The notes below the pieces were generated by a model. That model saw only the letters and a program-made list of their open reading frames with translations, was not told the origin of the DNA and did no database searches. This document shows, one piece after another, positions 1-56,936 of a DNA stretch of 56,936 nt. The translations under genes were made by a program, and so were the position numbers. This DNA comes from Oscillospiraceae bacterium (GTDB lineage Bacteria; Bacillota; Clostridia; Oscillospirales; Acutalibacteraceae): assembly GCA_015066005.1 (NCBI GenBank), contig SVPF01000010.1:1-56936 (forward strand). The letters are read 5' to 3'. The stretch's first letter is position 1. Each line of letters opens with the position of its first letter.

Positions 1-122
1 ATAAATAATAAAAAATGTGTGCCTACGGCACAATATATAAATCCGTCGGCAAAGCCGACACCGATTTTATTCTTTATTCTTTCTTATTTATTATTTAATC
101 GCGCAGCGATAAACTATAATTT
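1..122. repeat. repeat island 1 (cut by window start)
   Basis: Right-hand part of a modular repeat island. It contains a CCGTCG hairpin (about 42-62), a pyrimidine-rich AT tract and, at 107-122, the boundary word CGATAAACTATAATTT that ends most islands in this window. The tract at about 61-122 reappears inverted at the far end of the window (56801-56936), there interrupted by extra sequence. No gene is visible here. Confidence 0.75.
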
Positions 123-232
123 GAAATCTTCCAAAAATAAAAAGTAATATCAAACATTTACCCGATAGTACAAAAAATATAACCGATTTTGCATTCACTT
201 AACAAAAAGATTTTTTATAATTGTATTAGAAT

Positions 233-255
233 GCGGTATAAAATAATTTATACGC
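233..255. promoter_or_regulatory. inverted repeat, possible operator upstream of the PIG-L gene
   Basis: GCG-G-TATAAA and TTTATA-CGC face each other across a short AT spacer, downstream of a TATAAT-like hexamer at 216-221 and just before the ribosome-binding site AAAGGAG. Its position between a likely -10 and the start codon suits an operator. No regulator is encoded nearby, so this is only a candidate. Confidence 0.3.
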
Positions 256-273
256 TATAAAGGAGTATGTAAA

Positions 274-996
274 ATGAATGTTTTAGCAATTGGTTGTCAT
301 CCCGATGACGTAGAATGCGGCTGCAGCGGCACACTTGCAAAATGTGTAAAACGCGGCGACAGGGTTATTGTTTGTCACGCTTCGACAGGTAATTTGGGCC
401 ATGTTGTAATTCCGCCCGAGGAGCTGATTAAAATTCGTGCAAACGAAGCAAAAAAGGCAGGCGCACTTGCCGGTATTGAGGTTATTTGTGCCGGCTTTAA
501 CGACCTTGAGCTTTACGACAATAACAAAGCGGCTCGCGACAAGATTGTTGACGTTATTCGTTATGCTAATCCTGACTTTATAATAACACAAAACCCTGAC
601 GATTATATGCCAGACCACACTGCGATTTCTCGCTTGGTGTTTGATGCCAGCTTTGCGGCAACACTGCCGAATTACCAGTATGAAGCGCATTTCAGCAACC
701 CTAACGACCCACCTGCAAAGCTTGTTCCGATTTTTTATATGGACCCAACCGCAGGCGTTAATTTTGTGCCTGAATTTTACGTTGACATAAGCGAAGAAAT
801 TGATTTAAAAATGGAAATGCTCGAATGTCACGAAAGTCAGCTTGTTTGGATGCGTGACCATGACAATATTGACTTTGCTGACTTTATAAAAACCTGCTCG
901 CGCTTCCGCGGTTATCAGTGCGGTGCCGAATATGCAGAAGGCTTCCGTCAATGCAAGGCTTATTTAAAGGGCACAACCGAACGCTTATTGCCCTAA
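274..996 (+). CDS. PIG-L/LmbE family deacetylase
   Basis: 240-residue protein of the PIG-L (LmbE) zinc-dependent de-N-acetylase family, which removes acetyl groups from N-acetylated sugars or sugar conjugates. The HPDDVE motif is at residues 9-14 (zinc ligands and catalytic Asp in the family), a PDHTA motif carries H115, and H186 lies in CHESQL, matching the three expected metal/active-site blocks. There is no signal peptide, so it is cytoplasmic. The start follows AAAGGAG at good spacing. It is closed off by a strong terminator and so is probably monocistronic, next to sugar-metabolism genes. The substrate cannot be told; an amino-sugar intermediate is a reasonable guess. Confidence 0.88.
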   Translation: MNVLAIGCHPDDVECGCSGTLAKCVKRGDRVIVCHASTGNLGHVVIPPEELIKIRANEAKKAGALAGIEVICAGFNDLELYDNNKAARDKIVDVIRYANPDFIITQNPDDYMPDHTAISRLVFDASFAATLPNYQYEAHFSNPNDPPAKLVPIFYMDPTAGVNFVPEFYVDISEEIDLKMEMLECHESQLVWMRDHDNIDFADFIKTCSRFRGYQCGAEYAEGFRQCKAYLKGTTERLLP

Positions 997-1018
997 AAAT
1001 TTAATATGTTGATATTCA

Positions 1019-1056
1019 AAATCGGCTCAAAAATAATTTTGAGCCGATTTCTTTAA
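1019..1056 (+). terminator. intrinsic terminator after PIG-L gene
   Basis: Perfect 14 bp stem (1019-1032 with 1037-1050), four-base loop ATAA, followed by a T-rich run. Confidence 0.85.
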
Positions 1057-1136
1057 TTTTAAGCCAATTATATAAAGACAAACAACATTATATGTGATAT
1101 TCTTTTTATGTAAGAAAAAATAGGAGGATTGCTTTT

Positions 1137-3041
1137 ATGAAATTACGCGCACCGGCTTATCCCTTAATTACGGTGGACCCTTATTTTAACATTTGGTCAA
1201 TGAACGACAAGCTTAATGCGGATGACACTCGATTCTGGACGGGCGACCGCACAATGCTGCTTGGGCGTGCAGAAATTGATGGTGAGACTTTTGTTTTTAT
1301 GGGCAACGCGAAGGAGCTTAATCAGCCCCGTATGAAGCAAATTTCGGTAGAGGTTACAACCTTTACAACAAAATACGTTTTTGAAGCGGCAGGTGTAAGG
1401 CTTGCGGCTTCCTTTACCACGCCTGTTATGCCTGATAATTTGCACCTCGCTTCCCGTCCGATTTCTTATTTAAATATCGAAGTAACCGCAGTTGACGGCA
1501 AAAATCACACCGTAAAGGTAAACGTTAAGGCTTCGGAAGAATTTTGTATGGAAAATTACGAGGACCTTGGCGTAACAGTTGATAAAATAAGCATTTCCGA
1601 GGAAATTTCAGCAATGAAAATAGGCGGTATTGAGCAGGCAATTCTCGGCAAATCGGGTGACGGTATAGGCATTGACTGGGGTTATTTTTACCTTGCTGTT
1701 AAAAACGGTACTGTCGCAACTGATGAAGAATTCAAGCGCGTTTGCGTTTCGGCTGAAAAATCACTTGATACCGAGAGTAATAGCACCGTGCTGTTTGCTT
1801 TTGCTTATGATGATATTAAATCGCTTGTGTATTTCGGCAATCAGCTTGATGCTTATTGGAAATCACAAGGAAATACTATTGAGCAAGAAATTGAAGCCGC
1901 CTTTAATGAATATGATATGCTTATACAAAAAACCGAGGCCTTCCACAAAAAGCTTGTAACCGACGCAACCGAGGCTGGCGGCGAGAAATATTGTGACCTT
2001 TTGGTGCTTGCGCTTCGTCAGGTAATGGGCGCGCATAAATTGGTGGTTGACACTAACGGCAAGCTGCTTTTTGTTTCAAAGGAATGTTTTTCAAACGGCT
2101 GTGCCGCTACCGCTGACGTAAGTTATCCCTCAATACCGCTATTCTTGGTGTATAACACCGAGCTTGCAAAGGGACTTATGCGTCCCATTTTACATTATGC
2201 TGCAAGCGACAGCTGGCCCTACCCCTTTGCGCCTCACGATGTGGGCCGTTACCCTATTCTTAACGGTCAGGCATACAGCCGTGGTCTTAAGCCCGAATGG
2301 CAAATGCCTGTTGAAGAATGCGGTAATATGATACTTATGGCCTGCGCAGTTGCTTTGGCTGATAAAAGCACAGATTTCATAACTGAACATAGAGCTTTAT
2401 TTGACACCTGGGCTGAATATTTATTTGAAAACGGCCTTGACCCTGTAAGTCAGGTTACGTCTGACGACTTTGCAGGTCACGTTGCGCACAATTGCAATTT
2501 GTCACTTAAGGCCATAATGGCGCTTGGCGCGTATTCAAAAATTTGCAAAATGCTGGGCGAAAATGCTTTGGCTGAAAAATATTTAACCAAAGCGCAAAAA
2601 ATGGCGGATTTTTGGGTTAAAAATGCCGCAAACGGTGACGGAAGCTACCGCTTGGCTTTTGACCGCCCCGATAGCTACAGTCTTAAATACAACGCTGTTT
2701 GGGACACCGTTTTTAATATGAAGCTTTTACCTGAAAACGTTATGAAAACCGAGCTTGAAAGCTATCTGAGCCGTGCAAATCCGTATGGTATGCCGCTTAT
2801 TGACAGCTCTGATTTTACAAATTCGGGTTGGATTACCTGGGCAGCCACAATGGCTGACAGCAAAGAATTATTTAAGAAGCTGATGGACCCCGTGTGGTTG
2901 TGCTTTAACCTTTCACCTTCCCGTGTACCGCTTGCCGACTGGTATTCATCGGTTACCTCCATAAAGCTTGCAGGACAAAACCGCACCGTACAGGGCGCAT
3001 TGTTTATGAAGCTTTTGGATTATAAGAAAATTTGCCGATAA
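1137..3041 (+). CDS. glutaminase A-like protein (DUF4964/5127/4965/1793)
   Basis: 634-residue protein resembling the DUF4965/GtaA family: an N-terminal beta domain followed by an all-alpha barrel. The N-terminus LRAPAYPLITVDPYFNIWS, the later block PYPFAPHDVGRYP and the following MPVEECGNMILM are family signatures. Fungal relatives are secreted glutaminases, but this protein has no signal peptide, and bacterial members sit in carbohydrate loci where activity is untested, so the glutaminase label should not be taken literally. AGGAGG lies 8 nt before the ATG. A Gfo/Idh/MocA gene follows after 16 nt, so the two are probably co-transcribed and may act on the same unknown sugar conjugate. Confidence 0.8.
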   Translation: MKLRAPAYPLITVDPYFNIWSMNDKLNADDTRFWTGDRTMLLGRAEIDGETFVFMGNAKELNQPRMKQISVEVTTFTTKYVFEAAGVRLAASFTTPVMPDNLHLASRPISYLNIEVTAVDGKNHTVKVNVKASEEFCMENYEDLGVTVDKISISEEISAMKIGGIEQAILGKSGDGIGIDWGYFYLAVKNGTVATDEEFKRVCVSAEKSLDTESNSTVLFAFAYDDIKSLVYFGNQLDAYWKSQGNTIEQEIEAAFNEYDMLIQKTEAFHKKLVTDATEAGGEKYCDLLVLALRQVMGAHKLVVDTNGKLLFVSKECFSNGCAATADVSYPSIPLFLVYNTELAKGLMRPILHYAASDSWPYPFAPHDVGRYPILNGQAYSRGLKPEWQMPVEECGNMILMACAVALADKSTDFITEHRALFDTWAEYLFENGLDPVSQVTSDDFAGHVAHNCNLSLKAIMALGAYSKICKMLGENALAEKYLTKAQKMADFWVKNAANGDGSYRLAFDRPDSYSLKYNAVWDTVFNMKLLPENVMKTELESYLSRANPYGMPLIDSSDFTNSGWITWAATMADSKELFKKLMDPVWLCFNLSPSRVPLADWYSSVTSIKLAGQNRTVQGALFMKLLDYKKICR

Positions 3042-3057
3042 TTGAGGAGTTATAAAA

Positions 3058-4173
3058 ATGTCTGAAAAATTGCTAAGATTCGGTATTGTCGGTATAGGTG
3101 GCAGACCTATGGCCTTTTTAAGCGCCTTTGATAAAAGCGGCAAGGCAAAATTAGCAGCTGTATGCGATATCGACCGTGAAATAATGGATAAAAACACCGA
3201 AGGTATTGACGGCGTGCTTAAATTTACCGATTATGAAGAAATGCTTGATAAAGCCGATTTGGATGCCGTTATTGTGGGTACTCCCATTCACCTGCACGTA
3301 ACACAGTCAATTGCCGCACTTAAAAGAAATATTCATGTTTTCAGTGAGGTTACTGCAGGTATTACCTTAGAAGAGTGTAAGGAATTAGTTGAAGCCTGCA
3401 AGGCTTCAAAAGCGCAGTATATGCTGGGCGAAAACTGTAATTTTTTACGTTCTAATATGATTGTTAAAAATATGGTAAAAAAAGGTCTTTTTGGAAGCCT
3501 TTGCTATGCCGAGGGCGAATACAATCACGACTGCCGCAACCTTATACCTAAAACCCCTTGGCGCAAAAAGTATGTTTTTGATGTTGCGGGCGTTACCTAT
3601 GGTACACATTCCTTAGGACCCATCCTTTCGTGGCTTGAAAACGACCGTGTCACTTCGGTTTGCTGTGCAAGCAGTAATTCCGCCACAACCACCTTGGAGG
3701 GTGAACCCCTTTTGGCAGGCACCTGCCACACTATGCTTTGCAAAACCGAACAGGGCCGACTTATAAAAATTAAAAACAATATGCTTTCTCCCCGCCCGTA
3801 CGGACTTAATTACACACTTGAAGGCAGTAACGCCGCTTACCAAAGCTTCAGGCTTGAGGACCAGATTGATAACCCCGATTATATTTGGTTTGACGGTAAA
3901 TCGCCTAAAACAAAATGGGAGGATATCTCCCTTTACGAAGAGGGCTTCGTGCCTGAAATTTGGCAAAAGCATTCGGGTGAAAACAACACAAAGGGGCATG
4001 AGGGTGCCGACGTTATTACAATGATAGCCTTTATTGATGCCATTTATGACGGAAAAAGGGTGCCTATTGATATTCACAAGGCAATGGATATGACCCTACC
4101 CGGACTTATAAGTCAGCAGTCGGTTAAGCAAAACGGCGCTTGGCTTGAGGTTCCGAATTCAAGGGAATGGTAA
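3058..4173 (+). CDS. Gfo/Idh/MocA family oxidoreductase
   Basis: 371 residues. The N-terminal Rossmann half begins FGIVGIGGRPMAF (dinucleotide-binding glycine loop); the C-terminal half is the alpha/beta substrate domain of NAD(P)-dependent sugar dehydrogenases. The motif that is EKP in most relatives reads SEV (in HVFSEVTAG), a known variation. Such enzymes oxidise or epimerise sugars, inositols or glycosides through keto intermediates. A GAGGAG site precedes the ATG. It lies between the DUF4965 gene and an EamA permease with tiny gaps, suggesting an operon that imports and converts one compound. The substrate is unknown. Confidence 0.88.
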   Translation: MSEKLLRFGIVGIGGRPMAFLSAFDKSGKAKLAAVCDIDREIMDKNTEGIDGVLKFTDYEEMLDKADLDAVIVGTPIHLHVTQSIAALKRNIHVFSEVTAGITLEECKELVEACKASKAQYMLGENCNFLRSNMIVKNMVKKGLFGSLCYAEGEYNHDCRNLIPKTPWRKKYVFDVAGVTYGTHSLGPILSWLENDRVTSVCCASSNSATTTLEGEPLLAGTCHTMLCKTEQGRLIKIKNNMLSPRPYGLNYTLEGSNAAYQSFRLEDQIDNPDYIWFDGKSPKTKWEDISLYEEGFVPEIWQKHSGENNTKGHEGADVITMIAFIDAIYDGKRVPIDIHKAMDMTLPGLISQQSVKQNGAWLEVPNSREW

Positions 4174-4177
4174 ATAT

Positions 4178-5032
4178 ATGGGTGTTTTATTCATATTTTT
4201 AAGCGTTTGCACTAACCTGCTTGAAGGTGTGCTTGTAAAGAAAAACGGCGAAAAAAACGGCAACAATGTTTTTTGGTTTAACGGTTTTATGGCGCTTGCA
4301 TCTATGCTGTTTTTTGTAATAACCAAAAACGGAAGCCTTCATTTTTCAAAAGAGCTTTGGCTTTATGCCGTGCCGTCAGCCGTCTGCTACTGCGGAGCAC
4401 TTGTTTGTACCTATTTTGCCCTTGCCGATGGGCCATTCGCCATTTCAATGATGATTATTTCATATTCAATTGTTTTGCCCATTATTTACGGTATAGTCTA
4501 CTTAAACGAGCCGACCTCAGTTATTATTTACATAGCCTTGGCAATAATGGCCGCCTCCCTTTATTTATCAAGGGGAAACACCGCAAACGACAATGGTAAA
4601 TTTTCAGTAAAATGGCTTATTTGCATAACCCTTGCAACTGTTGGGAGCGGTGGCTTTGCAATTGTTAAAAAGATGCAACAGCTTATCTTTAACGGAAAGC
4701 GCGACAACGAATTTATGATTATTTCATTAGCAATAACCGTTGTTGTGCTTTTTGCTTTAGGTCTTTTTGCCACTAAAAACAGCATTAAAAGCATTACAAA
4801 AAGCACCGTTTTGTTTTCCCTTGCCGCCGGGCTTTCAAACGGGGTTACAAATATGCTCACACTGCTTATAAACACAGTAATGGTGTTAAGCCTTTCATCC
4901 CCCATAAGCACAGGAATGCGAATTGTACTTTCCTTTATGGTTTCAAGCCTGTTTTTAAAAGAAAAATTTTTAAAACGTCAGATAATAGGCGCCGCATTAG
5001 GTGCCGCGTCACTTATAATGCTAAGCATTTAA
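4178..5032 (+). CDS. EamA/DMT-superfamily permease
   Basis: About 284 residues with roughly ten hydrophobic segments arranged as two halves, as in drug/metabolite transporters (EamA). A longer frame opens at 4145 inside the preceding gene, but the ATG at 4178, 4 nt after that gene's stop, begins directly in the first membrane segment (MGVLFIFLSVCTNLLEG) and is preferred. A terminator at 5039 ends the unit. It probably moves the metabolite handled by the two upstream enzymes, or its product; the direction is not predictable from sequence. Confidence 0.85.
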   Translation: MGVLFIFLSVCTNLLEGVLVKKNGEKNGNNVFWFNGFMALASMLFFVITKNGSLHFSKELWLYAVPSAVCYCGALVCTYFALADGPFAISMMIISYSIVLPIIYGIVYLNEPTSVIIYIALAIMAASLYLSRGNTANDNGKFSVKWLICITLATVGSGGFAIVKKMQQLIFNGKRDNEFMIISLAITVVVLFALGLFATKNSIKSITKSTVLFSLAAGLSNGVTNMLTLLINTVMVLSLSSPISTGMRIVLSFMVSSLFLKEKFLKRQIIGAALGAASLIMLSI

Positions 5033-5038
5033 TATTTC

Positions 5039-5072
5039 AACCGCCATCGTTTAATAGGTTGGCGGTTTTTGT
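5039..5072 (+). terminator. intrinsic terminator after EamA gene
   Basis: Stem AACCGCCA (5039-5046) with TGGCGGTT (5060-5067), followed by T residues. Confidence 0.75.
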
Positions 5073-5074
5073 TT

Positions 5075-5252
5075 AAATTTTGGTTTAGCGCTGAGGCGAA
5101 ATTCGGAATTCGTAATTATTGTACAAATTAGATTGTGTATCTGTAGGGGCGATTCACGAATCGCCCGCCTGTGCATAGCCGCAATTTACGGACAATTCGT
5201 GAATTGTCCCTACGATGTGCCACCAATTTAACCGAGCGACAAACTATAATTT
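5075..5252. repeat. repeat island 2
   Basis: Fills much of the 5033-5433 gap. The left boundary AAATTTTGGTTTAGCG (5075-5090) is the inverse of the right boundary CGACAAACTATAATTT (5237-5252). The core holds a short ATTCGTAATT run and a REPIN-like pair (5142-5215). From 5253 to 5433 I see only AT-rich leader sequence of the next gene, with a TTGAAA at 5330. Confidence 0.7.
5142..5215. repeat. REPIN-like palindromic pair (family A, copy 1)
   Basis: Two inverted arms, 5142-5167 and 5189-5215, each beginning TGTAGGG at the outside and each containing its own small palindrome (GATTCACGAATC and AATTCGTGAATT). An almost exact copy in opposite orientation, also 74 bp, lies at 10628-10701. Confidence 0.85.
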
Positions 5253-5433
5253 AAATTTTCATTATTTAACTGTATATACCTCAAAAAACCAAAAATGTCC
5301 ATCAAAAGTCGCATAATGGCGAGACTTAGTTGAAAAAATATGTTAAATTTAAATAAAGTATGATGTGCTTATTATCAGTAAAATGAGCCTCTTCTCTAAA
5401 AACCACAATAACTAAGTTAAAGGATGCAGTTAT

Positions 5434-6030
5434 ATGAACAGCTTAGAATTTTTTAAAAACACCATTGGCACCGAAATGAACACTGCCCTTGAAAATATTG
5501 ATGAAAAGGCCATTTTGGCTGCGGCCCAACTTATATGGGATGCCGAAGCAAACGGCAACCGTATACATATAACGGGTATTGGCAAGCCTGCGCATATTGC
5601 AGGGTATATGGCTTCCCTGCTTTCATCCACAGGCACACCCACCTACTTTTTGCACGGTACCGAGGCAGTACACGGCTCGTGCGGTCAGTTAACCGCAGGC
5701 GACGTTGTAATTTGCATTTCAAACAGCGGTGAAACAGCCGAGCTTAAAGCCACGGCAATTGCAATTAAAAATAACGGCGGTAAGGTTATTGCCGTTACGG
5801 GTAATCCAAATTCGTGGTTAGCGCAATTTGCCGATGCGCATTTAACTGCCGCAATTACTAATGAGGGTGGCCCCTTAAACCGTGCGCCCCGTGCTTCAAT
5901 TTTGGTTGAAACACTTGTGCTTCAGGCGCTTTCGGTGGTTTTGCAGGAAAAACGCGCCATTACCCCGCAGGAATATGTTATGAGGCATCCCGGCGGTGCA
6001 CTCGGCCAACTTCGTGACAACGAAAAGTAG
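5434..6030 (+). CDS. SIS-domain sugar-phosphate isomerase (KpsF/GutQ-like, no CBS)
   Basis: 198-residue single SIS domain. It resembles the isomerase part of arabinose-5-phosphate isomerases: GIGKPAHIA near residue 49, the phosphosugar loop SNSGETAEL, and the C-terminal HPGGALG typical of KpsF/GutQ. The two CBS domains of full-length KpsF are absent, and nothing here suggests LPS synthesis, so another aldose/ketose phosphate is likely. AAAGGA precedes the ATG. It is the first gene of a tight run with a FucU-like mutarotase (12 nt gap), a sialidase-like protein and a secreted protein. Confidence 0.85.
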   Translation: MNSLEFFKNTIGTEMNTALENIDEKAILAAAQLIWDAEANGNRIHITGIGKPAHIAGYMASLLSSTGTPTYFLHGTEAVHGSCGQLTAGDVVICISNSGETAELKATAIAIKNNGGKVIAVTGNPNSWLAQFADAHLTAAITNEGGPLNRAPRASILVETLVLQALSVVLQEKRAITPQEYVMRHPGGALGQLRDNEK

Positions 6031-6042
6031 GGAGTAATAAAT

Positions 6043-6471
6043 ATGCTTAAAGGAATTCCAACTGTATTAAATCCCGAACTTTTAAAAATTCTTATGGAAA
6101 TGGGCCACGGCGACACCCTTGTTATTGGTGACGGCAACTTCCCTGCCGCAACCTGCGCAAAAAGACTTGTACGATGCGACGGTCAAACCGTACCCGAAAT
6201 GTTAGACGCAATTTTAAAGCTTTTTCCGCTTGACACACCCGATATGCAGCCCGTTTGTGTTATGCAAACCGCCGCAGGTATGGAAAGACCGCCTGTTTGG
6301 TCGGTTTTTGAGGAAACCATTTCAAAGCACGAGCCTGATGGCCGCGTTCTTACCGAAATAGAACGCTTTGCATTTTATGAAAAAGCTAAAAACGCTTACG
6401 CAATTGTTTCAACAGGCGAAACTGCGCTTTATGCAAACATCCTTATTAAAAAAGGTGTTGTTATTGAATAA
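6043..6471 (+). CDS. RbsD/FucU family sugar mutarotase
   Basis: 142 residues, full length for the family. The N-terminal MGHGDTLVIGDGNFPA is the RbsD/FucU signature, and the C-terminal block around RFAFYEKAKNAYAIVSTGE fits the FucU branch. The enzyme interconverts anomers of free sugars (L-fucose or ribose in known members). AGGGAG precedes the ATG. Pairing with a SIS isomerase upstream and a BNR protein downstream points to a small catabolic operon for a host- or plant-derived sugar. Confidence 0.88.
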   Translation: MLKGIPTVLNPELLKILMEMGHGDTLVIGDGNFPAATCAKRLVRCDGQTVPEMLDAILKLFPLDTPDMQPVCVMQTAAGMERPPVWSVFEETISKHEPDGRVLTEIERFAFYEKAKNAYAIVSTGETALYANILIKKGVVIE

Positions 6472-6510
6472 ACCGTTACTCACATACATTAATTAACTAG
6501 AAAGGCTTTG

Positions 6511-7644
6511 GTGAATGTAATGGAAAACGAAGTAAAAAAAGAAGTTAAAGTCCGCGAAATTACCATTTTCGACGGTAACGAGGGTTGGGTACATAACGAC
6601 CATATGTACCGTCTTGCCTGTGCTGTTCAAATTGTTCAGGCACCCGATGGCTCGTTAATTGCGGGTTGGATGACAGGCGGTAATATGGAGCCCGCTGACG
6701 ACCATATCGCTGTTTGCGCCCGTTCCTATGACGGTGGCGAAACCTGGAGCGAGCCTGAAGTTTTGGTTGGCGAAGGTAAAGAAAACGGTGCCGCTTCCCT
6801 CTTCGAAATTGATGGTCGCCTTTACCAAATGGCTTCCCGCTGGGAAGATAATTACGGCGTTTGGAAATACGTTCGCCGTGAATCGCTTGACAACGGTAAA
6901 ACCTGGGTTAATGAAGTGCCCATTAAGCTTATCGAAGGCGAAGGGCTTTCATCCTCCTTTGGTAACTTTATCCGACTTCAAAATGGCGAGCTTATGTGCG
7001 CCGTTAATACAATGACACTTCGTGATAAGCCCTTACAGGCAGGCGTTGAACGCCTTGTTTACGCTAAAAACGAGGAAGAGGCCGCTGCAATGGCACCCCG
7101 CACCGAAGATGAAACCCATGCAATTTGGATGGATAAATACATTTACGGTATGGCAACCGCGCTTGTTAATGAAGATTTGACCGAATTCACCCCACTTGGT
7201 GGGTTTAATAACCGTCCGCTCGGCCTGCTGGAAGGTCAGATAATCCAGCTTAAGAACGGAAACCTTGCTATGATAGTGAGAGCAGAATGGGGTGGCTTCC
7301 TTTGGCGAAGCGACAGCACCGATAACGGCCGCACCTGGTGCGACGCTTATCCGCTTGATATCCCCAACCCCAGCACCCTTGCAACCGTGCTTCGCCTGCC
7401 CGACGGCAGAATTGCTTTGTTCCACAATGCAATTGGCGAATTCGGTAAAAAGTCCAGCCGAAACAGACTTTCCATTTGGGTAAGTAACGATGAAATGGAA
7501 AGCTGGTACATTAAAACCGACGTTATTTTCGGCGGACAAAACGCGTACCCCTGTCCCTACATCCTGAAGGATGGCCGCATTGTCTTTACCTATGATAAGG
7601 ACAGACGCTTGGCAAAATTTGTTGAGGTTACAATACCCGATTAA
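6511..7644 (+). CDS. BNR-repeat sialidase-like protein
   Basis: About 377 residues with a six-bladed beta-propeller pattern. Three Asp-box motifs are clear: SYDGGETW, SLDNGKTW and STDNGRTW. It resembles exo-alpha-sialidase-like (BNR) proteins. No signal peptide is visible, so it would act inside the cell on imported glycans. The start is uncertain: AAAGG at 6501-6505 suits GTG 6511 best; TTG 6508 and ATG 6520 are alternatives. I did not map the sialidase arginine triad, so the substrate may not be sialic acid. It is followed after 21 nt by a secreted protein gene. Confidence 0.78.
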   Translation: MNVMENEVKKEVKVREITIFDGNEGWVHNDHMYRLACAVQIVQAPDGSLIAGWMTGGNMEPADDHIAVCARSYDGGETWSEPEVLVGEGKENGAASLFEIDGRLYQMASRWEDNYGVWKYVRRESLDNGKTWVNEVPIKLIEGEGLSSSFGNFIRLQNGELMCAVNTMTLRDKPLQAGVERLVYAKNEEEAAAMAPRTEDETHAIWMDKYIYGMATALVNEDLTEFTPLGGFNNRPLGLLEGQIIQLKNGNLAMIVRAEWGGFLWRSDSTDNGRTWCDAYPLDIPNPSTLATVLRLPDGRIALFHNAIGEFGKKSSRNRLSIWVSNDEMESWYIKTDVIFGGQNAYPCPYILKDGRIVFTYDKDRRLAKFVEVTIPD

Positions 7645-7665
7645 AAAAATGGAGGTTTTTAAGTT

Positions 7666-10236
7666 ATGAAAAAACTATTAGCAATTTTATGCGCAGTAGC
7701 ATTAGTTGCTACCTGCTGCGCAGTTTCCTTCACCGCATTTGCGGATGAAACTGCTGCAACTTCCCCCGCACTTTACAATTTTACAACTAAGGCCGAAACA
7801 GATAAATGGGTTGGCCTTAGAATACTTGAATTTAACGGCAACACCAAGTTTGAGTATGATGCCGAACAGCAAGCTCTCAAGGTTTCACCTAAGGATATTA
7901 CCGCTACGAAGGCTTGCCAGTTTACAATAGGTATGGCTAACAAAACCACAAATGTAGCTGATTACCCTGTAATTGCACTTAAGGTTAAGGCAAACAACCG
8001 TACCCGTAACACCTGCGGTATTTGGCCCGGAACAAAGGTTGAAGGCAGAAGCATTTATTCCTGTGGTGATGTTTGTACCTTCTATGACCGCACAGGTAAC
8101 TGGGATTTAATTATCTATGATGGCTCAAAGGCTAACCTTGCCGGATATGAAGGCAAATGGGACAGCATTATTGTTCGTTTAATGGGTGATAACGATGTTC
8201 CCAATGATACCGATTATACCTGGATTCAGTGGGCAGGCGTATTTAAATCGGTTGATGAGGTTTATGCTTATGATACCTCAATGGCACCCTCACCCTTCTT
8301 CTATGATTTCAGAAATGAAACCGACGGTCAAAACCTTATTGCTGACGGCCGTGTTTATAGCGACGGTAATACCAATACCGATATATCATACGATACAAAT
8401 GAAAACGCAGTAAAAATTGCTTCTAAGGGTACAAACGCTAACAGATTTTTCTTTGACAGTAAAATCAATTCAACAAGAGGCGCAACCGTTGCTGATGTTA
8501 CAAAATACCCCGTTTTCGCTATGAAGGTTAAGTTCTCTAACCCGAACCTTAATTTTGGCGGTATCGTACCAGGCACCTGCAGTACAGCCGGTGAGCTTTG
8601 TGGATACGTTGCCACTGATACTGTTGAAACCGGTGCTTACCAACTAATTGTTTGGGATGGCTCAAGCTATTCACACAATCGTTGGAACAATGCTTGGAAG
8701 CGTGTTCTTGGTGCATTAGCACCCAATGGCACGACCCCAACCACCGATGACTGTATGTGGGTACAATGGGCAGGTGTATTTGAAAGTGTTGAAGATGCTT
8801 ACGCTTACGACACTGACTGTGCTTCTCCCTTCTTCTTCAACTATGAAGACCAAACCGACGTACAAAAATTAATGGCTAAAAATTACGTTAAGGTTGAAAA
8901 TAACGTATCTCTTTCATACAATGCTACCGAAAAAGCGTTAGAAATCAATCCGACCGATGTTGGTGCCAAATCCAATCATCGCTTCTCGGTTAATCCTCTT
9001 GCACGCACAACAGCCGTTGCTGATTATCCTGTAATGGCAATTAAGATTAAACCCAAGAACACCAACCACAAGTTAGGTGGTATTGCTGCAGGTACAGCAC
9101 GCACCGGCGGCGGTAGTCTTTATGCTTCAGACTTCCAGCTTAAAGGAACAACCTTAGAAGATGACTGGCAAATTGTTATATTTGACGGTACAACCCCACC
9201 ACACGCTAACTATTCAGGCAATTGGGCAGGCTTACTTATATCCTTAGCTCCTGATAATAGCGTAACCGCTGCTGAAGACGGCTGGTATGTAAAGTGGGCA
9301 GGCGTATTCAAAACTGTAGCAGATGCTTACGCTGCTTGCGGCGACCACAACCATCAGGTAGATGCTGAAGCTTCAAGCGCTGCAACCTATTTTGTTGCAG
9401 GCGAAGAGGTTAAGGTTTGCAAATATTGCGGCGACACAGTTAAAACCACACTTCCCGCAACTAATAATGCTCTTGACAGCATTACCGAAACCTATGCTGA
9501 CGGTAAGTTAACTATCGCTTGGGAATACAACGAGGATTTAATTGTTGATATTGCAAACGGTGCTAAGATTTACTTTAACTATGAAATTTTAGGCTACAAG
9601 AACAGCGTTTTAGTAAACGGCACAGAAGCCTTAAGCGTAACCCTTGAAGGCTTTAACGCTGACAGACTTAATGCTGAGCTTACCTACTTCCTCTCAGCTG
9701 AATATGCTGCAGCTGAAGATACCTCAAAGCTTAAGACTGCAACCACAAAGACCGTTAAGGCTGCAAGTATTTCTACCGATACCGAGCTTAACGCCCTTCT
9801 CAGTGCACTTGATGCTGCTACCGGTGAAGCTGCAGTTGTTGCAGGTCAGGTTGATAATACTGACACCTTGGTTTCCAACACAATGAAGGCAGACCTTAAG
9901 GCAGGTACCCTTGACCTTCGCTTTGTTGCAAGCCAAGACTTAATTACAAAGCTTAATACCCTTGGTAAAGAAGGCCGCATCGTAACCCTTACCGTTACAA
10001 TTGGTGATACCGTTACTAAGGATATTACCATTGATACACTTAAAAAGGTAACAATGGTTAAAATTACAGGTATGTCATTCGAACAGCTTAACAGCACAGT
10101 TACCGTAAAGCTTGGCTTTGACTATGAAGGAACTGAAAAAGACTTTACAACCGATGTTGTAGAATTCAACTGCGGCGAAATTATTGCTGATACCGATACT
10201 GCTGTTGCAAATGCATTCGAAGCTTTTATGAAATAA
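7666..10236 (+). CDS. large secreted protein with three beta-rich repeats and a shared C-terminal module
   Basis: 856 residues. The signal peptide MKKLLAILCAVALVATC... is probably cleaved after AFA at residue 26. Three homologous units of about 170 residues follow (about 34-204, 208-384, 387-557), each ending in a (V/I)(Q/K)WAGVF(K/E)(S/T)V block; they look like jelly-roll or binding domains. A CKYCGD knuckle lies near residue 585. Residues about 600-856 form a module shared with the proteins at 12368 and 14808. No sortase motif is seen. It is probably a cell-surface or secreted glycan-binding protein, since it lies 21 nt behind a sialidase-like gene. The last 137 codons are nearly identical to those of the 12368 gene. 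Confidence 0.8.
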   Translation: MKKLLAILCAVALVATCCAVSFTAFADETAATSPALYNFTTKAETDKWVGLRILEFNGNTKFEYDAEQQALKVSPKDITATKACQFTIGMANKTTNVADYPVIALKVKANNRTRNTCGIWPGTKVEGRSIYSCGDVCTFYDRTGNWDLIIYDGSKANLAGYEGKWDSIIVRLMGDNDVPNDTDYTWIQWAGVFKSVDEVYAYDTSMAPSPFFYDFRNETDGQNLIADGRVYSDGNTNTDISYDTNENAVKIASKGTNANRFFFDSKINSTRGATVADVTKYPVFAMKVKFSNPNLNFGGIVPGTCSTAGELCGYVATDTVETGAYQLIVWDGSSYSHNRWNNAWKRVLGALAPNGTTPTTDDCMWVQWAGVFESVEDAYAYDTDCASPFFFNYEDQTDVQKLMAKNYVKVENNVSLSYNATEKALEINPTDVGAKSNHRFSVNPLARTTAVADYPVMAIKIKPKNTNHKLGGIAAGTARTGGGSLYASDFQLKGTTLEDDWQIVIFDGTTPPHANYSGNWAGLLISLAPDNSVTAAEDGWYVKWAGVFKTVADAYAACGDHNHQVDAEASSAATYFVAGEEVKVCKYCGDTVKTTLPATNNALDSITETYADGKLTIAWEYNEDLIVDIANGAKIYFNYEILGYKNSVLVNGTEALSVTLEGFNADRLNAELTYFLSAEYAAAEDTSKLKTATTKTVKAASISTDTELNALLSALDAATGEAAVVAGQVDNTDTLVSNTMKADLKAGTLDLRFVASQDLITKLNTLGKEGRIVTLTVTIGDTVTKDITIDTLKKVTMVKITGMSFEQLNSTVTVKLGFDYEGTEKDFTTDVVEFNCGEIIADTDTAVANAFEAFMK

Positions 10237-10248
10237 GGAGGAATTATA

Positions 10249-10365
10249 ATGAAGTTTGAAGCTCCTGAAATTAACAAGGTTTCCTTCGAAACCGAAAATG
10301 TTGCTGCTGAAGGCGTTGGCGGAAACGGCTGGGATGTAACCGGCAGCGGCGCAGACGCAATTTAA
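10249..10365 (+). CDS. 38-residue peptide, copy 1 (unknown function)
   Basis: A short gene with a textbook ribosome-binding site (AAGGAGGAA, 6 nt spacing), 12 nt after the secreted-protein stop and followed by a terminator at 10389. The product begins MKFEAPEINKVSFETENV and ends in a glycine-rich tail, GVGGNGWDVTGSGADAI. It has no Cys, no signal peptide and no membrane segment. An identical gene is at 14375-14491 in the same context. The acidic front and Gly/Ser/Asp-rich tail recall precursor peptides, but no modifying enzyme or exporter lies nearby. It could equally be a small partner or chaperone of the secreted protein. I do not recognise it. Confidence 0.75.
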   Translation: MKFEAPEINKVSFETENVAAEGVGGNGWDVTGSGADAI

Positions 10366-10388
10366 TTTAAAAATTAAAGCTTAAAAGC

Positions 10389-10427
10389 ACAAGCCCTTCT
10401 CATTTTGGGAAGGGCTTGTTGTTTTAA
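10389..10427 (+). terminator. intrinsic terminator after peptide gene, copy 1
   Basis: Stem ACAAGCCCTT (10389-10398) with AAGGGCTTGT (10410-10419), then TGTTTT. Ends the unit that appears to start at the SIS gene. Confidence 0.85.
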
Positions 10428-10473
10428 TATTTTTCAAATTATAGTTTATCGGGATAATGAAGCACAAACCAAA

Positions 10474-10595
10474 GCCTTCCCCAGTAGGGGAAGGTGGCAG
10501 GCGAAGCCTGACGGATGAGGTGTAAAAAACAGTTTGTACTTACAAAGCTCCTCATCCACCGCTAAAGCGGTCCCCCTTCTCCCGCAGGAGAAGGC
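10474..10595. repeat. 122 bp imperfect palindrome, copy A
   Basis: Begins GCCTTCCCCAGTAGGGGAAG and ends in CTTCTCCCGCAGGAGAAGGC, so both ends are small hairpins and the whole is a near-palindrome. Copies: 12014-12135 (inverted), 14600-14721 (same orientation, identical), 21528-21653 (diverged) and 37012-37192 (with an insertion). Confidence 0.9.
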
Positions 10596-10627
10596 ATAGA
10601 TAAACCCCAATTTAATTGAGCTCATCG

Positions 10628-10701
10628 TGTAGGGACAATTCATGAATTGTCCGTAAATTGCGGCTATGCACAGGCGGGCGATTCGTGAATCGCCCCTACG
10701 A
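10628..10701. repeat. REPIN-like palindromic pair (family A, copy 2)
   Basis: 74 bp reverse-orientation copy of 5142-5215, including the spacer GCGGCTATGCACAGGC between the arms. The outer ends read TGTAGGG and CCCTACGA. Confidence 0.88.
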
Positions 10702-10865
10702 ATATACAATTAAATTGTTCTATAATTACGAATTACGCATTACGAATTACGCATTTTACCTAAGCGATAAACCCAATTTTAATCCGTCGCGAAGCGACAC
10801 CGAACCTCTTAACTATTACCTCTTACTTATTACCTCGCGCAAGCGATAAACCCCGATTAGCCAAA

Positions 10866-10892
10866 CAAAAAACAGCCCTTGTGGGCTGTTTT
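10866..10892 (-). terminator. terminator of the patatin-like gene
   Basis: Read on the minus strand: AAACAGCCC, loop ACAA, GGGCTGTTT, then a T run, directly behind the stop codon. Confidence 0.82.
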
Positions 10893-10894
10893 AA

Positions 10895-11761
10895 TTAGTC
10901 GGTTTTTTCCCAGTTCGACATACGCTTGGCGTACTTACGGGTCATAACATTTATTTTGTTAAGCACAACATCGACGGTCAAGCGGGGCTTACAATCAGCC
11001 TGCTGTTGCTCGTTATTGCGCTTAATTGCGGCCAAAATTTCGGCCTTATCATCGGTTTTAAAAACCTCATTTAAAACCTTCATTGTATAATCGTAACCGT
11101 ACTGTGCCATTTCATCAAAGGTGTCAGGTGTGAAAACCAGAGTTTCAAGGCGTTTATCGTTCGGAAAATCATAAAACTTTAAAATTTTACTGTCAAACGC
11201 TTCGTTTTCAAAGAAATATTTATGATTATCAAAATAAATACAAAGAATATAGTCCAAATCCTTCTCCATTAAAGGATAAGCGGGTATATTGTCAACAAAA
11301 GCACCGTCTAAAATGCGGTCACCGTTTATAATTTCACCCTTAACCAAAATAGGAATTGCAATTGCGCCCTTAACATATTGCTGGGTTTGCTCATAGCTTA
11401 GCTCGTGAAAGGGGATATATTCTACCTTGGATTTAGTAAAATTCCAAACAGCTACATAATGTTCAAAAAACAGCTTTGTATCGGGTGAAAAAACCTTGCA
11501 AATTTCATCCCTTATAGGTCCCGGGCCGCCATAGGTTAAAAACAGCCTGCCGTGCTTTTTGGGGTCAATCATCTTCCAAATGCGCGCAAATTCCTCAGGC
11601 TTGCCGACACCAAAGGTTTGCGCCGCCAGCATACCGATAGAAGCCGAGCTTACGCATTTTATTTCGTCTTTTTCAAAAAATTCGCCTATTGCTTTTATAA
11701 AGCCGTATTCGTAAGCGCCCTTACTTGCCGCACCCGACAGCAAAATACCGATTTTTGCCAT
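10895..11761 (-). CDS. patatin-like phospholipase with degenerate motifs
   Basis: 288 residues, patatin-like fold typical of bacterial serine acyl-hydrolases. The oxyanion-hole loop is SGAASKG (residues 9-15) instead of the usual GGGxxG. The nucleophile elbow is SASIG with S41, so the first glycine of GxSxG is serine. The dyad aspartate is D152 in DGAFVDN, where DGG is usual. The Ser and Asp are therefore present while flanking glycines are changed. No signal peptide is seen, so it should act on intracellular or membrane lipids. It is monocistronic with its own terminator, between repeat islands. Confidence 0.82.
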   Translation of the reverse strand: MAKIGILLSGAASKGAYEYGFIKAIGEFFEKDEIKCVSSASIGMLAAQTFGVGKPEEFARIWKMIDPKKHGRLFLTYGGPGPIRDEICKVFSPDTKLFFEHYVAVWNFTKSKVEYIPFHELSYEQTQQYVKGAIAIPILVKGEIINGDRILDGAFVDNIPAYPLMEKDLDYILCIYFDNHKYFFENEAFDSKILKFYDFPNDKRLETLVFTPDTFDEMAQYGYDYTMKVLNEVFKTDDKAEILAAIKRNNEQQQADCKPRLTVDVVLNKINVMTRKYAKRMSNWEKTD

Positions 11762-11994
11762 TTTAAAGCCTTTTCCCCTTCCTTTTTTGATTTACAGCAT
11801 ATTATAGCATATTTCTACATATTTTTCAATACAATTAAACCGCCACTTTATGTAATTTTTTACCCCCAGTAAAATTTTTAGGTAATATAATTTTATAAAC
11901 GACAGTCTGTGCACGAAGGTGTTTACAAAATAAAATTATGTTTAATTGGGGATAAAAATGAATAATATTTTAGCTGCCGCTTAGTAAGGGATAT

Positions 11995-12176
11995 AAATTG
12001 GGAGTTTATCTATGCCTTCTCCTGCGGGAGAAGGGGGACCGCTTCAGCGGTGGATGAGGAGCTTTGTAAGTACAAACTGTTTTTTACACCTCATCCGTCA
12101 GGCTTCGCCTGCCACCTTCCCCTACTGGGGAAGGCTTTGGTTTGTGCTATAACGGCAGCCCGACAAACTATAATTT
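11995..12176. repeat. repeat island 4
   Basis: Left boundary AAATTGGGAGTTTATC (11995-12010), right boundary CGACAAACTATAATTT (12161-12176), with an inverted 122 bp palindrome copy between. In the rest of the 11762-12367 gap I see the minus-strand leader of the patatin gene (11762 to about 11880), featureless AT-rich DNA to 11994, and a promoter-like region before 12368. Confidence 0.75.
12014..12135. repeat. 122 bp imperfect palindrome, copy B (inverted)
   Basis: Reverse complement of copies A and C with very few differences (for example CTTCAGCGG against CTAAAGCGG). Confidence 0.9.
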
Positions 12177-12279
12177 GCTGTTTAAATGCGCTTTGGTTAT
12201 GAATTTTGCCTTAAAAGAAGTCTTTTATTTGGACTTTTTGCTGATTTTGGCTTTTTTGCCATTATTTTAATAACAAGGC

Positions 12280-12307
12280 TTGCTTTTTATTTTTTATGTG
12301 CTATTAT
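12280..12307 (+). promoter_or_regulatory. possible promoter of secreted-protein gene 2
   Basis: TTGCTT (12280-12285) and TATTAT (12302-12307), 16 bp apart, about 60 nt before the start codon. A weak match. Confidence 0.4.
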
Positions 12308-12367
12308 ATAAGGTATAAGGGGAAATATTTTTATAATACCTAAAAAATTTTAAAAGGGGAATGAAAA

Positions 12368-14362
12368 ATGAAAAGAATTTTATCAATTGTTTTAACCCTC
12401 GCACTTTTATTAACGGCCCTTCCGTTAGCCCTCAGCGTAAGCGCTGCAGAGACAACCACTACTTATACTTTTTCCAGTTACACTGCAGGCACACAATACG
12501 CGCAAAACGAATCGCATGTATTAGATGACAACCTTACGCTTATCATTAACGGCTCACATCTTAATAGCCAAATACGACTTTATGCCGGTTCAAATGCAGT
12601 TTTTGAATCTAATAGAGTTATTACTGCTGTGTCAGTAAATGCAGGCTATAAGGTTGATACTCTCAATGTTTATGGCTCTACCGACGGCAGCGAATTCACC
12701 CTTATTCAAGCTGTTTCCATTTCTTCAACCAGCTACAAAGATTATTCCGTTACTATTCCGGAAAATGCAAATTATACCCAAATTAAAATCGAATCAACAA
12801 ATGCACAAATCCGTGTTGCAAAAGCAACCTTAACCTTTGGCGATTTAGCTGCTGGTGCATGTGAACATAATTATGAAGAAACCGGTCGAGTTGGTGCAAC
12901 CTGTACCTCAAGAGGTTCCATTACCAAAGTTTGTTCATTGTGCGAAGATGAAATCGTTGAGGTTTTAGATGATCTTGGCCACGACTATTTAAACGGCGAA
13001 TGTCAAAATTGCCACACCACTGATATTATTTTCGAATTTGGTAAGCTTGGCGCCGCATCGCATACTGATGGTTCTGAACTTGAAGAAAACACTGCATATG
13101 AAATAGATAACTATACTTTAACATTAACTGGTTTAAGTAAAGTATATGGAAATGCCAGAGATGCTAAAGGTAATAGTTGCTTAAAACTTGGTACGGGCAG
13201 TGTTGCTGCTACGCTTAATTTTACTGTTCCCTCAAATATTAGTGGCGTAATTATCAATGTTGCCAACTACAAAGCTAAAACTGCAACAATAACAATCAAC
13301 GATACTGATTATGATATTACCACCTCATCAGATAATGGCGAGTATATGTCCATCACTATTGACACTACTTCCACAAAAGCTATCGCACTCAACACAAACT
13401 CCGGTTCAGATCCCAGAATCATGATTAACTCCATCACCTTTGTTGTTGGTGAAACCACCGCTTGCACCCACGAAAACCAAACAACCGATATTACCAACGC
13501 AACCTACCTTAAGGACGGTTTAAAGGTTGTTACCTGTGATGACTGTGGCGAAGAGCTTTCAAGAGATGTGCTTCCCGCAGCTACCGCAGAACCTGTAGTA
13601 TATACCCCTTCTTACGATGCTGCAACAAACAAGTTAACTATTAACTGGACCTACAGCGATGATTTTGTTTTAGACATTGATGCCAACACAACCTTTAAGC
13701 TTTTCTATAAGCTAGGCGAATACGAAAACACCATTGATGTACCAAACACAGTAAGTGGCTCGGTTATCTTTGAAGGCTTTAACGCAGCAAGACTTGACGA
13801 TACACTTTACTTTGGCTTAACCGCAACAATTACAGATGTTGATACCGCCAAGTTTAACGCTGCTGCTGCAGGTCAGGTTGTTGCTTCCACCTTAGTTGAC
13901 GGTGACAGCAACCTTGGTAAGCTTATGGCTGCTATTAATTCTGCAACCGATGAAGCTGCTGTTGTTGCAGGTCAGGTTGATAATACTGACACCTTAGTTT
14001 CCAACACAATGAAGGCAGACCTTAAGGCAGGTACCCTTGACCTTCGCTTTGTTGCAAGCCAGACTTTAATTGAAAAGCTAAACACCCTTGGTAAAGAAGG
14101 CCGCACCGTAACCCTTACCGTTACAATTGGCGAAACCGTTACTAAGGATATTACAATTGATACACTTAAAAAGGTAACAATGGTTAAAATTACAGGTATG
14201 TCATTCGAACAGCTTAACAGCACAGTTACCGTAAAGCTTGGCTTTGACTATGAAGGAACTGAAAAAGACTTTACAACCGATGTTGTAGAATTCAACTGCG
14301 GCGAAATTATTGCTGATACCGATACTGCTGTTGCAAATGCATTCGAAGCTTTTATGAAATAA
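12368..14362 (+). CDS. secreted modular protein sharing domains with the nuclease downstream
   Basis: 664 residues. Signal peptide about 1-27 (LSVSAAE). Module 1, about 31-158, starts TYTFSSYTAGTQYA. Cys-rich knuckles follow (CEHNYE...CSLCED...CQNC, about 165-216). Module 2, about 219-360, starts IFEFGKLGAA and ends MINSITFVV. A second knuckle (THEN...CDDCGEE) precedes the C-terminal module, about 410-664. Modules 1 and 2, the knuckles and the C-terminal module occur in the same order behind the nuclease domain of the 14808 gene, so this protein looks like that enzyme without its catalytic domain. No catalytic motif is visible; adhesion or substrate binding is the likely role. AGGGGAA lies just before the ATG. 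Confidence 0.8.
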   Translation: MKRILSIVLTLALLLTALPLALSVSAAETTTTYTFSSYTAGTQYAQNESHVLDDNLTLIINGSHLNSQIRLYAGSNAVFESNRVITAVSVNAGYKVDTLNVYGSTDGSEFTLIQAVSISSTSYKDYSVTIPENANYTQIKIESTNAQIRVAKATLTFGDLAAGACEHNYEETGRVGATCTSRGSITKVCSLCEDEIVEVLDDLGHDYLNGECQNCHTTDIIFEFGKLGAASHTDGSELEENTAYEIDNYTLTLTGLSKVYGNARDAKGNSCLKLGTGSVAATLNFTVPSNISGVIINVANYKAKTATITINDTDYDITTSSDNGEYMSITIDTTSTKAIALNTNSGSDPRIMINSITFVVGETTACTHENQTTDITNATYLKDGLKVVTCDDCGEELSRDVLPAATAEPVVYTPSYDAATNKLTINWTYSDDFVLDIDANTTFKLFYKLGEYENTIDVPNTVSGSVIFEGFNAARLDDTLYFGLTATITDVDTAKFNAAAAGQVVASTLVDGDSNLGKLMAAINSATDEAAVVAGQVDNTDTLVSNTMKADLKAGTLDLRFVASQTLIEKLNTLGKEGRTVTLTVTIGETVTKDITIDTLKKVTMVKITGMSFEQLNSTVTVKLGFDYEGTEKDFTTDVVEFNCGEIIADTDTAVANAFEAFMK

Positions 14363-14374
14363 GGAGGAATTATA

Positions 14375-14491
14375 ATGAAGTTTGAAGCTCCTGAAATTAA
14401 CAAGGTTTCCTTCGAAACCGAAAATGTTGCTGCTGAAGGCGTTGGCGGAAACGGCTGGGATGTAACCGGCAGCGGCGCAGACGCAATTTAA
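14375..14491 (+). CDS. 38-residue peptide, copy 2 (unknown function)
   Basis: Identical at nucleotide level to the gene at 10249-10365, with the same AAGGAGGAA site, the same 12 nt distance from the upstream stop and the same terminator. Because the whole surrounding block is recently duplicated, identity alone does not show selection. The intact frame, strong ribosome-binding site and terminator directly behind it argue that the peptide is made. No third copy follows the nuclease gene, whose C-terminal module is the more diverged one. Confidence 0.75.
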   Translation: MKFEAPEINKVSFETENVAAEGVGGNGWDVTGSGADAI

Positions 14492-14514
14492 TTTAAAAAT
14501 TAAAGCTTAAAAGC

Positions 14515-14553
14515 ACAAGCCCTTCTCATTTTGGGAAGGGCTTGTTGTTTTAA
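14515..14553 (+). terminator. intrinsic terminator after peptide gene, copy 2
   Basis: Identical to the hairpin at 10389-10427. Confidence 0.85.
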
Positions 14554-14561
14554 TATTTTTC

Positions 14562-14740
14562 AAATTATAGTTTATCGGGATAATGAAGCACAAACCAAAG
14601 CCTTCCCCAGTAGGGGAAGGTGGCAGGCGAAGCCTGACGGATGAGGTGTAAAAAACAGTTTGTACTTACAAAGCTCCTCATCCACCGCTAAAGCGGTCCC
14701 CCTTCTCCCGCAGGAGAAGGCATAGATAAACTCCCAATTT
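14562..14740. repeat. repeat island 5
   Basis: Simple island: left boundary AAATTATAGTTTATCG, one 122 bp palindrome (14600-14721), right boundary GATAAACTCCCAATTT (14725-14740). This minimal layout shows the two boundary words as inverted repeats around a single module. Confidence 0.8.
14600..14721. repeat. 122 bp imperfect palindrome, copy C
   Basis: Identical to copy A (10474-10595), as part of the segmental duplication. Confidence 0.92.
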
Positions 14741-14746
14741 ACCATC

Positions 14747-14775
14747 TTGTTTTATGTGTTTATATATGTTACAAT
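14747..14775 (+). promoter_or_regulatory. promoter of secreted nuclease gene
   Basis: TTGTTT (14747-14752), 17 bp spacer, TACAAT (14770-14775), about 33 nt before the start codon. It begins right after the island 5 boundary. Confidence 0.6.
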
Positions 14776-14807
14776 AAATATATATGTGCATTTGCGGAGG
14801 AAGTAAA

Positions 14808-17800
14808 ATGAAAAACAAAAAGCTTTTGGCGCTTTTACTTGCAATACTTTTAATAATTACCTCTATACCCTCGGTGCTGGTAGGTGCGGCAACCGGTACC
14901 GTTTCAAAAAACATGGGTGTACGCCACAGCCTTTGCACCGCTTTAAGCAGTCAGGCGTTGGATTATTATGCCGATAACAATGCCCTTTTTGATGATGTTT
15001 CTGCTCTGCAGGGCGGTAGCAGCAACTGTCTTACAACGGTTAACAGCCCGCTTTTTGACGAATTACACGATTTGATGTCAACTACAATGACTACAACCGT
15101 TTCGTACGACAGCCTTACAAGTCATTGGGTTAAGACCGACGCAAACGGCGGTTCAAGTGATGCTTGTCTTTTCTATAGTGATTTTGTTTCATCCGGCTAT
15201 AACCGAGAACACGTTTGGCCTAAGAGTCACGCCTCCTTTAAAGAAAAAAACGGCGGTGCTGACCCGCACCATCTACGCCCCACGAATTCGACCATTAACT
15301 CTACACGAAACAACTATTGCTTTACAAATGTTCGTGAAACCGTTTCGGGCTATAAAACCAAGGAAAACGGTGGCAACGTGGTTTTATATTACGGCGGCGG
15401 ATATGTAGAGGTTAACGATAATATTAAGGGCGACGTTGCCCGTATTCTTTTATATGTTTACTGCCGTTGGGAAGAGCCTAATTTATTTATGGACACCCCC
15501 AACCCCGTTATTGGTCCAAGCGATGATGCCAACAGCGGCGAAAAGGTTATTGAAAGCTTGGACGTTTTGCTTGAATGGTGTGAAATTGACCCCGTTGATG
15601 AATGGGAAATGGGTCGTAACGACCAGTGTGAAAACCTTGTTGGTAACCGCAATGTGTTTATTGACTACCCCGAATATGCTTGGCTTTTGTTTGGTGAAGA
15701 GGTACCGAACGATATGAACACCCCTTCGGGCGAAGCAAAGGGTAACGGCACAGGCAGTACAGGCTGCGCCCACACAACCGTTAAATATGTTTCGGTTGAT
15801 GCCAGCACCCACAAGCTTGTTTGTGTAAGCTGTTCTAAAACCACCAAAACCGAAGCCCACACCTTTAGCAACAATAAATGTATCCCCTGCGGTTATGAAA
15901 AATCGACAAGTGGCGGTGAAGGTGACGGCGGTTCAACCGATGTGAGTGGTACTGTAAAATACACCTTTGCTGATTATACTGCAGGAACGCAGTATGCTAA
16001 AAACGAAGTTCATAACTTAGACAGTGTTATGACTGTAACGGTTGATGACGGTCATTTCACTAGTGAATTACGTTTATATGACAGTTCAACGAACAATTCA
16101 TACGCAATTTTTCAGTCTAAAAAGGTTATTAACGGCCTTTCTTTAAACGCAGGTTACAAATCAGCTTCACTTAAGGTATACGGCTCTACCGATGGTACAA
16201 ACTATGAACTTATAGAAAGCTTATCCACTACCACTGCTTATAAAGATTTTGACGTAACCATTCCCGAAAATTCCAATTATAAATACATAAATCTTGATGC
16301 TGACGGTGCGCAAATACGCATTAATTCCATCACCTTCAACTACGGCGAAGCTTCAGGCGGTGAAGAAGAGGAAGAACCAGTTTGCCAGCACTTAAATAAG
16401 AAATATGCTTCACTTGATGGCGAAAAGCATTCTGTAACCTGTAGCGACTGCGGTGAGGCCCTTGGCAGCGAAAATCACACCCTTGTTAACGACAAATGTA
16501 CCCTTTGCGGTTACGAAAAGCCAAGCACCCCCGTTACACCACCCGTAGCATCCTCGGTTACATTTGAATTTGGTGCAAACGGCACCGCTGCCCACAAGGA
16601 CGGTGACGACCTTGGCTCATCTACAACCTACACCGAAGGTGGATATACCTTAAAGTTAACCTCTATGAGCAAGGTTTTCGGCCCCGCTTTTGATGCAAAG
16701 GGTAATAGCTGTATTAAGCTTGGCTCAAGCTCGACCATAGGTAAATTTACCTTTACCGTACCAAATGAGGTTACAAGCGTTGTTATTAAGGTTGCAAAAT
16801 ATAAAGCTAACACAACCAAAATTTCGGTAAACGGCGGCGCCGCGCAAGCAATTAACACCGATTCCGACAGCGGCGCTTATACCGACATAACTGTGGATAC
16901 ATCGACAAACAAAACCGTTACATTTGCTACCGTTTCGGGCGGTGTGCGAGCAATGGTTAACTCAATTACCTTTGTTGTTGATGCGGCCTGCAGCCACGAA
17001 AACACAAAGGACACAAATATTAAATCCGCAACCTATTTTACAAGCGGCAGCAAGGATGTTGTTTGCTCTGACTGTGGTGAAGTTATTAATAAGGGTGTGG
17101 TAATTGCCGCTTCAAATACAGCACTTAAGGATTACACCGAAACCTTTGCTGACGGAAAGCTTACAATTAAGTGGACCTATAGCGACGAACTGGCAATAGA
17201 CATTACAAACGGTGCTGTAATTACATTTAATTACGCTATTGGCGAGCATAAAGGCAATGTTCAGGTTAACGGCACCGAAAGCGGCGAGGTTACCCTTGAA
17301 GGCTTTAACGCTGAAAGACTGAACTCCGATTTAACCTATAGCCTTTCGGCTGAATACGGCGATATTCCTACCGCAAAGCTTAAAACCGCAACAACTAAGA
17401 CCTTTAAGGCTGCCAATAAGGTGGAAGCAGGCAGTAAGCTTTCGAACCTTTTAAATGCTGTAAAGGATAATAACGATACAGCGGTAAGCGGTACAATGCT
17501 TGATACAAACGACTTTGTATCCAACACAATTGAAGCCGATATTAAGGCAGGCACAATGGGTATTCGCTTTGTTGCAAGTGAAGCCTTAATCGAAAGACTA
17601 AGCGACAACAATAACCTTGCCCGTGTAAACAAGCTTTATGTAACAATTGACGGTCTTGAAACCAAAGAATTTACCTTAGAAAAGCTTACAAAGGTAACAA
17701 TTGTTAATATTTCGGGTCTTTCGTTTGAACAGCTTTACGGCAAGGTAACAGTTAAAATTGGCTTTGAATATGCTGCTGATACTCAAAAGAACTTTGAAAC

Positions 17801-17891
17801 AAGCGAAGTAGTATTCGACGCCGCTTCGGTTATTGCTGCTGCCAATACCGATGCTGCAAATGCATTAGAAGAATATATATCGAATAAATAA
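14808..17891 (+). CDS. secreted endonuclease I family nuclease with C-terminal surface modules
   Basis: 1027 residues from ATG 14808 (GGAGG with 7 nt spacing; an upstream in-frame ATG at 14784 lacks a site). Signal peptide about 1-27. Residues about 35-300 are an EndA/endonuclease I (His-Me finger) domain: NREHVWPKSHAS with putative general base H135, DPHHLRP at about 152 and STRNN at about 165, the metal-binding Asn. It should cut extracellular DNA or RNA without sequence preference. Behind it follow CxxC knuckles, a TYTF-like module, a second knuckle, an FEFG module and the C-terminal module, as in the 12368 protein. Probable roles are nutrient scavenging or biofilm DNA degradation at the cell surface. 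Confidence 0.9.
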   Translation: MKNKKLLALLLAILLIITSIPSVLVGAATGTVSKNMGVRHSLCTALSSQALDYYADNNALFDDVSALQGGSSNCLTTVNSPLFDELHDLMSTTMTTTVSYDSLTSHWVKTDANGGSSDACLFYSDFVSSGYNREHVWPKSHASFKEKNGGADPHHLRPTNSTINSTRNNYCFTNVRETVSGYKTKENGGNVVLYYGGGYVEVNDNIKGDVARILLYVYCRWEEPNLFMDTPNPVIGPSDDANSGEKVIESLDVLLEWCEIDPVDEWEMGRNDQCENLVGNRNVFIDYPEYAWLLFGEEVPNDMNTPSGEAKGNGTGSTGCAHTTVKYVSVDASTHKLVCVSCSKTTKTEAHTFSNNKCIPCGYEKSTSGGEGDGGSTDVSGTVKYTFADYTAGTQYAKNEVHNLDSVMTVTVDDGHFTSELRLYDSSTNNSYAIFQSKKVINGLSLNAGYKSASLKVYGSTDGTNYELIESLSTTTAYKDFDVTIPENSNYKYINLDADGAQIRINSITFNYGEASGGEEEEEPVCQHLNKKYASLDGEKHSVTCSDCGEALGSENHTLVNDKCTLCGYEKPSTPVTPPVASSVTFEFGANGTAAHKDGDDLGSSTTYTEGGYTLKLTSMSKVFGPAFDAKGNSCIKLGSSSTIGKFTFTVPNEVTSVVIKVAKYKANTTKISVNGGAAQAINTDSDSGAYTDITVDTSTNKTVTFATVSGGVRAMVNSITFVVDAACSHENTKDTNIKSATYFTSGSKDVVCSDCGEVINKGVVIAASNTALKDYTETFADGKLTIKWTYSDELAIDITNGAVITFNYAIGEHKGNVQVNGTESGEVTLEGFNAERLNSDLTYSLSAEYGDIPTAKLKTATTKTFKAANKVEAGSKLSNLLNAVKDNNDTAVSGTMLDTNDFVSNTIEADIKAGTMGIRFVASEALIERLSDNNNLARVNKLYVTIDGLETKEFTLEKLTKVTIVNISGLSFEQLYGKVTVKIGFEYAADTQKNFETSEVVFDAASVIAAANTDAANALEEYISNK

Positions 17892-17914
17892 ATTATAATT
17901 TAAACCTATATATA

Positions 17915-17961
17915 GTTAACAAAGAGGCGCACTTCTTTACGAAGTGCGCCTCTTTGTTAAC
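17915..17961. terminator. bidirectional terminator between nuclease and mscS
   Basis: Perfect 21 bp stem (17915-17935 with 17941-17961), loop TTTAC, A/T tracts on both sides. It can end the two convergent units. The core GAGGCGCACTTC recurs in hairpins at 35760 and, variant, 23460. Confidence 0.9.
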
Positions 17962-17970
17962 TTTTTTATT

Positions 17971-18804
17971 TTACTGTTTAACATGTACATCCATTTGAGG
18001 ATAGGGTACTATAATATCGTTTTCGGCAAAGGCTTTTTTTACGCCGTCCAAAACATCAAAATAAACATCCCAATAATCTGCACTGTTTACCCAAACACGC
18101 GCGGTATATTCTACACCGCTGTCGGCACATTTTGAAACACGTACAAAGGCTGCGGGGTCGGAAAGTGCCTTTTTGTGTGACTTAACAACATTTTCAATAA
18201 CCGCTTTAACCTTGTCGCTGTCGCAGGAATAATCGGCAGTAAACAGCCAGTCAACACGGCGAGTGTCCTTTGCGGAATAGTTTTCAATTACCGCATTTGT
18301 AATTGAACCGTTGGGAATGGTAATTTGCTTATTATCGGGTGTTAAAAGCACGGTGTAAACAACCGTAATTTCCGAAACGGTACCCGCTTCGCCTGCGGCT
18401 TCAATATAATCGCCAACCTTAAAAGGCTTGAAAAGCAATATCATAAGACCGCCCGCAAAATTTGAAAGCGCACCCTGAAGCGCAAGGCCGATTGCCGCAC
18501 CGCAGGTGGCAAGCACGGTAATAAAGGATGTAACGGGAATTCCCAAAATCATTGCTAAGGTTATAAACAAAACTATGTATAAAGCAATGCTTGCAAAGCT
18601 GGATAAAAACGAGCGAAGGCTGATATCCAACTTATCAAGCCTGTGTGAGCTTTTAATAAACCTTTTAATTCTTTTTATAATATAAAGCCCAACAACCAAA
18701 ACCAAAAGCGCAATTAAAAGCTTACCGCCAATGGATGCCATTAAATCGACAAACCATTCAACTGCTTCCTTACTGCCAAGCCAATCTAAAAATTTTGTTA
18801 ACAT
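17971..18804 (-). CDS. MscS-family mechanosensitive ion channel
   Basis: About 277 residues from the ATG at 18804 (AAAGGAG 8 nt upstream; the longer frame to 18831 has no site). Three N-terminal membrane helices are followed by the pore-lining helix TM3 (CGAAIGLALQGALSNFAGG) and the cytoplasmic beta domain starting at FKPFKVGDYIE, as in small-conductance MscS channels that release solutes on osmotic downshock. Length is normal. A DUF4234 gene lies 19 nt upstream on the same strand, so they may be co-transcribed. Confidence 0.92.
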   Translation of the reverse strand: MLTKFLDWLGSKEAVEWFVDLMASIGGKLLIALLVLVVGLYIIKRIKRFIKSSHRLDKLDISLRSFLSSFASIALYIVLFITLAMILGIPVTSFITVLATCGAAIGLALQGALSNFAGGLMILLFKPFKVGDYIEAAGEAGTVSEITVVYTVLLTPDNKQITIPNGSITNAVIENYSAKDTRRVDWLFTADYSCDSDKVKAVIENVVKSHKKALSDPAAFVRVSKCADSGVEYTARVWVNSADYWDVYFDVLDGVKKAFAENDIIVPYPQMDVHVKQ

Positions 18805-18823
18805 ATAAATTTCTCCTTTAAAA

Positions 18824-19171
18824 TTATTCAATTACAGTTAAAATTTTGTTTAATTCGTTTTGCATTAAAGCAAGGGACAAGCAAGCCCCAAAATTTAAGA
18901 ATAAAAGGCTTAGCACCAAATAAACTACCGAGCTGTCCTTATGCTCAATACCTTGACCTGCGCACCCTTCGGAAAATTTGCGTTCAACAAGAAAAAGGCC
19001 AATAAAAGGCACCAAAATTGAAGTAACAATTTCGAATGCTATATTACCGCGCTTATTTGTGAACATTAAGTTTTCCTTTACAATGCAAAATGTCCAATAA
19101 ATTTGGTAAATGCCACAGGTCAAAACTGAAAACAAAATTGACTTTATAACATCACGTTTTTTTATGTTCAC
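18824..19171 (-). CDS. DUF4234-like small membrane protein
   Basis: 115 residues with about three hydrophobic segments. The N-terminal block ILFSVLTCGIYQIYW matches the LxxxTCGIYxIYW pattern of DUF4234 membrane proteins, whose function is unknown. It is the first gene of a minus-strand pair with mscS. The start ATG lies about 90 nt from the region holding the divergent oxidoreductase promoter. Confidence 0.72.
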   Translation of the reverse strand: MNIKKRDVIKSILFSVLTCGIYQIYWTFCIVKENLMFTNKRGNIAFEIVTSILVPFIGLFLVERKFSEGCAGQGIEHKDSSVVYLVLSLLFLNFGACLSLALMQNELNKILTVIE

Positions 19172-19259
19172 TTAAAAATCCCCTTTGCCTAAGACATTAT
19201 ACAGTAACTATTATTTTAAAGTCAACAATTTAACAAAAAATTATTATTTTTAAGTCCTT

Positions 19260-19286
19260 TTGTTGATTTTTCAACAACTTTATATT
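19260..19286 (+). promoter_or_regulatory. inverted repeat plus -10 before the oxidoreductase gene
   Basis: TTGTTGA (19260-19266) and TCAACAA (19271-19277) form a perfect 7 bp inverted repeat directly before TATATT (19281-19286). This suits a repressor site overlapping the promoter. The regulator is unknown. Confidence 0.45.
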
Positions 19287-19320
19287 AAAATGTATTTATC
19301 AGTTATAAAGGAGTGCTTTT

Positions 19321-21381
19321 ATGGACAAAAAATTTGAAGCATTACAAACCCCTTGGAAAATTGGTAATGTAGAAATTAAAAACCGAATCGTGCTTTGCCC
19401 CATGGGCGGTACCTCACTTTTCGGTTGGTTCGAGCTTGGCGGCTGTCATTTTGACAAGGAAGCCGCAAAATTCTTTTTAGAGCGCGCCAACAATAATGTT
19501 GGTCTTATCATCCCGGGTATTGCACCGCTTCGTGACACATTTTGGGGTAAATGGCTTTGGCAGAACCCAAAAATGTTTGATGAATTAAAGGAATTTATGG
19601 ATGAAATTCATAAATCGGGCGCAAAATTATTTATTCAGCTGACCGCCGGTATGGGTAGAAGCTGGGCTATTACCGAGCTTGTAGCACCCCTTCATAAAAA
19701 CAAGGTTACACGCGCACTTATTAAGCCTATTATTGACACTAATCACGAGCTTGCTTCCCCCTCAGCACAGCCGTCACGCTGGGCACACGACATTATTTGC
19801 CCTGAAATGACGGTGGAGCAAATTCATGAAATTATTGAAGCCTTTGCCAAAACTGCCGCGCTTTGCAAAAAGGCGGGTGTTGACGGTGTTGAGGTTCACG
19901 CCGTTCACGAAGGCTATTTATTAGACCAATTCTCAATTGAATTTTTCAACAAGCGCACCGATGAATACGGCGGAAGCTTTGAAAACCGCTATCGCTTTGC
20001 GGCCGAGGTTGTTAAAGCAATTAAGGCCGAATGCGGTGAGGATTTTCCCGTGTCGCTTCGTTATTCGGTAGAATCTAAAATGAAGGGCTTCTGCGAAGGC
20101 GCAATGCCGGGTGAAGATTATGTCGAAGTCGGTCGTAATATGGCCGAAAGCGAAAAGGCCGCTAAATATTTACAGGATGCAGGCTACGATATGCTTAATG
20201 CCGATAACGGTACTTACGATTCGTGGTATTGGGCACATCCTCCTATGTATATGCCCCAAAACTGCAATTTAGAAGATGTTTCCCACATTAAAAAGTTTGT
20301 GGATATTCCCGTTGTTTGTGCAGGCAGAATGGAACCCGATGTTGCCGCAAAAGCAATTGCCGACGGCAAAATTGATGCAATGGGTGTTGCACGACAGTTT
20401 TTAACCGACCCCGAATGGATAACAAAGATGCTTAAGGACCGCCTTGAAGACATTAAGCCCTGTATTTGCTGTCACGCAGGCTGCTTTAACTTCTCATCCT
20501 CGAAGGGACACGCAAATACACAAGACCTTACCGACACAATGGGCCTTGCTCGTTGCGCCTTAAACCCCAAGACAATGCAGTCAGGTAAATACAAGCTTAC
20601 CCCCGCTAAAAAGAGCAAGAATGTTGCTATTATCGGCGGCGGTATCGGTGGTATGGAAGCCGCTATCGTTTGCGCACAGCGCGGTCATAAGGTAACCCTT
20701 TATGAAAAGACCGATAAACTCGGCGGTGTGTTTATTGCGGCGGCCGCACCCTCTTTTAAAGAAAAGGACCGTGACCTTATTGCTTGGTACAACCGCGAAA
20801 TTAAGAAATATCCCATTGATATTAAGCTTAATACCGAGGTTAAGGATGTTAAGTCGCTTAATGCTGACGAGATTATCGTTGCTACAGGCGCTGTGGCTAA
20901 AAATATTCCCATTAAAAACATTGAAACCACCGTTGAAGCGGTTGATTATTTACTTGGCAACAAACCTGTTGGAGATAACGTTGTTATCATCGGCGGCGGT
21001 CTTACAGGCTGTGAAATTGCTTATGATTTATTCTTGCAAGGCAAAAAGCCCACAATTGTTGAAATGCAGGACGACCTTATTGTAACCCCAGGTATTTGCC
21101 TTGCTAATACAAGCTTTTTGCGTGACTTCTTTAAAACAAATAACGTACCCGTCCATTTGGAAACCAAGCTTAATGCCATTAACGACGGCAGTGTAACCGT
21201 TACCGACAAGGACGGTAAACAGTTTGATATTCCTTGCGACAGCGTAATTATGTCGGTTGGTTATAACCCCGCCCCCATTGCCAAAAAGGGTGGCAAGATT
21301 CACGTTATCGGTGATGCCGCAAATGTAGGCAACCTTCGCACAGTTATTTGGGGTGCGTGGGATGTATGTATGAAGCTTTGA
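19321..21381 (+). CDS. old yellow enzyme-type NADH:flavin oxidoreductase / 2,4-dienoyl-CoA reductase family
   Basis: 686 residues, three-part architecture. Residues about 1-370 are an FMN TIM barrel (LQTPWKIGNVEIKNRIVLCP at the front). A 4Fe-4S site is formed by cysteines 381, 384, 388 and probably 412; the last spacing is longer than the usual 11-12 residues. An FAD fold follows with IIGGGIGGMEAA (about 437) and a nested NADH fold with IIGGGLTGCEIAYD. Relatives include 2,4-dienoyl-CoA reductase, trimethylamine dehydrogenase and the bile-acid enzymes BaiCD/BaiH, so the substrate cannot be assigned. AAAGGAG precedes the ATG. It is monocistronic. Reduction of an enoate or related compound in anaerobic metabolism is likely. 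Confidence 0.9.
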   Translation: MDKKFEALQTPWKIGNVEIKNRIVLCPMGGTSLFGWFELGGCHFDKEAAKFFLERANNNVGLIIPGIAPLRDTFWGKWLWQNPKMFDELKEFMDEIHKSGAKLFIQLTAGMGRSWAITELVAPLHKNKVTRALIKPIIDTNHELASPSAQPSRWAHDIICPEMTVEQIHEIIEAFAKTAALCKKAGVDGVEVHAVHEGYLLDQFSIEFFNKRTDEYGGSFENRYRFAAEVVKAIKAECGEDFPVSLRYSVESKMKGFCEGAMPGEDYVEVGRNMAESEKAAKYLQDAGYDMLNADNGTYDSWYWAHPPMYMPQNCNLEDVSHIKKFVDIPVVCAGRMEPDVAAKAIADGKIDAMGVARQFLTDPEWITKMLKDRLEDIKPCICCHAGCFNFSSSKGHANTQDLTDTMGLARCALNPKTMQSGKYKLTPAKKSKNVAIIGGGIGGMEAAIVCAQRGHKVTLYEKTDKLGGVFIAAAAPSFKEKDRDLIAWYNREIKKYPIDIKLNTEVKDVKSLNADEIIVATGAVAKNIPIKNIETTVEAVDYLLGNKPVGDNVVIIGGGLTGCEIAYDLFLQGKKPTIVEMQDDLIVTPGICLANTSFLRDFFKTNNVPVHLETKLNAINDGSVTVTDKDGKQFDIPCDSVIMSVGYNPAPIAKKGGKIHVIGDAANVGNLRTVIWGAWDVCMKL

Positions 21382-21395
21382 TAAAGCTTCATACA
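21367..21395 (+). terminator. hairpin at the 3' end of the oxidoreductase gene
   Basis: Stem TGTATGAAGCTT (21367-21378) with AAGCTTCATACA (21384-21395). The stop codon lies in the loop. A clear T run is missing, so termination strength is uncertain. Confidence 0.5.
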
Positions 21396-21397
21396 AA

Positions 21398-21671
21398 TGA
21401 AGAATGAAAAATGAATAATGAATAATTTTGGTGTCGCTTCGCGACGGATATAAATTGGGGTTTATCTAATTCGTAATGCGTAATTCGTAATGCGTAATTC
21501 GGAATGCGTAATGACTGTACAAACCAAGCCTTCTCCGGTGGGAGAAGGTGGCGCCGATAGGCGACGGATGAGGCGTAAATAATACAACTTGCGATTAAAA
21601 CACCTCATCCACCAAACTTGCGTTTGGTCCCCCCTTCCCCTACTGGGGAAGGCAACGATAAACTATAATTT
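21398..21671. repeat. repeat island 6
   Basis: Fills most of the 21382-21722 gap. A GGTGTCGCTTCGCGACGG hairpin with an AT-rich flank, the boundary AAATTGGGGTTTATC (21452-21466), an ATTCGTAATGCGTA run (about 21468-21511), a diverged 122 bp palindrome (21528-21653) and the boundary CGATAAACTATAATTT (21656-21671). Confidence 0.75.
21528..21653. repeat. 122 bp imperfect palindrome, copy D (diverged)
   Basis: Same ends (GCCTTCTCC...GGGGAAGGC) and central GACGGATGAGG / CCTCATCCACC blocks as copies A-C, but the loops differ. Confidence 0.82.
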
Positions 21672-21722
21672 CAACACTGATTTTATTCTTTAACAAAACA
21701 TTTTGAAAGGAGAAATTCCATT

Positions 21723-22997
21723 ATGATATTAACCGCCGAACAGCAAGCAATACTCAACGGTGAAAAGGGCGAAACTCTAGCCAAGGTTATGAAAACCCTT
21801 GTTATGTACGGTGACGCTTTTGAAGCCGAAAAGCTTGTTCCAATTACATCAAAATACAATCACCTTGTAACCTCCTTTGGTTTAAAGGTAATGTCACCCG
21901 TTTATGACCTTATGCAACAAATTTTAGATGCTGACGTAGCATCGGGCCAAAAATTTTCGGTTGACCCACGCCCGCTTGACAGTAACGTACCCGCTAATTT
22001 CTTACAAAACTTTGTTTTTAAAAATTTTATGTACACCAAGCAGGATTTTTACGAGGAACAGCTTAAAAAGCTTGGTCTTATAGATGAAAATGCCTTTACC
22101 TGCGCTTGCTATATGGACGAGGTCGGCAACAAGCCCAAAAAGGGCGATGTGCTAAGCTGGGCGGAATCGTCTGCCGTTGTTTATGCGAACTCGGTTTTAG
22201 GCGCTCGCTGCAACCGCAATTCAGGTATTATTGATATTATGGGCTCTATCGTTGGTTATGTGCCTTATTTTGGGTTACTTACCGACGAAGGCAGAAAGGC
22301 AACCTGGGTTGTAAAAATTAAGACCACCAAAAAGCCCGAAGCACAGCTTCTGGGTTCGGCCATTGGTATGAAGGTTATGGAAGACGTGCCTTACGTTATT
22401 GGCCTTGATAACTGGCTTGGTAATGAGCTTAACGATGAAGCCTGCACATACCTTAAAGACTTTGGTGCCGCTACCGCTTCAAACGGTGCAGTTGGTCTTT
22501 ACCACATTGCAAACCTTACCCCAGAAGCAGTCGAAATGGGCGAAAAGCTTATTGCTGAAGGCGCAAAGGAATATATTATTGATGATGCCGAGCTTGAACG
22601 CGTTAAAAATGATTACCCTGTGATTTGGAAAAACCCCGACGCCAAGCCTAAGCTTTGCTTTATGGGTTGCCCCCATATGAGTTTACAGCAGCTTAAGGAC
22701 TGGACCGACAAGGTTGAAGCTTCCCTTAAAGAAAACGGCAACAAAAAGGTACTTATTCCCACCGTTTTCACCGCCGCGCCCAAGGTTTTGGAAGCATTTA
22801 ACAAAACCGAATATGCCGCACGACTTAAGGCAACGGGTGTTATTACTTCATACATTTGTCCTTTAATGTATATGAATAACCCACTTTGCAAGAAAATGCC
22901 GGTTATTACCTCATCAAACAAGCTTCGCACCTACACAAGCGCACGCTATTACACCGATGATGAAATTTTAGCCGCTATCACAAAGGGAGGTAAATAA
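21723..22997 (+). CDS. aconitase X catalytic (large) subunit
   Basis: 424 residues, aconitase X (DUF521) large domain. The block WAESSAVVYANSVLGARCNR is the family hallmark, and several conserved cysteines are available for an iron-sulfur cluster. AcnX enzymes dehydrate cis-3-hydroxy-L-proline in bacteria or phosphomevalonate in archaea; other substrates are likely. AAGGAGA precedes the ATG. The swivel subunit follows after 2 nt, so this is the heterodimeric form. There is no proline racemase or mevalonate gene in the window to fix the substrate. Confidence 0.9.
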   Translation: MILTAEQQAILNGEKGETLAKVMKTLVMYGDAFEAEKLVPITSKYNHLVTSFGLKVMSPVYDLMQQILDADVASGQKFSVDPRPLDSNVPANFLQNFVFKNFMYTKQDFYEEQLKKLGLIDENAFTCACYMDEVGNKPKKGDVLSWAESSAVVYANSVLGARCNRNSGIIDIMGSIVGYVPYFGLLTDEGRKATWVVKIKTTKKPEAQLLGSAIGMKVMEDVPYVIGLDNWLGNELNDEACTYLKDFGAATASNGAVGLYHIANLTPEAVEMGEKLIAEGAKEYIIDDAELERVKNDYPVIWKNPDAKPKLCFMGCPHMSLQQLKDWTDKVEASLKENGNKKVLIPTVFTAAPKVLEAFNKTEYAARLKATGVITSYICPLMYMNNPLCKKMPVITSSNKLRTYTSARYYTDDEILAAITKGGK

Positions 22998-22999
22998 AA

Positions 23000-23446
23000 A
23001 TGAAAGAATTTAAAGGTAGAGTTGTTACCCCCGGTGAAGTTACTGCCGAAGCGCTTGTTACAACACAAGGCTTTAACACACTTGCTTCCTTCCAAATGGC
23101 TTTGCAGTTTGGCGACAAGGAAGTTAAATGCGGTGACCAAAACAATGCTGACATTAACGGCAAGTCTATGATTAACAAAGCGCTTTGTCTTCCCCAAACC
23201 ATAGGCTCGACCACAGGCGGACTTGTGCTTTATTGTGCCTGCGCAATGGAAAAGAACCCCGCTTGTATGCTTTTTGCAAACCATATTGACTCGCTCGCTG
23301 CAGCAGGTGCAATTTTGGCTGACGTTTGGGTAGATAAAATTACAATGCCGGTTATTGACTGCCTTGGCGATGAATTTTTAAATTATGTTAAGGACGGTAT
23401 GAAAATTACCGTTAAAGCCGACGGAACGGTTGTTGTTGAAGAATAA
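23000..23446 (+). CDS. aconitase X swivel (small) subunit, DUF126
   Basis: 148 residues. The DUF126 swivel domain is recognised by LPQTIGSTTGGLVLY and the N-terminal FKGRVVTPGEVTAEALV. It forms one lid of the AcnX active site with the product of the gene 2 nt upstream; the conserved Ser in GSTTGG binds substrate in studied members. GGGAGG near the end of the large-subunit gene serves as ribosome-binding site, which indicates translational coupling. Confidence 0.9.
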   Translation: MKEFKGRVVTPGEVTAEALVTTQGFNTLASFQMALQFGDKEVKCGDQNNADINGKSMINKALCLPQTIGSTTGGLVLYCACAMEKNPACMLFANHIDSLAAAGAILADVWVDKITMPVIDCLGDEFLNYVKDGMKITVKADGTVVVEE

Positions 23447-23459
23447 TATCAGATAGAAT

Positions 23460-23489
23460 GAGGCACACTACCTTACGGAAGTGTGCCTC
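23460..23489 (+). terminator. terminator-like hairpin after aconitase X
   Basis: Stem GAGGCACACT with AGTGTGCCTC around ACCTTACGGA. It belongs to the same sequence family as the hairpins at 17915 and 35760. No long T run follows. Confidence 0.55.
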
Positions 23490-23625
23490 AGTTATATTCG
23501 CCTTATGGCGAGTTATGATGCTTTGCAGTTATGAGATGCTTCGCATCGTTATAATACTTATTAACGAATATACATAACGAAAGCCTTAGGTTTTCCCATA
23601 ACTTGCCGTCAGGTAATCATAACTT
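23490..23625. repeat. hairpin string separated by GTTAT/ATAAC words
   Basis: Short units such as TTCGCCTTATGGCGA, GATGCTTTGCA and GATGCTTCGCATC are separated by GTTAT, repeated at least four times; in the right half the word appears inverted as ATAAC three times. The overall form is a large inverted array between convergent genes. It resembles in design, not sequence, the array at 35584-35725. Confidence 0.6.
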
Positions 23626-23626
23626 T

Positions 23627-23809
23627 TTAATGAAACATTGTCTGAAAGCCGTCAACCATTTCGCCTGCGGCCTTTAAAAGCTTGGCGCCGCCTCTTTCAA
23701 GGTTTTTATGGTCCTTCATCATCATTTTACCGACCACAACTGCCGCTGCGCCTGCAAGCATACCTGCGCCTACACCTTTTACAAATGTCATTGTTGTATT
23801 GTTTTGCAT
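23627..23809 (-). CDS. small hypothetical protein with one membrane helix
   Basis: 60 residues. A hydrophobic Gly/Ala-rich stretch (VGAGMLAGAAAVVVG, about 11-25) is followed by a basic, amphipathic tail. GGGAGG stands 9 nt before the ATG, so translation is credible. It lies 32 nt behind the Gx-transporter gene on the same strand. No known domain is recognised; it recalls YtxH-like envelope proteins only in layout. Confidence 0.62.
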   Translation of the reverse strand: MQNNTTMTFVKGVGAGMLAGAAAVVVGKMMMKDHKNLERGGAKLLKAAGEMVDGFQTMFH

Positions 23810-23841
23810 AAATTAAAACCTCCCTTTAAGATTAGTGTATC

Positions 23842-24327
23842 CTAAAAGAAGGTTTTTATTTTATTATCCAAAATTTTTGCCAAAAAACCGATAATTGCAC
23901 CGCTTATTATTGCCGAAAAAATTAAAACCGGCAAATAAAACAACACACCTGTGCCGAAGAATATAAGTGCAACCGCCACCTGCACTATATTATGTGTCAG
24001 CGCACCTAAAACGCTAAAGCCGATTACACCGAATTTGCCGATTTTTGAAGCAAGCCACATAACACAGGTTGACAAAAGCCCTGCAGTTAGTGAAAAAACA
24101 AGTGCAAACGGGCTTACAAACAATAAATTCAGTAATATTATTCGAATTATATTAACCAAAAATGCGCCCTTAATATCTTTTTTAAGAATAAGCAAAAGCG
24201 CAACCCCGTTGGCTAAACCAATTTTTATGCCCGGTGCAATAAAACTAAGCGGTAAAAGGGTTTCAACATAAGAAAAAACTAAGCACACCGCCGCCGTTAC
24301 ACCGTAAAAAGCAACCTTTTTTGCCAT
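23842..24327 (-). CDS. Gx transporter family protein (heptaprenyl-diphosphate synthase component I-like)
   Basis: 161 residues, about five membrane helices. The pattern around PGIKIGLANGVALLLI fits the Gx transporter / Hpre_diP_synt_I family, integral membrane proteins related to ECF substrate-binding components. It is 9 nt behind a NusG-II protein and divergent from apbE. This trio is a recurrent neighbourhood in Firmicutes linked to export of flavin or quinone precursors for extracytoplasmic flavoprotein assembly; that role is inferred, not shown. Confidence 0.8.
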   Translation of the reverse strand: MAKKVAFYGVTAAVCLVFSYVETLLPLSFIAPGIKIGLANGVALLLILKKDIKGAFLVNIIRIILLNLLFVSPFALVFSLTAGLLSTCVMWLASKIGKFGVIGFSVLGALTHNIVQVAVALIFFGTGVLFYLPVLIFSAIISGAIIGFLAKILDNKIKTFF

Positions 24328-24336
24328 AGCTCCCCC

Positions 24337-24651
24337 TTACTTAACGGTAATTATAATTTTATTTGGCAGGCAAACGATTTGCTCGCCCTTTTTGGTGATT
24401 TTTTTATGGTTAACGCAAACCTTATTTTTACAGGTGGCGGACACAACATCCACACTGCCGTTTTTAATTTCAACAACATTTGTGCCTAGTTCGATGGTTT
24501 GATTATAGTAAAGCGAACCGCTGAAAAGCTGTTTTTTATCCTGCGTTATAACAACCCTTGTCCCTTTTTGCGAGCACAACAAAACCGCCGCAAGAGCAAT
24601 TACCCCCACAGCCGCAAGCACAATTATGAGCTTTTTGTCTGCTTTTTTCAT
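24337..24651 (-). CDS. NusG domain II-containing exported protein
   Basis: 104 residues. An N-terminal membrane anchor (about 7-26) is followed by a small beta domain of the NusG_II type; the block VSATCKNKVCVNHKKI carries the usual CxxxxC...H signature. Despite the name it is not a transcription factor. These proteins accompany Gx transporters and ApbE in anaerobes. It is the first gene of the minus-strand trio; about 65 nt separate it from the start of apbE. Confidence 0.82.
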   Translation of the reverse strand: MKKADKKLIIVLAAVGVIALAAVLLCSQKGTRVVITQDKKQLFSGSLYYNQTIELGTNVVEIKNGSVDVVSATCKNKVCVNHKKITKKGEQIVCLPNKIIITVK

Positions 24652-24679
24652 TTTATCACCAAAATTATTTTAACACACC

Positions 24680-24708
24680 TTTACAAAAAAGAAAAGATAT
24701 TATATAAT
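24680..24708 (+). promoter_or_regulatory. promoter of apbE, predicting a leaderless mRNA
   Basis: TTTACA (24680-24685), 17 bp spacer, TATAAT (24703-24708). The start codon is at 24717, only 8 bases after the -10, and no Shine-Dalgarno sequence lies between. Confidence 0.7.
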
Positions 24709-24716
24709 AATATATT

Positions 24717-25655
24717 ATGAAAAAATTATTTGTACTTTTAATCACCTTATCACTAATGCTTTGCGGATGCTCATCCGAAATAAGCGACACACAGTTTTTA
24801 ATGGACACCGTTTGTACCATCACCGCCAACTGCAGTGATGAAGCGCTGGACGGTGTTTTTAAGCTTTGTGAAAATTATGACCGCCTTTTAAGCCCCACAA
24901 GCCCTGACGGCGAAGTTTCTATGATTAACCATTATGATGAAATGGACCTTTCGGCCGAAACGCTTAAAATTTTAACACAGGCAATATATTATTGCCAAAA
25001 AACAGGCGGTAAGTATGATATTACAATTACCCCCGCAACCGAGCTTTATGATTTTAACGAGCATATTGCCCCTACTGAAGAAGAAGTTAAGCGTAAGCTT
25101 TATAAGGTAGGCTATAACCGTATTGAAATTAAAGGCAACCATGTAGATTTACACAACGCCGATATTGATTTAGGCAGCATTGCAAAGGGTTATATTGCTG
25201 ACAAGGCGGTAGAATATCTTAAAGAAAACGGTGCCAAAAGCGGCATTGTAAACTTAGGCGGTAATGTTGCTGTATTCGGTAAAGCCTACAAGGTTGGTAT
25301 TCAAAAGCCTTTTTCAGATGAAATAATGCTTACCGTTAAGCTTAAAAATGCTTCAGCCGTTACAAGTGGCATTTATCAGCGTTGCTTTGAAAAGGACGGC
25401 AAGCTTTATCACCATATTTTAGATGTTGAAACAGGTCTTCCAATTGAAAATGAATTAGCATCCGTTACAGTTTTAGGTGAAAAATCATCCGAATGTGACG
25501 TGCTTTCCACCGTTTGTATGATTTTGGGCGAGGAAGCCGCTAAAGCTTTTATTGACAGCACCGAAGGCTATGAAGCCATTTTTATTAAAAAGGATAATTC
25601 GGTTTCGGTTTCAAGTGGCTTAAAGCTTAATAAAAACAATGTTGTTTACAAATAG
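24717..25655 (+). CDS. apbE: FAD:protein FMN transferase (ApbE), lipoprotein
   Basis: 312 residues. A lipoprotein signal with lipobox LCGC (lipidated Cys probably residue 18) places it on the outer face of the membrane. The ApbE fold shows MDTVCTI near residue 29, DLGSIAKGYIAD (FAD/metal loop), NLGGNV and the metal-binding HHILDVETGLP block. It uses FAD to attach FMN to Thr/Ser residues of exported flavoproteins, for example Rnf/Nqr subunits or extracellular electron-transfer proteins. It is divergent from the NusG-II/Gx-transporter genes, which fits a shared task. The start is fixed by the signal peptide, yet lacks a ribosome-binding site. Confidence 0.92.
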   Translation: MKKLFVLLITLSLMLCGCSSEISDTQFLMDTVCTITANCSDEALDGVFKLCENYDRLLSPTSPDGEVSMINHYDEMDLSAETLKILTQAIYYCQKTGGKYDITITPATELYDFNEHIAPTEEEVKRKLYKVGYNRIEIKGNHVDLHNADIDLGSIAKGYIADKAVEYLKENGAKSGIVNLGGNVAVFGKAYKVGIQKPFSDEIMLTVKLKNASAVTSGIYQRCFEKDGKLYHHILDVETGLPIENELASVTVLGEKSSECDVLSTVCMILGEEAAKAFIDSTEGYEAIFIKKDNSVSVSSGLKLNKNNVVYK

Positions 25656-25716
25656 TTCCAAAATTCTTAAACTAAAAATGCTATAATTTCTTTATTATTA
25701 TTTACGAGGTATAAAA

Positions 25717-28443
25717 ATGAGCTTACTTTCAGCACTTTTTGGCAACTACAGCCAAAAGGAAATTAAAAGAATAATGCCGCTTAAGGAAAAGGTTTTGTCA
25801 CTCGAAGAGGAATACAAGGCCTTAACCGATGACCAGCTTCGTGCCAAAACACAGGAATTTAAGGAAAGGCTTTCTTTAGGCGAAACCCTTGACGATATTT
25901 TGCCTGAAGCCTTTGCCGCTTGCCGAGAAGCAGGTGACCGCGTGCTTGGTATGCGCCACTTTCCCGTACAGATTATTGGCGGTATTATTTTACACCAAGG
26001 CCGTATTGCCGAAATGAAAACAGGTGAAGGTAAAACACTTGTTGCAACCCTTCCCGCTTACCTTAACGCCCTTTCGGGAAAAGGTGTTCATATTGTAACA
26101 GTTAACGATTATCTTGCAAAGCGTGACTCGGAATGGATGGGCAAGCTTTATAAATTTATGGGCCTTACCGTTGGTCTTATTACCCATGGTATGACCAAGG
26201 AAGAAAAGCAGGCAGCCTATAACGCCGATATTACCTACTGTACCAATAACGAGCTTGGCTTTGATTATTTGCGTGACAATATGGTAATTTACAAAGAGCA
26301 AAAGGTTCAGCGCGAGCATAACTTTGCCATTGTCGACGAGGTTGACTCGATTTTAGTTGACGAAGCAAGAACACCCCTTATTATTTCGGGCCAAAGTGAT
26401 AAATCAACCGATTTATACGAAGCCGCAAACCGCCTTGCCCGCAGCCTTAAAATGTTTAAGGTTAAGGAAATGGACGACAAGGCAAGCGACGAGCAAATGG
26501 GTATTGAGGGTGATTATGTTGTTGACGAAAAGGCAAGAACAGCAGTTTTAACCCCCGACGGTGTAAAACGCGTTGAGCAATATTTTAATATTGAAAACCT
26601 TAACGACAGCGAAAACATTGCAATTGCCCACCATATGAATCAGGCTATCCGCGCACACGGTATTATGAAGCGTGATGTTGACTATGTTGTAAAAGACGGC
26701 GAGGTTATTATTGTTGATGAATTTACCGGCCGCTTAATGTACGGTCGCCGTTATAACGAGGGCCTGCACCAAGCAATTGAAGCCAAAGAAGGCGTAAAGG
26801 TTGCAAAGGAATCCAAAACACTGGCAACCATTACCTTCCAAAACTTCTTCCGCCTTTATAATAAGCTTTCAGGTATGACAGGTACTGCCATGACCGAGGA
26901 AGCCGAATTTCAGGAAATTTACCGTTTGGATGTTGTTGAAATTCCCACCAACAAGCCAATTGCCCGTGTTGACTTAAACGACGTGGTTTACAAAACCGAA
27001 AAAGCCAAGTTTATGGCGGTTATTGATAAAATTATCCAGTGTCACCAAAAGGGTCAGCCTGTGCTTGTGGGTACAATTACAATTGAAAAGTCTGAATTAT
27101 TGTCGGCCCTACTTAAAAAGCGTGGTATTCAGCACAATGTTTTAAATGCTAAGCACCACGAAAAAGAAGCTGAAATTATTGCTCAGGCAGGTAAATTGGG
27201 TGCTGTAACAATTGCTACCAATATGGCAGGCCGCGGTACCGACATTATGCTTGGCGGTAACGCTGAATATTTGGCAAAATCGGCACTGCGCCACGACGGG
27301 CTTAGCGAAGAGCTTATTATTGAAGCCACAGGCTTTGCCGAAACCACTGACCCCGAAATTTTGGCGGCAAGGGCAAAATACAGTGAATATTACACCAAAT
27401 TTAAAGCCCAAATTGCCCCCGAGGCTGAGGCTGTCAGAAAAGCGGGCGGACTTTGCATTATTGGTACCGAACGCCACGATTCACGCCGTATTGATAACCA
27501 GCTTCGCGGTCGTGCAGGCCGTCAGGGTGATAACGGTGAAACACAGTTTTTTGTATCGCTTGAGGATGACCTGATGCGCCTTTTCGGTGGGGAAAGAATT
27601 TCCACCCTTATGGATACCATGAAGGTTGAAGAGGATATGCCCCTTGAAAGCGGTATGCTTTCAAAAACAATTGAAGGCGCCCAAAAGAAGAAGGAAGGCA
27701 TTAACTTTGCCATTCGTAAAAACACCCTTCAGTACGATGACGTTATGAATAAACAGCGTGAGCTTATTTATTCACAGCGTAACAAGGTGCTTGACGGTGA
27801 GGATATTAAGGACACTGTATTCAAGATGATTGAAGATACGATTGATTCTTACTGTAATATTTACCTTTCAGCACCCATTAAGGACGACTGGGATTTAAAG
27901 GGCCTTCGCGAATACTTTAACGGCTGGCTTACCACCCCGTTTGATTTTAACTACACTGCGGCCGAGCTTTCCAACACCGACAAGGAAGATATTGCCGATA
28001 TGCTTAAAGACCGTGCGGCAAAGATTTATGAAGAGCGTGAAAACGAGCTTGGCTTTGATATGATGCGTGAAATTGAGCGTGTAATGCTGCTTAGGTCGGT
28101 TGATACCAACTGGATGGACCACATTGATGCTATGGATCAATTACGCCAAGGTATAGGACTACGCGGCTACGGTCAGCACGACCCTGTTGTTGAATACCGC
28201 AACGACAGCTATGATATGTTTGATGCTATGACCGCCGCTATCAGAGAACAAACCGCAAGGCTTGTTTTAACGGTACGTGTTCGCCGCGATGATGAGGTTA
28301 AGCGTGAAAAGGTTGCTGAGGAATCGAACGCCGACAATAAACCTAACACCGTTAAAGGTAAAGGTGCTGTAGGCAAAAACGCCCTTTGCCCCTGCGGCAG
28401 CGGTAAGAAATATAAAAGATGCTGCGGTAAGGATATGGATTGA
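25717..28443 (+). CDS. secA: preprotein translocase ATPase SecA
   Basis: 908 residues, full length. Walker A MKTGEGKT is at 100-107, the DEAD-type box and [20 protein letters not shown] follow, the second motor domain has [14 protein letters not shown], and the C-terminal SEC-C zinc tail has cysteines 891, 893, 902 and 903 ([13 protein letters not shown]). It drives protein export through SecYEG. ACGAGG precedes the ATG, and a TATAAT at 25682-25687 may be the -10. It is closed by a hairpin at 28456. It lies 61 nt after apbE but probably has its own promoter. Confidence 0.97.
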
Positions 28444-28455
28444 GTTTTAAAACTA

Positions 28456-28486
28456 ACCCCTTGAGAAATCCTCAAGGGGTAAAATT
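28456..28486 (+). terminator. terminator after secA
   Basis: Stem ACCCCTTGAG (28456-28465) with CTCAAGGGGT (28471-28480), followed by AAAATTTT. Confidence 0.7.
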
Positions 28487-28501
28487 TTAAGGTTATAAAT
28501 A

Positions 28502-29014
28502 ATGGAATTAAAATCACGAAAACCGAATAGATTAGAAAATTACGATTATAGCCAAAACGGAGCATATTTTATTACGATATGTGTTAAAGATAGAAAACCA
28601 ATTTTAAGCAAAATTGTAGGGACAGGCGTCCCCGACTGTCCGAGAATTTTATTATTACCGTATGGTGAAATTGCTGATAAATATATACATCAATTTAATA
28701 ATTTTTATGAACATATTTCGGTTATTAAATACGTTATTATGCCCGACCACATACATTTTTTAATATCAATATCTAACGGACAGTCGAGGACGCCTGTCCC
28801 TACGCGCGGTAACATTAAAATTTATAATAAGAATTCAACAATCGCAAAATTTGTAAGCACCTTTAAAAGGTTTTGTAACAAAGAATTTGGTAATAACATC
28901 TGGCAAGCGCGATACTACGACCATATTATCCGCAATCAAGAGGATTACAACGAAAAGTGGGATTATATTGAAAACAATCCTAAAAAATATGCATTAAAAA
29001 ACCAAGACGATTGA
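28502..29014 (+). CDS. REP-associated tyrosine transposase (RAYT, Y1/IS200-like)
   Basis: 170 residues, HUH-type Y1 transposase domain. The metal-binding HxH is H83-I-H85 in MPDHIHFL; the candidate nucleophile is Y138 or Y139 in WQARYYDHIIRN. RAYTs are single-copy, non-self-propagating relatives of IS200 thought to move REP/REPIN sequences. Two short segments of the protein, VGTGVPDCPR (about residues 38-48) and GQSRTPVPTRG (about 93-103), are translations of the REP sequence itself, described separately. The start ATG is 58 nt after the secA stop without a strong ribosome-binding site, so expression may be low. Confidence 0.88.
   Translation: MELKSRKPNRLENYDYSQNGAYFITICVKDRKPILSKIVGTGVPDCPRILLLPYGEIADKYIHQFNNFYEHISVIKYVIMPDHIHFLISISNGQSRTPVPTRGNIKIYNKNSTIAKFVSTFKRFCNKEFGNNIWQARYYDHIIRNQEDYNEKWDYIENNPKKYALKNQDD
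28615..28642 (+). repeat. REP arm inside the transposase gene (left)
   Basis: Begins TGTAGGGACAGGCGTCCCCG and continues to ACTGTCCG. It matches the left arm of the intergenic pair at 50883-50910 almost base for base, but here it is read in frame as part of the RAYT. Confidence 0.9.
28777..28803 (-). repeat. REP arm inside the transposase gene (right, inverted)
   Basis: Reverse complement of the left arm apart from one internal base and the last base. The arms are 190 bp apart outside to outside, against 77 bp in the intergenic copy at 50883-50959. Confidence 0.9.
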
Positions 29015-29035
29015 TTTCGCCTTGGTTTTTATTTT
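28997..29035. terminator. bidirectional terminator between RAYT and LacX-like gene
   Basis: 10 bp stem AAAAACCAAG (28997-29006) with CTTGGTTTTT (29021-29030). The RAYT stop codon is in the loop. Confidence 0.65.
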
Positions 29036-29882
29036 ACTTAAATTCAATTATGTGGCAATGTGTTTTTTCCACCTTACCTTCAAGGGCGATTATGCCTTCT
29101 TTTTTGGTAATATCGTTACTGTCGCCTTTGGTTGAACAAATACCCCACCAGGGTTCAATGCACATAAAGGGGCCGCCTACTGCGTGCCATAAAAGAAGAT
29201 ATTCACAATCAGGAAAATGAACCGTTGTGGTTTGACCTGTTATTCGGCTGACAAGGCTTGCCTTTCTTGACTGAATGTTTTTGAAAATTAAAGCGTCTAT
29301 TTCAAAATATTTTTCATTTAGCGGCAGTACATTGCCGCTTGTTAAAACGGGTACGGTTTCACCCGATAAAAGCATACCATCTAAAAGATTGTGCTTTAAA
29401 ACCTCTTCCTTTTCAAAAATAATATCATAATTTTCAATACCTTCAGGGCAGGCATAGCCCTCGTGCGAGCCGATAGAATAATACATCGTGTCGTCCGACT
29501 TATTTAAAACAAAATATTCAACCTTAATTTTGTCACGAATAAGGGTATATTTTATGCGAAGCTCAAATTTCCACGGAAAAACTTTCAGGGTTTCTTCATT
29601 GGATGCAAACATAAAGGTTGCAGTATCGTCAGCGGTGGCTTCAACCTCAAAGGGTAATTTTCTTATAAAGCCGTGCTTTTGCATCTCATATTCCTTGCCG
29701 TTATAGGTAAATTTATCATCGGGAAGGGCACTTACAATCGGAAATAAAAGCGGTGCAACACCTGCCCAGTATGAAGGGTCGCCCGACCACATACGGTCTG
29801 TGCCATCCTTAGTAACCTTGCGTATTTCAGCGCCGATTTTTTCAATTTCAACCTCAAGTGTGCCGTTATTTAAAACTATCAT
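29034..29882 (-). CDS. aldose 1-epimerase family protein (LacX-like)
   Basis: About 282 residues from the ATG at 29882 (AGAGG 8 nt before; a GTG at 29891 overlaps that site and is less likely). Galactose-mutarotase beta-sandwich of the LacX type: the substrate-contact blocks KHGFIRKLPFEV, GSHEGYACP and CEYLLLWHAVGGPFMCIEPWWG are well preserved. Such enzymes equilibrate alpha and beta anomers of aldoses or sugar phosphates. There is no signal peptide. It is monocistronic, convergent with the RAYT gene. Confidence 0.86.
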   Translation of the reverse strand: MIVLNNGTLEVEIEKIGAEIRKVTKDGTDRMWSGDPSYWAGVAPLLFPIVSALPDDKFTYNGKEYEMQKHGFIRKLPFEVEATADDTATFMFASNEETLKVFPWKFELRIKYTLIRDKIKVEYFVLNKSDDTMYYSIGSHEGYACPEGIENYDIIFEKEEVLKHNLLDGMLLSGETVPVLTSGNVLPLNEKYFEIDALIFKNIQSRKASLVSRITGQTTTVHFPDCEYLLLWHAVGGPFMCIEPWWGICSTKGDSNDITKKEGIIALEGKVEKTHCHIIEFK

Positions 29883-29979
29883 TTCAAACACCTCTTATCT
29901 AATTATACCCATTTTTTTATATTTTGCAATAGTTGGTATGTGATACCCTTTTTATTCATAAACTTTAACGGGTGATTTT

Positions 29980-30492
29980 ATGAATAAAGATATTTTTGAA
30001 AAGTATAAAAATGAAATGCTTCGAATGTATAATTCGGTACATAAGGCTAATTCCTTGCCAACTGTAGCCGAGCCCACGCCACCGCCGCAATCAAATGACC
30101 CTCAAAACGCCCAAATCGGAAAACTTTTGGGTGTAGTTACATCCTTTAATTCCCTTTATCCTGTACAAAATGCCAAGGTAACTGTTTTTAAGGGTGAATT
30201 TGAAAATATGGAAATTATAGATAGCGATAAAACCGACCAAAGCGGCAAAACAAAGCTGTTTTTACTGCCTACACCCGATAAGGATTTATCTATGATGCCC
30301 GACTTAGCCGAAACACCCTATGCAGTTTACAATATGGCGGTAGAATCGGACGGTTTTTTAACAAACATACACCTTAATATTCCCGTTTTCAGCGGTATAA
30401 CCTCAATTCAGCGTTCAAATTTAATTTTAGATCAAGACCAAACAGACAATGAGCCCCAAATTTTTGATGAAGGACAAAAATATAATTTGTGA
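29980..30492 (+). CDS. hypothetical protein with carboxypeptidase-regulatory-like beta domain
   Basis: 170 residues. A charged N-terminal helix (about 1-25) and a Pro-rich linker (about 30-45) lead into a small beta-sandwich-like domain: LLGVVTSFNSLYPVQNAKVTV followed by TDQSGKTKLFLLP matches the pattern of CarboxypepD_reg/Cna-B-like folds. No signal peptide. It is separated by 9 nt from the SpoIID/peptidoglycan-binding gene and shares GAGGTGATAA-type spacing, so both are probably one operon with a role at the spore or cell envelope. Function unknown. Confidence 0.65.
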   Translation: MNKDIFEKYKNEMLRMYNSVHKANSLPTVAEPTPPPQSNDPQNAQIGKLLGVVTSFNSLYPVQNAKVTVFKGEFENMEIIDSDKTDQSGKTKLFLLPTPDKDLSMMPDLAETPYAVYNMAVESDGFLTNIHLNIPVFSGITSIQRSNLILDQDQTDNEPQIFDEGQKYNL

Positions 30493-30501
30493 GGTGATAA
30501 T

Positions 30502-31869
30502 ATGGCTGAAATACTATATCCCGTTATACCCGAAAACATTACGGTGCATTTAGGCACGCCAACTGAGAATGCCGAAAATGTTACCGTTTCCTTCACTGAT
30601 TATGTAAAAAACGTGGCTTCAAGTGAAATATATCCCACCTGGCCCGAGGAAGCCCTTAGAGCAAATATTTACGCTATAATTTCCTACGCGCTAAACCGTG
30701 TTTATACCGAATGGTATCCGTCGCGTGGGTATAATTTTGATATTACCAACACCACGCAGTTTGACCAAGCCTTTGTAAAGGACCGCGAGGTTTTTGAAAA
30801 TATTTCACTTATAGTTGATGATATTTTTAACGATTATGTTGTGCGTCAGGGTGAAATTCAGCCCCTTTTTACCTCATTTTGCAACGGCACAACAAGTCAG
30901 TGCGCGGGGCTTTCACAATGGGGCACGGTAGGTCTTGCCGAACAGGGTCTTACCCCTTTTGAAATTTTGCAAAATTATTACGGCGACAACATTGGTATTG
31001 TAGAAAACGCCCCTATAAGCAATAATATTGAAAGCTATCCGGGTGTACCGCTTAGGCTTGGGGATGCAGGCAACAATGTTGATGTTATTCAAACCCAGCT
31101 TAACCGCATTTCAAACAACTACCCCGCCATACCCAAAATTAACGACCCTGAGGGTGTCTTTGGTGTAGAAACACAAAATGCCGTTCGCACCTTTCAGCAG
31201 GTGTTTAATTTAAACCAAACGGGTGAGATAGATAAATCAACCTGGTATAAAATAAAACAATATTATAACGGGGTTAAGGGCTTGGCCGAGCTTTCGGGAG
31301 AGGGTATAACCATTAGCGAAGCGGCAGTGCCATTTACTAACGAATTAAGCGAGGGCATGAGCGGTATACCCGTTACCACACTACAGTATTATTTGAGTGT
31401 TTTGGCCTATTTTAACGGGGCTTTACAGCCTGTAGTAAGAAGTGGTTATTTTGGCCCCGAAACCGTGCAGGCGGTAGAACGCTTTCAGCGTTTTTACGGA
31501 CTTACACCAAACGGAATTGTTGATAATAACACCTGGAACGCCATAACAAAAATCTATACCGACACGGTTTCTGCATTACCCGAAGGGTATTCAGGTATAA
31601 ACGCCAAGCTTTACCCCGGCTATTTTTTAACAAAGGGTCAGCGTGGCGAAAATGTCCGCGATTTGCAAACATATTTAAGTTATATAGGCAATATTATTCC
31701 CGAACTGCCAACCCTACCCGTAACGAGTTATTTCGGCGACCAGACCGAAGCCGCAGTTAAAACCCTTCAGCAGCTTTACGGTTTAGATATTTCGGGCGCG
31801 GTCGGTCCTGTAACCTGGGCAACCATTGCAAAGGAATATGATTATTTAATAAATTCTCAAAACGGTTGA
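30502..31869 (+). CDS. SpoIID/LytB-like protein with three peptidoglycan-binding domains
   Basis: 455 residues. The N-terminal part (about 35-180) contains CAGLSQWGTVGLAEQGLTPF and EILQNYYG, typical of SpoIID/LytB domains that act on peptidoglycan in sporulation. Three PG_binding_1 domains follow (about 185-255, 285-350, 375-450), each with the FQxxxxLxxxGxxxxxTW signature (for instance ERFQRFYGLTPNGIVDNNTW). No signal peptide is evident, as in several mother-cell spore proteins. A role in engulfment or cortex remodelling is likely. The preceding small gene is probably co-transcribed. Spore genes spoIIP, gpr, spoVB and spoVAE lie elsewhere in the window. Confidence 0.83.
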   Translation: MAEILYPVIPENITVHLGTPTENAENVTVSFTDYVKNVASSEIYPTWPEEALRANIYAIISYALNRVYTEWYPSRGYNFDITNTTQFDQAFVKDREVFENISLIVDDIFNDYVVRQGEIQPLFTSFCNGTTSQCAGLSQWGTVGLAEQGLTPFEILQNYYGDNIGIVENAPISNNIESYPGVPLRLGDAGNNVDVIQTQLNRISNNYPAIPKINDPEGVFGVETQNAVRTFQQVFNLNQTGEIDKSTWYKIKQYYNGVKGLAELSGEGITISEAAVPFTNELSEGMSGIPVTTLQYYLSVLAYFNGALQPVVRSGYFGPETVQAVERFQRFYGLTPNGIVDNNTWNAITKIYTDTVSALPEGYSGINAKLYPGYFLTKGQRGENVRDLQTYLSYIGNIIPELPTLPVTSYFGDQTEAAVKTLQQLYGLDISGAVGPVTWATIAKEYDYLINSQNG

Positions 31870-31930
31870 TTTTTTATTTTTAGGGTAGTATAATTTAGGA
31901 TAGTTATTATTTTGATAGGAGATTTTTTAA

Positions 31931-32776
31931 ATGGCAGAAGAAAAAACAAGCGGTTGCAGCGGTAACTGTAGTAGTTGCTCTCAAAGCTGTGGCTCACGCA
32001 AGGAACCTCAAAGCTTATTAGAACCGACAGGTGAATATAACAATATTAAACACGTTATAGGTGTTGTAAGCGGTAAAGGCGGCGTTGGTAAATCAATGGT
32101 TACCTCATCCCTTGCTGTGCTTATGAGCAAAATGGGCTATAAGGTTGGTATTTTAGATGCCGACATTACAGGTCCTTCAATTCCAAAATCATTCGGTATA
32201 AATTCAAAGGTTTACCAAAACGAGCTTGGCATTTTGCCCGCTGAAACAAAAAACGGCATTAAAATTATGTCAATTAACCTTTTACTTGAAGATAAGGAAG
32301 CCCCTGTTTTATGGCGCGGTCCCGTTATTGCAGGCGCTGTAAAACAGTTTTGGCACGACGTTGTTTGGGGCGACCTTGACTATTTATTTGTTGACTGTCC
32401 CCCAGGTACAGGCGACGTACCTCTAACCGTTTTCCAAAGTATTCCGCTCGACGGTGCGGTTATTGTTACCTCCCCGCAGGATTTGGTTTCAATGATTGTT
32501 AAAAAGGCTTATAATATGGCAAATATGATGAACATTCCCGTTTTGGGCATTGTTGAAAATATGAGCAGCGTTATTTGCCCCGAATGTAAAACCGAATTTA
32601 AGATTTTCGGTAGCGGAAGTGACAGCATTGCAGAAGAATTAGGCCTTGATTTACTTGGTAAAATGCCTATTGACGTTGATTTGGCAAAGGCAGTTGACAA
32701 CGGCAGCTTTGAGCTTTATGATAATGTTTTCTTAAAGCCCGCCGCCGAAGCAATTGATAAAAAAATAAATAAATAA
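31931..32776 (+). CDS. Mrp/NBP35-family Fe-S cluster carrier ATPase
   Basis: 281 residues. The P-loop is SGKGGVGKS (about 46-54) with the deviant Walker A lysine typical of MinD/Mrp proteins. A Cys-rich N-terminus (CSGNCSSCSQSC) and a second pair CPEC near residue 217 provide cluster ligands, as in Mrp/ApbC proteins that bind and deliver 4Fe-4S clusters. AGGAGA precedes the ATG. It is monocistronic, with a terminator at 32782. The window encodes several Fe-S clients (old yellow enzyme, aconitase X). Confidence 0.93.
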   Translation: MAEEKTSGCSGNCSSCSQSCGSRKEPQSLLEPTGEYNNIKHVIGVVSGKGGVGKSMVTSSLAVLMSKMGYKVGILDADITGPSIPKSFGINSKVYQNELGILPAETKNGIKIMSINLLLEDKEAPVLWRGPVIAGAVKQFWHDVVWGDLDYLFVDCPPGTGDVPLTVFQSIPLDGAVIVTSPQDLVSMIVKKAYNMANMMNIPVLGIVENMSSVICPECKTEFKIFGSGSDSIAEELGLDLLGKMPIDVDLAKAVDNGSFELYDNVFLKPAAEAIDKKINK

Positions 32777-32781
32777 TTTGA

Positions 32782-32820
32782 AATGAGCGCCGCTTAAAAC
32801 GGCGTTCATTTTTCATTTTT
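32782..32820 (+). terminator. terminator after mrp
   Basis: Stem AATGAGCGCCG with CGGCGTTCATT (one G-T pair), then TTTTCATTTTT. Confidence 0.82.
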
Positions 32821-32854
32821 AAAACTAATTTATTCATAATTCCGAGTTATCAAG

Positions 32855-32883
32855 TTGACAAGCTATTTTTTAAGGGGTATAAT
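32855..32883 (+). promoter_or_regulatory. promoter of alpha/beta hydrolase gene
   Basis: Consensus TTGACA (32855-32860), 17 bp spacer, TATAAT (32878-32883), about 30 nt before the ATG. Confidence 0.85.
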
Positions 32884-32913
32884 TCGGTTATAGTTTAAAA
32901 GGAGATTATAAAA

Positions 32914-33669
32914 ATGGAACAAAGAGAAATTTTAGTAAAATCTTCATTAGACCAAACACTTCAGCCTTCGCTTTTTTATGACACACAGTCACACGAAAAA
33001 AGACCGCTGCTTGTAGGTCTTCACACCTGGAGCTGTAACCGTTTTAATCAAATTGACAATATGCTTCCTTTTGCCGAAACGTATGATTTTAACCTGCTTT
33101 TACCCGAATTTCGCGGCGGCAATTTACTTAATAACCAAAACCCAACCCTTGCCTGCGGGTCGGAATTTGCCAAGCAGGACATAAAGGATGCCATTGATTA
33201 TGTTATAGAGCACGAAAATGTTGATGCTGATAATATTTTTCTTTTAGGTCTTAGCGGTGGCGGTCATATGGCACTTTTAATGGCGGGAATGATACCTGAA
33301 TATTTTAAGGCAATAGGCTCCTATGTGCCGATAACCGACCTTAAAAAATGGGCCGATTATAACGCGCAATACCGCCCGCACATACTTGCCTGCTGTAGTG
33401 ACAGCGAGGAGGAAATGGCAAAGCGTTCACCCATGACCTATATTGACACTATTGCCAAGGCAAACCTTAAAATCTTTCACGGAAAACGCGATGGTATTGT
33501 ACCTGTTATGCACAGCATTGAGCTTTATAACAAGCTTATGGAAAAGCACCCCAAAGCAAGAGTTTATCTTGATATTTTTGACGGGGCACACGAAATTGAT
33601 ATGAAAACAGCGGAATATTGGCTTATTTCGCAGTATAAAAAGACAGCCAAAACCGCGATTACAGGTTAA
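32914..33669 (+). CDS. alpha/beta hydrolase (prolyl-oligopeptidase/esterase type)
   Basis: 251 residues. The nucleophile elbow GLSGGG has Ser114; the acid is probably Asp in HGKRDGIVP and the base His in FDGAHEID, in the right order and spacing. The oxyanion strand is LLVGLHTWS. There is no signal peptide. It belongs to the peptidase S9 / acetyl-esterase-like group, but ester or peptide preference is open. AAAGGAG lies before the ATG, downstream of a consensus promoter. A TRIC-channel gene follows after 27 nt and may be read through. Confidence 0.86.
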   Translation: MEQREILVKSSLDQTLQPSLFYDTQSHEKRPLLVGLHTWSCNRFNQIDNMLPFAETYDFNLLLPEFRGGNLLNNQNPTLACGSEFAKQDIKDAIDYVIEHENVDADNIFLLGLSGGGHMALLMAGMIPEYFKAIGSYVPITDLKKWADYNAQYRPHILACCSDSEEEMAKRSPMTYIDTIAKANLKIFHGKRDGIVPVMHSIELYNKLMEKHPKARVYLDIFDGAHEIDMKTAEYWLISQYKKTAKTAITG

Positions 33670-33696
33670 ATTTAAATAATATTTATCGGTGATAAT

Positions 33697-34335
33697 ATGC
33701 GTGAAATTTTAATGCTTATAATGGAACTTCTGGGCACGGTTGCGTTTGCTGTTTCGGGAACGCTTGTTGCGGCGTGCTGTGGGCTTGATTTATTTGGCGT
33801 TTTAACCGTTGGCACCATTACTGCGGTTGGTGGCGGTGTTATTCGTGATTTAATAATAGGCCAAATTCCGCCTGCAATTTTTTCCAAGCCTGAAACTTTG
33901 GTTTTAGTGCTTGTAACAAGCCTTGTGGTTTTTATTGTTGCGTTTATAAATTCTAAAAAAATTAAGGACTTAAGGCTTAAAATTGAACGAATAAACATAT
34001 TTTTTGATGCATTGGGTCTTGCGGCCTTTTCGGTAACGGGTGTAGAGGTTACCTGTGCGGCAGGATATTCCGATAATGCGGTTTTGGCGGTTGTGCTTGG
34101 CGTTATTACGGGTGTTGGCGGCGGTGTGCTGCGTGATGTTTTGGTGAACGAAAAGCCATATATTCTGGTTAAGCATATTTATGCGGTGGCATCACTTATA
34201 GGTGCCGTGGTTTATTATTTTGTGGGCATTTATTTTGGAAATGAGTTAATTGGCACTATTATATCTGTGCTGCTTACCATCACGATAAGAATGTTAGCGG
34301 CAAAATTCCGTTGGAATTTGCCTAAGGTAATGTAA
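33697..34335 (+). CDS. trimeric intracellular cation channel (TRIC/UPF0126) family protein
   Basis: 212 residues, seven hydrophobic segments. Two homologous halves each carry a GVxTxxGGGxxRDxx signature (TITAVGGGVIRDLIIG and VITGVGGGVLRDVLV), the hallmark of the UPF0126/TRIC fold. Prokaryotic TRICs form K+-permeable trimers. Its cellular role here is unknown. GGTGATA before the ATG is a modest ribosome-binding site. It follows the hydrolase gene closely. Confidence 0.93.
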   Translation: MREILMLIMELLGTVAFAVSGTLVAACCGLDLFGVLTVGTITAVGGGVIRDLIIGQIPPAIFSKPETLVLVLVTSLVVFIVAFINSKKIKDLRLKIERINIFFDALGLAAFSVTGVEVTCAAGYSDNAVLAVVLGVITGVGGGVLRDVLVNEKPYILVKHIYAVASLIGAVVYYFVGIYFGNELIGTIISVLLTITIRMLAAKFRWNLPKVM

Positions 34336-34386
34336 AATTTAAAAATAATTTCACAAATTTTTAGCAATTTTTTCATTTGTTTATTA

Positions 34387-34392
34387 TATAAT
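34387..34392 (+). promoter_or_regulatory. -10 of the candidate structured RNA
   Basis: Perfect TATAAT with no good -35 (TTAGCA at 34361 is 20 bp away). Predicted transcript start about 34399-34402, matching the onset of GC-rich sequence. Confidence 0.5.
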
Positions 34393-34399
34393 TTAATAA

Positions 34400-34560
34400 A
34401 CAAATACGGTGGCTGATGGCCATCAGCTTCTGGGTTGGGCAAGGGCTCAGCCGTACCGCAGGCCGTTTTTACGGGACCGATATTTGATATTACTTAGGCG
34501 TGGCACGAAAACGGGTGTCGCGCCTAAGACCATTTTATAGTAGATGTTTTTCCGTTTTTT
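34400..34560 (+). ncRNA. candidate structured non-coding RNA
   Basis: About 160 nt that are strikingly GC-rich compared with the AT-rich flanks and hold no reading frame. Visible helices: CTGATGG/CCATCAG (34413-34426); CCGTA with TACGG (34451-34455, 34470-34474); and a 14 bp hairpin with CTTAGGCG/CGCCTAAG at its base (34493-34528). ACGG...CTGA (34406-34416) can alternatively pair with TCAGCCGT (34447-34454), which suggests a pseudoknot or switch. A T-rich run at 34546-34560 may be the 3' end. The downstream gene has its own promoter, so a stand-alone RNA is more likely than a riboswitch. I cannot name the family; a raiA-motif-type RNA is one guess. Confidence 0.6.
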
Positions 34561-34665
34561 CACTTTAAATTGCTAAATCTCCACAATAGGTAGTGGTTTA
34601 TGCACAAAAAACAGGTATCTTTTGTGTTTTTTTACATAAAATGTCGAAAAAAAGCGTATTTTATG

Positions 34666-34694
34666 TTGACAATTTTTAAAATGACCTTTATAAT
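34666..34694 (+). promoter_or_regulatory. promoter of small membrane protein gene
   Basis: TTGACA (34666-34671), 17 bp spacer, TATAAT (34689-34694): both hexamers consensus. Confidence 0.9.
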
Positions 34695-34726
34695 TAAATT
34701 AACAAATTTTTAAGGGAGGTTATCTC

Positions 34727-34972
34727 ATGAATAAGACTACTTTCGCAATTCTTACTCTTCTCTTCAATAATATTGGTGTACCTTGCTTCATTCAGGGCAA
34801 TGCTAAAAGCGGTATCTTAAGAATCGTTCTTAACTTCGTTACCTGCAGCATTATCGGTCTCATCAACTTTATTATGGGTATCATTCTTGCTATTGATATC
34901 TTCAAGATGACTGATGAAGAATATGAAGAAAAGAAAGCAGCTGGCGAACTCAAGAAGGGTATCCCTGCTTAA
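34727..34972 (+). CDS. TM2-type small membrane protein
   Basis: 81 residues with two hydrophobic segments (about 5-20 and 28-59) and a charged tail (TDEEYEEKKAAGELKKG). The layout, loop with a Gly/Lys turn (GNAKSGILRIVLN) and D after TM2 match TM2-domain proteins of unknown function. GGGAGG precedes the ATG and the promoter is full consensus, so expression should be high. A terminator follows at 34990. The next gene is another TM2 protein with an added zinc ribbon, probably a paralogue. Confidence 0.75.
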   Translation: MNKTTFAILTLLFNNIGVPCFIQGNAKSGILRIVLNFVTCSIIGLINFIMGIILAIDIFKMTDEEYEEKKAAGELKKGIPA

Positions 34973-34989
34973 TCAACTTAACGTTAAAA

Positions 34990-35030
34990 ACAAAGGTCTC
35001 TCCCAATAGGGAGGGGCTTTTTGTTTTTGG
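34990..35030 (+). terminator. terminator after TM2-type gene
   Basis: CTCTCCC, loop AATA, GGGAGGG, then CTTTTTGTTTTT. Confidence 0.82.
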
Positions 35031-35073
35031 AATATTTTTTAAATTCAATGCATATTTATTTTTAAAACCTGCA

Positions 35074-35102
35074 TTGACACCGTTTTGTGCAGGTGATATA
35101 AT
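35074..35102 (+). promoter_or_regulatory. promoter of zinc-ribbon TM2 gene
   Basis: TTGACA (35074-35079), 17 bp spacer, TATAAT (35097-35102). Confidence 0.9.
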
Positions 35103-35132
35103 AAATAAAAAACTGAAAGGGGGAAGGTTTCC

Positions 35133-35435
35133 ATGTTCTGCGAAAATTGCGGAAAGGAAATTGAAGCCGGCGCAGCATTTTGTACTGAATGCGGCACAGT
35201 TGTTAAAAAGGAGGGTATTAAGGTGGAAAACGAAAACAAGCTTATTATCATTTTAATTGCTATTTTCTGCGGTGCTTTCGGCATACATAACTTTGCTATG
35301 GGCGAAACCAAAAAGGGTATTATCCGTATCGTAGGTTCGCTTCTTTGCGGTATCGTAGGCTCTATCTTAGCTTGGTATGACATTGTAAAGCTTTACAAGG
35401 GCACTTACAATATTGACCCCGATGCTTTCATCTAA
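35133..35435 (+). CDS. zinc-ribbon TM2-domain membrane protein
   Basis: 100 residues. An N-terminal zinc ribbon (CENCGKEIEAGAAFCTECG, Cys 3, 6, 17, 20) is followed by a TM2 domain (about 38-90) with FGIHNFAMGETKKGI, the family loop, and a D in the second helix's end (WYDIVKLY). Function unknown; the ribbon is cytosolic in such proteins. A strong AAAGGGGGAAGG site and consensus promoter suggest good expression. The CPBP protease at 48344 carries a similar N-terminal ribbon. Confidence 0.85.
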   Translation: MFCENCGKEIEAGAAFCTECGTVVKKEGIKVENENKLIIILIAIFCGAFGIHNFAMGETKKGIIRIVGSLLCGIVGSILAWYDIVKLYKGTYNIDPDAFI

Positions 35436-35454
35436 GCAAAAGCATTTAACCGCC

Positions 35455-35495
35455 CATTTGGAGACACTTCGTAAGGAAGTGTTCTCCAAATTTTC
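35455..35495 (+). terminator. terminator after zinc-ribbon TM2 gene
   Basis: Hairpin TTTGGAGACACTTC / GAAGTGTTCTCCAAA (one bulge) followed by TTTTCTTTTT. Confidence 0.75.
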
Positions 35496-35509
35496 TTTTT
35501 ATATAAAAA

Positions 35510-35536
35510 TTGACACTTTCTGTTTGAAAGTGTCAT
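35510..35536. repeat. isolated hairpin
   Basis: GACACTTTC with GAAAGTGTC around TGTTT. It may be a second terminator arm or the first unit of the following hairpin string. Confidence 0.5.
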
Positions 35537-35583
35537 AGTGGGCTACATACTTAAAATATTACCTATCTCAAAGATAAAAATAA

Positions 35584-35725
35584 TAAGTGATATTGTGAGA
35601 CATGTCTCACAGTGATATTTTTGATAAATCAAAAGTGATATTAAACCCTTGCGGTTTTAGTGATATTTTATTCGCCCCTAAACTCGCGAAGCGAATAACA
35701 CTCGGCAGTAGCCGAATATCACTGC
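35584..35725. repeat. hairpin string separated by GTGATATT words
   Basis: The word AGTGATATT appears four times in direct orientation (near 35585, 35611, 35633, 35659) and once inverted (AATATCACT, near 35716). Between the words lie different small hairpins, for example GTGAGACATGTCTCAC, TTTTGATAAATCAAAA and an ATTCGC...GCGAAT pair. No reading frame, no known CRISPR or REP layout. It fills most of the 35436-35869 gap together with flanking hairpins. Confidence 0.7.
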
Positions 35726-35759
35726 AAATCAATACAACTCGCCTTTGGCGAATAAAACT

Positions 35760-35788
35760 GAGGCGCACATCCTTACGGAGTGCGCCTC
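35760..35788 (+). terminator. hairpin of the GAGGCGCAC family
   Basis: GAGGCGCAC (35760-35768) with GTGCGCCTC (35780-35788) around ATCCTTACGGA. Closely related to hairpins at 17915 and 23460. T-rich DNA follows (TTTTTGTTTTATTTTATT), so it may terminate transcripts entering from the left. Confidence 0.5.
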
Positions 35789-35813
35789 TTTGGGCGGTTT
35801 TTGTTTTATTTTA

Positions 35814-35842
35814 TTGAAAAAACTTATACGGTGTGGTATATT
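35814..35842 (+). promoter_or_regulatory. promoter of SGNH hydrolase gene
   Basis: TTGAAA (35814-35819), 17 bp spacer, TATATT (35837-35842). Confidence 0.7.
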
Positions 35843-35869
35843 AAAGTTAGTAAAAATGAGGGTGATAAT

Positions 35870-36922
35870 ATGACCGATATTTCAAAGGTTGACAAAAATT
35901 TTATTGTTGACACAAAAATTGATAAGAAAGATATAAAATTTCACAATGTTACCGAAGCGCCGTTTAAGGTTTATGGTGTTTACCATACGGGTGAACGCTT
36001 TGTAAGGCTTCCGGGTGAGGTTGCAAAAAAGGTTAGTGGTGGGGTTTATTCACTTCACGGTCACACAGCGGGCGGCAGGGTTCGCTTTAAAACCGACAGC
36101 CCTTATATTGCCATTCACGCGAAAATACCGAATCCCGCCAGAATGTCGCACTTTGCACTTACGGGCTCGACAGGGTTTGACCTTTATCAAATGCAGGGTG
36201 ATGAGGAAAGGTATTTTTCTTCCTTTGTACCACCCTTTGATATTAGGGACGGTTATGAAATGGTAAAGGATGTTGGGAATGGGGGTATGCGAGAATATAC
36301 CATAAACTTCCCGCTTTACAGCACGTTAACGGACCTTTACATCGGCCTTGCAGAAAATGCCAAAATTGAAGAAGCAACCCCTTATCGCGATATGCCACCA
36401 ATTGTTTACTATGGCTCATCAATAACACAGGGGGGCTGTGCCTCACGCCCCGGCAGTACATATCAATCACATATAACCCGCCGTTTTCGTATTGACCACA
36501 TAAACCTTGGCTTTTCGGGCAGTGCTAAGGGCGAGGATGAAATGACAGATTATATTAAAGGGCTTAATATGTCCTGCTTTGTACTGGATTATGACTATAA
36601 TTCCCCATCGAATGAGCATCTTGCCGCCACCCACGAAAAAATGTTTAAGGCGGTGCGCGAAGCCCATCCTGATATACCCATTATTATAATGCCAAAGCCG
36701 GTTTATTACATTTCGGAAAATTATAAACCCCGACAGGATATTATTAAAGCCACTTACGATAACGCTATTAGCAGAGGAGATAAAAATGTTTACTTTATTT
36801 CCAGCCCTGAATTGATGGAGCTTTGCAAAAATGAGGGCACGGTTGACAGCTGTCACCCCACCGATTTAGGCTTTTATTCAATGGCAAAGGCACTTGAAAA
36901 GGTAATGGAAAAAATATTTTAA
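35870..36922 (+). CDS. SGNH/GDSL-family esterase
   Basis: 350 residues from ATG 35870 (GAGGGTGAT upstream). An apparent start at 35780 would lie upstream of the promoter and is rejected. Residues about 20-170 form a beta-rich N-terminal domain; the SGNH hydrolase domain follows with block I YYGSSITQGG (Ser nucleophile), a block with NLGFSGSAKG (Gly, oxyanion) and the C-terminal DSCHPTDLGF (Asp/His pair). This two-domain layout resembles carbohydrate esterases that deacetylate sugars. No signal peptide, so the substrate is probably imported. Monocistronic with a terminator. Confidence 0.87.
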   Translation: MTDISKVDKNFIVDTKIDKKDIKFHNVTEAPFKVYGVYHTGERFVRLPGEVAKKVSGGVYSLHGHTAGGRVRFKTDSPYIAIHAKIPNPARMSHFALTGSTGFDLYQMQGDEERYFSSFVPPFDIRDGYEMVKDVGNGGMREYTINFPLYSTLTDLYIGLAENAKIEEATPYRDMPPIVYYGSSITQGGCASRPGSTYQSHITRRFRIDHINLGFSGSAKGEDEMTDYIKGLNMSCFVLDYDYNSPSNEHLAATHEKMFKAVREAHPDIPIIIMPKPVYYISENYKPRQDIIKATYDNAISRGDKNVYFISSPELMELCKNEGTVDSCHPTDLGFYSMAKALEKVMEKIF

Positions 36923-36925
36923 TTT

Positions 36926-36960
36926 AAAAACAGCTTCACTTTTGTGAGGCTGTTTTTTGT
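36926..36960 (+). terminator. terminator after SGNH gene
   Basis: AAAAACAGC-TTCAC with GTGA-GGCTGTTTTTT. Confidence 0.8.
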
Positions 36961-36970
36961 TGAGTTATTC

Positions 36971-37333
36971 AAATTATAGTTTATAGGGCTAACGAAATTG
37001 TACAGACCAATGCCTTCCCCAGTGGGTAATTCCCCTACTAGAGGAAATGTCGCGTAGCGACAAAAGGGTTTCCGTTTTTGGAGAAAAAAGGTGGCAGGCG
37101 AAGCCTGACGGATGAGGTGTAAAGAAGATTTTCCACTTACAAAACTCCTCATCCACCGCTAAAGCGGTCCCCCTTCTCCCGCAGGAGAAGGCTTTCGGGC
37201 GATCAACAATCGCCCCTACGAATATACAATTAAATCAATAAAATCAACAATTTTAATCCGTCGCGAAGCGACACCGAACCTCTTCACTATTACCTCTTAC
37301 TTATTACCTCTCTTAAGCGCTAAACCCCAATTT
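36971..37333. repeat. repeat island 7 (composite)
   Basis: Fills the 36923-37331 gap. Left boundary AAATTATAGTTTATAG (36971-36986); a 122 bp palindrome enlarged to 181 bp by an internal insertion (37012-37192); one arm of a family A REPIN (37196-37221); a CCGTCGCGAAGCGACACC hairpin (from about 37258) with pyrimidine-rich tract; right boundary CGCTAAACCCCAATTT (37318-37333), which overlaps the stop codon of the minus-strand gene 37332-37520. The tail from about 37252 matches island 3 at 10776-10858. Confidence 0.75.
37012..37192. repeat. 122 bp imperfect palindrome, copy E (with insertion)
   Basis: Same ends as copies A-C. About 60 extra bases sit after the first small hairpin and include their own hairpin (GTCGCGTAGCGAC). 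Confidence 0.82.
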
Positions 37334-37520
37334 ATTGTTTTATTTCATATTCATAATCAAAAAAATAGATTATTCCGTCCTTATAAGCAACAGCCCTTCT
37401 GTTTTCACCGTATTCGGTTGCACGTATATTTTCATAAGCAATACACACTGCCAAAAAACCAAAAATTATACAACAGGTTACCACAAAGGAAATGTAAAAT
37501 TTTCTTATTCCGTTTTTCAA
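37332..37520 (-). CDS. small hypothetical membrane protein
   Basis: 62 residues. One N-terminal membrane helix (about 9-29, YISFVVTCCIIFGFLAVCIAY) and a short polar, aromatic tail outside. The start is TTG with AGGGGA just upstream; no in-frame ATG is available. It lies 10 nt behind spoIIP on the same strand and may be co-expressed during sporulation. The stop codon falls in the boundary word of repeat island 7, so the C-terminus may have been altered by that insertion. No family recognised. Confidence 0.55.
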   Translation of the reverse strand: MKNGIRKFYISFVVTCCIIFGFLAVCIAYENIRATEYGENRRAVAYKDGIIYFFDYEYEIKQ

Positions 37521-37530
37521 TTTTTATCCC

Positions 37531-38598
37531 CTATTTTAATGTATTTAAAAGACTTATAAGGCTGTCAGCCACAAGCTCGGCCGAATATTTTGCTTCATCT
37601 AGGCTGTTCATATCTGTACCGAATTCAATAAGCATTGAGCCCTTGCAAAGTGACTGATTATATCTGCTTGATGACAGTGACAGCGGACGTGCAAGGGTTG
37701 GATACTTAGCTTCCATTGTTTGCTGTAATTTTAAGGCTAATTTCAGGTTTTCCTGCCAATTTGGGTGATTTTTAATACTACCGCTTTGACTACCCATTAC
37801 AAGCATTACCTGAGCCGCCTTTTTGCCGTTAATTTTGGTAACAAGCTTTGCCTTATCATTTCCAGAAACGGTTACCGAATCACGATGTAAATCGAGCACA
37901 ATTTTTATGCTTTTATATTTACTTAAATAGCTGTTTACCGTTTTTGCACTTCTGGTATAGCTGCCGTTATACTGCGGGTAGTCGTGTTGTGTTTTATCAT
38001 GTATGGTTTTTATACCCGCATCATTGAGTTTTTTTGCAATTATAGCCCCTATTGCCGCCATATTTTTATTATTGTCGGTCGTGCGTGAGGAATGATTAAC
38101 CCCGTAGGTTTTAGCATCGCTTTCCAAATATGTTTCGGTGGTATGGGTGTGCATTATAAGCACCTGAGGCTGACTGTTTTTTTCAATTTTAAAGCTTAAT
38201 TTTGATGAAAGTAAATTTTTAATGCTTACATTAAGCCCCGTACTGTTTTTCATATAAACCCCGTTATAAGATAAAGGTGCTGTATAGGGTGAAATATATT
38301 TTTCAATTACGTTGCCCTTTACTGCCACGCTTGAAGCCGGCTTTGAACTTACGGTTACTTGCTGTGAAGAGGTGCTTTGTGTAGGCTTTGAAGTAGCTTC
38401 GGTTACACTTTCAGCCTTGCTTTCTTCCTTTTTTTGTTCGCTGAAAACTAAATTATTATCCGAAAAACCGTCATTTTGAAAGATGTCGGTTAATGTCGGT
38501 TTTTTATATGATATAATTTGGTAAAAGGTTGAAAATATGAGGCTTACACATAAAATGTAAGAAACCAAAAGTCTTGCTATTGCTTCACGCCTTTGCAT
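37531..38598 (-). CDS. spoIIP: stage II sporulation protein P (SpoIIP)
   Basis: About 355 residues from ATG 38598 (GGGGTGG upstream); the frame stays open to 38628 without a site. N-terminal membrane anchor (about 10-32), Ser/Thr-rich linker, then the SpoIIP amidase/endopeptidase domain: VLIMHTHTTETYL (zinc His), VLDLHRDSV (second His) and MLIEFGTDMNS (catalytic Glu). It cuts septal peptidoglycan with SpoIID during engulfment. It lies 41 nt behind gpr on the same strand; gpr-spoIIP adjacency is common in spore formers. The small gene 37332 follows. Confidence 0.94.
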   Translation of the reverse strand: MQRREAIARLLVSYILCVSLIFSTFYQIISYKKPTLTDIFQNDGFSDNNLVFSEQKKEESKAESVTEATSKPTQSTSSQQVTVSSKPASSVAVKGNVIEKYISPYTAPLSYNGVYMKNSTGLNVSIKNLLSSKLSFKIEKNSQPQVLIMHTHTTETYLESDAKTYGVNHSSRTTDNNKNMAAIGAIIAKKLNDAGIKTIHDKTQHDYPQYNGSYTRSAKTVNSYLSKYKSIKIVLDLHRDSVTVSGNDKAKLVTKINGKKAAQVMLVMGSQSGSIKNHPNWQENLKLALKLQQTMEAKYPTLARPLSLSSSRYNQSLCKGSMLIEFGTDMNSLDEAKYSAELVADSLISLLNTLK

Positions 38599-38639
38599 AA
38601 CACCACCACCCCTAAAAATAATATGCAAAAGTGTGAAAA

Positions 38640-39209
38640 TTATACCAATTCAAGAAGTATTTCGGGGTCAATTTCGGGCTGTAAATAAATGTTTAAGCAA
38701 CGTGATAAAACTTCGCTGATTTTATCACTTAAAAGGTCACATTCCTTCGGGGTAACAATTAAATTTTCGCTATCATTCGGAAACTGTATAACCGTAGGAA
38801 CACCTATTGCAATTACATTAACCCCAAGTGTATTTTTGCTTAATTCCTTACGACTGTTTTTAACCCCCGAGCCCGGTGCAATTCCGCTGTCGGTAAGCTG
38901 TACTGTCCTAAAAATACGGTCCTTACTTTTGGCGCAAAGCGCGTCAATTACAATTACCGTATCGGCATTGGTTTTTTTAATAACTCCGCTTAAAATTTCC
39001 TGCACCTCAATGCCGGTTTTTCCTAAAACGTCGGGCACAATTACCGACACACTTTTTAAATTTTCAAGACCTATGCTTTTTGCAAAATTGCCCATTATAT
39101 GCCTTGTGGCTAAAATTTTTTCAGCAGTTTTGGGTCCTATGGAATCAGCCGTAATATTGCGGTTTCCAAGGCCCACCACAAGCACATTTTGGCGTGATTT
39201 TGTAAGCAA
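38640..39209 (-). CDS. gpr: gpr C-terminal fragment as an open frame
   Basis: 189 codons if begun at TTG 39209, though the homologous frame continues upstream to the A7 run near 39257. No ribosome-binding site is evident at that TTG, so separate translation is unlikely. Contains the catalytic region of the spore protease, including DALCAKS and SGIAPGSGVKNSRKELS. Confidence 0.6.
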   Translation of the reverse strand: MLTKSRQNVLVVGLGNRNITADSIGPKTAEKILATRHIMGNFAKSIGLENLKSVSVIVPDVLGKTGIEVQEILSGVIKKTNADTVIVIDALCAKSKDRIFRTVQLTDSGIAPGSGVKNSRKELSKNTLGVNVIAIGVPTVIQFPNDSENLIVTPKECDLLSDKISEVLSRCLNIYLQPEIDPEILLELV

Positions 39210-39249
39210 ATTTATAGCCTTTAAAAATTGCTTTTGAAAGGGAGTGAAA

Positions 39250-39432
39250 TCAACAATTTTTTTCTAAATTATCAAAATAAACGGTAGCATATTTTCCGCT
39301 TGGCTTGTCATTATTTTCTTCATTAAAAATCTCCGCAAAATGAAGTTCAAATTTCCCGTTTTTTTCGCAAAAATAATTATTATTTTCGGCTAAATTTACT
39401 CTTTCAGCGGCAAGGTCTGTTCTTATCCCCAT
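39250..39432 (-). CDS. gpr: gpr N-terminal fragment as an open frame
   Basis: 60 codons beginning MGIRTDLAAERVNL and ending shortly after the A7 run. It has the real start site of the gene (AAAGGAG, 6 nt spacing) but would be inactive alone. Confidence 0.6.
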   Translation of the reverse strand: MGIRTDLAAERVNLAENNNYFCEKNGKFELHFAEIFNEENNDKPSGKYATVYFDNLEKNC

Positions 39433-39458
39433 TATTTTCTCCTTTTTGTTTAAAACTG

Positions 39459-39487
39459 TTGCAAAAATATCAATTTTATGATATAGT
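39459..39487 (+). promoter_or_regulatory. promoter of dnaA
   Basis: TTGCAA (39459-39464), 17 bp spacer, TATAGT (39482-39487), then a very AT-rich stretch (39488-39525) that could also serve as a DNA-unwinding element. No DnaA box was found in this 105 bp gap. Confidence 0.6.
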
Positions 39488-39537
39488 AATATAAATATAA
39501 TATATAATAATATTAAGATATAAGGAAGGTTAAAGGA

Positions 39538-40887
39538 ATGTCTGCTAATCCATTAAATGAAATTTGGGCAGCTATTTGCGATGAATGTAAAAAAACTATT
39601 TCAGAAGTTTCTTTTAATTGCTTTTTTAAGGACTTAGTTCCCGTTCAAATCAGTGACGGTGAATTTATTCTTTCGGTTGATGATTATTATAAAAGAGGTA
39701 TGGTTGAAAATCTTTATTCCGAAAAGATTGATAATGCAATTAAAACCGTTATGGGCCTTGAGCTTAAATGCCGTATTGTTTTAGAAGAGGATGAAGAAAA
39801 AATATTAAAGGCAGAGCAACAAAGTGAGGGTCTTTCCTTTGAGGATTTTTTCACCTTTCAAAACTTTATTGTTGGTTCAACCAATCGCTTTGCCCACGCT
39901 GCAGCCCTTGCTGTTGCCGAAGCACAGTTTCCGCAACCAACATTTAATCCTCTTGTAATTTACGGTCCTTCAGGTGTTGGTAAAACCCACTTAATGCTGG
40001 CAATTAAAAACCATATTAAGAAAAAATATCCCCAAAAGGTTGTTAAATTTGTTCGCGGTGAGGAATTTACAAACAAATTTATTGAAGCCTTAAATCAAGG
40101 CAAGCTTGGTTTACCCCTTGTTGAAGAATTCAGAAGTGAATATCGCAACGTTGATGTTTTACTTATTGATGATATTCACTTTATAGCAGGTAAAGAAAGT
40201 ACACAGGAGGAATTTTTTAATACCTTTAATGCCCTTTACCAAAACAACAAACAAATTGTTGTAACCCTTGACAGACCCGTTAAGGAAATTAAAACGTTAG
40301 ACGACCGTATTCGTTCACGCTTTGAGGGTGGCTTTTACGGTGATATTACCCCGCCCGATTTTGAAACAAGGGTTGGTATTTTAAATAAAAAGGCCGAGCA
40401 GGTTAACATTGAACTTGACGATTCTTTGATTTACTACATTGCTGAGCACATAAAATCTAACACACGCCAGCTTGAAGGTGTTATAAAAAGGCTTCACGCT
40501 TACATTACAATTCAAAATAAAACACCTAACATTTCAATTGTGCAGTCTACCATTCGAGATGTTATATCTGACGATAAGCCTGAGCCTATTAAGGTTGAAA
40601 ACATTATTACCGAGGTTGCGCGAACCTATAATGTTAGCGAAGCGGAAATTTTGTCAAACCGCAAAACAGCTAATTTGGTTTTGGCAAGGCAGGTTGCAAT
40701 GTATATTGCTCGCCAAACCACCGATCTTTCTTATAAAGCAATTGGTGAAAGCTTTGGAAAAGACCATACAACCGTGCTTTATAATGTAAACCGAATTGAA
40801 GATTTTTTGAAGGACAAGCCTTACCAAAAGGAGCTTGTTGAAGATATTATTAAAAATTTACGCAACAATGCAAGCAATGGTTATTAA
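39538..40887 (+). CDS. dnaA: chromosomal replication initiator DnaA
   Basis: 449 residues, normal length. N-terminal DnaB/self-interaction domain (about 1-80), AAA+ domain with Walker A GPSGVGKT (143-150) and Walker B VLLIDDIHF, and the C-terminal DNA-binding domain with the signature DHTTVLYN from D409. It binds DnaA boxes and opens the origin. GGAAGG precedes the ATG. The gene order dnaA-dnaN-yaaA-recF-remB-gyrB-gyrA marks the replication origin region. The gene to the left, however, is gpr on the opposite strand, not rpmH. Confidence 0.98.
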   Translation: MSANPLNEIWAAICDECKKTISEVSFNCFFKDLVPVQISDGEFILSVDDYYKRGMVENLYSEKIDNAIKTVMGLELKCRIVLEEDEEKILKAEQQSEGLSFEDFFTFQNFIVGSTNRFAHAAALAVAEAQFPQPTFNPLVIYGPSGVGKTHLMLAIKNHIKKKYPQKVVKFVRGEEFTNKFIEALNQGKLGLPLVEEFRSEYRNVDVLLIDDIHFIAGKESTQEEFFNTFNALYQNNKQIVVTLDRPVKEIKTLDDRIRSRFEGGFYGDITPPDFETRVGILNKKAEQVNIELDDSLIYYIAEHIKSNTRQLEGVIKRLHAYITIQNKTPNISIVQSTIRDVISDDKPEPIKVENIITEVARTYNVSEAEILSNRKTANLVLARQVAMYIARQTTDLSYKAIGESFGKDHTTVLYNVNRIEDFLKDKPYQKELVEDIIKNLRNNASNGY

Positions 40888-41086
40888 CTAAATTAACCTT
40901 AATTAACTGTTAATGAACGGTGGATATTTGTTTATAACTTTTTTACCCCTTATTTATTAACTTTTTATAAAGTTTTTTACTAACAGGCAAAAGCCTTATA
41001 AATAAAGGGCTTGTACCACTTATTAACCGTTTTAACACCCCTTATTACTACTGTTATTTTTTAAATCTTTTTAGGAGGATTTTTTT
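40888..41086. other. dnaA-dnaN intergenic region, possible origin DNA
   Basis: 199 bp, AT-rich, with several TTAATTAAC/TTATTAAC words and an AAGCC...GGCTT hairpin (about 40990-41011). The nearest thing to a DnaA box is GGTGGATAT at about 40919, two mismatches from the inverted consensus. I cannot support a box cluster. AGGAGG before dnaN is clear. Confidence 0.4.
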
Positions 41087-42187
41087 ATGAAATTCGTTGT
41101 TGAACGCGCAAAATTACTTGAAGCGGTTTCAAAGCTTCAAAGCGTTGTTGGTTCAAAAACCTCTATGCCGGTGCTTGAAGGTATTTTAATTTCAGCTGAA
41201 CAAGGTAAAATAACCTTAATTTCATATAATCTTGAAATGGGTATGAAAAAAGAAATTTATGCAAAGTGTGACGAAGCAGGTGATATTGTTATCGGTGCAC
41301 GCCTTTTGGCTGACATTTTAAGAAGAATGAACGGTGTCCAGGTTGAAATTTCGGCTGATAACCGCCTCAACTGTAATATTAAATGCGGCGAGGCTACCTT
41401 TGATATTATGGGTATGGCTGCTACCGACTTTCCCGAAATTCCGACCGTTTCGGCTGAAAACAGCTTCCGTGTTGACGGCAAGCTTTTTGCCGCAATGAAA
41501 AAGGGTACAGCCTTTGCTGCAGCTCAGAACGAGGGTGCAAAGCCTATTCTTACAGGTATTAATATTTCCGTAATAGATGGCTTTATTCAGTTTGTTGCTA
41601 TTGACGGTTATCGATTGGCAATTAAGAAGGAAAAGGCTGAAAATATTAAGAATTTGGAATTTACCGTTACAAGCAAGGCCTTAAACGAAGCTGTAAAGCT
41701 TATTGATGACGACAGCGAGGATATTGAAATAAACGTTGGCAGTCGCCTTATTGGTTTTAATATTAACGGTTATACCTTTATTTCCCGCCTTTTAGAAGGT
41801 GATTTTGTTAACTACCAAAAAACTCTACCTGCTGATTATAAGCAAAGGGTTGTTGTTAACACACGCGATTTGATAAACACTGTTGAGCGTGTATCCTTAC
41901 TTATAAGCGAAAGCTTTACAACACCTATTCGTTGTTATTTTAACGAGCTTAACGTTGTTTTCACCTGCGCTACCGCAATGGGTCGCGCAACCGAAACCTT
42001 TAATATTAAGCTTGAGGGTGAAAATTTTGAAATTGGTCTTAACAGCCATTATCTTTTAGATGTATTAAAGGCTATTGAGGATGAAAATATTCAAATTTTA
42101 TTTAACGGCCCAAATGCAGGTGTACTTGTTGTACCTGTTGATAATGACAACTTTAAATATATGATTATGCCCATGAGGTTAAAATAA
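41087..42187 (+). CDS. dnaN: DNA polymerase III sliding clamp, beta subunit
   Basis: 366 residues, three-domain beta clamp with the usual N-terminus MKFVVERAKLLEAVSKLQSVV and C-terminal MIMPMRL that closes the peptide-binding pocket. It encircles DNA and tethers polymerase III. AGGAGG precedes the ATG. Its TAA overlaps the ATG of the S4 gene by one base, so the two are translationally coupled. Confidence 0.98.
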   Translation: MKFVVERAKLLEAVSKLQSVVGSKTSMPVLEGILISAEQGKITLISYNLEMGMKKEIYAKCDEAGDIVIGARLLADILRRMNGVQVEISADNRLNCNIKCGEATFDIMGMAATDFPEIPTVSAENSFRVDGKLFAAMKKGTAFAAAQNEGAKPILTGINISVIDGFIQFVAIDGYRLAIKKEKAENIKNLEFTVTSKALNEAVKLIDDDSEDIEINVGSRLIGFNINGYTFISRLLEGDFVNYQKTLPADYKQRVVVNTRDLINTVERVSLLISESFTTPIRCYFNELNVVFTCATAMGRATETFNIKLEGENFEIGLNSHYLLDVLKAIEDENIQILFNGPNAGVLVVPVDNDNFKYMIMPMRLK

Positions 42188-42399
42188 TGAATTTTGAAAA
42201 AATTTCCATAAGAGAAGATTTTATTCGCCTTGACAGTGCAATGAAGCTTGCAAATTTAGTAGTAACAGGCGGCCACGCCAAAATTGTTATTCAGGATGGC
42301 GAGGTTAAGGTTAACGGTGAGGTTTGCACCATGCGCGGTAAAAAGCTTTATAAGGGCGATAAGGTAACCTTTGACGGCCAAGGCTTTGAAATTGTATGA
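42187..42399 (+). CDS. yaaA: S4-domain RNA-binding protein YaaA
   Basis: 70 residues, essentially one S4 domain (FIRLDSAMKLANLVVTGGHAKIVI...GEVKVNGEVCTMRGKKL). Its position between dnaN and recF is conserved in Firmicutes; it probably binds rRNA or structured RNA. The start overlaps the dnaN stop by one base and its stop overlaps recF by four (ATGA). Confidence 0.93.
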   Translation: MNFEKISIREDFIRLDSAMKLANLVVTGGHAKIVIQDGEVKVNGEVCTMRGKKLYKGDKVTFDGQGFEIV

Positions 42400-43457
42400 G
42401 GGTTTTAAATTTAAGGTGTAAGGGCTTTAGGAATCTTAAAGAGGTTGAAATTATACCCTGTGAGGAAACCAATGTTATTTGCGGTGAAAATGCGCAGGGC
42501 AAAACAAATTTGCTTGAAGCAATTTGGCTTTTTACGGGTGCTAAAAGCTTTCGTACTAATAAGGATGCTGATTTTTTGCAGTTTGGCAGCCAAAAAGCCA
42601 TAACCGAGCTTAAATTTTTAAGCGAAGGTATTGAAAACGAAGCCGAAATAACCATAACCGATAAAAGAAGGGTTAAATTTAACCAAAATAAGCTATCAAG
42701 CGCTTCGGGTATGGCAGGTAAATTTAACGCGGTTATATTTTCTCCTGTTGATTTAAGTTTGGTGGCTGACGGCCCTGCAATCAGAAGAAGGTTTTTAGAC
42801 ACGGCAATAGGCCAAATTTACCCTTCATATATAACCCTGCTTCGTAATTATTTAAGGGCGGTTAGTCAGCGTAACAAGGTTATTAAGGAATTTAAGTATG
42901 ATTCGACCCTTTCAATAATGCTTGACGTTTTTGAAGCTGAAATTGCTGAAAACGGTAAAAGAATTACCGAATACCGACAGCGTTACATAAAGGCGCTGAA
43001 TGAATTTTTACCCAAGGTTTATGACGGTATATCGGCAGGAAGGGAAGAATTAACCACAAAGTATATCTATTCCTTTGACGGTGATTTTTTAGAGGCCTTA
43101 AAGTCTTCACGGCAGGAGGATATGTTTACAGGTGTTACAAGCATTGGTCCCCACCGTGATGATATTGATTTTAAAATTAACGGTATTTCGGCCAGAAAAT
43201 TTGGATCACAGGGACAAAAGAGAAGTGTTGCACTTGCCGTAAAGCTTGCCGAAGCCGAGGTTATTAAAAAAAATACGGGTGAATGCCCCATAATTTTACT
43301 TGATGATGTTATGAGTGAGCTTGATTCTACCCGACAAAATTATATTTTAAACCATATAAAAGGTATGCAGTCTTTTATAACCTGCTGTGATGACCAAAGT
43401 GTTAAAAATTTAATAGCAGGGAAAAAATTTATTGTTAAAGACGGAAGTGTACTGTAA
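42396..43457 (+). CDS. recF: DNA replication/repair ATPase RecF
   Basis: 353 residues. ABC/SMC-type ATPase: Walker A GENAQGKTN near residue 30, signature GSQGQKRSVALAVKLAE, Walker B ILLDDVMSELD. It loads RecA at gaps together with RecO and RecR. It overlaps yaaA by 4 nt and remB by 1 nt, part of one tightly packed transcript. Confidence 0.97.
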   Translation: MRVLNLRCKGFRNLKEVEIIPCEETNVICGENAQGKTNLLEAIWLFTGAKSFRTNKDADFLQFGSQKAITELKFLSEGIENEAEITITDKRRVKFNQNKLSSASGMAGKFNAVIFSPVDLSLVADGPAIRRRFLDTAIGQIYPSYITLLRNYLRAVSQRNKVIKEFKYDSTLSIMLDVFEAEIAENGKRITEYRQRYIKALNEFLPKVYDGISAGREELTTKYIYSFDGDFLEALKSSRQEDMFTGVTSIGPHRDDIDFKINGISARKFGSQGQKRSVALAVKLAEAEVIKKNTGECPIILLDDVMSELDSTRQNYILNHIKGMQSFITCCDDQSVKNLIAGKKFIVKDGSVL

Positions 43458-43699
43458 TGTATATACATTTAGGTAACGAAATTGTGGTTAAGGAAGATGA
43501 AATTGTAGGTATTTTTGATTTAGATACAACCACCGTTTCAAAGCATTCACGCAAATTTTTAGAAATTAGTGAAAAACAAAAAAAGGTTATAAATGTAAGC
43601 TATGAATTACCTAAAAGCTTTGTTGTAACAAAGGATAAAAAGGTTTACATTTCGCAAATTTCCACTGCAACATTACAAAAAAGGTCAAATATTTTATAA
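43457..43699 (+). CDS. remB: extracellular matrix regulator RemB (DUF370)
   Basis: 80 residues of the DUF370 family; MYIHLGNEIVVKEDEIVGIFDLDTTT is typical of the YaaB/RemB branch found between recF and gyrB. Related RemA is a DNA-binding activator of biofilm genes in Bacillus; RemB's role is less defined. One-base overlap with recF. Confidence 0.9.
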   Translation: MYIHLGNEIVVKEDEIVGIFDLDTTTVSKHSRKFLEISEKQKKVINVSYELPKSFVVTKDKKVYISQISTATLQKRSNIL

Positions 43700-43736
43700 A
43701 AAATTATTTTTGAAGCTTTGTGAAAGGAAGTTTTGA

Positions 43737-45686
43737 ATGAATAACGAAATTACGACACCTGTAACTGAAAGCTATGACGAAAATTCCATACAGGTATTGG
43801 AAGGACTTGAAGCAGTAAGAAAGCGTCCTGGTATGTATATCGGCTCCACAGGTGAACGCGGTTTACACCACTTAGTGTACGAAATTGTGGATAACTCGAT
43901 AGATGAAGCGTTGGCAGGCTATTGCGACAAAATTACTGTTGAAATTCTTGATGATGGCATTATTCGTGTAACCGATAACGGTCGTGGTATTCCTGTTGGT
44001 ATTAATCCGCAAAAGGGTATTCCTACAGTTACGGTTGTGTTTACTATTTTGCACGCAGGCGGTAAGTTCGGCGGTGGCGGATATAAAGTATCAGGCGGTC
44101 TTCACGGTGTTGGTGCCAGCGTTGTTAACGCCCTTTCAAATTGGCTTGAGGTTGAGGTTAGGGACGGTAAAAATATTTATAAGCAGCGCTATGAAAAAGG
44201 GAATATTGTAACCGACCTTACTGTTATTGGTGAAACAACTGAAACAGGTACAACCGTTACCTTTAAGCCTGACCCCACAATATTTACCGATACTACAACA
44301 TATGATTATGATATTTTGCTTAACCGTTTAAGAGAACAGGCATTTTTAAATGCAGGTATTCGTATTGTTTTAACCGACAAGCGTACCGATGAAGCAATTC
44401 CTACAATCAATAAGAGCGATGACCTTTGCTTTGAGGGTGGTATTAAATCATACGTTGAATATTTGCTTAAGGGCATTAAAAAGGAAAGCTTAATTAAGGA
44501 TGTTATTTATCTTTCAGGCAGTAAGAAGGATGAAACCGCTGAAATTGCGCTTTTATGGTCTACCGCTTACGATAATAAAATTTTATCCTTTGCAAATACC
44601 CTTCACACCATTGATGGCGGTACACACGAACAGGCTTTTCGTCAAACTGTTACCCGTGTTGTAAACAAATATGCCCACGATTTTAAGAAATTAAAGGAAT
44701 CTTCCGATAACCTTAAGGCCGACGATATTATGGAAGGCTTGGTTGCTGTTGTGTCAGTAAAGCTTGCCGATGCACAGTTTGAAAGCCAAACCAAAGCAAA
44801 ATTGGGTAATACATCTGTTGGTCAGTTGGTGCGTGACATTGTAAAAGACCAGCTTTATAAATTCTTTGAAGAAAACCCTGCCGATTCTAAAATTATTATT
44901 GATAAGGCAATTGCCGCATCTAATGCCCGTGAGGCCGCACAAAAGGCGCGTGAAGCATCACGAAACAAGGCAGGCATTGGCAGTAAGACAAGAATGCCCG
45001 AAAAACTTACCGACTGTATTTCTAACGACCCAACAAAGACCGAAATTTACATTGTCGAGGGTGATTCGGCAGGCGGCAGTGCAGTTGAAGGAAGAAATGC
45101 AACCTATCAGGCAATTTTACCTCTTTGGGGTAAAATGCTTAACGTTGAAAAAGCAAGGGAAGACAAGGTTTACGGTAATGATAAGCTAACACCTGTTATC
45201 ACAGCACTTGGTACAGGTATTGGTGAAAATTTTGATATAAATAAGCTTCGTTACGATAAAATTGTTATTATGGCCGATGCCGACGTTGACGGTAGCCATA
45301 TCAGAACACTTTTACTTACCTTCTTCTTCCGCTATATGCCCGAGCTTATTGAAACAGGTCATATTTATTTGGCTCAGCCTCCCCTTTACCGCATCTCAAA
45401 GGGTAAGCAGCACTTTGATGTGTTTACCGATGAGGAAAAGGCACTTAAGGTTGAAGAGCTTGGCGTTGGTGTAGATGTTCAGCGTTATAAGGGTCTTGGT
45501 GAAATGGACCCCGAACAGCTTTGGGAAACTACACTTGACCCTGAAAGAAGAACCTTCTTACAGGTTACTATGGCGGATGCCGCTTTGGCTGATGAAACCT
45601 TTACTATTTTAATGGGTGAAGAGGTTGAGCCAAGACGCAAATTTATTGAAGAAAACGCAATTTATGCGACAGATCTTGATATTTAG
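43737..45686 (+). CDS. gyrB: DNA gyrase subunit B
   Basis: 649 residues. GHKL ATPase domain (IVDNSIDEALAGYCD, DNGRGIPVG), transducer, and TOPRIM domain with VEGDSAGGSA and DADVDGSHIRTLLLT. Supplies ATP-driven strand passage with GyrA. AAAGGAAG precedes the ATG, 37 nt after remB. gyrA follows after 17 nt. Confidence 0.98.
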   Translation: MNNEITTPVTESYDENSIQVLEGLEAVRKRPGMYIGSTGERGLHHLVYEIVDNSIDEALAGYCDKITVEILDDGIIRVTDNGRGIPVGINPQKGIPTVTVVFTILHAGGKFGGGGYKVSGGLHGVGASVVNALSNWLEVEVRDGKNIYKQRYEKGNIVTDLTVIGETTETGTTVTFKPDPTIFTDTTTYDYDILLNRLREQAFLNAGIRIVLTDKRTDEAIPTINKSDDLCFEGGIKSYVEYLLKGIKKESLIKDVIYLSGSKKDETAEIALLWSTAYDNKILSFANTLHTIDGGTHEQAFRQTVTRVVNKYAHDFKKLKESSDNLKADDIMEGLVAVVSVKLADAQFESQTKAKLGNTSVGQLVRDIVKDQLYKFFEENPADSKIIIDKAIAASNAREAAQKAREASRNKAGIGSKTRMPEKLTDCISNDPTKTEIYIVEGDSAGGSAVEGRNATYQAILPLWGKMLNVEKAREDKVYGNDKLTPVITALGTGIGENFDINKLRYDKIVIMADADVDGSHIRTLLLTFFFRYMPELIETGHIYLAQPPLYRISKGKQHFDVFTDEEKALKVEELGVGVDVQRYKGLGEMDPEQLWETTLDPERRTFLQVTMADAALADETFTILMGEEVEPRRKFIEENAIYATDLDI

Positions 45687-45703
45687 GGAAAGGAGAGAGA
45701 AAA

Positions 45704-48277
45704 ATGGCAAAACAAGAAAAGGTTTATTGGCCCGAAAGTAGTGAAACCAACATTATTCCTGTTGAAATTACCGATGAAGTTAAGCAAAGTATGCTTCAGT
45801 ATTCAATGTCAGTGCTTGTTGGTCGTGCTTTACCTGACGTTCGTGACGGCTTGAAGCCTGTTCACCGCCGTATTCTTTACACCATGTATGAAAACGGCTT
45901 AACCCCCGAAAGCAAATACCGTAAGTGTGCCGACACTGTTGGTACCGTGCTTGGTAGATATCACCCCCACGGTGACGCCAGCGTTTATGATGCCATGGTT
46001 CGTATGGCACAGGATTTCTCACTCCGTTACCCTTTAATCGACGGTCACGGTAACTTTGGTAACATTGACGGTTACCCCGCTGCTGCTTACCGTTATACCG
46101 AATCCCGTATGAATCGCTTATCCTACAGTATGCTTGATGATATTAAGAAGGATACTGTTGATATGATGCCTAACTATGACGACCGTTTGGAAGAGCCCGA
46201 GGTTTTACCCGTTCGCTTCCCACAGCTTTTGGTTAATGGTTCTTCGGGTATTGCGGTTGGTATGGCTACCGAAATTCCGCCGCATAACTTAGGTGAAGTT
46301 ATTGATGCTATGTGTTGCCTTATTGACAACCCCGATGCTGATTTACCCGAGCTTTGCGAGCATATTAAGGGACCTGACTTCCCAACAGGCGGCATTATTA
46401 TGGGTAGAAGCGGTATCCGTGCCGCTTATGCAACAGGCCGCGGTAAAATTGTTGTTCGCGGTAAGGCTGAAATTGAGGAAACCAAGAATGGTAAATTCCG
46501 CATAGTTATTACCGAAATTCCCTACAAGGTACGCAAGAAGGATTTAGTTAAACACATTTACGACCTTGCCGCTGAAAAGAAAATTGAAGGCATTGATGAT
46601 GTTGTTGACTATTCTTCACAGCGTGACGGCGGTATGCGCATTGTTGTTGATATTAAAAAGGATGCTAACCCACAGGTTGTGCTTAATAAAATTTATAAAA
46701 ATACCGCTTTACAAAGCACATTCGGTGCAATTTTACTTGCAATTGTTAACGGTAAGCCCCAAATTCTTACTTTAAAGGAAATGCTTCAAAACAGCATTGA
46801 CTTCCAGTATGAAATTATTCGCCGCAGAACTGAATTTGACCGCAAAAAAGCGGCTGAGCGTGCTCATATTTTAGAAGGCTTAAAGGTTGCGCTTGACTTT
46901 ATTGATGAGGTTATTGCAATTATCAGAAGCAGTAAGACAATTGCCGAAAGTAAGGAAACCTTGTCACAGCGCTTTGGTCTTGATGATATTCAGACCACCG
47001 CTATCGTTCAGATGCAGTTAGGTAAATTGGCAGGTCTTGAAAAACAAAAGATTCTTGATGAATTACAGGAAAAAATTAACTTTATTAAGGAATGTGACGC
47101 TATTTTAGCATCCCGCGAAAGAATTTTGGATATTGTTAAGACCGAAAGTCTTAATCTTCGCGATAAATATTCCGATGAACGCCGCACCGAAATTTCGGAC
47201 GTTCTCGGAGAGGTTGATATTGAAGACCTTATTCCCGAAGAGGAATGTGTGCTTACAAAAACCGTTAACGGTTATATTAAGCGACTTCCTGCAGACACTT
47301 ATAACGTGCAAAACCGTGGCGGCCGCGGTATTACAGGTATGACCACCCGTGAGGATGACATTGTTGAAAATATGTTTGTTTGCTCATCCCACGACTATGT
47401 AATGCTGTTTAGTAACCTTGGACGTATGTATCGTATTAAGGCGTATGAAATTCCCGAAGGCAGCCGTACCTCGAAGGGTATGAATATGGTTAATATTGTG
47501 CCCCTTATGCCCGGCGAAAAGATTACCGTTATTTTACCTGCAAGCGAATTGGATGAGGAAAAATACATTGCAATGGTTACCAAAAAGGGTACTATTAAGA
47601 GAACAAAGGTTGCTGAATTCAGAAATACCCGTAAGAGCGGTATTATTGCCATTTCTATTGATGAGGATGATGAATTGGCATTTGTAAGAATGACCGACGG
47701 TAAGCAAAACCTGTTTGTTGCAACTAAAAACGGTCTTGCAATTCAGTTTAAGGAAACCGACGTTCGTGCAATGGGCCGTAATGCCCGCGGTGTTCGCGCT
47801 ATCAATATGAGAAGCGGCGATGAGGTTGTTGATATGGCAGTAACCGAGGCTGACACCAAAATTCTTACCATTACCGAAACGGGTTACGGTCGCATAAGCC
47901 CAATTAGTGATTATAGAATTCAAACCAGAGGCGGTAAGGGTCTTACTAACTACCGTACTGAAAAATATGGCTGTGTTGCGGCAACTATACCTGTAACAGG
48001 CGAGGAAGATATCATTATGATAGCTTCCAACGGTATTGTAATTCGTATTTTTGTGGGTGATATTTCTACCTTTAGCCGTCCTGCAAAGGGTGTTCGTGTA
48101 ATGCGCGTAGCTGAGGGCGAGAAGATTTTGTCGGTTGGTTTAGCTGAACACAACGAGGCCGAGGTTAACGATAAGCCGGAAGAAGCTGATGCCGATGCAG
48201 GTGTTGTTGATGCGGCTTTAGTTGAGGCTGAAAACAACCAAGCTGACGAAGAAATTATCGAAAACGAGGAAAATTAA
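45704..48277 (+). CDS. gyrA: DNA gyrase subunit A
   Basis: 857 residues. Winged-helix/tower breakage domain with catalytic Tyr131 (AAYRYTESRM), then the beta-pinwheel DNA-wrapping domain with the GyrA box QNRGGRG (about 531-537), which marks gyrase rather than topoisomerase IV. The acidic C-terminal tail (about 825-857) is common. The quinolone-resistance region reads HPHGDASVYD: Ala92 stands where E. coli has Ser83, while Asp96 (E. coli Asp87) is kept. GGAAAGGAGAG precedes the ATG. Confidence 0.98.
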   Translation: MAKQEKVYWPESSETNIIPVEITDEVKQSMLQYSMSVLVGRALPDVRDGLKPVHRRILYTMYENGLTPESKYRKCADTVGTVLGRYHPHGDASVYDAMVRMAQDFSLRYPLIDGHGNFGNIDGYPAAAYRYTESRMNRLSYSMLDDIKKDTVDMMPNYDDRLEEPEVLPVRFPQLLVNGSSGIAVGMATEIPPHNLGEVIDAMCCLIDNPDADLPELCEHIKGPDFPTGGIIMGRSGIRAAYATGRGKIVVRGKAEIEETKNGKFRIVITEIPYKVRKKDLVKHIYDLAAEKKIEGIDDVVDYSSQRDGGMRIVVDIKKDANPQVVLNKIYKNTALQSTFGAILLAIVNGKPQILTLKEMLQNSIDFQYEIIRRRTEFDRKKAAERAHILEGLKVALDFIDEVIAIIRSSKTIAESKETLSQRFGLDDIQTTAIVQMQLGKLAGLEKQKILDELQEKINFIKECDAILASRERILDIVKTESLNLRDKYSDERRTEISDVLGEVDIEDLIPEEECVLTKTVNGYIKRLPADTYNVQNRGGRGITGMTTREDDIVENMFVCSSHDYVMLFSNLGRMYRIKAYEIPEGSRTSKGMNMVNIVPLMPGEKITVILPASELDEEKYIAMVTKKGTIKRTKVAEFRNTRKSGIIAISIDEDDELAFVRMTDGKQNLFVATKNGLAIQFKETDVRAMGRNARGVRAINMRSGDEVVDMAVTEADTKILTITETGYGRISPISDYRIQTRGGKGLTNYRTEKYGCVAATIPVTGEEDIIMIASNGIVIRIFVGDISTFSRPAKGVRVMRVAEGEKILSVGLAEHNEAEVNDKPEEADADAGVVDAALVEAENNQADEEIIENEEN

Positions 48278-48290
48278 ACTGCGGTTAAAC

Positions 48291-48319
48291 GGCGCCGCTT
48301 AAAAAACGGCGCCTAATTT
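48291..48319 (+). terminator. terminator of the origin operon
   Basis: GGCGCCG (48291-48297) with CGGCGCC (48307-48313), then TAATTTTTT. Confidence 0.85.
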
Positions 48320-48343
48320 TTTCAAAAAGGTGAATTTTATATA

Positions 48344-49495
48344 ATGAAATGTCCGCGTTGTAATTTTGAAAGGGAAGCGCCCTTTAAATTTTGCCCGATG
48401 TGTGGCACACGGTGTATTGAATTGCAGCAAGAAAATGACGTTGAACCCGTAATTAACCAAGCTCCTTTAAATGAGGAGCCTGTACAGCAAGCAACCACAC
48501 AAACGGTAACTTTTGTAAGGCGCATACCCTACGGTCTTACCGAAAATACCTATAATGAAAGAAAAGAAATTCGCAAGGCTTCGCGTATAAGCAGTACTGC
48601 ATTTATATTTCTTTCATTTTTTGGCAGTATTGCCCCATATATTGTTTTTTACACCTTACTTGCATTAGGTTATACACAGCAAAATGCATTAGCATTCTTA
48701 GATGACCCGTTTTTTCAGCAATATTTTCAAATTGCGGCATCAAGTTTTATGTTTATTGTGCCGTTTACCTTTATTTTTAAGCTTTCGGGTTATAAGCTAA
48801 GCAAAATTGCAAGCTTTGGCTTACCAAAAACAAGGGCTTGGTTTCCAATAATTTTAATGGGCATTGGCTTTTGTGCTTTTTCAAATATTGCAATGGGCTT
48901 TGCTTCAAGCATTTTTGAAGGGCTTGGCATAAATTATGAGGTTGATTTTGGTGAAAACCCGCAGGGTATTTTAGGTATTACCCTTTCGGTTATAGCAACA
49001 GCAATTGTACCTGCCTTGGTTGAGGAATTTGCCTGCCGAGGTCTTGTGCTTGGCGCGCTTCGTAAGTATGGCGACGGCTTTGCCGTTATGGTATCGTCAA
49101 TTTTATTTGGTCTTATACACGGTAATTTTCAGCAAATACCCTTTGCTTTTATGGTTGGTCTTATTTTAGGCTTTGTTACCGTTAAGTGTAATTCAATTTG
49201 GCCGGCTGTGTTTATACATTTTTATAATAACTTAAGCTCGGTTATATTTGATTATGTTTTTGCTGATATGTCGGTTATGCTGCAAAATGTAATTTACACA
49301 ATTTATCTTGTAATTTGCTTGTTTATTGGCTTTATTGGGGTGCTTTTATTAAGAAAAAATACCGAAATTTTTAAATTTGAACCTTCAACCACTGAGGCAA
49401 GTGAAAAACAAAAATATATATGGTTTTTTACAACCGAAATGGCAATATTTTTGGTTGTTATTTGCATACTTGATTCATTAAAATATTTTGTTTAA
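48344..49495 (+). CDS. zinc-ribbon CPBP-family intramembrane protease
   Basis: 383 residues. Zinc ribbon at the N-terminus (Cys 3, 6, 17, 20), linker of about 50 residues, then about eight membrane segments with the CPBP (Abi/Rce1-like) motifs: EEFACRG (E227, E228, R232), a second block LIHGNFQQ and a third HFYNN. Members are glutamate intramembrane proteases or immunity-type proteins; the partner is unknown. AAAAAGGTG before the ATG. It is followed by two membrane proteins with tiny gaps, probably one operon. Confidence 0.88.
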   Translation: MKCPRCNFEREAPFKFCPMCGTRCIELQQENDVEPVINQAPLNEEPVQQATTQTVTFVRRIPYGLTENTYNERKEIRKASRISSTAFIFLSFFGSIAPYIVFYTLLALGYTQQNALAFLDDPFFQQYFQIAASSFMFIVPFTFIFKLSGYKLSKIASFGLPKTRAWFPIILMGIGFCAFSNIAMGFASSIFEGLGINYEVDFGENPQGILGITLSVIATAIVPALVEEFACRGLVLGALRKYGDGFAVMVSSILFGLIHGNFQQIPFAFMVGLILGFVTVKCNSIWPAVFIHFYNNLSSVIFDYVFADMSVMLQNVIYTIYLVICLFIGFIGVLLLRKNTEIFKFEPSTTEASEKQKYIWFFTTEMAIFLVVICILDSLKYFV

Positions 49496-49508
49496 GGAGA
49501 GATTTTTT

Positions 49509-50180
49509 ATGGGAACAGCATTACCCACACCTGATTATGCAACACCAATGCCTGATAGCGGTGGTTTAGCCTTGGGCGGTTTGGCAGTTGGCGGCACACT
49601 TTTAATTTTTTTAGGTGTGTTTTTATTCTTTGTTTTAATTCTTGCAGTTGTAACAATTATTTTTCAAGGCATTGGCATTATGAAAATGCACGAAAAGCTT
49701 GGTCTTAAGGGCGGATGGATGGCTTTTGTACCGCTTCTTAATTCTTATGCTTTAGGTAAGGTTGCCGAGCAATACATAAAGCAAGACGGTAAAAAATCTG
49801 CAAAGTTTTCAGTAATATTGCTTGTTGGTAATATTATAAATATGGGATTTGCTATGTGTTCAGGCTTTTTAAGCGGTATTTCGGGTGCAACAGGTTCATT
49901 AGGCTTATCAAATGAAATTTTAACTGTTGTTTCACTTATAAATTTGGCTTTAAGCTTAATTTACCTTGCCTATACATTTATATATACAGTTGTTGTTTAT
50001 GTTGCTTTATGGCGTATTTTTGCAATATTTAACAACCAAAGCGCAACACTTTTCCTTGTTCTTTCGTTGTTTATAGGCTTTGTTCAGCCCTTCCTTATTT
50101 TTGCTATTCGCAACAACGAGCCCTGCTGTGTTGAAATTAAAAAAGAAGTGCCGATTATTGAGGAAGCAGTAAAAATGTAA
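49509..50180 (+). CDS. membrane protein of unknown function (paralogue pair, 1)
   Basis: About 223 residues from ATG 49509 (AAGGAGAG upstream); the frame opens earlier at 49488 inside the CPBP gene. Five to six hydrophobic segments. The central block KMHEKLGLKGGWMAFVPLLNSYALGKVAEQY aligns with KMSKKLNLQMPWIGFIPY...YGRLAEQY in the next gene, so the pair are tandem paralogues. The C-terminal F(A/L)IRNNEP also recurs. No known function; co-location with a CPBP protease suggests an envelope role. Confidence 0.75.
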   Translation: MGTALPTPDYATPMPDSGGLALGGLAVGGTLLIFLGVFLFFVLILAVVTIIFQGIGIMKMHEKLGLKGGWMAFVPLLNSYALGKVAEQYIKQDGKKSAKFSVILLVGNIINMGFAMCSGFLSGISGATGSLGLSNEILTVVSLINLALSLIYLAYTFIYTVVVYVALWRIFAIFNNQSATLFLVLSLFIGFVQPFLIFAIRNNEPCCVEIKKEVPIIEEAVKM

Positions 50181-50206
50181 CATATCCTTTTTTTAGGAGT
50201 GATTTT

Positions 50207-50848
50207 ATGTTCAATTTTAAATTACCCGAATATTTATTAAACCCATCGGCTGAAGATATTATGCCATTTTTTGTAATAATTTTGTATGTTGCAATTTTTG
50301 GCACAATGTTTGCTTTTTTATTTGTTGTTTGGCTTTTTAAAGCAATAAGTGTTTTTAAGATGAGCAAAAAGTTAAACCTTCAAATGCCGTGGATTGGTTT
50401 TATTCCCTATGCTTTACCGTTTGCTTACGGTCGTTTAGCCGAGCAATATAACGGTAAAATTTTGAAAAAACCAATTAAATTTTCAATTTTGCTTTTAGTA
50501 TTGCAGTTTGTTCCCGGCTTGTTGATTACTGTATTTTATGTTTTGTTTTTTGTTGTTATAATTTTTGTTGCATTGATAGAATCAGAAATTTTATTGTTTA
50601 TATCGGTTTTGGTTTGGTATTTTGCAATGCTTATTATTATGTTTGCATCAACCTTTGCAATAAATTTCTTTAACTACCTTGCTTGCTGGAATGTTTTTGC
50701 AATATTTGGCGGCGAAAAGAATATACTTTACTTTATTCTTTCAGTTACATTAGGAATTGAACCATTTTTACTTTTTGCACTTCGTAACAAGGAGCCTCAA
50801 AATTTAAAGGAAGAATTTGTTGTTCCTGAAATTGTGGAAGAAAATTAA
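50207..50848 (+). CDS. membrane protein of unknown function (paralogue pair, 2)
   Basis: 213 residues, about six hydrophobic segments, homologous to the gene 26 nt upstream (shared KMSKKLNL...PWIGFIPY and FALRNKEP blocks). TTAGGAG precedes the ATG. Its stop codon touches the left boundary word of repeat island 8 (50847), so the island lies immediately behind the gene. Confidence 0.75.
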   Translation: MFNFKLPEYLLNPSAEDIMPFFVIILYVAIFGTMFAFLFVVWLFKAISVFKMSKKLNLQMPWIGFIPYALPFAYGRLAEQYNGKILKKPIKFSILLLVLQFVPGLLITVFYVLFFVVIIFVALIESEILLFISVLVWYFAMLIIMFASTFAINFFNYLACWNVFAIFGGEKNILYFILSVTLGIEPFLLFALRNKEPQNLKEEFVVPEIVEEN

Positions 50849-50993
50849 ATTTTGGTTTATAGCACAGACTATATTTTCATTTTGTAGGGACAGGCCTCCC
50901 GGACTGTCCGTTTATTAAGGCAAATTCCTAACGGGCAGTCGAGGACGCCTGCCCCTACGAATCCTTAATTAAGTCCCCTACAAACTATAATTT
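50847..50993. repeat. repeat island 8
   Basis: Left boundary AAATTTTGGTTTATAG (50847-50862), a REPIN of family B (50883-50959), right boundary CTACAAACTATAATTT (50978-50993). A clean example of a single module between inverted boundary words. Confidence 0.8.
50883..50959. repeat. REPIN-like palindromic pair (family B)
   Basis: Arms 50883-50910 (TGTAGGGACAGGCCTCCCGG and on) and 50932-50959, inverted, 21 bp apart. The arm sequence is the one embedded in the RAYT gene at 28615-28642 and 28777-28803. Confidence 0.9.
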
Positions 50994-51004
50994 GAAATAA
51001 TATT

Positions 51005-51046
51005 AAAGCGGTAGAAACTAAATAGTTAATTTCTACCGCTTTTTTT
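51005..51046 (+). terminator. strong hairpin before tadA
   Basis: AAAGCGGTAGAAA with TTTCTACCGCTTT, 13 bp perfect stem, then T7. It lies upstream of tadA, so it ends the preceding unit or attenuates tadA. Confidence 0.8.
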
Positions 51047-51056
51047 AGGTGATGTA

Positions 51057-51497
51057 ATGAACAAGGAATTTATGAAGCTTGCAATTATGGAAGCCGAAAA
51101 GGCTGCCGAAAAGGGTGAGGTACCTGTTGGTGCCGTTATTGTAAAAAATGGCGAGGTTATTGCCGCTTGTCACAATTTGCGTGAAGAAAAACAAAATGCA
51201 CTTTCACATGCTGAAATTGAAGCAATAAATATGGCCTGCCAAAAGCTCAATAGCTGGAGGCTTGATGACTGTGAAATGTACGTAACTCTTGAACCGTGTC
51301 CTATGTGTACCGGTGCAATTATAAATGCAAGGATTAAAACCGTAATTTTTGGCGCTTATGACAGTAAAATGGGTTGTATGGACAGCGTTATAAATTTGTG
51401 TGATTATCCCTTCAACCATAAGGTAGAAATTTACGGCGGCATTATGGAGGATAAATGTCTCGCACTTTTGCAAAAATTCTTCAAAAATTTGCGTTAA
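51057..51497 (+). CDS. tadA: tRNA-specific adenosine deaminase TadA
   Basis: 146 residues. Zinc site H51-A-E53 and P80-C81-P82-M83-C84, with E53 as proton shuttle; the ARIKTVIFGAYDSKMGC block is diagnostic of TadA. It converts A34 to inosine in tRNA-Arg(ACG), essential for wobble decoding. The ribosome-binding site (TTAGGTGAT) is moderate, and the gene starts only about 10 nt after the T run of a terminator hairpin. Confidence 0.95.
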   Translation: MNKEFMKLAIMEAEKAAEKGEVPVGAVIVKNGEVIAACHNLREEKQNALSHAEIEAINMACQKLNSWRLDDCEMYVTLEPCPMCTGAIINARIKTVIFGAYDSKMGCMDSVINLCDYPFNHKVEIYGGIMEDKCLALLQKFFKNLR

Positions 51498-51578
51498 AAA
51501 CGCTCGTTTACAGCCGTTTAATTTATTATTTATGTAGGTTTACCCGTTTTTAAAAAACTGAATGGCTGAAAAACAGCG

Positions 51579-53114
51579 CTATTTTTTACGCTTTAGGGTA
51601 AATTTTGGAATAATTTCAAGATAAGATAAAATTAAAATATATAAGGCTAATGAAAATACTCCTAATAATATTATGTAAACCAAAACATTTTTAATTTTTA
51701 AAAGACCTAAAAGGGTGTTTATTATAAAGCTTACCGAAAATGCTGATATAAGCGGTAGGCATAAATCGTTAAAAAATAAAATTTTTGCCTTGCTTATTTT
51801 TACCAGTCTGCCTACATTTAAAAGGCAGGTAAAAAGGTTTGAAAAATACATAATTAAAATAAAGCCGTTTATTCCCATTTTGGAAAGCATTACTAAAATT
51901 AAGATTATTCTTATTACCGAATCACTTATGGCAGTTTTAAATGTAAAGCCCTGTTGGTCAAGCCCCTTTAAAATTCCGTCGCAAATGCTGTCAAGGTACA
52001 TAAGCGGCACAATGGGTGAAAGTGCTTTAAGTAAGAAGCCGATGTCATAGCTTTTGTAAAGTAACAGCCCGATTTTTTCACCGCCGACAAAAAACAATGC
52101 GCCGCAAAACAAACCGCAAAGCAGGGTTAGCTTTATAATTTTTTCACTTGCGCTTTTTATAACAAGTCGGTTTTGGTGGGTTACTGCTTCACTGATTTCG
52201 GGTATTAGTAGTGTTGATACCGAATTTAATATAGCTGACGGAAAAAAGAGTATTGGCAAGGCCATACCTTTTATCATACCAAATTGTGAAAGGGCATTTT
52301 GACTGCTTTGAGGAAATTTTGCTAAGCTTTTTGGCACTAGAATATTTTCTCCCGTTCTCAGCAGCGAATTCAGGTATCTTCCGCTTGTAATTGGAACAGT
52401 TATGTGCAAAATTTTTCTTAATGTGCCGCCGATTGCTTCAGGTCTTTGTTTTTTTAATGCTCTTATATCGACAATATACGATAATAAAAGCAATAAAAAG
52501 CCAAAGGCTTCAGCCAAGGCATCGCCTAGAATAATACCAAAACAGCAGGCGGCAATTCCTTTTTTAATAAAAATGCTTATGAATGACACAATAATTACAA
52601 TTCGGGCGGCCTGTTCAACAATTTGCCCTATTGAATTTGGCATAATTTTTCGCTTGGCGATAAAATAACCTCTAAAGCAAGAGGAAATTGCCATAAAAGG
52701 AAGAGAAAGCGGTAATATTTTTAATGCCGCTACCGTGCGACTGTCACCTAAAAGTGTATTGCCTATAAAATTAGCGCCAAAATAAATAATAACTGTCGAG
52801 AATGCCGCTATAATAAGGGTAAGTGATATTGCTCGGTTTAAGATATGCTTGCAGTTTTGCGGTTTTTCGCGGGCAATTTCTTCAGCACAAAGGCGTGTAA
52901 CGGCAGTGGAAATACCACTTGTGGCAAATGTAGATGCCAAAACATAAACCGAAAAAACAATTTGGTAAAGGCCAATGCCCTCACTGCCGATTTTACCCGA
53001 TAACCAAACCTTAAAAATAATACCGGCAAATCTTAAAATCAGTGAGGTTGTGGTAAGTAAAGCTGCATTTTTTATAAAAACACCTTTTTTAATAAAGCAT
53101 CGCCCCAAAAACAA
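51579..53114 (-). CDS. spoVB: SpoVB-like polysaccharide flippase (MOP superfamily)
   Basis: Up to 511 residues, about 14 membrane segments. The region LRFAGIIFKVWLSGKIGSEG and IGLYQIVFSVYVLASTFATS matches SpoVB/polysaccharide biosynthesis flippases, which move lipid-linked cortex precursors in spore formation. The start is unclear: the frame has no ATG near its front; TTG at 53114 or 53108 are the only standard codons upstream of the first helix and neither has a good site. An AAAAAAGGTG lies just upstream of an in-frame ATA. Convergent with tadA, divergent from rarA. Confidence 0.85.
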   Translation of the reverse strand: MFLGRCFIKKGVFIKNAALLTTTSLILRFAGIIFKVWLSGKIGSEGIGLYQIVFSVYVLASTFATSGISTAVTRLCAEEIAREKPQNCKHILNRAISLTLIIAAFSTVIIYFGANFIGNTLLGDSRTVAALKILPLSLPFMAISSCFRGYFIAKRKIMPNSIGQIVEQAARIVIIVSFISIFIKKGIAACCFGIILGDALAEAFGFLLLLLSYIVDIRALKKQRPEAIGGTLRKILHITVPITSGRYLNSLLRTGENILVPKSLAKFPQSSQNALSQFGMIKGMALPILFFPSAILNSVSTLLIPEISEAVTHQNRLVIKSASEKIIKLTLLCGLFCGALFFVGGEKIGLLLYKSYDIGFLLKALSPIVPLMYLDSICDGILKGLDQQGFTFKTAISDSVIRIILILVMLSKMGINGFILIMYFSNLFTCLLNVGRLVKISKAKILFFNDLCLPLISAFSVSFIINTLLGLLKIKNVLVYIILLGVFSLALYILILSYLEIIPKFTLKRKK

Positions 53115-53154
53115 TATATTAAATTGTATGAAGCGGCGGCTTTGTTAATGAGTA

Positions 53155-53183
53155 TTGAAAAATTTGTCAAATTTTAGTATAAT
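53155..53183 (+). promoter_or_regulatory. promoter of rarA
   Basis: TTGAAA (53155-53160), 17 bp spacer, TATAAT (53178-53183). Confidence 0.8.
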
Positions 53184-53205
53184 GTAAAAGAAAGGATGTG
53201 ATAGC

Positions 53206-54465
53206 ATGGCTTCACCTTTAGCGGACAAGCTTCGCCCTACTGATATTTCAGAGGTTTTCGGGCAAAAGCATATTTTGGCTGATGGCAAGGTGCTTAGGAG
53301 AATTATTGATTCTAAGCAAATACCAAACCTTATTTTTTACGGTCCATCAGGCGTGGGTAAAACCACTGTTGCCAACATAATTGCTGAAAATTGCGGTAAA
53401 AAGCTATGCTATCTTAATGCGACCACCGCCTCTACTGCTGATATTAAGGATATTATTGCCACCATCGGCACCTTTGAAAGCAGTAATGGTATTTTGCTTT
53501 ATCTTGATGAAATTCAGTATTTTAATAAAAAACAACAGCAAATTTTGTTAAGTTATATTGAAAACGGTGATATTACACTTATTGCATCTACTACCGAAAA
53601 CCCGTTTTTTTATGTATATAACGCTATTTTAAGCCGTTCGACAGTTTTCGAGTTTAAAACCCTTTCACGCGATGATATTATGGGGGTTATAACCCGCGGA
53701 TTAAAGCTTGTAGGTGAAGAAAAGGGCAAAGCAATTAACATTAGTGATGAGGCTGTTAAAAAAATTGCAACCTCGGCTAACGGGGACGTACGAAAAGCGC
53801 TTAACACGCTTGAACTTTGTTTGGTTACTGCCGAAACGAGTGAAGCTATTACCGTTAGCGATGATTTGCTTGAGGAAATACTGTCGGCAAATTCGGTAAG
53901 GTATGACCGTGAGGGCGACCAGCATTATGATATTATTTCGGCTTATCAAAAGTCGATGCGCGGCTCCGACCCCGATGCTGCGGTGTATTATCTCGGCCGA
54001 CTTTTAGCTGCGGGGGACTTACCGAGTGCGTGCCGTAGGCTTTTAGTTTGTGCTAGTGAGGATGTAGGTCTTGCTTATCCGCAAATTATTCCCATTGTTA
54101 AGGCCGCGGTTGATACTGCAATGATGGTTGGACTTCCCGAAGCAAGACTACCTTTGGCTAATGCCGTAATTTTGGTTGCAACAGCACCTAAATCTGTTAC
54201 AGCCCACGATGCGATAAATGCCGCTATGGCTGATATTGAACGGGGCATTGGCGGCGATATTCCGCGTCATTTGCAAAATAAGCATTTTGATGGCGAGGAT
54301 GCCAAAATTGTTGGTCAGCATTATAAATATCCGCACTCCTATCCAGGACATTATGTAAACCAACAATATCTTCCCGATGAAATTAAAAATAAGAAATATT
54401 ATAAATTTGGGGACAATAAGTTTGAGCAAAGCTCAAAAGAATATTGGGACAAGATTAAGAGGTGA
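53206..54465 (+). CDS. rarA: replication-associated recombination protein A (RarA/MgsA)
   Basis: 419 residues. AAA+ ATPase of the clamp-loader-like group: SPLADKLRPTDISEVFGQKHIL at the N-terminus, Walker A GPSGVGKTT, Walker B LYLDEIQYF, sensor ASTTENPFF, and the C-terminal MgsA tetramerisation part (HYKYPHSYPGHYVNQQYLPD). Acts at stalled forks. AAAGGATGTGA precedes the ATG. The next gene starts within its last codons. Confidence 0.95.
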   Translation: MASPLADKLRPTDISEVFGQKHILADGKVLRRIIDSKQIPNLIFYGPSGVGKTTVANIIAENCGKKLCYLNATTASTADIKDIIATIGTFESSNGILLYLDEIQYFNKKQQQILLSYIENGDITLIASTTENPFFYVYNAILSRSTVFEFKTLSRDDIMGVITRGLKLVGEEKGKAINISDEAVKKIATSANGDVRKALNTLELCLVTAETSEAITVSDDLLEEILSANSVRYDREGDQHYDIISAYQKSMRGSDPDAAVYYLGRLLAAGDLPSACRRLLVCASEDVGLAYPQIIPIVKAAVDTAMMVGLPEARLPLANAVILVATAPKSVTAHDAINAAMADIERGIGGDIPRHLQNKHFDGEDAKIVGQHYKYPHSYPGHYVNQQYLPDEIKNKKYYKFGDNKFEQSSKEYWDKIKR

Positions 54466-54470
54466 CAAAA

Positions 54471-54908
54471 TTGAAGGAAAACACCCTGCCTAAAAGAACT
54501 ATTTTGCTTTGGCAATTTAGAATTATTATTTCTACCTTTGTTTTAGTTGCGGCGTGCCTTTATTTTGAACCTCTTTTTAGTTTTTTAAAAATTGCCGCTA
54601 TCGTTATTGGTATATTTGGCATAATTTTAGCTTTAATATATTTACCTTTCTTTTTTAAAAGCTATAAAATTATTCTATCTAACGATGCAGTTATAGTAAA
54701 ATATGGCATTATTATTAAGGTTGAACACATAATGCCCTATAAGCGAATGATATATGCTCAAAGCTTTGAATCTCCCCTAGCAAGAATTTTTGGTATAACG
54801 GCTGTTCGGTTAAAGGCAGCACGTAGTTATTTGCTTGTTGCTGAAATTGAAAAAGAATCGGCTCAGGCAATAATTGACTTTTTGGCAGAGGGGGAATTGC
54901 ATGAATAA
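54471..54908 (+). CDS. PH domain-containing membrane protein (YdbS-like)
   Basis: About 145 residues. Two membrane segments (about 8-60) followed by a bacterial PH domain (bPH2; IILSNDAVIVKYGIIIKVEHIMPYKRMIYAQ). AGAGG fits a TTG start at 54471 best; a GTG at 54462 overlapping rarA is the alternative. It resembles YdbS, which pairs with YdbT as here. The downstream gene overlaps by 8 nt. Function unknown; YdbST has been linked to envelope stress or antimicrobial resistance in Bacillus. Confidence 0.82.
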   Translation: MKENTLPKRTILLWQFRIIISTFVLVAACLYFEPLFSFLKIAAIVIGIFGIILALIYLPFFFKSYKIILSNDAVIVKYGIIIKVEHIMPYKRMIYAQSFESPLARIFGITAVRLKAARSYLLVAEIEKESAQAIIDFLAEGELHE

Positions 54909-56340
54909 AACCTTTCGTGCCCACCCCTTAATGATTTTTAACTTTTTAAAGCCGTTTTTATTTGTTTTGCTTATTCCTGTTGTGCGCGGTCTTATTCAGT
55001 ATGCCGCAAATGGCGAATATGACAGCATTTTGCATTTTGAAATAATGCTGCTTTTGGCACTTGCGGTTATCGGTTTTTTGCGGTGGTGGTGCTTTAAGCT
55101 TATATTAAATGAAGAAAAGCACACCATTACGGTTATAAGCGGCTTGTTTTTCAGGCGTACAGCAAAAATAAACGTTAACAGGCTTTCGTCGGTTCAAACA
55201 AAGCAAAACCCCTTGGAATTTATATTCAGAGCAGTAACCTTCAGGCTTAATACCGAAGCCGGCAGTCTTGATAAAGCCGATTACGAGTTTAAACTTAGTG
55301 TAAAGGCCGCTAGAGAGGTTTCAACCCTGCTTTACGGCAAGGGCGATAATAAGAAAATCAGGTTTTCACTTTTTAAAATCGCCGTGCTTGCCGCAACCAC
55401 ATCCTCAGCCTTTACCGGCATAATTGTAGGGGTTCCTATTATTTACAGGGCAGGTAATTTGCTTGAAATTGCTATAAGCGATATGCTTTTGAATGAGCTT
55501 AATAACCTTTCACAAAAGGTTGAAACCTATTTTCCGCCCGTAGTTAACACAATTTGTATTGTTTTGCTTTTATCCTATGCCTTTTCCTTCTTTTATTCTT
55601 TATTTAAGTATCTTAATTTCCAATTAAGGCTTGGCAAGGACAAAATTGAAATGCGGTCGGGTATATTTGTTCGTACCCGTACAGCCTTTAAAAAGGCCGC
55701 TATCAACAATGTTAGAATTGAACAGTCCTTTTTAATGCTGTTGCTTCGCCGCTTTGCAATGCGAGTTAGCGTTGGTGGCTATGGTGACAGTAAAAGCAAA
55801 TCCGAAGTGGTTATACCGCTTGAAAAGGGGCAGGAAATAAGAAAGCACTTTGCCGAGTATTTACCCTTTTTTAAATGTGATACCGGCGTGTTTATTAAAC
55901 CGCGTCCTACAGCAATTAACCGTAGCAGGTTTTTGTTTTTCCCCGGAATATATTTTATAACCGCAAGTATTACTGCAATTATATTAGGTCAGCGCTTTGA
56001 GGATTTTACCCGTTTCGTGTTATTTTGCCTGATTATTGTCTGCGCAATAATATTTGTTGACGCTTGGTTTTGCCTGTTTGAATGCTTTAAGGGTAAGGTT
56101 GACTTTGGCGAGAATGTTTTCATTCGCAGTAGGAAGGGCTTCCGTAATTGCGAGCTTTACTGCCCAAAGGAAAATGTAGGTGAAATAAAGCTTGTGCGTT
56201 TTCCTGCGGATATGTGGCACCACACCTGCCGTTTAAGAATAACCGTAAGAAGTGAACGCGCCGACAGTCTTTGTGTAAGGCACCTTGATTATGAAACGGT
56301 TAAGAAAACCGTAAACGAATATTTTAATATAAATGTATAA
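54901..56340 (+). CDS. PH domain-containing membrane protein (YdbT-like)
   Basis: 479 residues from ATG 54901 (AGGGGGAA upstream; an earlier frame start at 54874 is inside the previous gene). Three tandem units of membrane hairpin plus bPH2 domain are visible (first near 60-140, second near 240-325, third near 385-470), as in YdbT. It overlaps the YdbS-like gene, so the two are coupled. The conserved pair probably forms a membrane complex. Confidence 0.84.
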   Translation: MNKTFRAHPLMIFNFLKPFLFVLLIPVVRGLIQYAANGEYDSILHFEIMLLLALAVIGFLRWWCFKLILNEEKHTITVISGLFFRRTAKINVNRLSSVQTKQNPLEFIFRAVTFRLNTEAGSLDKADYEFKLSVKAAREVSTLLYGKGDNKKIRFSLFKIAVLAATTSSAFTGIIVGVPIIYRAGNLLEIAISDMLLNELNNLSQKVETYFPPVVNTICIVLLLSYAFSFFYSLFKYLNFQLRLGKDKIEMRSGIFVRTRTAFKKAAINNVRIEQSFLMLLLRRFAMRVSVGGYGDSKSKSEVVIPLEKGQEIRKHFAEYLPFFKCDTGVFIKPRPTAINRSRFLFFPGIYFITASITAIILGQRFEDFTRFVLFCLIIVCAIIFVDAWFCLFECFKGKVDFGENVFIRSRKGFRNCELYCPKENVGEIKLVRFPADMWHHTCRLRITVRSERADSLCVRHLDYETVKKTVNEYFNINV

Positions 56341-56370
56341 ATTCACAGTATTTACCCAAACTAATAAAAA

Positions 56371-56386
56371 TGTTTCACGTGAAACA
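56371..56386. promoter_or_regulatory. parS centromere site
   Basis: TGTTTCACGTGAAACA, a perfect 16 bp palindrome that fits the ParB-binding consensus TGTTNCACGTGAAACA. It lies in the leader of spoVAE, about 17 kb from dnaA, as expected for an origin-proximal site. It is embedded in a wider inverted repeat: AAATTCACAGTA (56339-56350) and TACTGTGAATTT (56396-56407). Confidence 0.93.
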
Positions 56387-56399
56387 TGGGGGATTTACT

Positions 56400-56765
56400 G
56401 TGAATTTATTTTTGGAATGTATCAAGGCCTTTGCGGTTGGCGGAATTATTTGTGTTATTGGTCAATTGCTTATTGACTGTACAAGGCTTACACCTGCAAG
56501 AATACTAGTTTCTTATGTGGTTTCGGGCGTTGCCCTTACAGGTATTGGACTATATGGAACAGTTGTTGATTTTGCGGGTGCAGGCGCGACGGTGCCGCTT
56601 ACGGGCTTTGGCTACAGTCTTGCAAAGGGTGTAGAAAAGGCGGTTGATGAATATGGGCTTATCGGCGCGCTGACAGGCGGGTTAACTGCTACCGCCGCGG
56701 GAATAACGGCCGCTATTTTAATGGGTCTTTTAATGGCTTTAATATTTAAATCTAGGGATAAATAG
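56400..56765 (+). CDS. spoVAE: stage V sporulation protein AE (SpoVAE)
   Basis: 121 residues from GTG 56400 (GGGGG 7 nt upstream). The frame extends to an ATG at 56370, but that would translate the parS palindrome. Three to four membrane helices; FAVGGIICVIGQLLIDCTRLTPARIL and FAGAGATVPLTGFGYSLAKG are family hallmarks. Part of the SpoVA channel that moves dipicolinic acid into and out of spores. The usual spoVAC and spoVAD neighbours are not upstream here. A perfect terminator follows. Confidence 0.92.
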   Translation: MNLFLECIKAFAVGGIICVIGQLLIDCTRLTPARILVSYVVSGVALTGIGLYGTVVDFAGAGATVPLTGFGYSLAKGVEKAVDEYGLIGALTGGLTATAAGITAAILMGLLMALIFKSRDK

Positions 56766-56767
56766 CA

Positions 56768-56796
56768 AAAACCGCGGTATATACCGCGGTTTTAAT
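56768..56796 (+). terminator. terminator after spoVAE
   Basis: Perfect 13 bp palindromic stem AAAACCGCGGTAT / ATACCGCGGTTTT (56768-56793), then T and AATG. Confidence 0.82.
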
Positions 56797-56800
56797 GTTT

Positions 56801-56936
56801 AAATTATATTTTATCGCTGCGCGATTAAATAATAAATAAGAAAGAATAAGAACTTGACCCTTTGACAAAATCAGAGATTTTGAAAGGGTGCCCCAAAACC
56901 TTGCCACGCATAGCGTGTAAAAGAATAAAATCGGTG
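56801..56936. repeat. repeat island 9 (cut by window end)
   Basis: Starts with the boundary AAATTATATTTTATCG (56801-56816), then GCGCG plus a purine-rich tract that is the reverse complement of about 73-104, followed by an extra hairpin (ACCCTTTGACAAAATC facing GATTTTGAAAGGGT) and AATAAAATCGGTG, the reverse complement of about 59-71. So it is an inverted, interrupted copy of island 1. Confidence 0.75.

Follow-up and report, generated by a model that had tools for sequence, protein, structure and literature searches.

Hairpin contents differ between related gut bacteria within conserved slots bounded by two inverted tips

Introduction

MITEs are short, apparently non-coding elements with inverted termini that are present or absent at given sites, and integron attC sites have the core GTTRRRY. 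BOX elements of streptococci are small interspersed repeats in which constant end modules surround variable inner modules; in the cited sections, two end pairs of S. suis surround the same inner boxB modules, and the variation reported at orthologous sites concerns the length and number of inner modules (PMC3049150). Yeast mitochondrial GC clusters, as the cited portion presents them, are palindromic and merge and shuffle, many types have one common 13-nt end, and stand-alone and merged forms occur at one homologous site, with a putative target duplication (PMC4478555). Here we analyse a window of 56,936 nucleotides (the whole stretch of DNA under study), the 2.0-Mb genome G000 and genomes of other species, all of them fragmented assemblies, and describe islands whose ends are conserved between species while their contents mostly change.

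Results

The islands are bounded by a tip, AAATT(N3-4)GTTTATCG, present in 83 exact copies in G000 (reversed pattern, 0) and in 158 matches when up to one mismatch is allowed (control, 9). In the window, AAATTNNNGTTTATCG with up to two mismatches matches 21 times against 5.8 expected (maximum of 100 shuffles, 13), and the N4 form 13 times against 5.6 expected (largest shuffle, 12), four of these 13 being register duplicates of N3 tips; the true N4 tips lie at 11995 and 14724. Two tip types, L (ATA type, consensus TTCAAATTATAGTTTATCG) and R (GGG type, consensus CGATAAACCCCAATTTA), form inverted pairs that enclose hairpin-rich, gene-free cores. The two agree at 13 of 16 positions, and their inverted pairs constitute terminal inverted repeats like those of MITEs. 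Stretches fetched around the G000 matches hold 148 tips (73 L, 69 R and 6 other), bearing out the view of the earlier note that the ends are not equivalent. Some of the six other tips resemble chance matches. The tips fall into 84 clusters, 56 with at least two tips and 28 with one; 17 of these 28 reach a contig end within 280 bp, seven of the remaining 11 have a degenerate partner by eye, and about four lack one. Unpaired tips are thus uncommon in G000.

Every boundary given for the window in that note holds a tip, with two mismatches at 10844 and 50978. Both window ends cut through an island: 1..122 (minus strand) holds an exact L tip (107–122) and part of the D cassette, as at other G000 ends, and 56801..56936 (plus strand) an L tip with one mismatch and part of the same cassette; both window ends are thus contig ends lying within one repeated cassette. 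The minus-strand island at 5075..5252 has an R-side tip of variant TTG (5075–5090), a B-type REPIN with a short ATTACG module and an L tip (5237–5252). A tandem island follows on the plus strand. Its first unit (10436..10613) consists of an L tip, an A-type core and an R tip; the remainder (10614..10859) starts with AATTGAGCTCATCG, a start that recurs in five other islands, and runs through a B-type REPIN, ATTACG heptamers and an R-like tip (10765–10780) to a hairpin with heptamers and another R-like tip (10844–10859; two mismatches). A-type cores also fill the islands at 11995..12176 (minus strand; R tip of N4 form at 11995–12011, L tip at 12161–12176) and 14562..14740 (plus strand; L tip, then an R tip of N4 form at 14724–14740). 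At 21452..21671 (minus strand), ATTACG heptamers and an A-type core lie between an R tip (21452–21467) and an L tip (21656–21671), and five relatives lack tips at this site.

The two remaining islands touch genes. That at 36971..37333 (plus strand) runs from an L tip through an A-type core with an insertion, a B-type hairpin and a hairpin with heptamers to an R tip over a minus-strand stop codon; that at 50847..50993 (minus strand) has an R-side tip of variant TTG over the stop codon of the ORF at 50207–50848, a C-type REPIN and an L tip (50978–50993), with the same content in G027 and a shrunken relic in G061. The overlaps with stop codons noted earlier at 37332 and 50847 are therefore real, and the preference for gene 3′ ends that they hinted at is seen for L tips (37 of 54, P = 0.009; R tips, 28 of 54), counted in 54 of the 56 G000 clusters with at least two tips. 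A T-run adjoins the hairpin beside an L tip toward the tip in 55 of 73 cases and away from it in 54 of 73; for R tips the counts are 31 and 23 of 71 (about 0.26 and 0.23 after shuffling). A terminator direction was not adopted on this basis, as the scan is directionless and L-tip hairpins score nearly equally on both sides. The window has no Rfam match. It encodes a RAYT-like Y1 transposase (28502..29014, plus strand; PF01797, E = 7e-6) with two C-type REP hairpins inside its reading frame (28616–28642 and 28777–28803), which is a possible mover of the REPIN cores.

Comparison between species separates the ends of the islands from their contents. At 17 orthologous sites occupied in at least two species (the automated sites minus the G063–G000 pair, which failed the register check, plus hand-read sites at 50847, C29:74027 and C52:28206), flanks, tips and tip direction are retained between species, and contents are alike at only two. 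The automated comparison drew on 144 islands (tips with up to two mismatches each and three together) and yielded 15 sites with 19 orthologous occupied pairs, three pairs coming from each of two sites; contents were alike in one pair, and four further pairs have a 25–72 bp segment in common. Tip direction was identical in all 18 callable pairs and flank register the same on 26 of 30 alignable sides. Orthologous contents resembled each other no more than contents paired at random across species did (P = 0.29). For 10 of 11 orthologous pairs, the closest match of the G000 content lay at another site of G000 itself. Six hand-read sites shared by G000 and G052 agreed in position, tips and direction and differed in content in every case; between G000 and G027, content differed at four of five sites. 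Because orthologous position, tips and direction persist while contents change, we conclude that contents turn over within inherited slots.

Slots are also gained and lost, as shown by empty sites in relatives and by deletion relics at two sites in G061. The boundary words are absent at the empty sites seen, and thus arrive when a site is first occupied and stay from then on. Neither a direct repeat nor a shared target word was seen at the empty sites, where AT-rich flanks blur the register. AATT, a palindrome in both tips, was discarded as a target duplication: the empty sites seen do not have it, so it belongs to the slot. Constant paired termini around exchangeable contents, as the earlier note had proposed, are found genome-wide, with islands present or absent among relatives. 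Its picture of a cassette-collecting element is supported for the exchangeable cargo and unsupported for termini and cargo moving together, since contents change while position, tips and direction stay. The opposing scenario that it had named, inner modules moving between ancestral boundary words, describes most of what we see, except that the words are lacking at empty sites.

Core modules are concentrated in the islands. Within G000 stretches picked around tips (the unbiased sample being the 57-kb window only), B-type REP hairpins numbered 88 inside versus 4 outside islands (these four fall in a tandem island at C53 for which no bounds had been marked), with corresponding counts of 14 versus 0 for D, 14 versus 2 for C, 32 versus 3 for A, 20 versus 1 for A′ and 24 versus 2 for the heptamer-module hairpin, palindromic signatures being counted on both strands. 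The exceptions in the window are the two hairpins within the RAYT gene and one hairpin array adjoining an island; cores are not scattered there, in keeping with the initial distinction between islands and scattered REPs. B and C cores are directly seen to consist of two inverted GTAG-headed REPs, as in REPINs, and A, D and heptamer modules are not of this form. Contents are mosaic, with 28 arm combinations among 57 islands, which fits constant ends with permutable inner modules, and one content can sit in either orientation between the tips. One cassette, D, recurs nearly identically at 14 L ends and at 11 R ends that are distinct from one another, which indicates copying rather than swapping. 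No enzyme genes were found inside islands, and no island with paired tips in the G000 stretches exceeds about 500 bp.

The R tip word does not travel with the cassette. Across 115 of the 144 islands and 13 of the 19 orthologous pairs (those with called direction and 16-nt tips), its word AAATTNNN is as different within cassette families as between unrelated cassettes (0.57 and 0.53 mismatches; 40 and 2021 pairs). It is also more diverged than content (7.2% versus 2.5%). Orthologous R words resemble each other only a little more than non-orthologous words do (0.46 versus 0.58; 13 pairs). The L tip (1.9% versus 2.5% for content) is too uniform to tell whether it travels. Pairs with the same cassette become similar right where the tip ends on its inner side: the first inner base differs in 0.00–0.03 of these pairs, against 0.53 otherwise. 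A separate D-cassette test of whether tips are older than contents gave 14/439 versus 2/1061 (P = 2e-6) under its initial definition and P = 0.005 once the innermost base was shifted, a dependence on edge bases, and no difference under strict tips (3/376 versus 6/1072, P = 0.70); we rejected it, and the R word alone supports older tips.

Slots occur in a few species of one genus of uncultured gut bacteria; G000, G027, G052, G061, G007 and G013 are rich in them, and other species of the genus are free of them. In a sample of 392 genomes from the larger group of other genera of the family, three carry a single exact L tip (0 for the reversed control). Exact TTCAAATTATAGTTTATCG was not found in viral_contigs, and a viral source was set aside. 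The genome-wide enzyme search, which covered the Y1 family, gave five matches in G000 and none in slot-bearing G052 or in G001; Y1 transposase was accordingly rejected as the exchange enzyme, G052 being 98% complete and fragmented, so that recent loss of Y1 is possible.

Discussion

We put at about even the chance that contents of inherited slots are overwritten by non-reciprocal copying between slots, with new slots arising by a rarer transposition step. On this reading a slot is an inherited pair of L and R tips in inverted arrangement, L more often adjoining a gene 3′ end, and its contents (REPIN-type double hairpins, heptamer arrays and other hairpins) would be overwritten from other slots by ectopic gene conversion. 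Tips and shared inner modules may serve as copying anchors, and breakage of strongly palindromic contents could start the process. The homology offered by the tips is just 13–19 bp, little for homologous recombination of the ordinary kind, which counts against copying. More tentatively, the islands may form a dispersed bacterial cassette system, in which slots with two non-equivalent inverted tips outlast speciation and interchangeable hairpin cassettes, themselves non-coding, home by being copied between slots, their sequence and orientation mattering little.

Contents might instead be deleted to leave a bare hairpin slot, at whose apex other small hairpin elements insert. A bare palindrome of 43 bp in G013, a 44-bp island at C50:12448, the G061 relics, an element of about 83 bp found at the apex of two distinct REP hairpins (once in each orientation) and contents lying both ways round fit this; however, few of the islands seen are bare slots, mosaic contents with shared arms require an extra recombination step, and the insertion in C52:38050 lies between two hairpins rather than at an apex, so we regard such refilling as rather unlikely. 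A dedicated recombinase or homing enzyme that recognises tips and exchanges cassettes would account for the direction conserved in every callable pair, for similarity starting at the inner tip edge and for the restriction to few species of one genus. It seems to us unlikely, given that no enzyme gene was found within an island, that Y1, the sole family searched genome-wide, is missing in G052, and that copy number grows, unlike in reciprocal exchange.

Ordinary MITEs, moving as units and independently inserted at the same favoured positions, would share the inverted termini, the small size and the empty sites in relatives. The register kept on 26 of 30 sides, the direction kept in 18 of 18 pairs, the lack of a shared target word at the empty sites seen and an R word unlinked to content make this very improbable. 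We give least credence, and hardly any, to metagenome assembly having joined repeated contents to wrong flanks: all examined tip-rich genomes are fragmented and 17 of the 28 single-tip clusters of G000 stop at contig ends, but contents differ by whole families and the pattern repeats in several separate genomes. Assembly words are usually longer than tips of this size, and flank–tip–content joins therefore require reads across them.

Under copying between slots, a small repeat would inherit its address but not its content, something that is not predicted by ordinary models of MITEs and REPINs. In many cases a slot separates the end of one gene from the next gene, so that a change of content there could alter transcript ends or promoters time and again. 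As contents fall into within-genome families and tips are easily found, the exchange step is directly testable with strain genomes.

Searches of open-licence PMC papers brought up nothing that we recognised as bacterial exchange of contents between inverted tips that stay in place. The word GTTTATC departs from the integron core GTTRRRY. Slots resemble MITEs in being short, apparently non-coding, bounded by inverted termini and present or absent at sites, and differ in that termini and interior do not move as one unit, as contents differ at shared sites. No target duplication was seen at the empty sites, with their blurred register, and no autonomous parent in the G000 stretches. B and C cores, inverted GTAG-headed hairpin pairs, and the Y1 transposase genes of G000 recall REPINs and RAYTs as the cited parts describe them, but here REPINs fill a larger unit, and G052 has slots without a Y1 match (PMC3116915, PMC3733652). 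The closest kinds are BOX elements and yeast mitochondrial GC clusters. GC clusters differ in being mitochondrial, and the cited portion describes no constant inverted tip pair around replaceable content (PMC4478555). BOX elements, on the cited sections, are alike in organisation, with constant ends and a variable interior, whereas slots have their whole content replaced between two inverted tips (PMC3049150).

Inverted tips and modular contents

The islands consist of two inverted tips of about 16 bp, each formed by AAATT(N3-4) and a fixed word, around gene-free, hairpin-rich content. AAATT(N3-4)GTTTATCG, which the earlier note had placed at island boundaries and near both ends of the window, was confirmed there, with 21 matches in the window against 5.8 expected by chance. 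In the 2.0-Mb genome of the same organism (G000), of which the window is contig C4, exact copies numbered 83 and those with at most one mismatch 158 (reversed control, 0 and 9, respectively). Fetched stretches of G000 contained 148 tips (73 of the L or ATA type and 69 of the R or GGG type) in 84 clusters, 56 with at least two tips and 28 with one; 17 of these 28 were terminated by a contig end. TTC is conserved outside L tips (T 0.89, T 0.92, C 0.81) and a single T outside R tips (0.77, read towards the tip). Read outward, the L tip contains TATAAT (107–122 and other L tips), a putative −10 hexamer that matches the consensus perfectly.

Several building blocks are combined between the tips: hairpin-bearing heptamer arrays, hairpins of a CGATAT family, double hairpins of REPIN type (A, A′, B and C) and D, a near-palindromic cassette whose islands measure 176 or 248 bp. 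In 57 islands, 28 arm combinations were counted, and certain arms were found next to L as well as R tips. Folding of 30 islands, calculated with RNA energies, was far better than that of shuffled sequences (median z, −5.0; left flanks of the same islands, terminators included, −2.5). Of 358 pairs with similar contents, 58 had them in opposite orientations with respect to the tips, the 25 listed all apparently being of the near-palindromic D type, for which the better strand was taken; A′ was judged by eye to be inverted between C1:5586 and C44:19690 (G000 contigs and positions). In tandem islands (10614–10640 and five other G000 islands), the R tip is joined to one distinctive initial sequence, AATTGAGCTCATCG (AATTAAGCTCATCG in one case), and a B core comes next, regardless of the first unit. 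Two C-type REP hairpins lie inside a RAYT-like gene's own reading frame (28502–29014).

Slots are inherited and contents replaced

Comparison of orthologous sites shows that the slots are inherited and their contents replaced. Between G000 and its relative G052, six co-occupied sites read by hand had the same position, tips and direction, and different content in all six; with the relative G027, content was the same at 50847 and different at four sites. When 144 islands of six genomes were compared automatically, 15 sites provided 19 pairs of occupied orthologues; tip direction was identical in 18 of 18 callable pairs, and content was alike end to end in 1 of 19. Flank identity was 67–97% (median, 87%) in the 14 pairs including G000, and three species carried three contents at each of C52:38050 and C15:17481. 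Sides adjoining the tips had at least 60% identity over 30 bp in 30 of 38 cases, 26 of these in exact register (control, 5/500), and at least one side reached this identity in every pair except one involving genome G063, which was excluded. With three hand-read sites added, content was alike at 2 of 17 orthologous sites. Orthologous contents had a mean normalised similarity of 0.150, compared with 0.127 when cross-genome pairs were drawn at random (P = 0.29); four orthologous pairs shared a segment of 25–72 bp, and for 10 of 11 pairs the best match to the G000 content lay elsewhere in G000.

Comparing 40 same-cassette pairs with 2,021 other pairs, the R word AAATTNNN was unlinked to the cassette (0.57 versus 0.53 mismatches) and R GTTTATCG partly linked (0.72 versus 1.13), and the first inner base moved with the cassette (differing in 0.00–0.03 versus 0.53). 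Divergence was 7.2% for R words, 2.5% for contents and just 1.9% for L words; a wider-word comparison of 27 pairs gave 13.8%, 1.8% and 7.4%, respectively, the L value counting three bases outside the tip. A D-cassette test for older tips (14/439 versus 2/1,061) was rejected, its result hanging on edge bases; strict tips gave no difference (3/376 versus 6/1,072, P = 0.70). The argument for older tips therefore draws on the orthologous sites and the R word and leaves D aside.

How contents may be exchanged

Single cassettes multiply; copies of D were counted at 14 L ends and at 11 distinct R ends. We favour ectopic gene conversion, which would be anchored in the tips and shared modules and would overwrite the contents, because mosaics and within-genome families also follow from conversion; the failure of the D-cassette argument slightly lowers our confidence in this mechanism. 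Loss and refill of contents ranks next, as an unlikely course, and is supported by the finding that two different REP hairpins (C5:55867–56107 and C50:35254–35745) carry the same 83-bp element at the apex, once in each orientation. Exchange by a dedicated enzyme appears a little more doubtful still. A Y1 transposase seems not to be needed, given that none was detected in the slot-bearing G052.

Distribution and gene neighbourhood

The L tip (at most one mismatch) occurred in 10 of the 70 species of the genus examined, with 72 copies in G000, 60 in G027, 25 in G052, 19 in G007, 18 in G061, 10 in G013, 6 in G001 and 1–2 in three others; among 392 genomes sampled from other genera of the family, three had one exact copy each. 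For one window protein, the closest named relatives lay in Clostridia assemblies from goat gut and water deer gut (66–68% identity). Five sites occupied in G000 were without tips in relatives (C5:53950, C52:16319, C5:42401, C38:83269 and window 21452), and G061 holds deletion relics at two sites. A bare 43-bp palindrome was found in G013 and a 44-bp island in G000.

Of 54 islands, 37 have the L tip facing a gene 3′ end (P = 0.009) and 28 the R tip. Terminator-like hairpins lay within 70 bp of 55/73 L versus 31/71 R tips (P = 2 × 10−4), but the scan indicated no direction for them. Upstream of C5:53950 and C52:16319 (L192 and L189), species have entirely different terminator stems at orthologous positions. 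A short precursor-like peptide gene with its terminator is present in near-identical copies at 10300–10436, 14362–14562 and C53:65665, two of them followed by an A cassette and the third by other contents. Outside the islands, 21380–21451 is occupied by an array of degenerate heptamers (AATGAAG, AATGAAA, AATGAAT) together with a GGTGTCGCTTCGCGACGGAT hairpin; relatives have other heptamer arrays, with or without a hairpin, at this intergenic site. The window heptamers presumably resemble the cyanobacterial STRR heptamers.

Relation to known repeats

In the parts of the published accounts consulted, BOX elements (PMC3049150) resemble the islands in having constant ends around modules that can be permuted, yeast mitochondrial GC clusters (PMC4478555) in palindromes that merge and shuffle at one site, and REPINs (PMC3116915, PMC3733652) are the source of some island cores; those parts do not describe fixed inverted tips with the whole content replaced. 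We place the islands among the modular palindromic repeats, as a new variant in which the way contents are exchanged may itself be novel.
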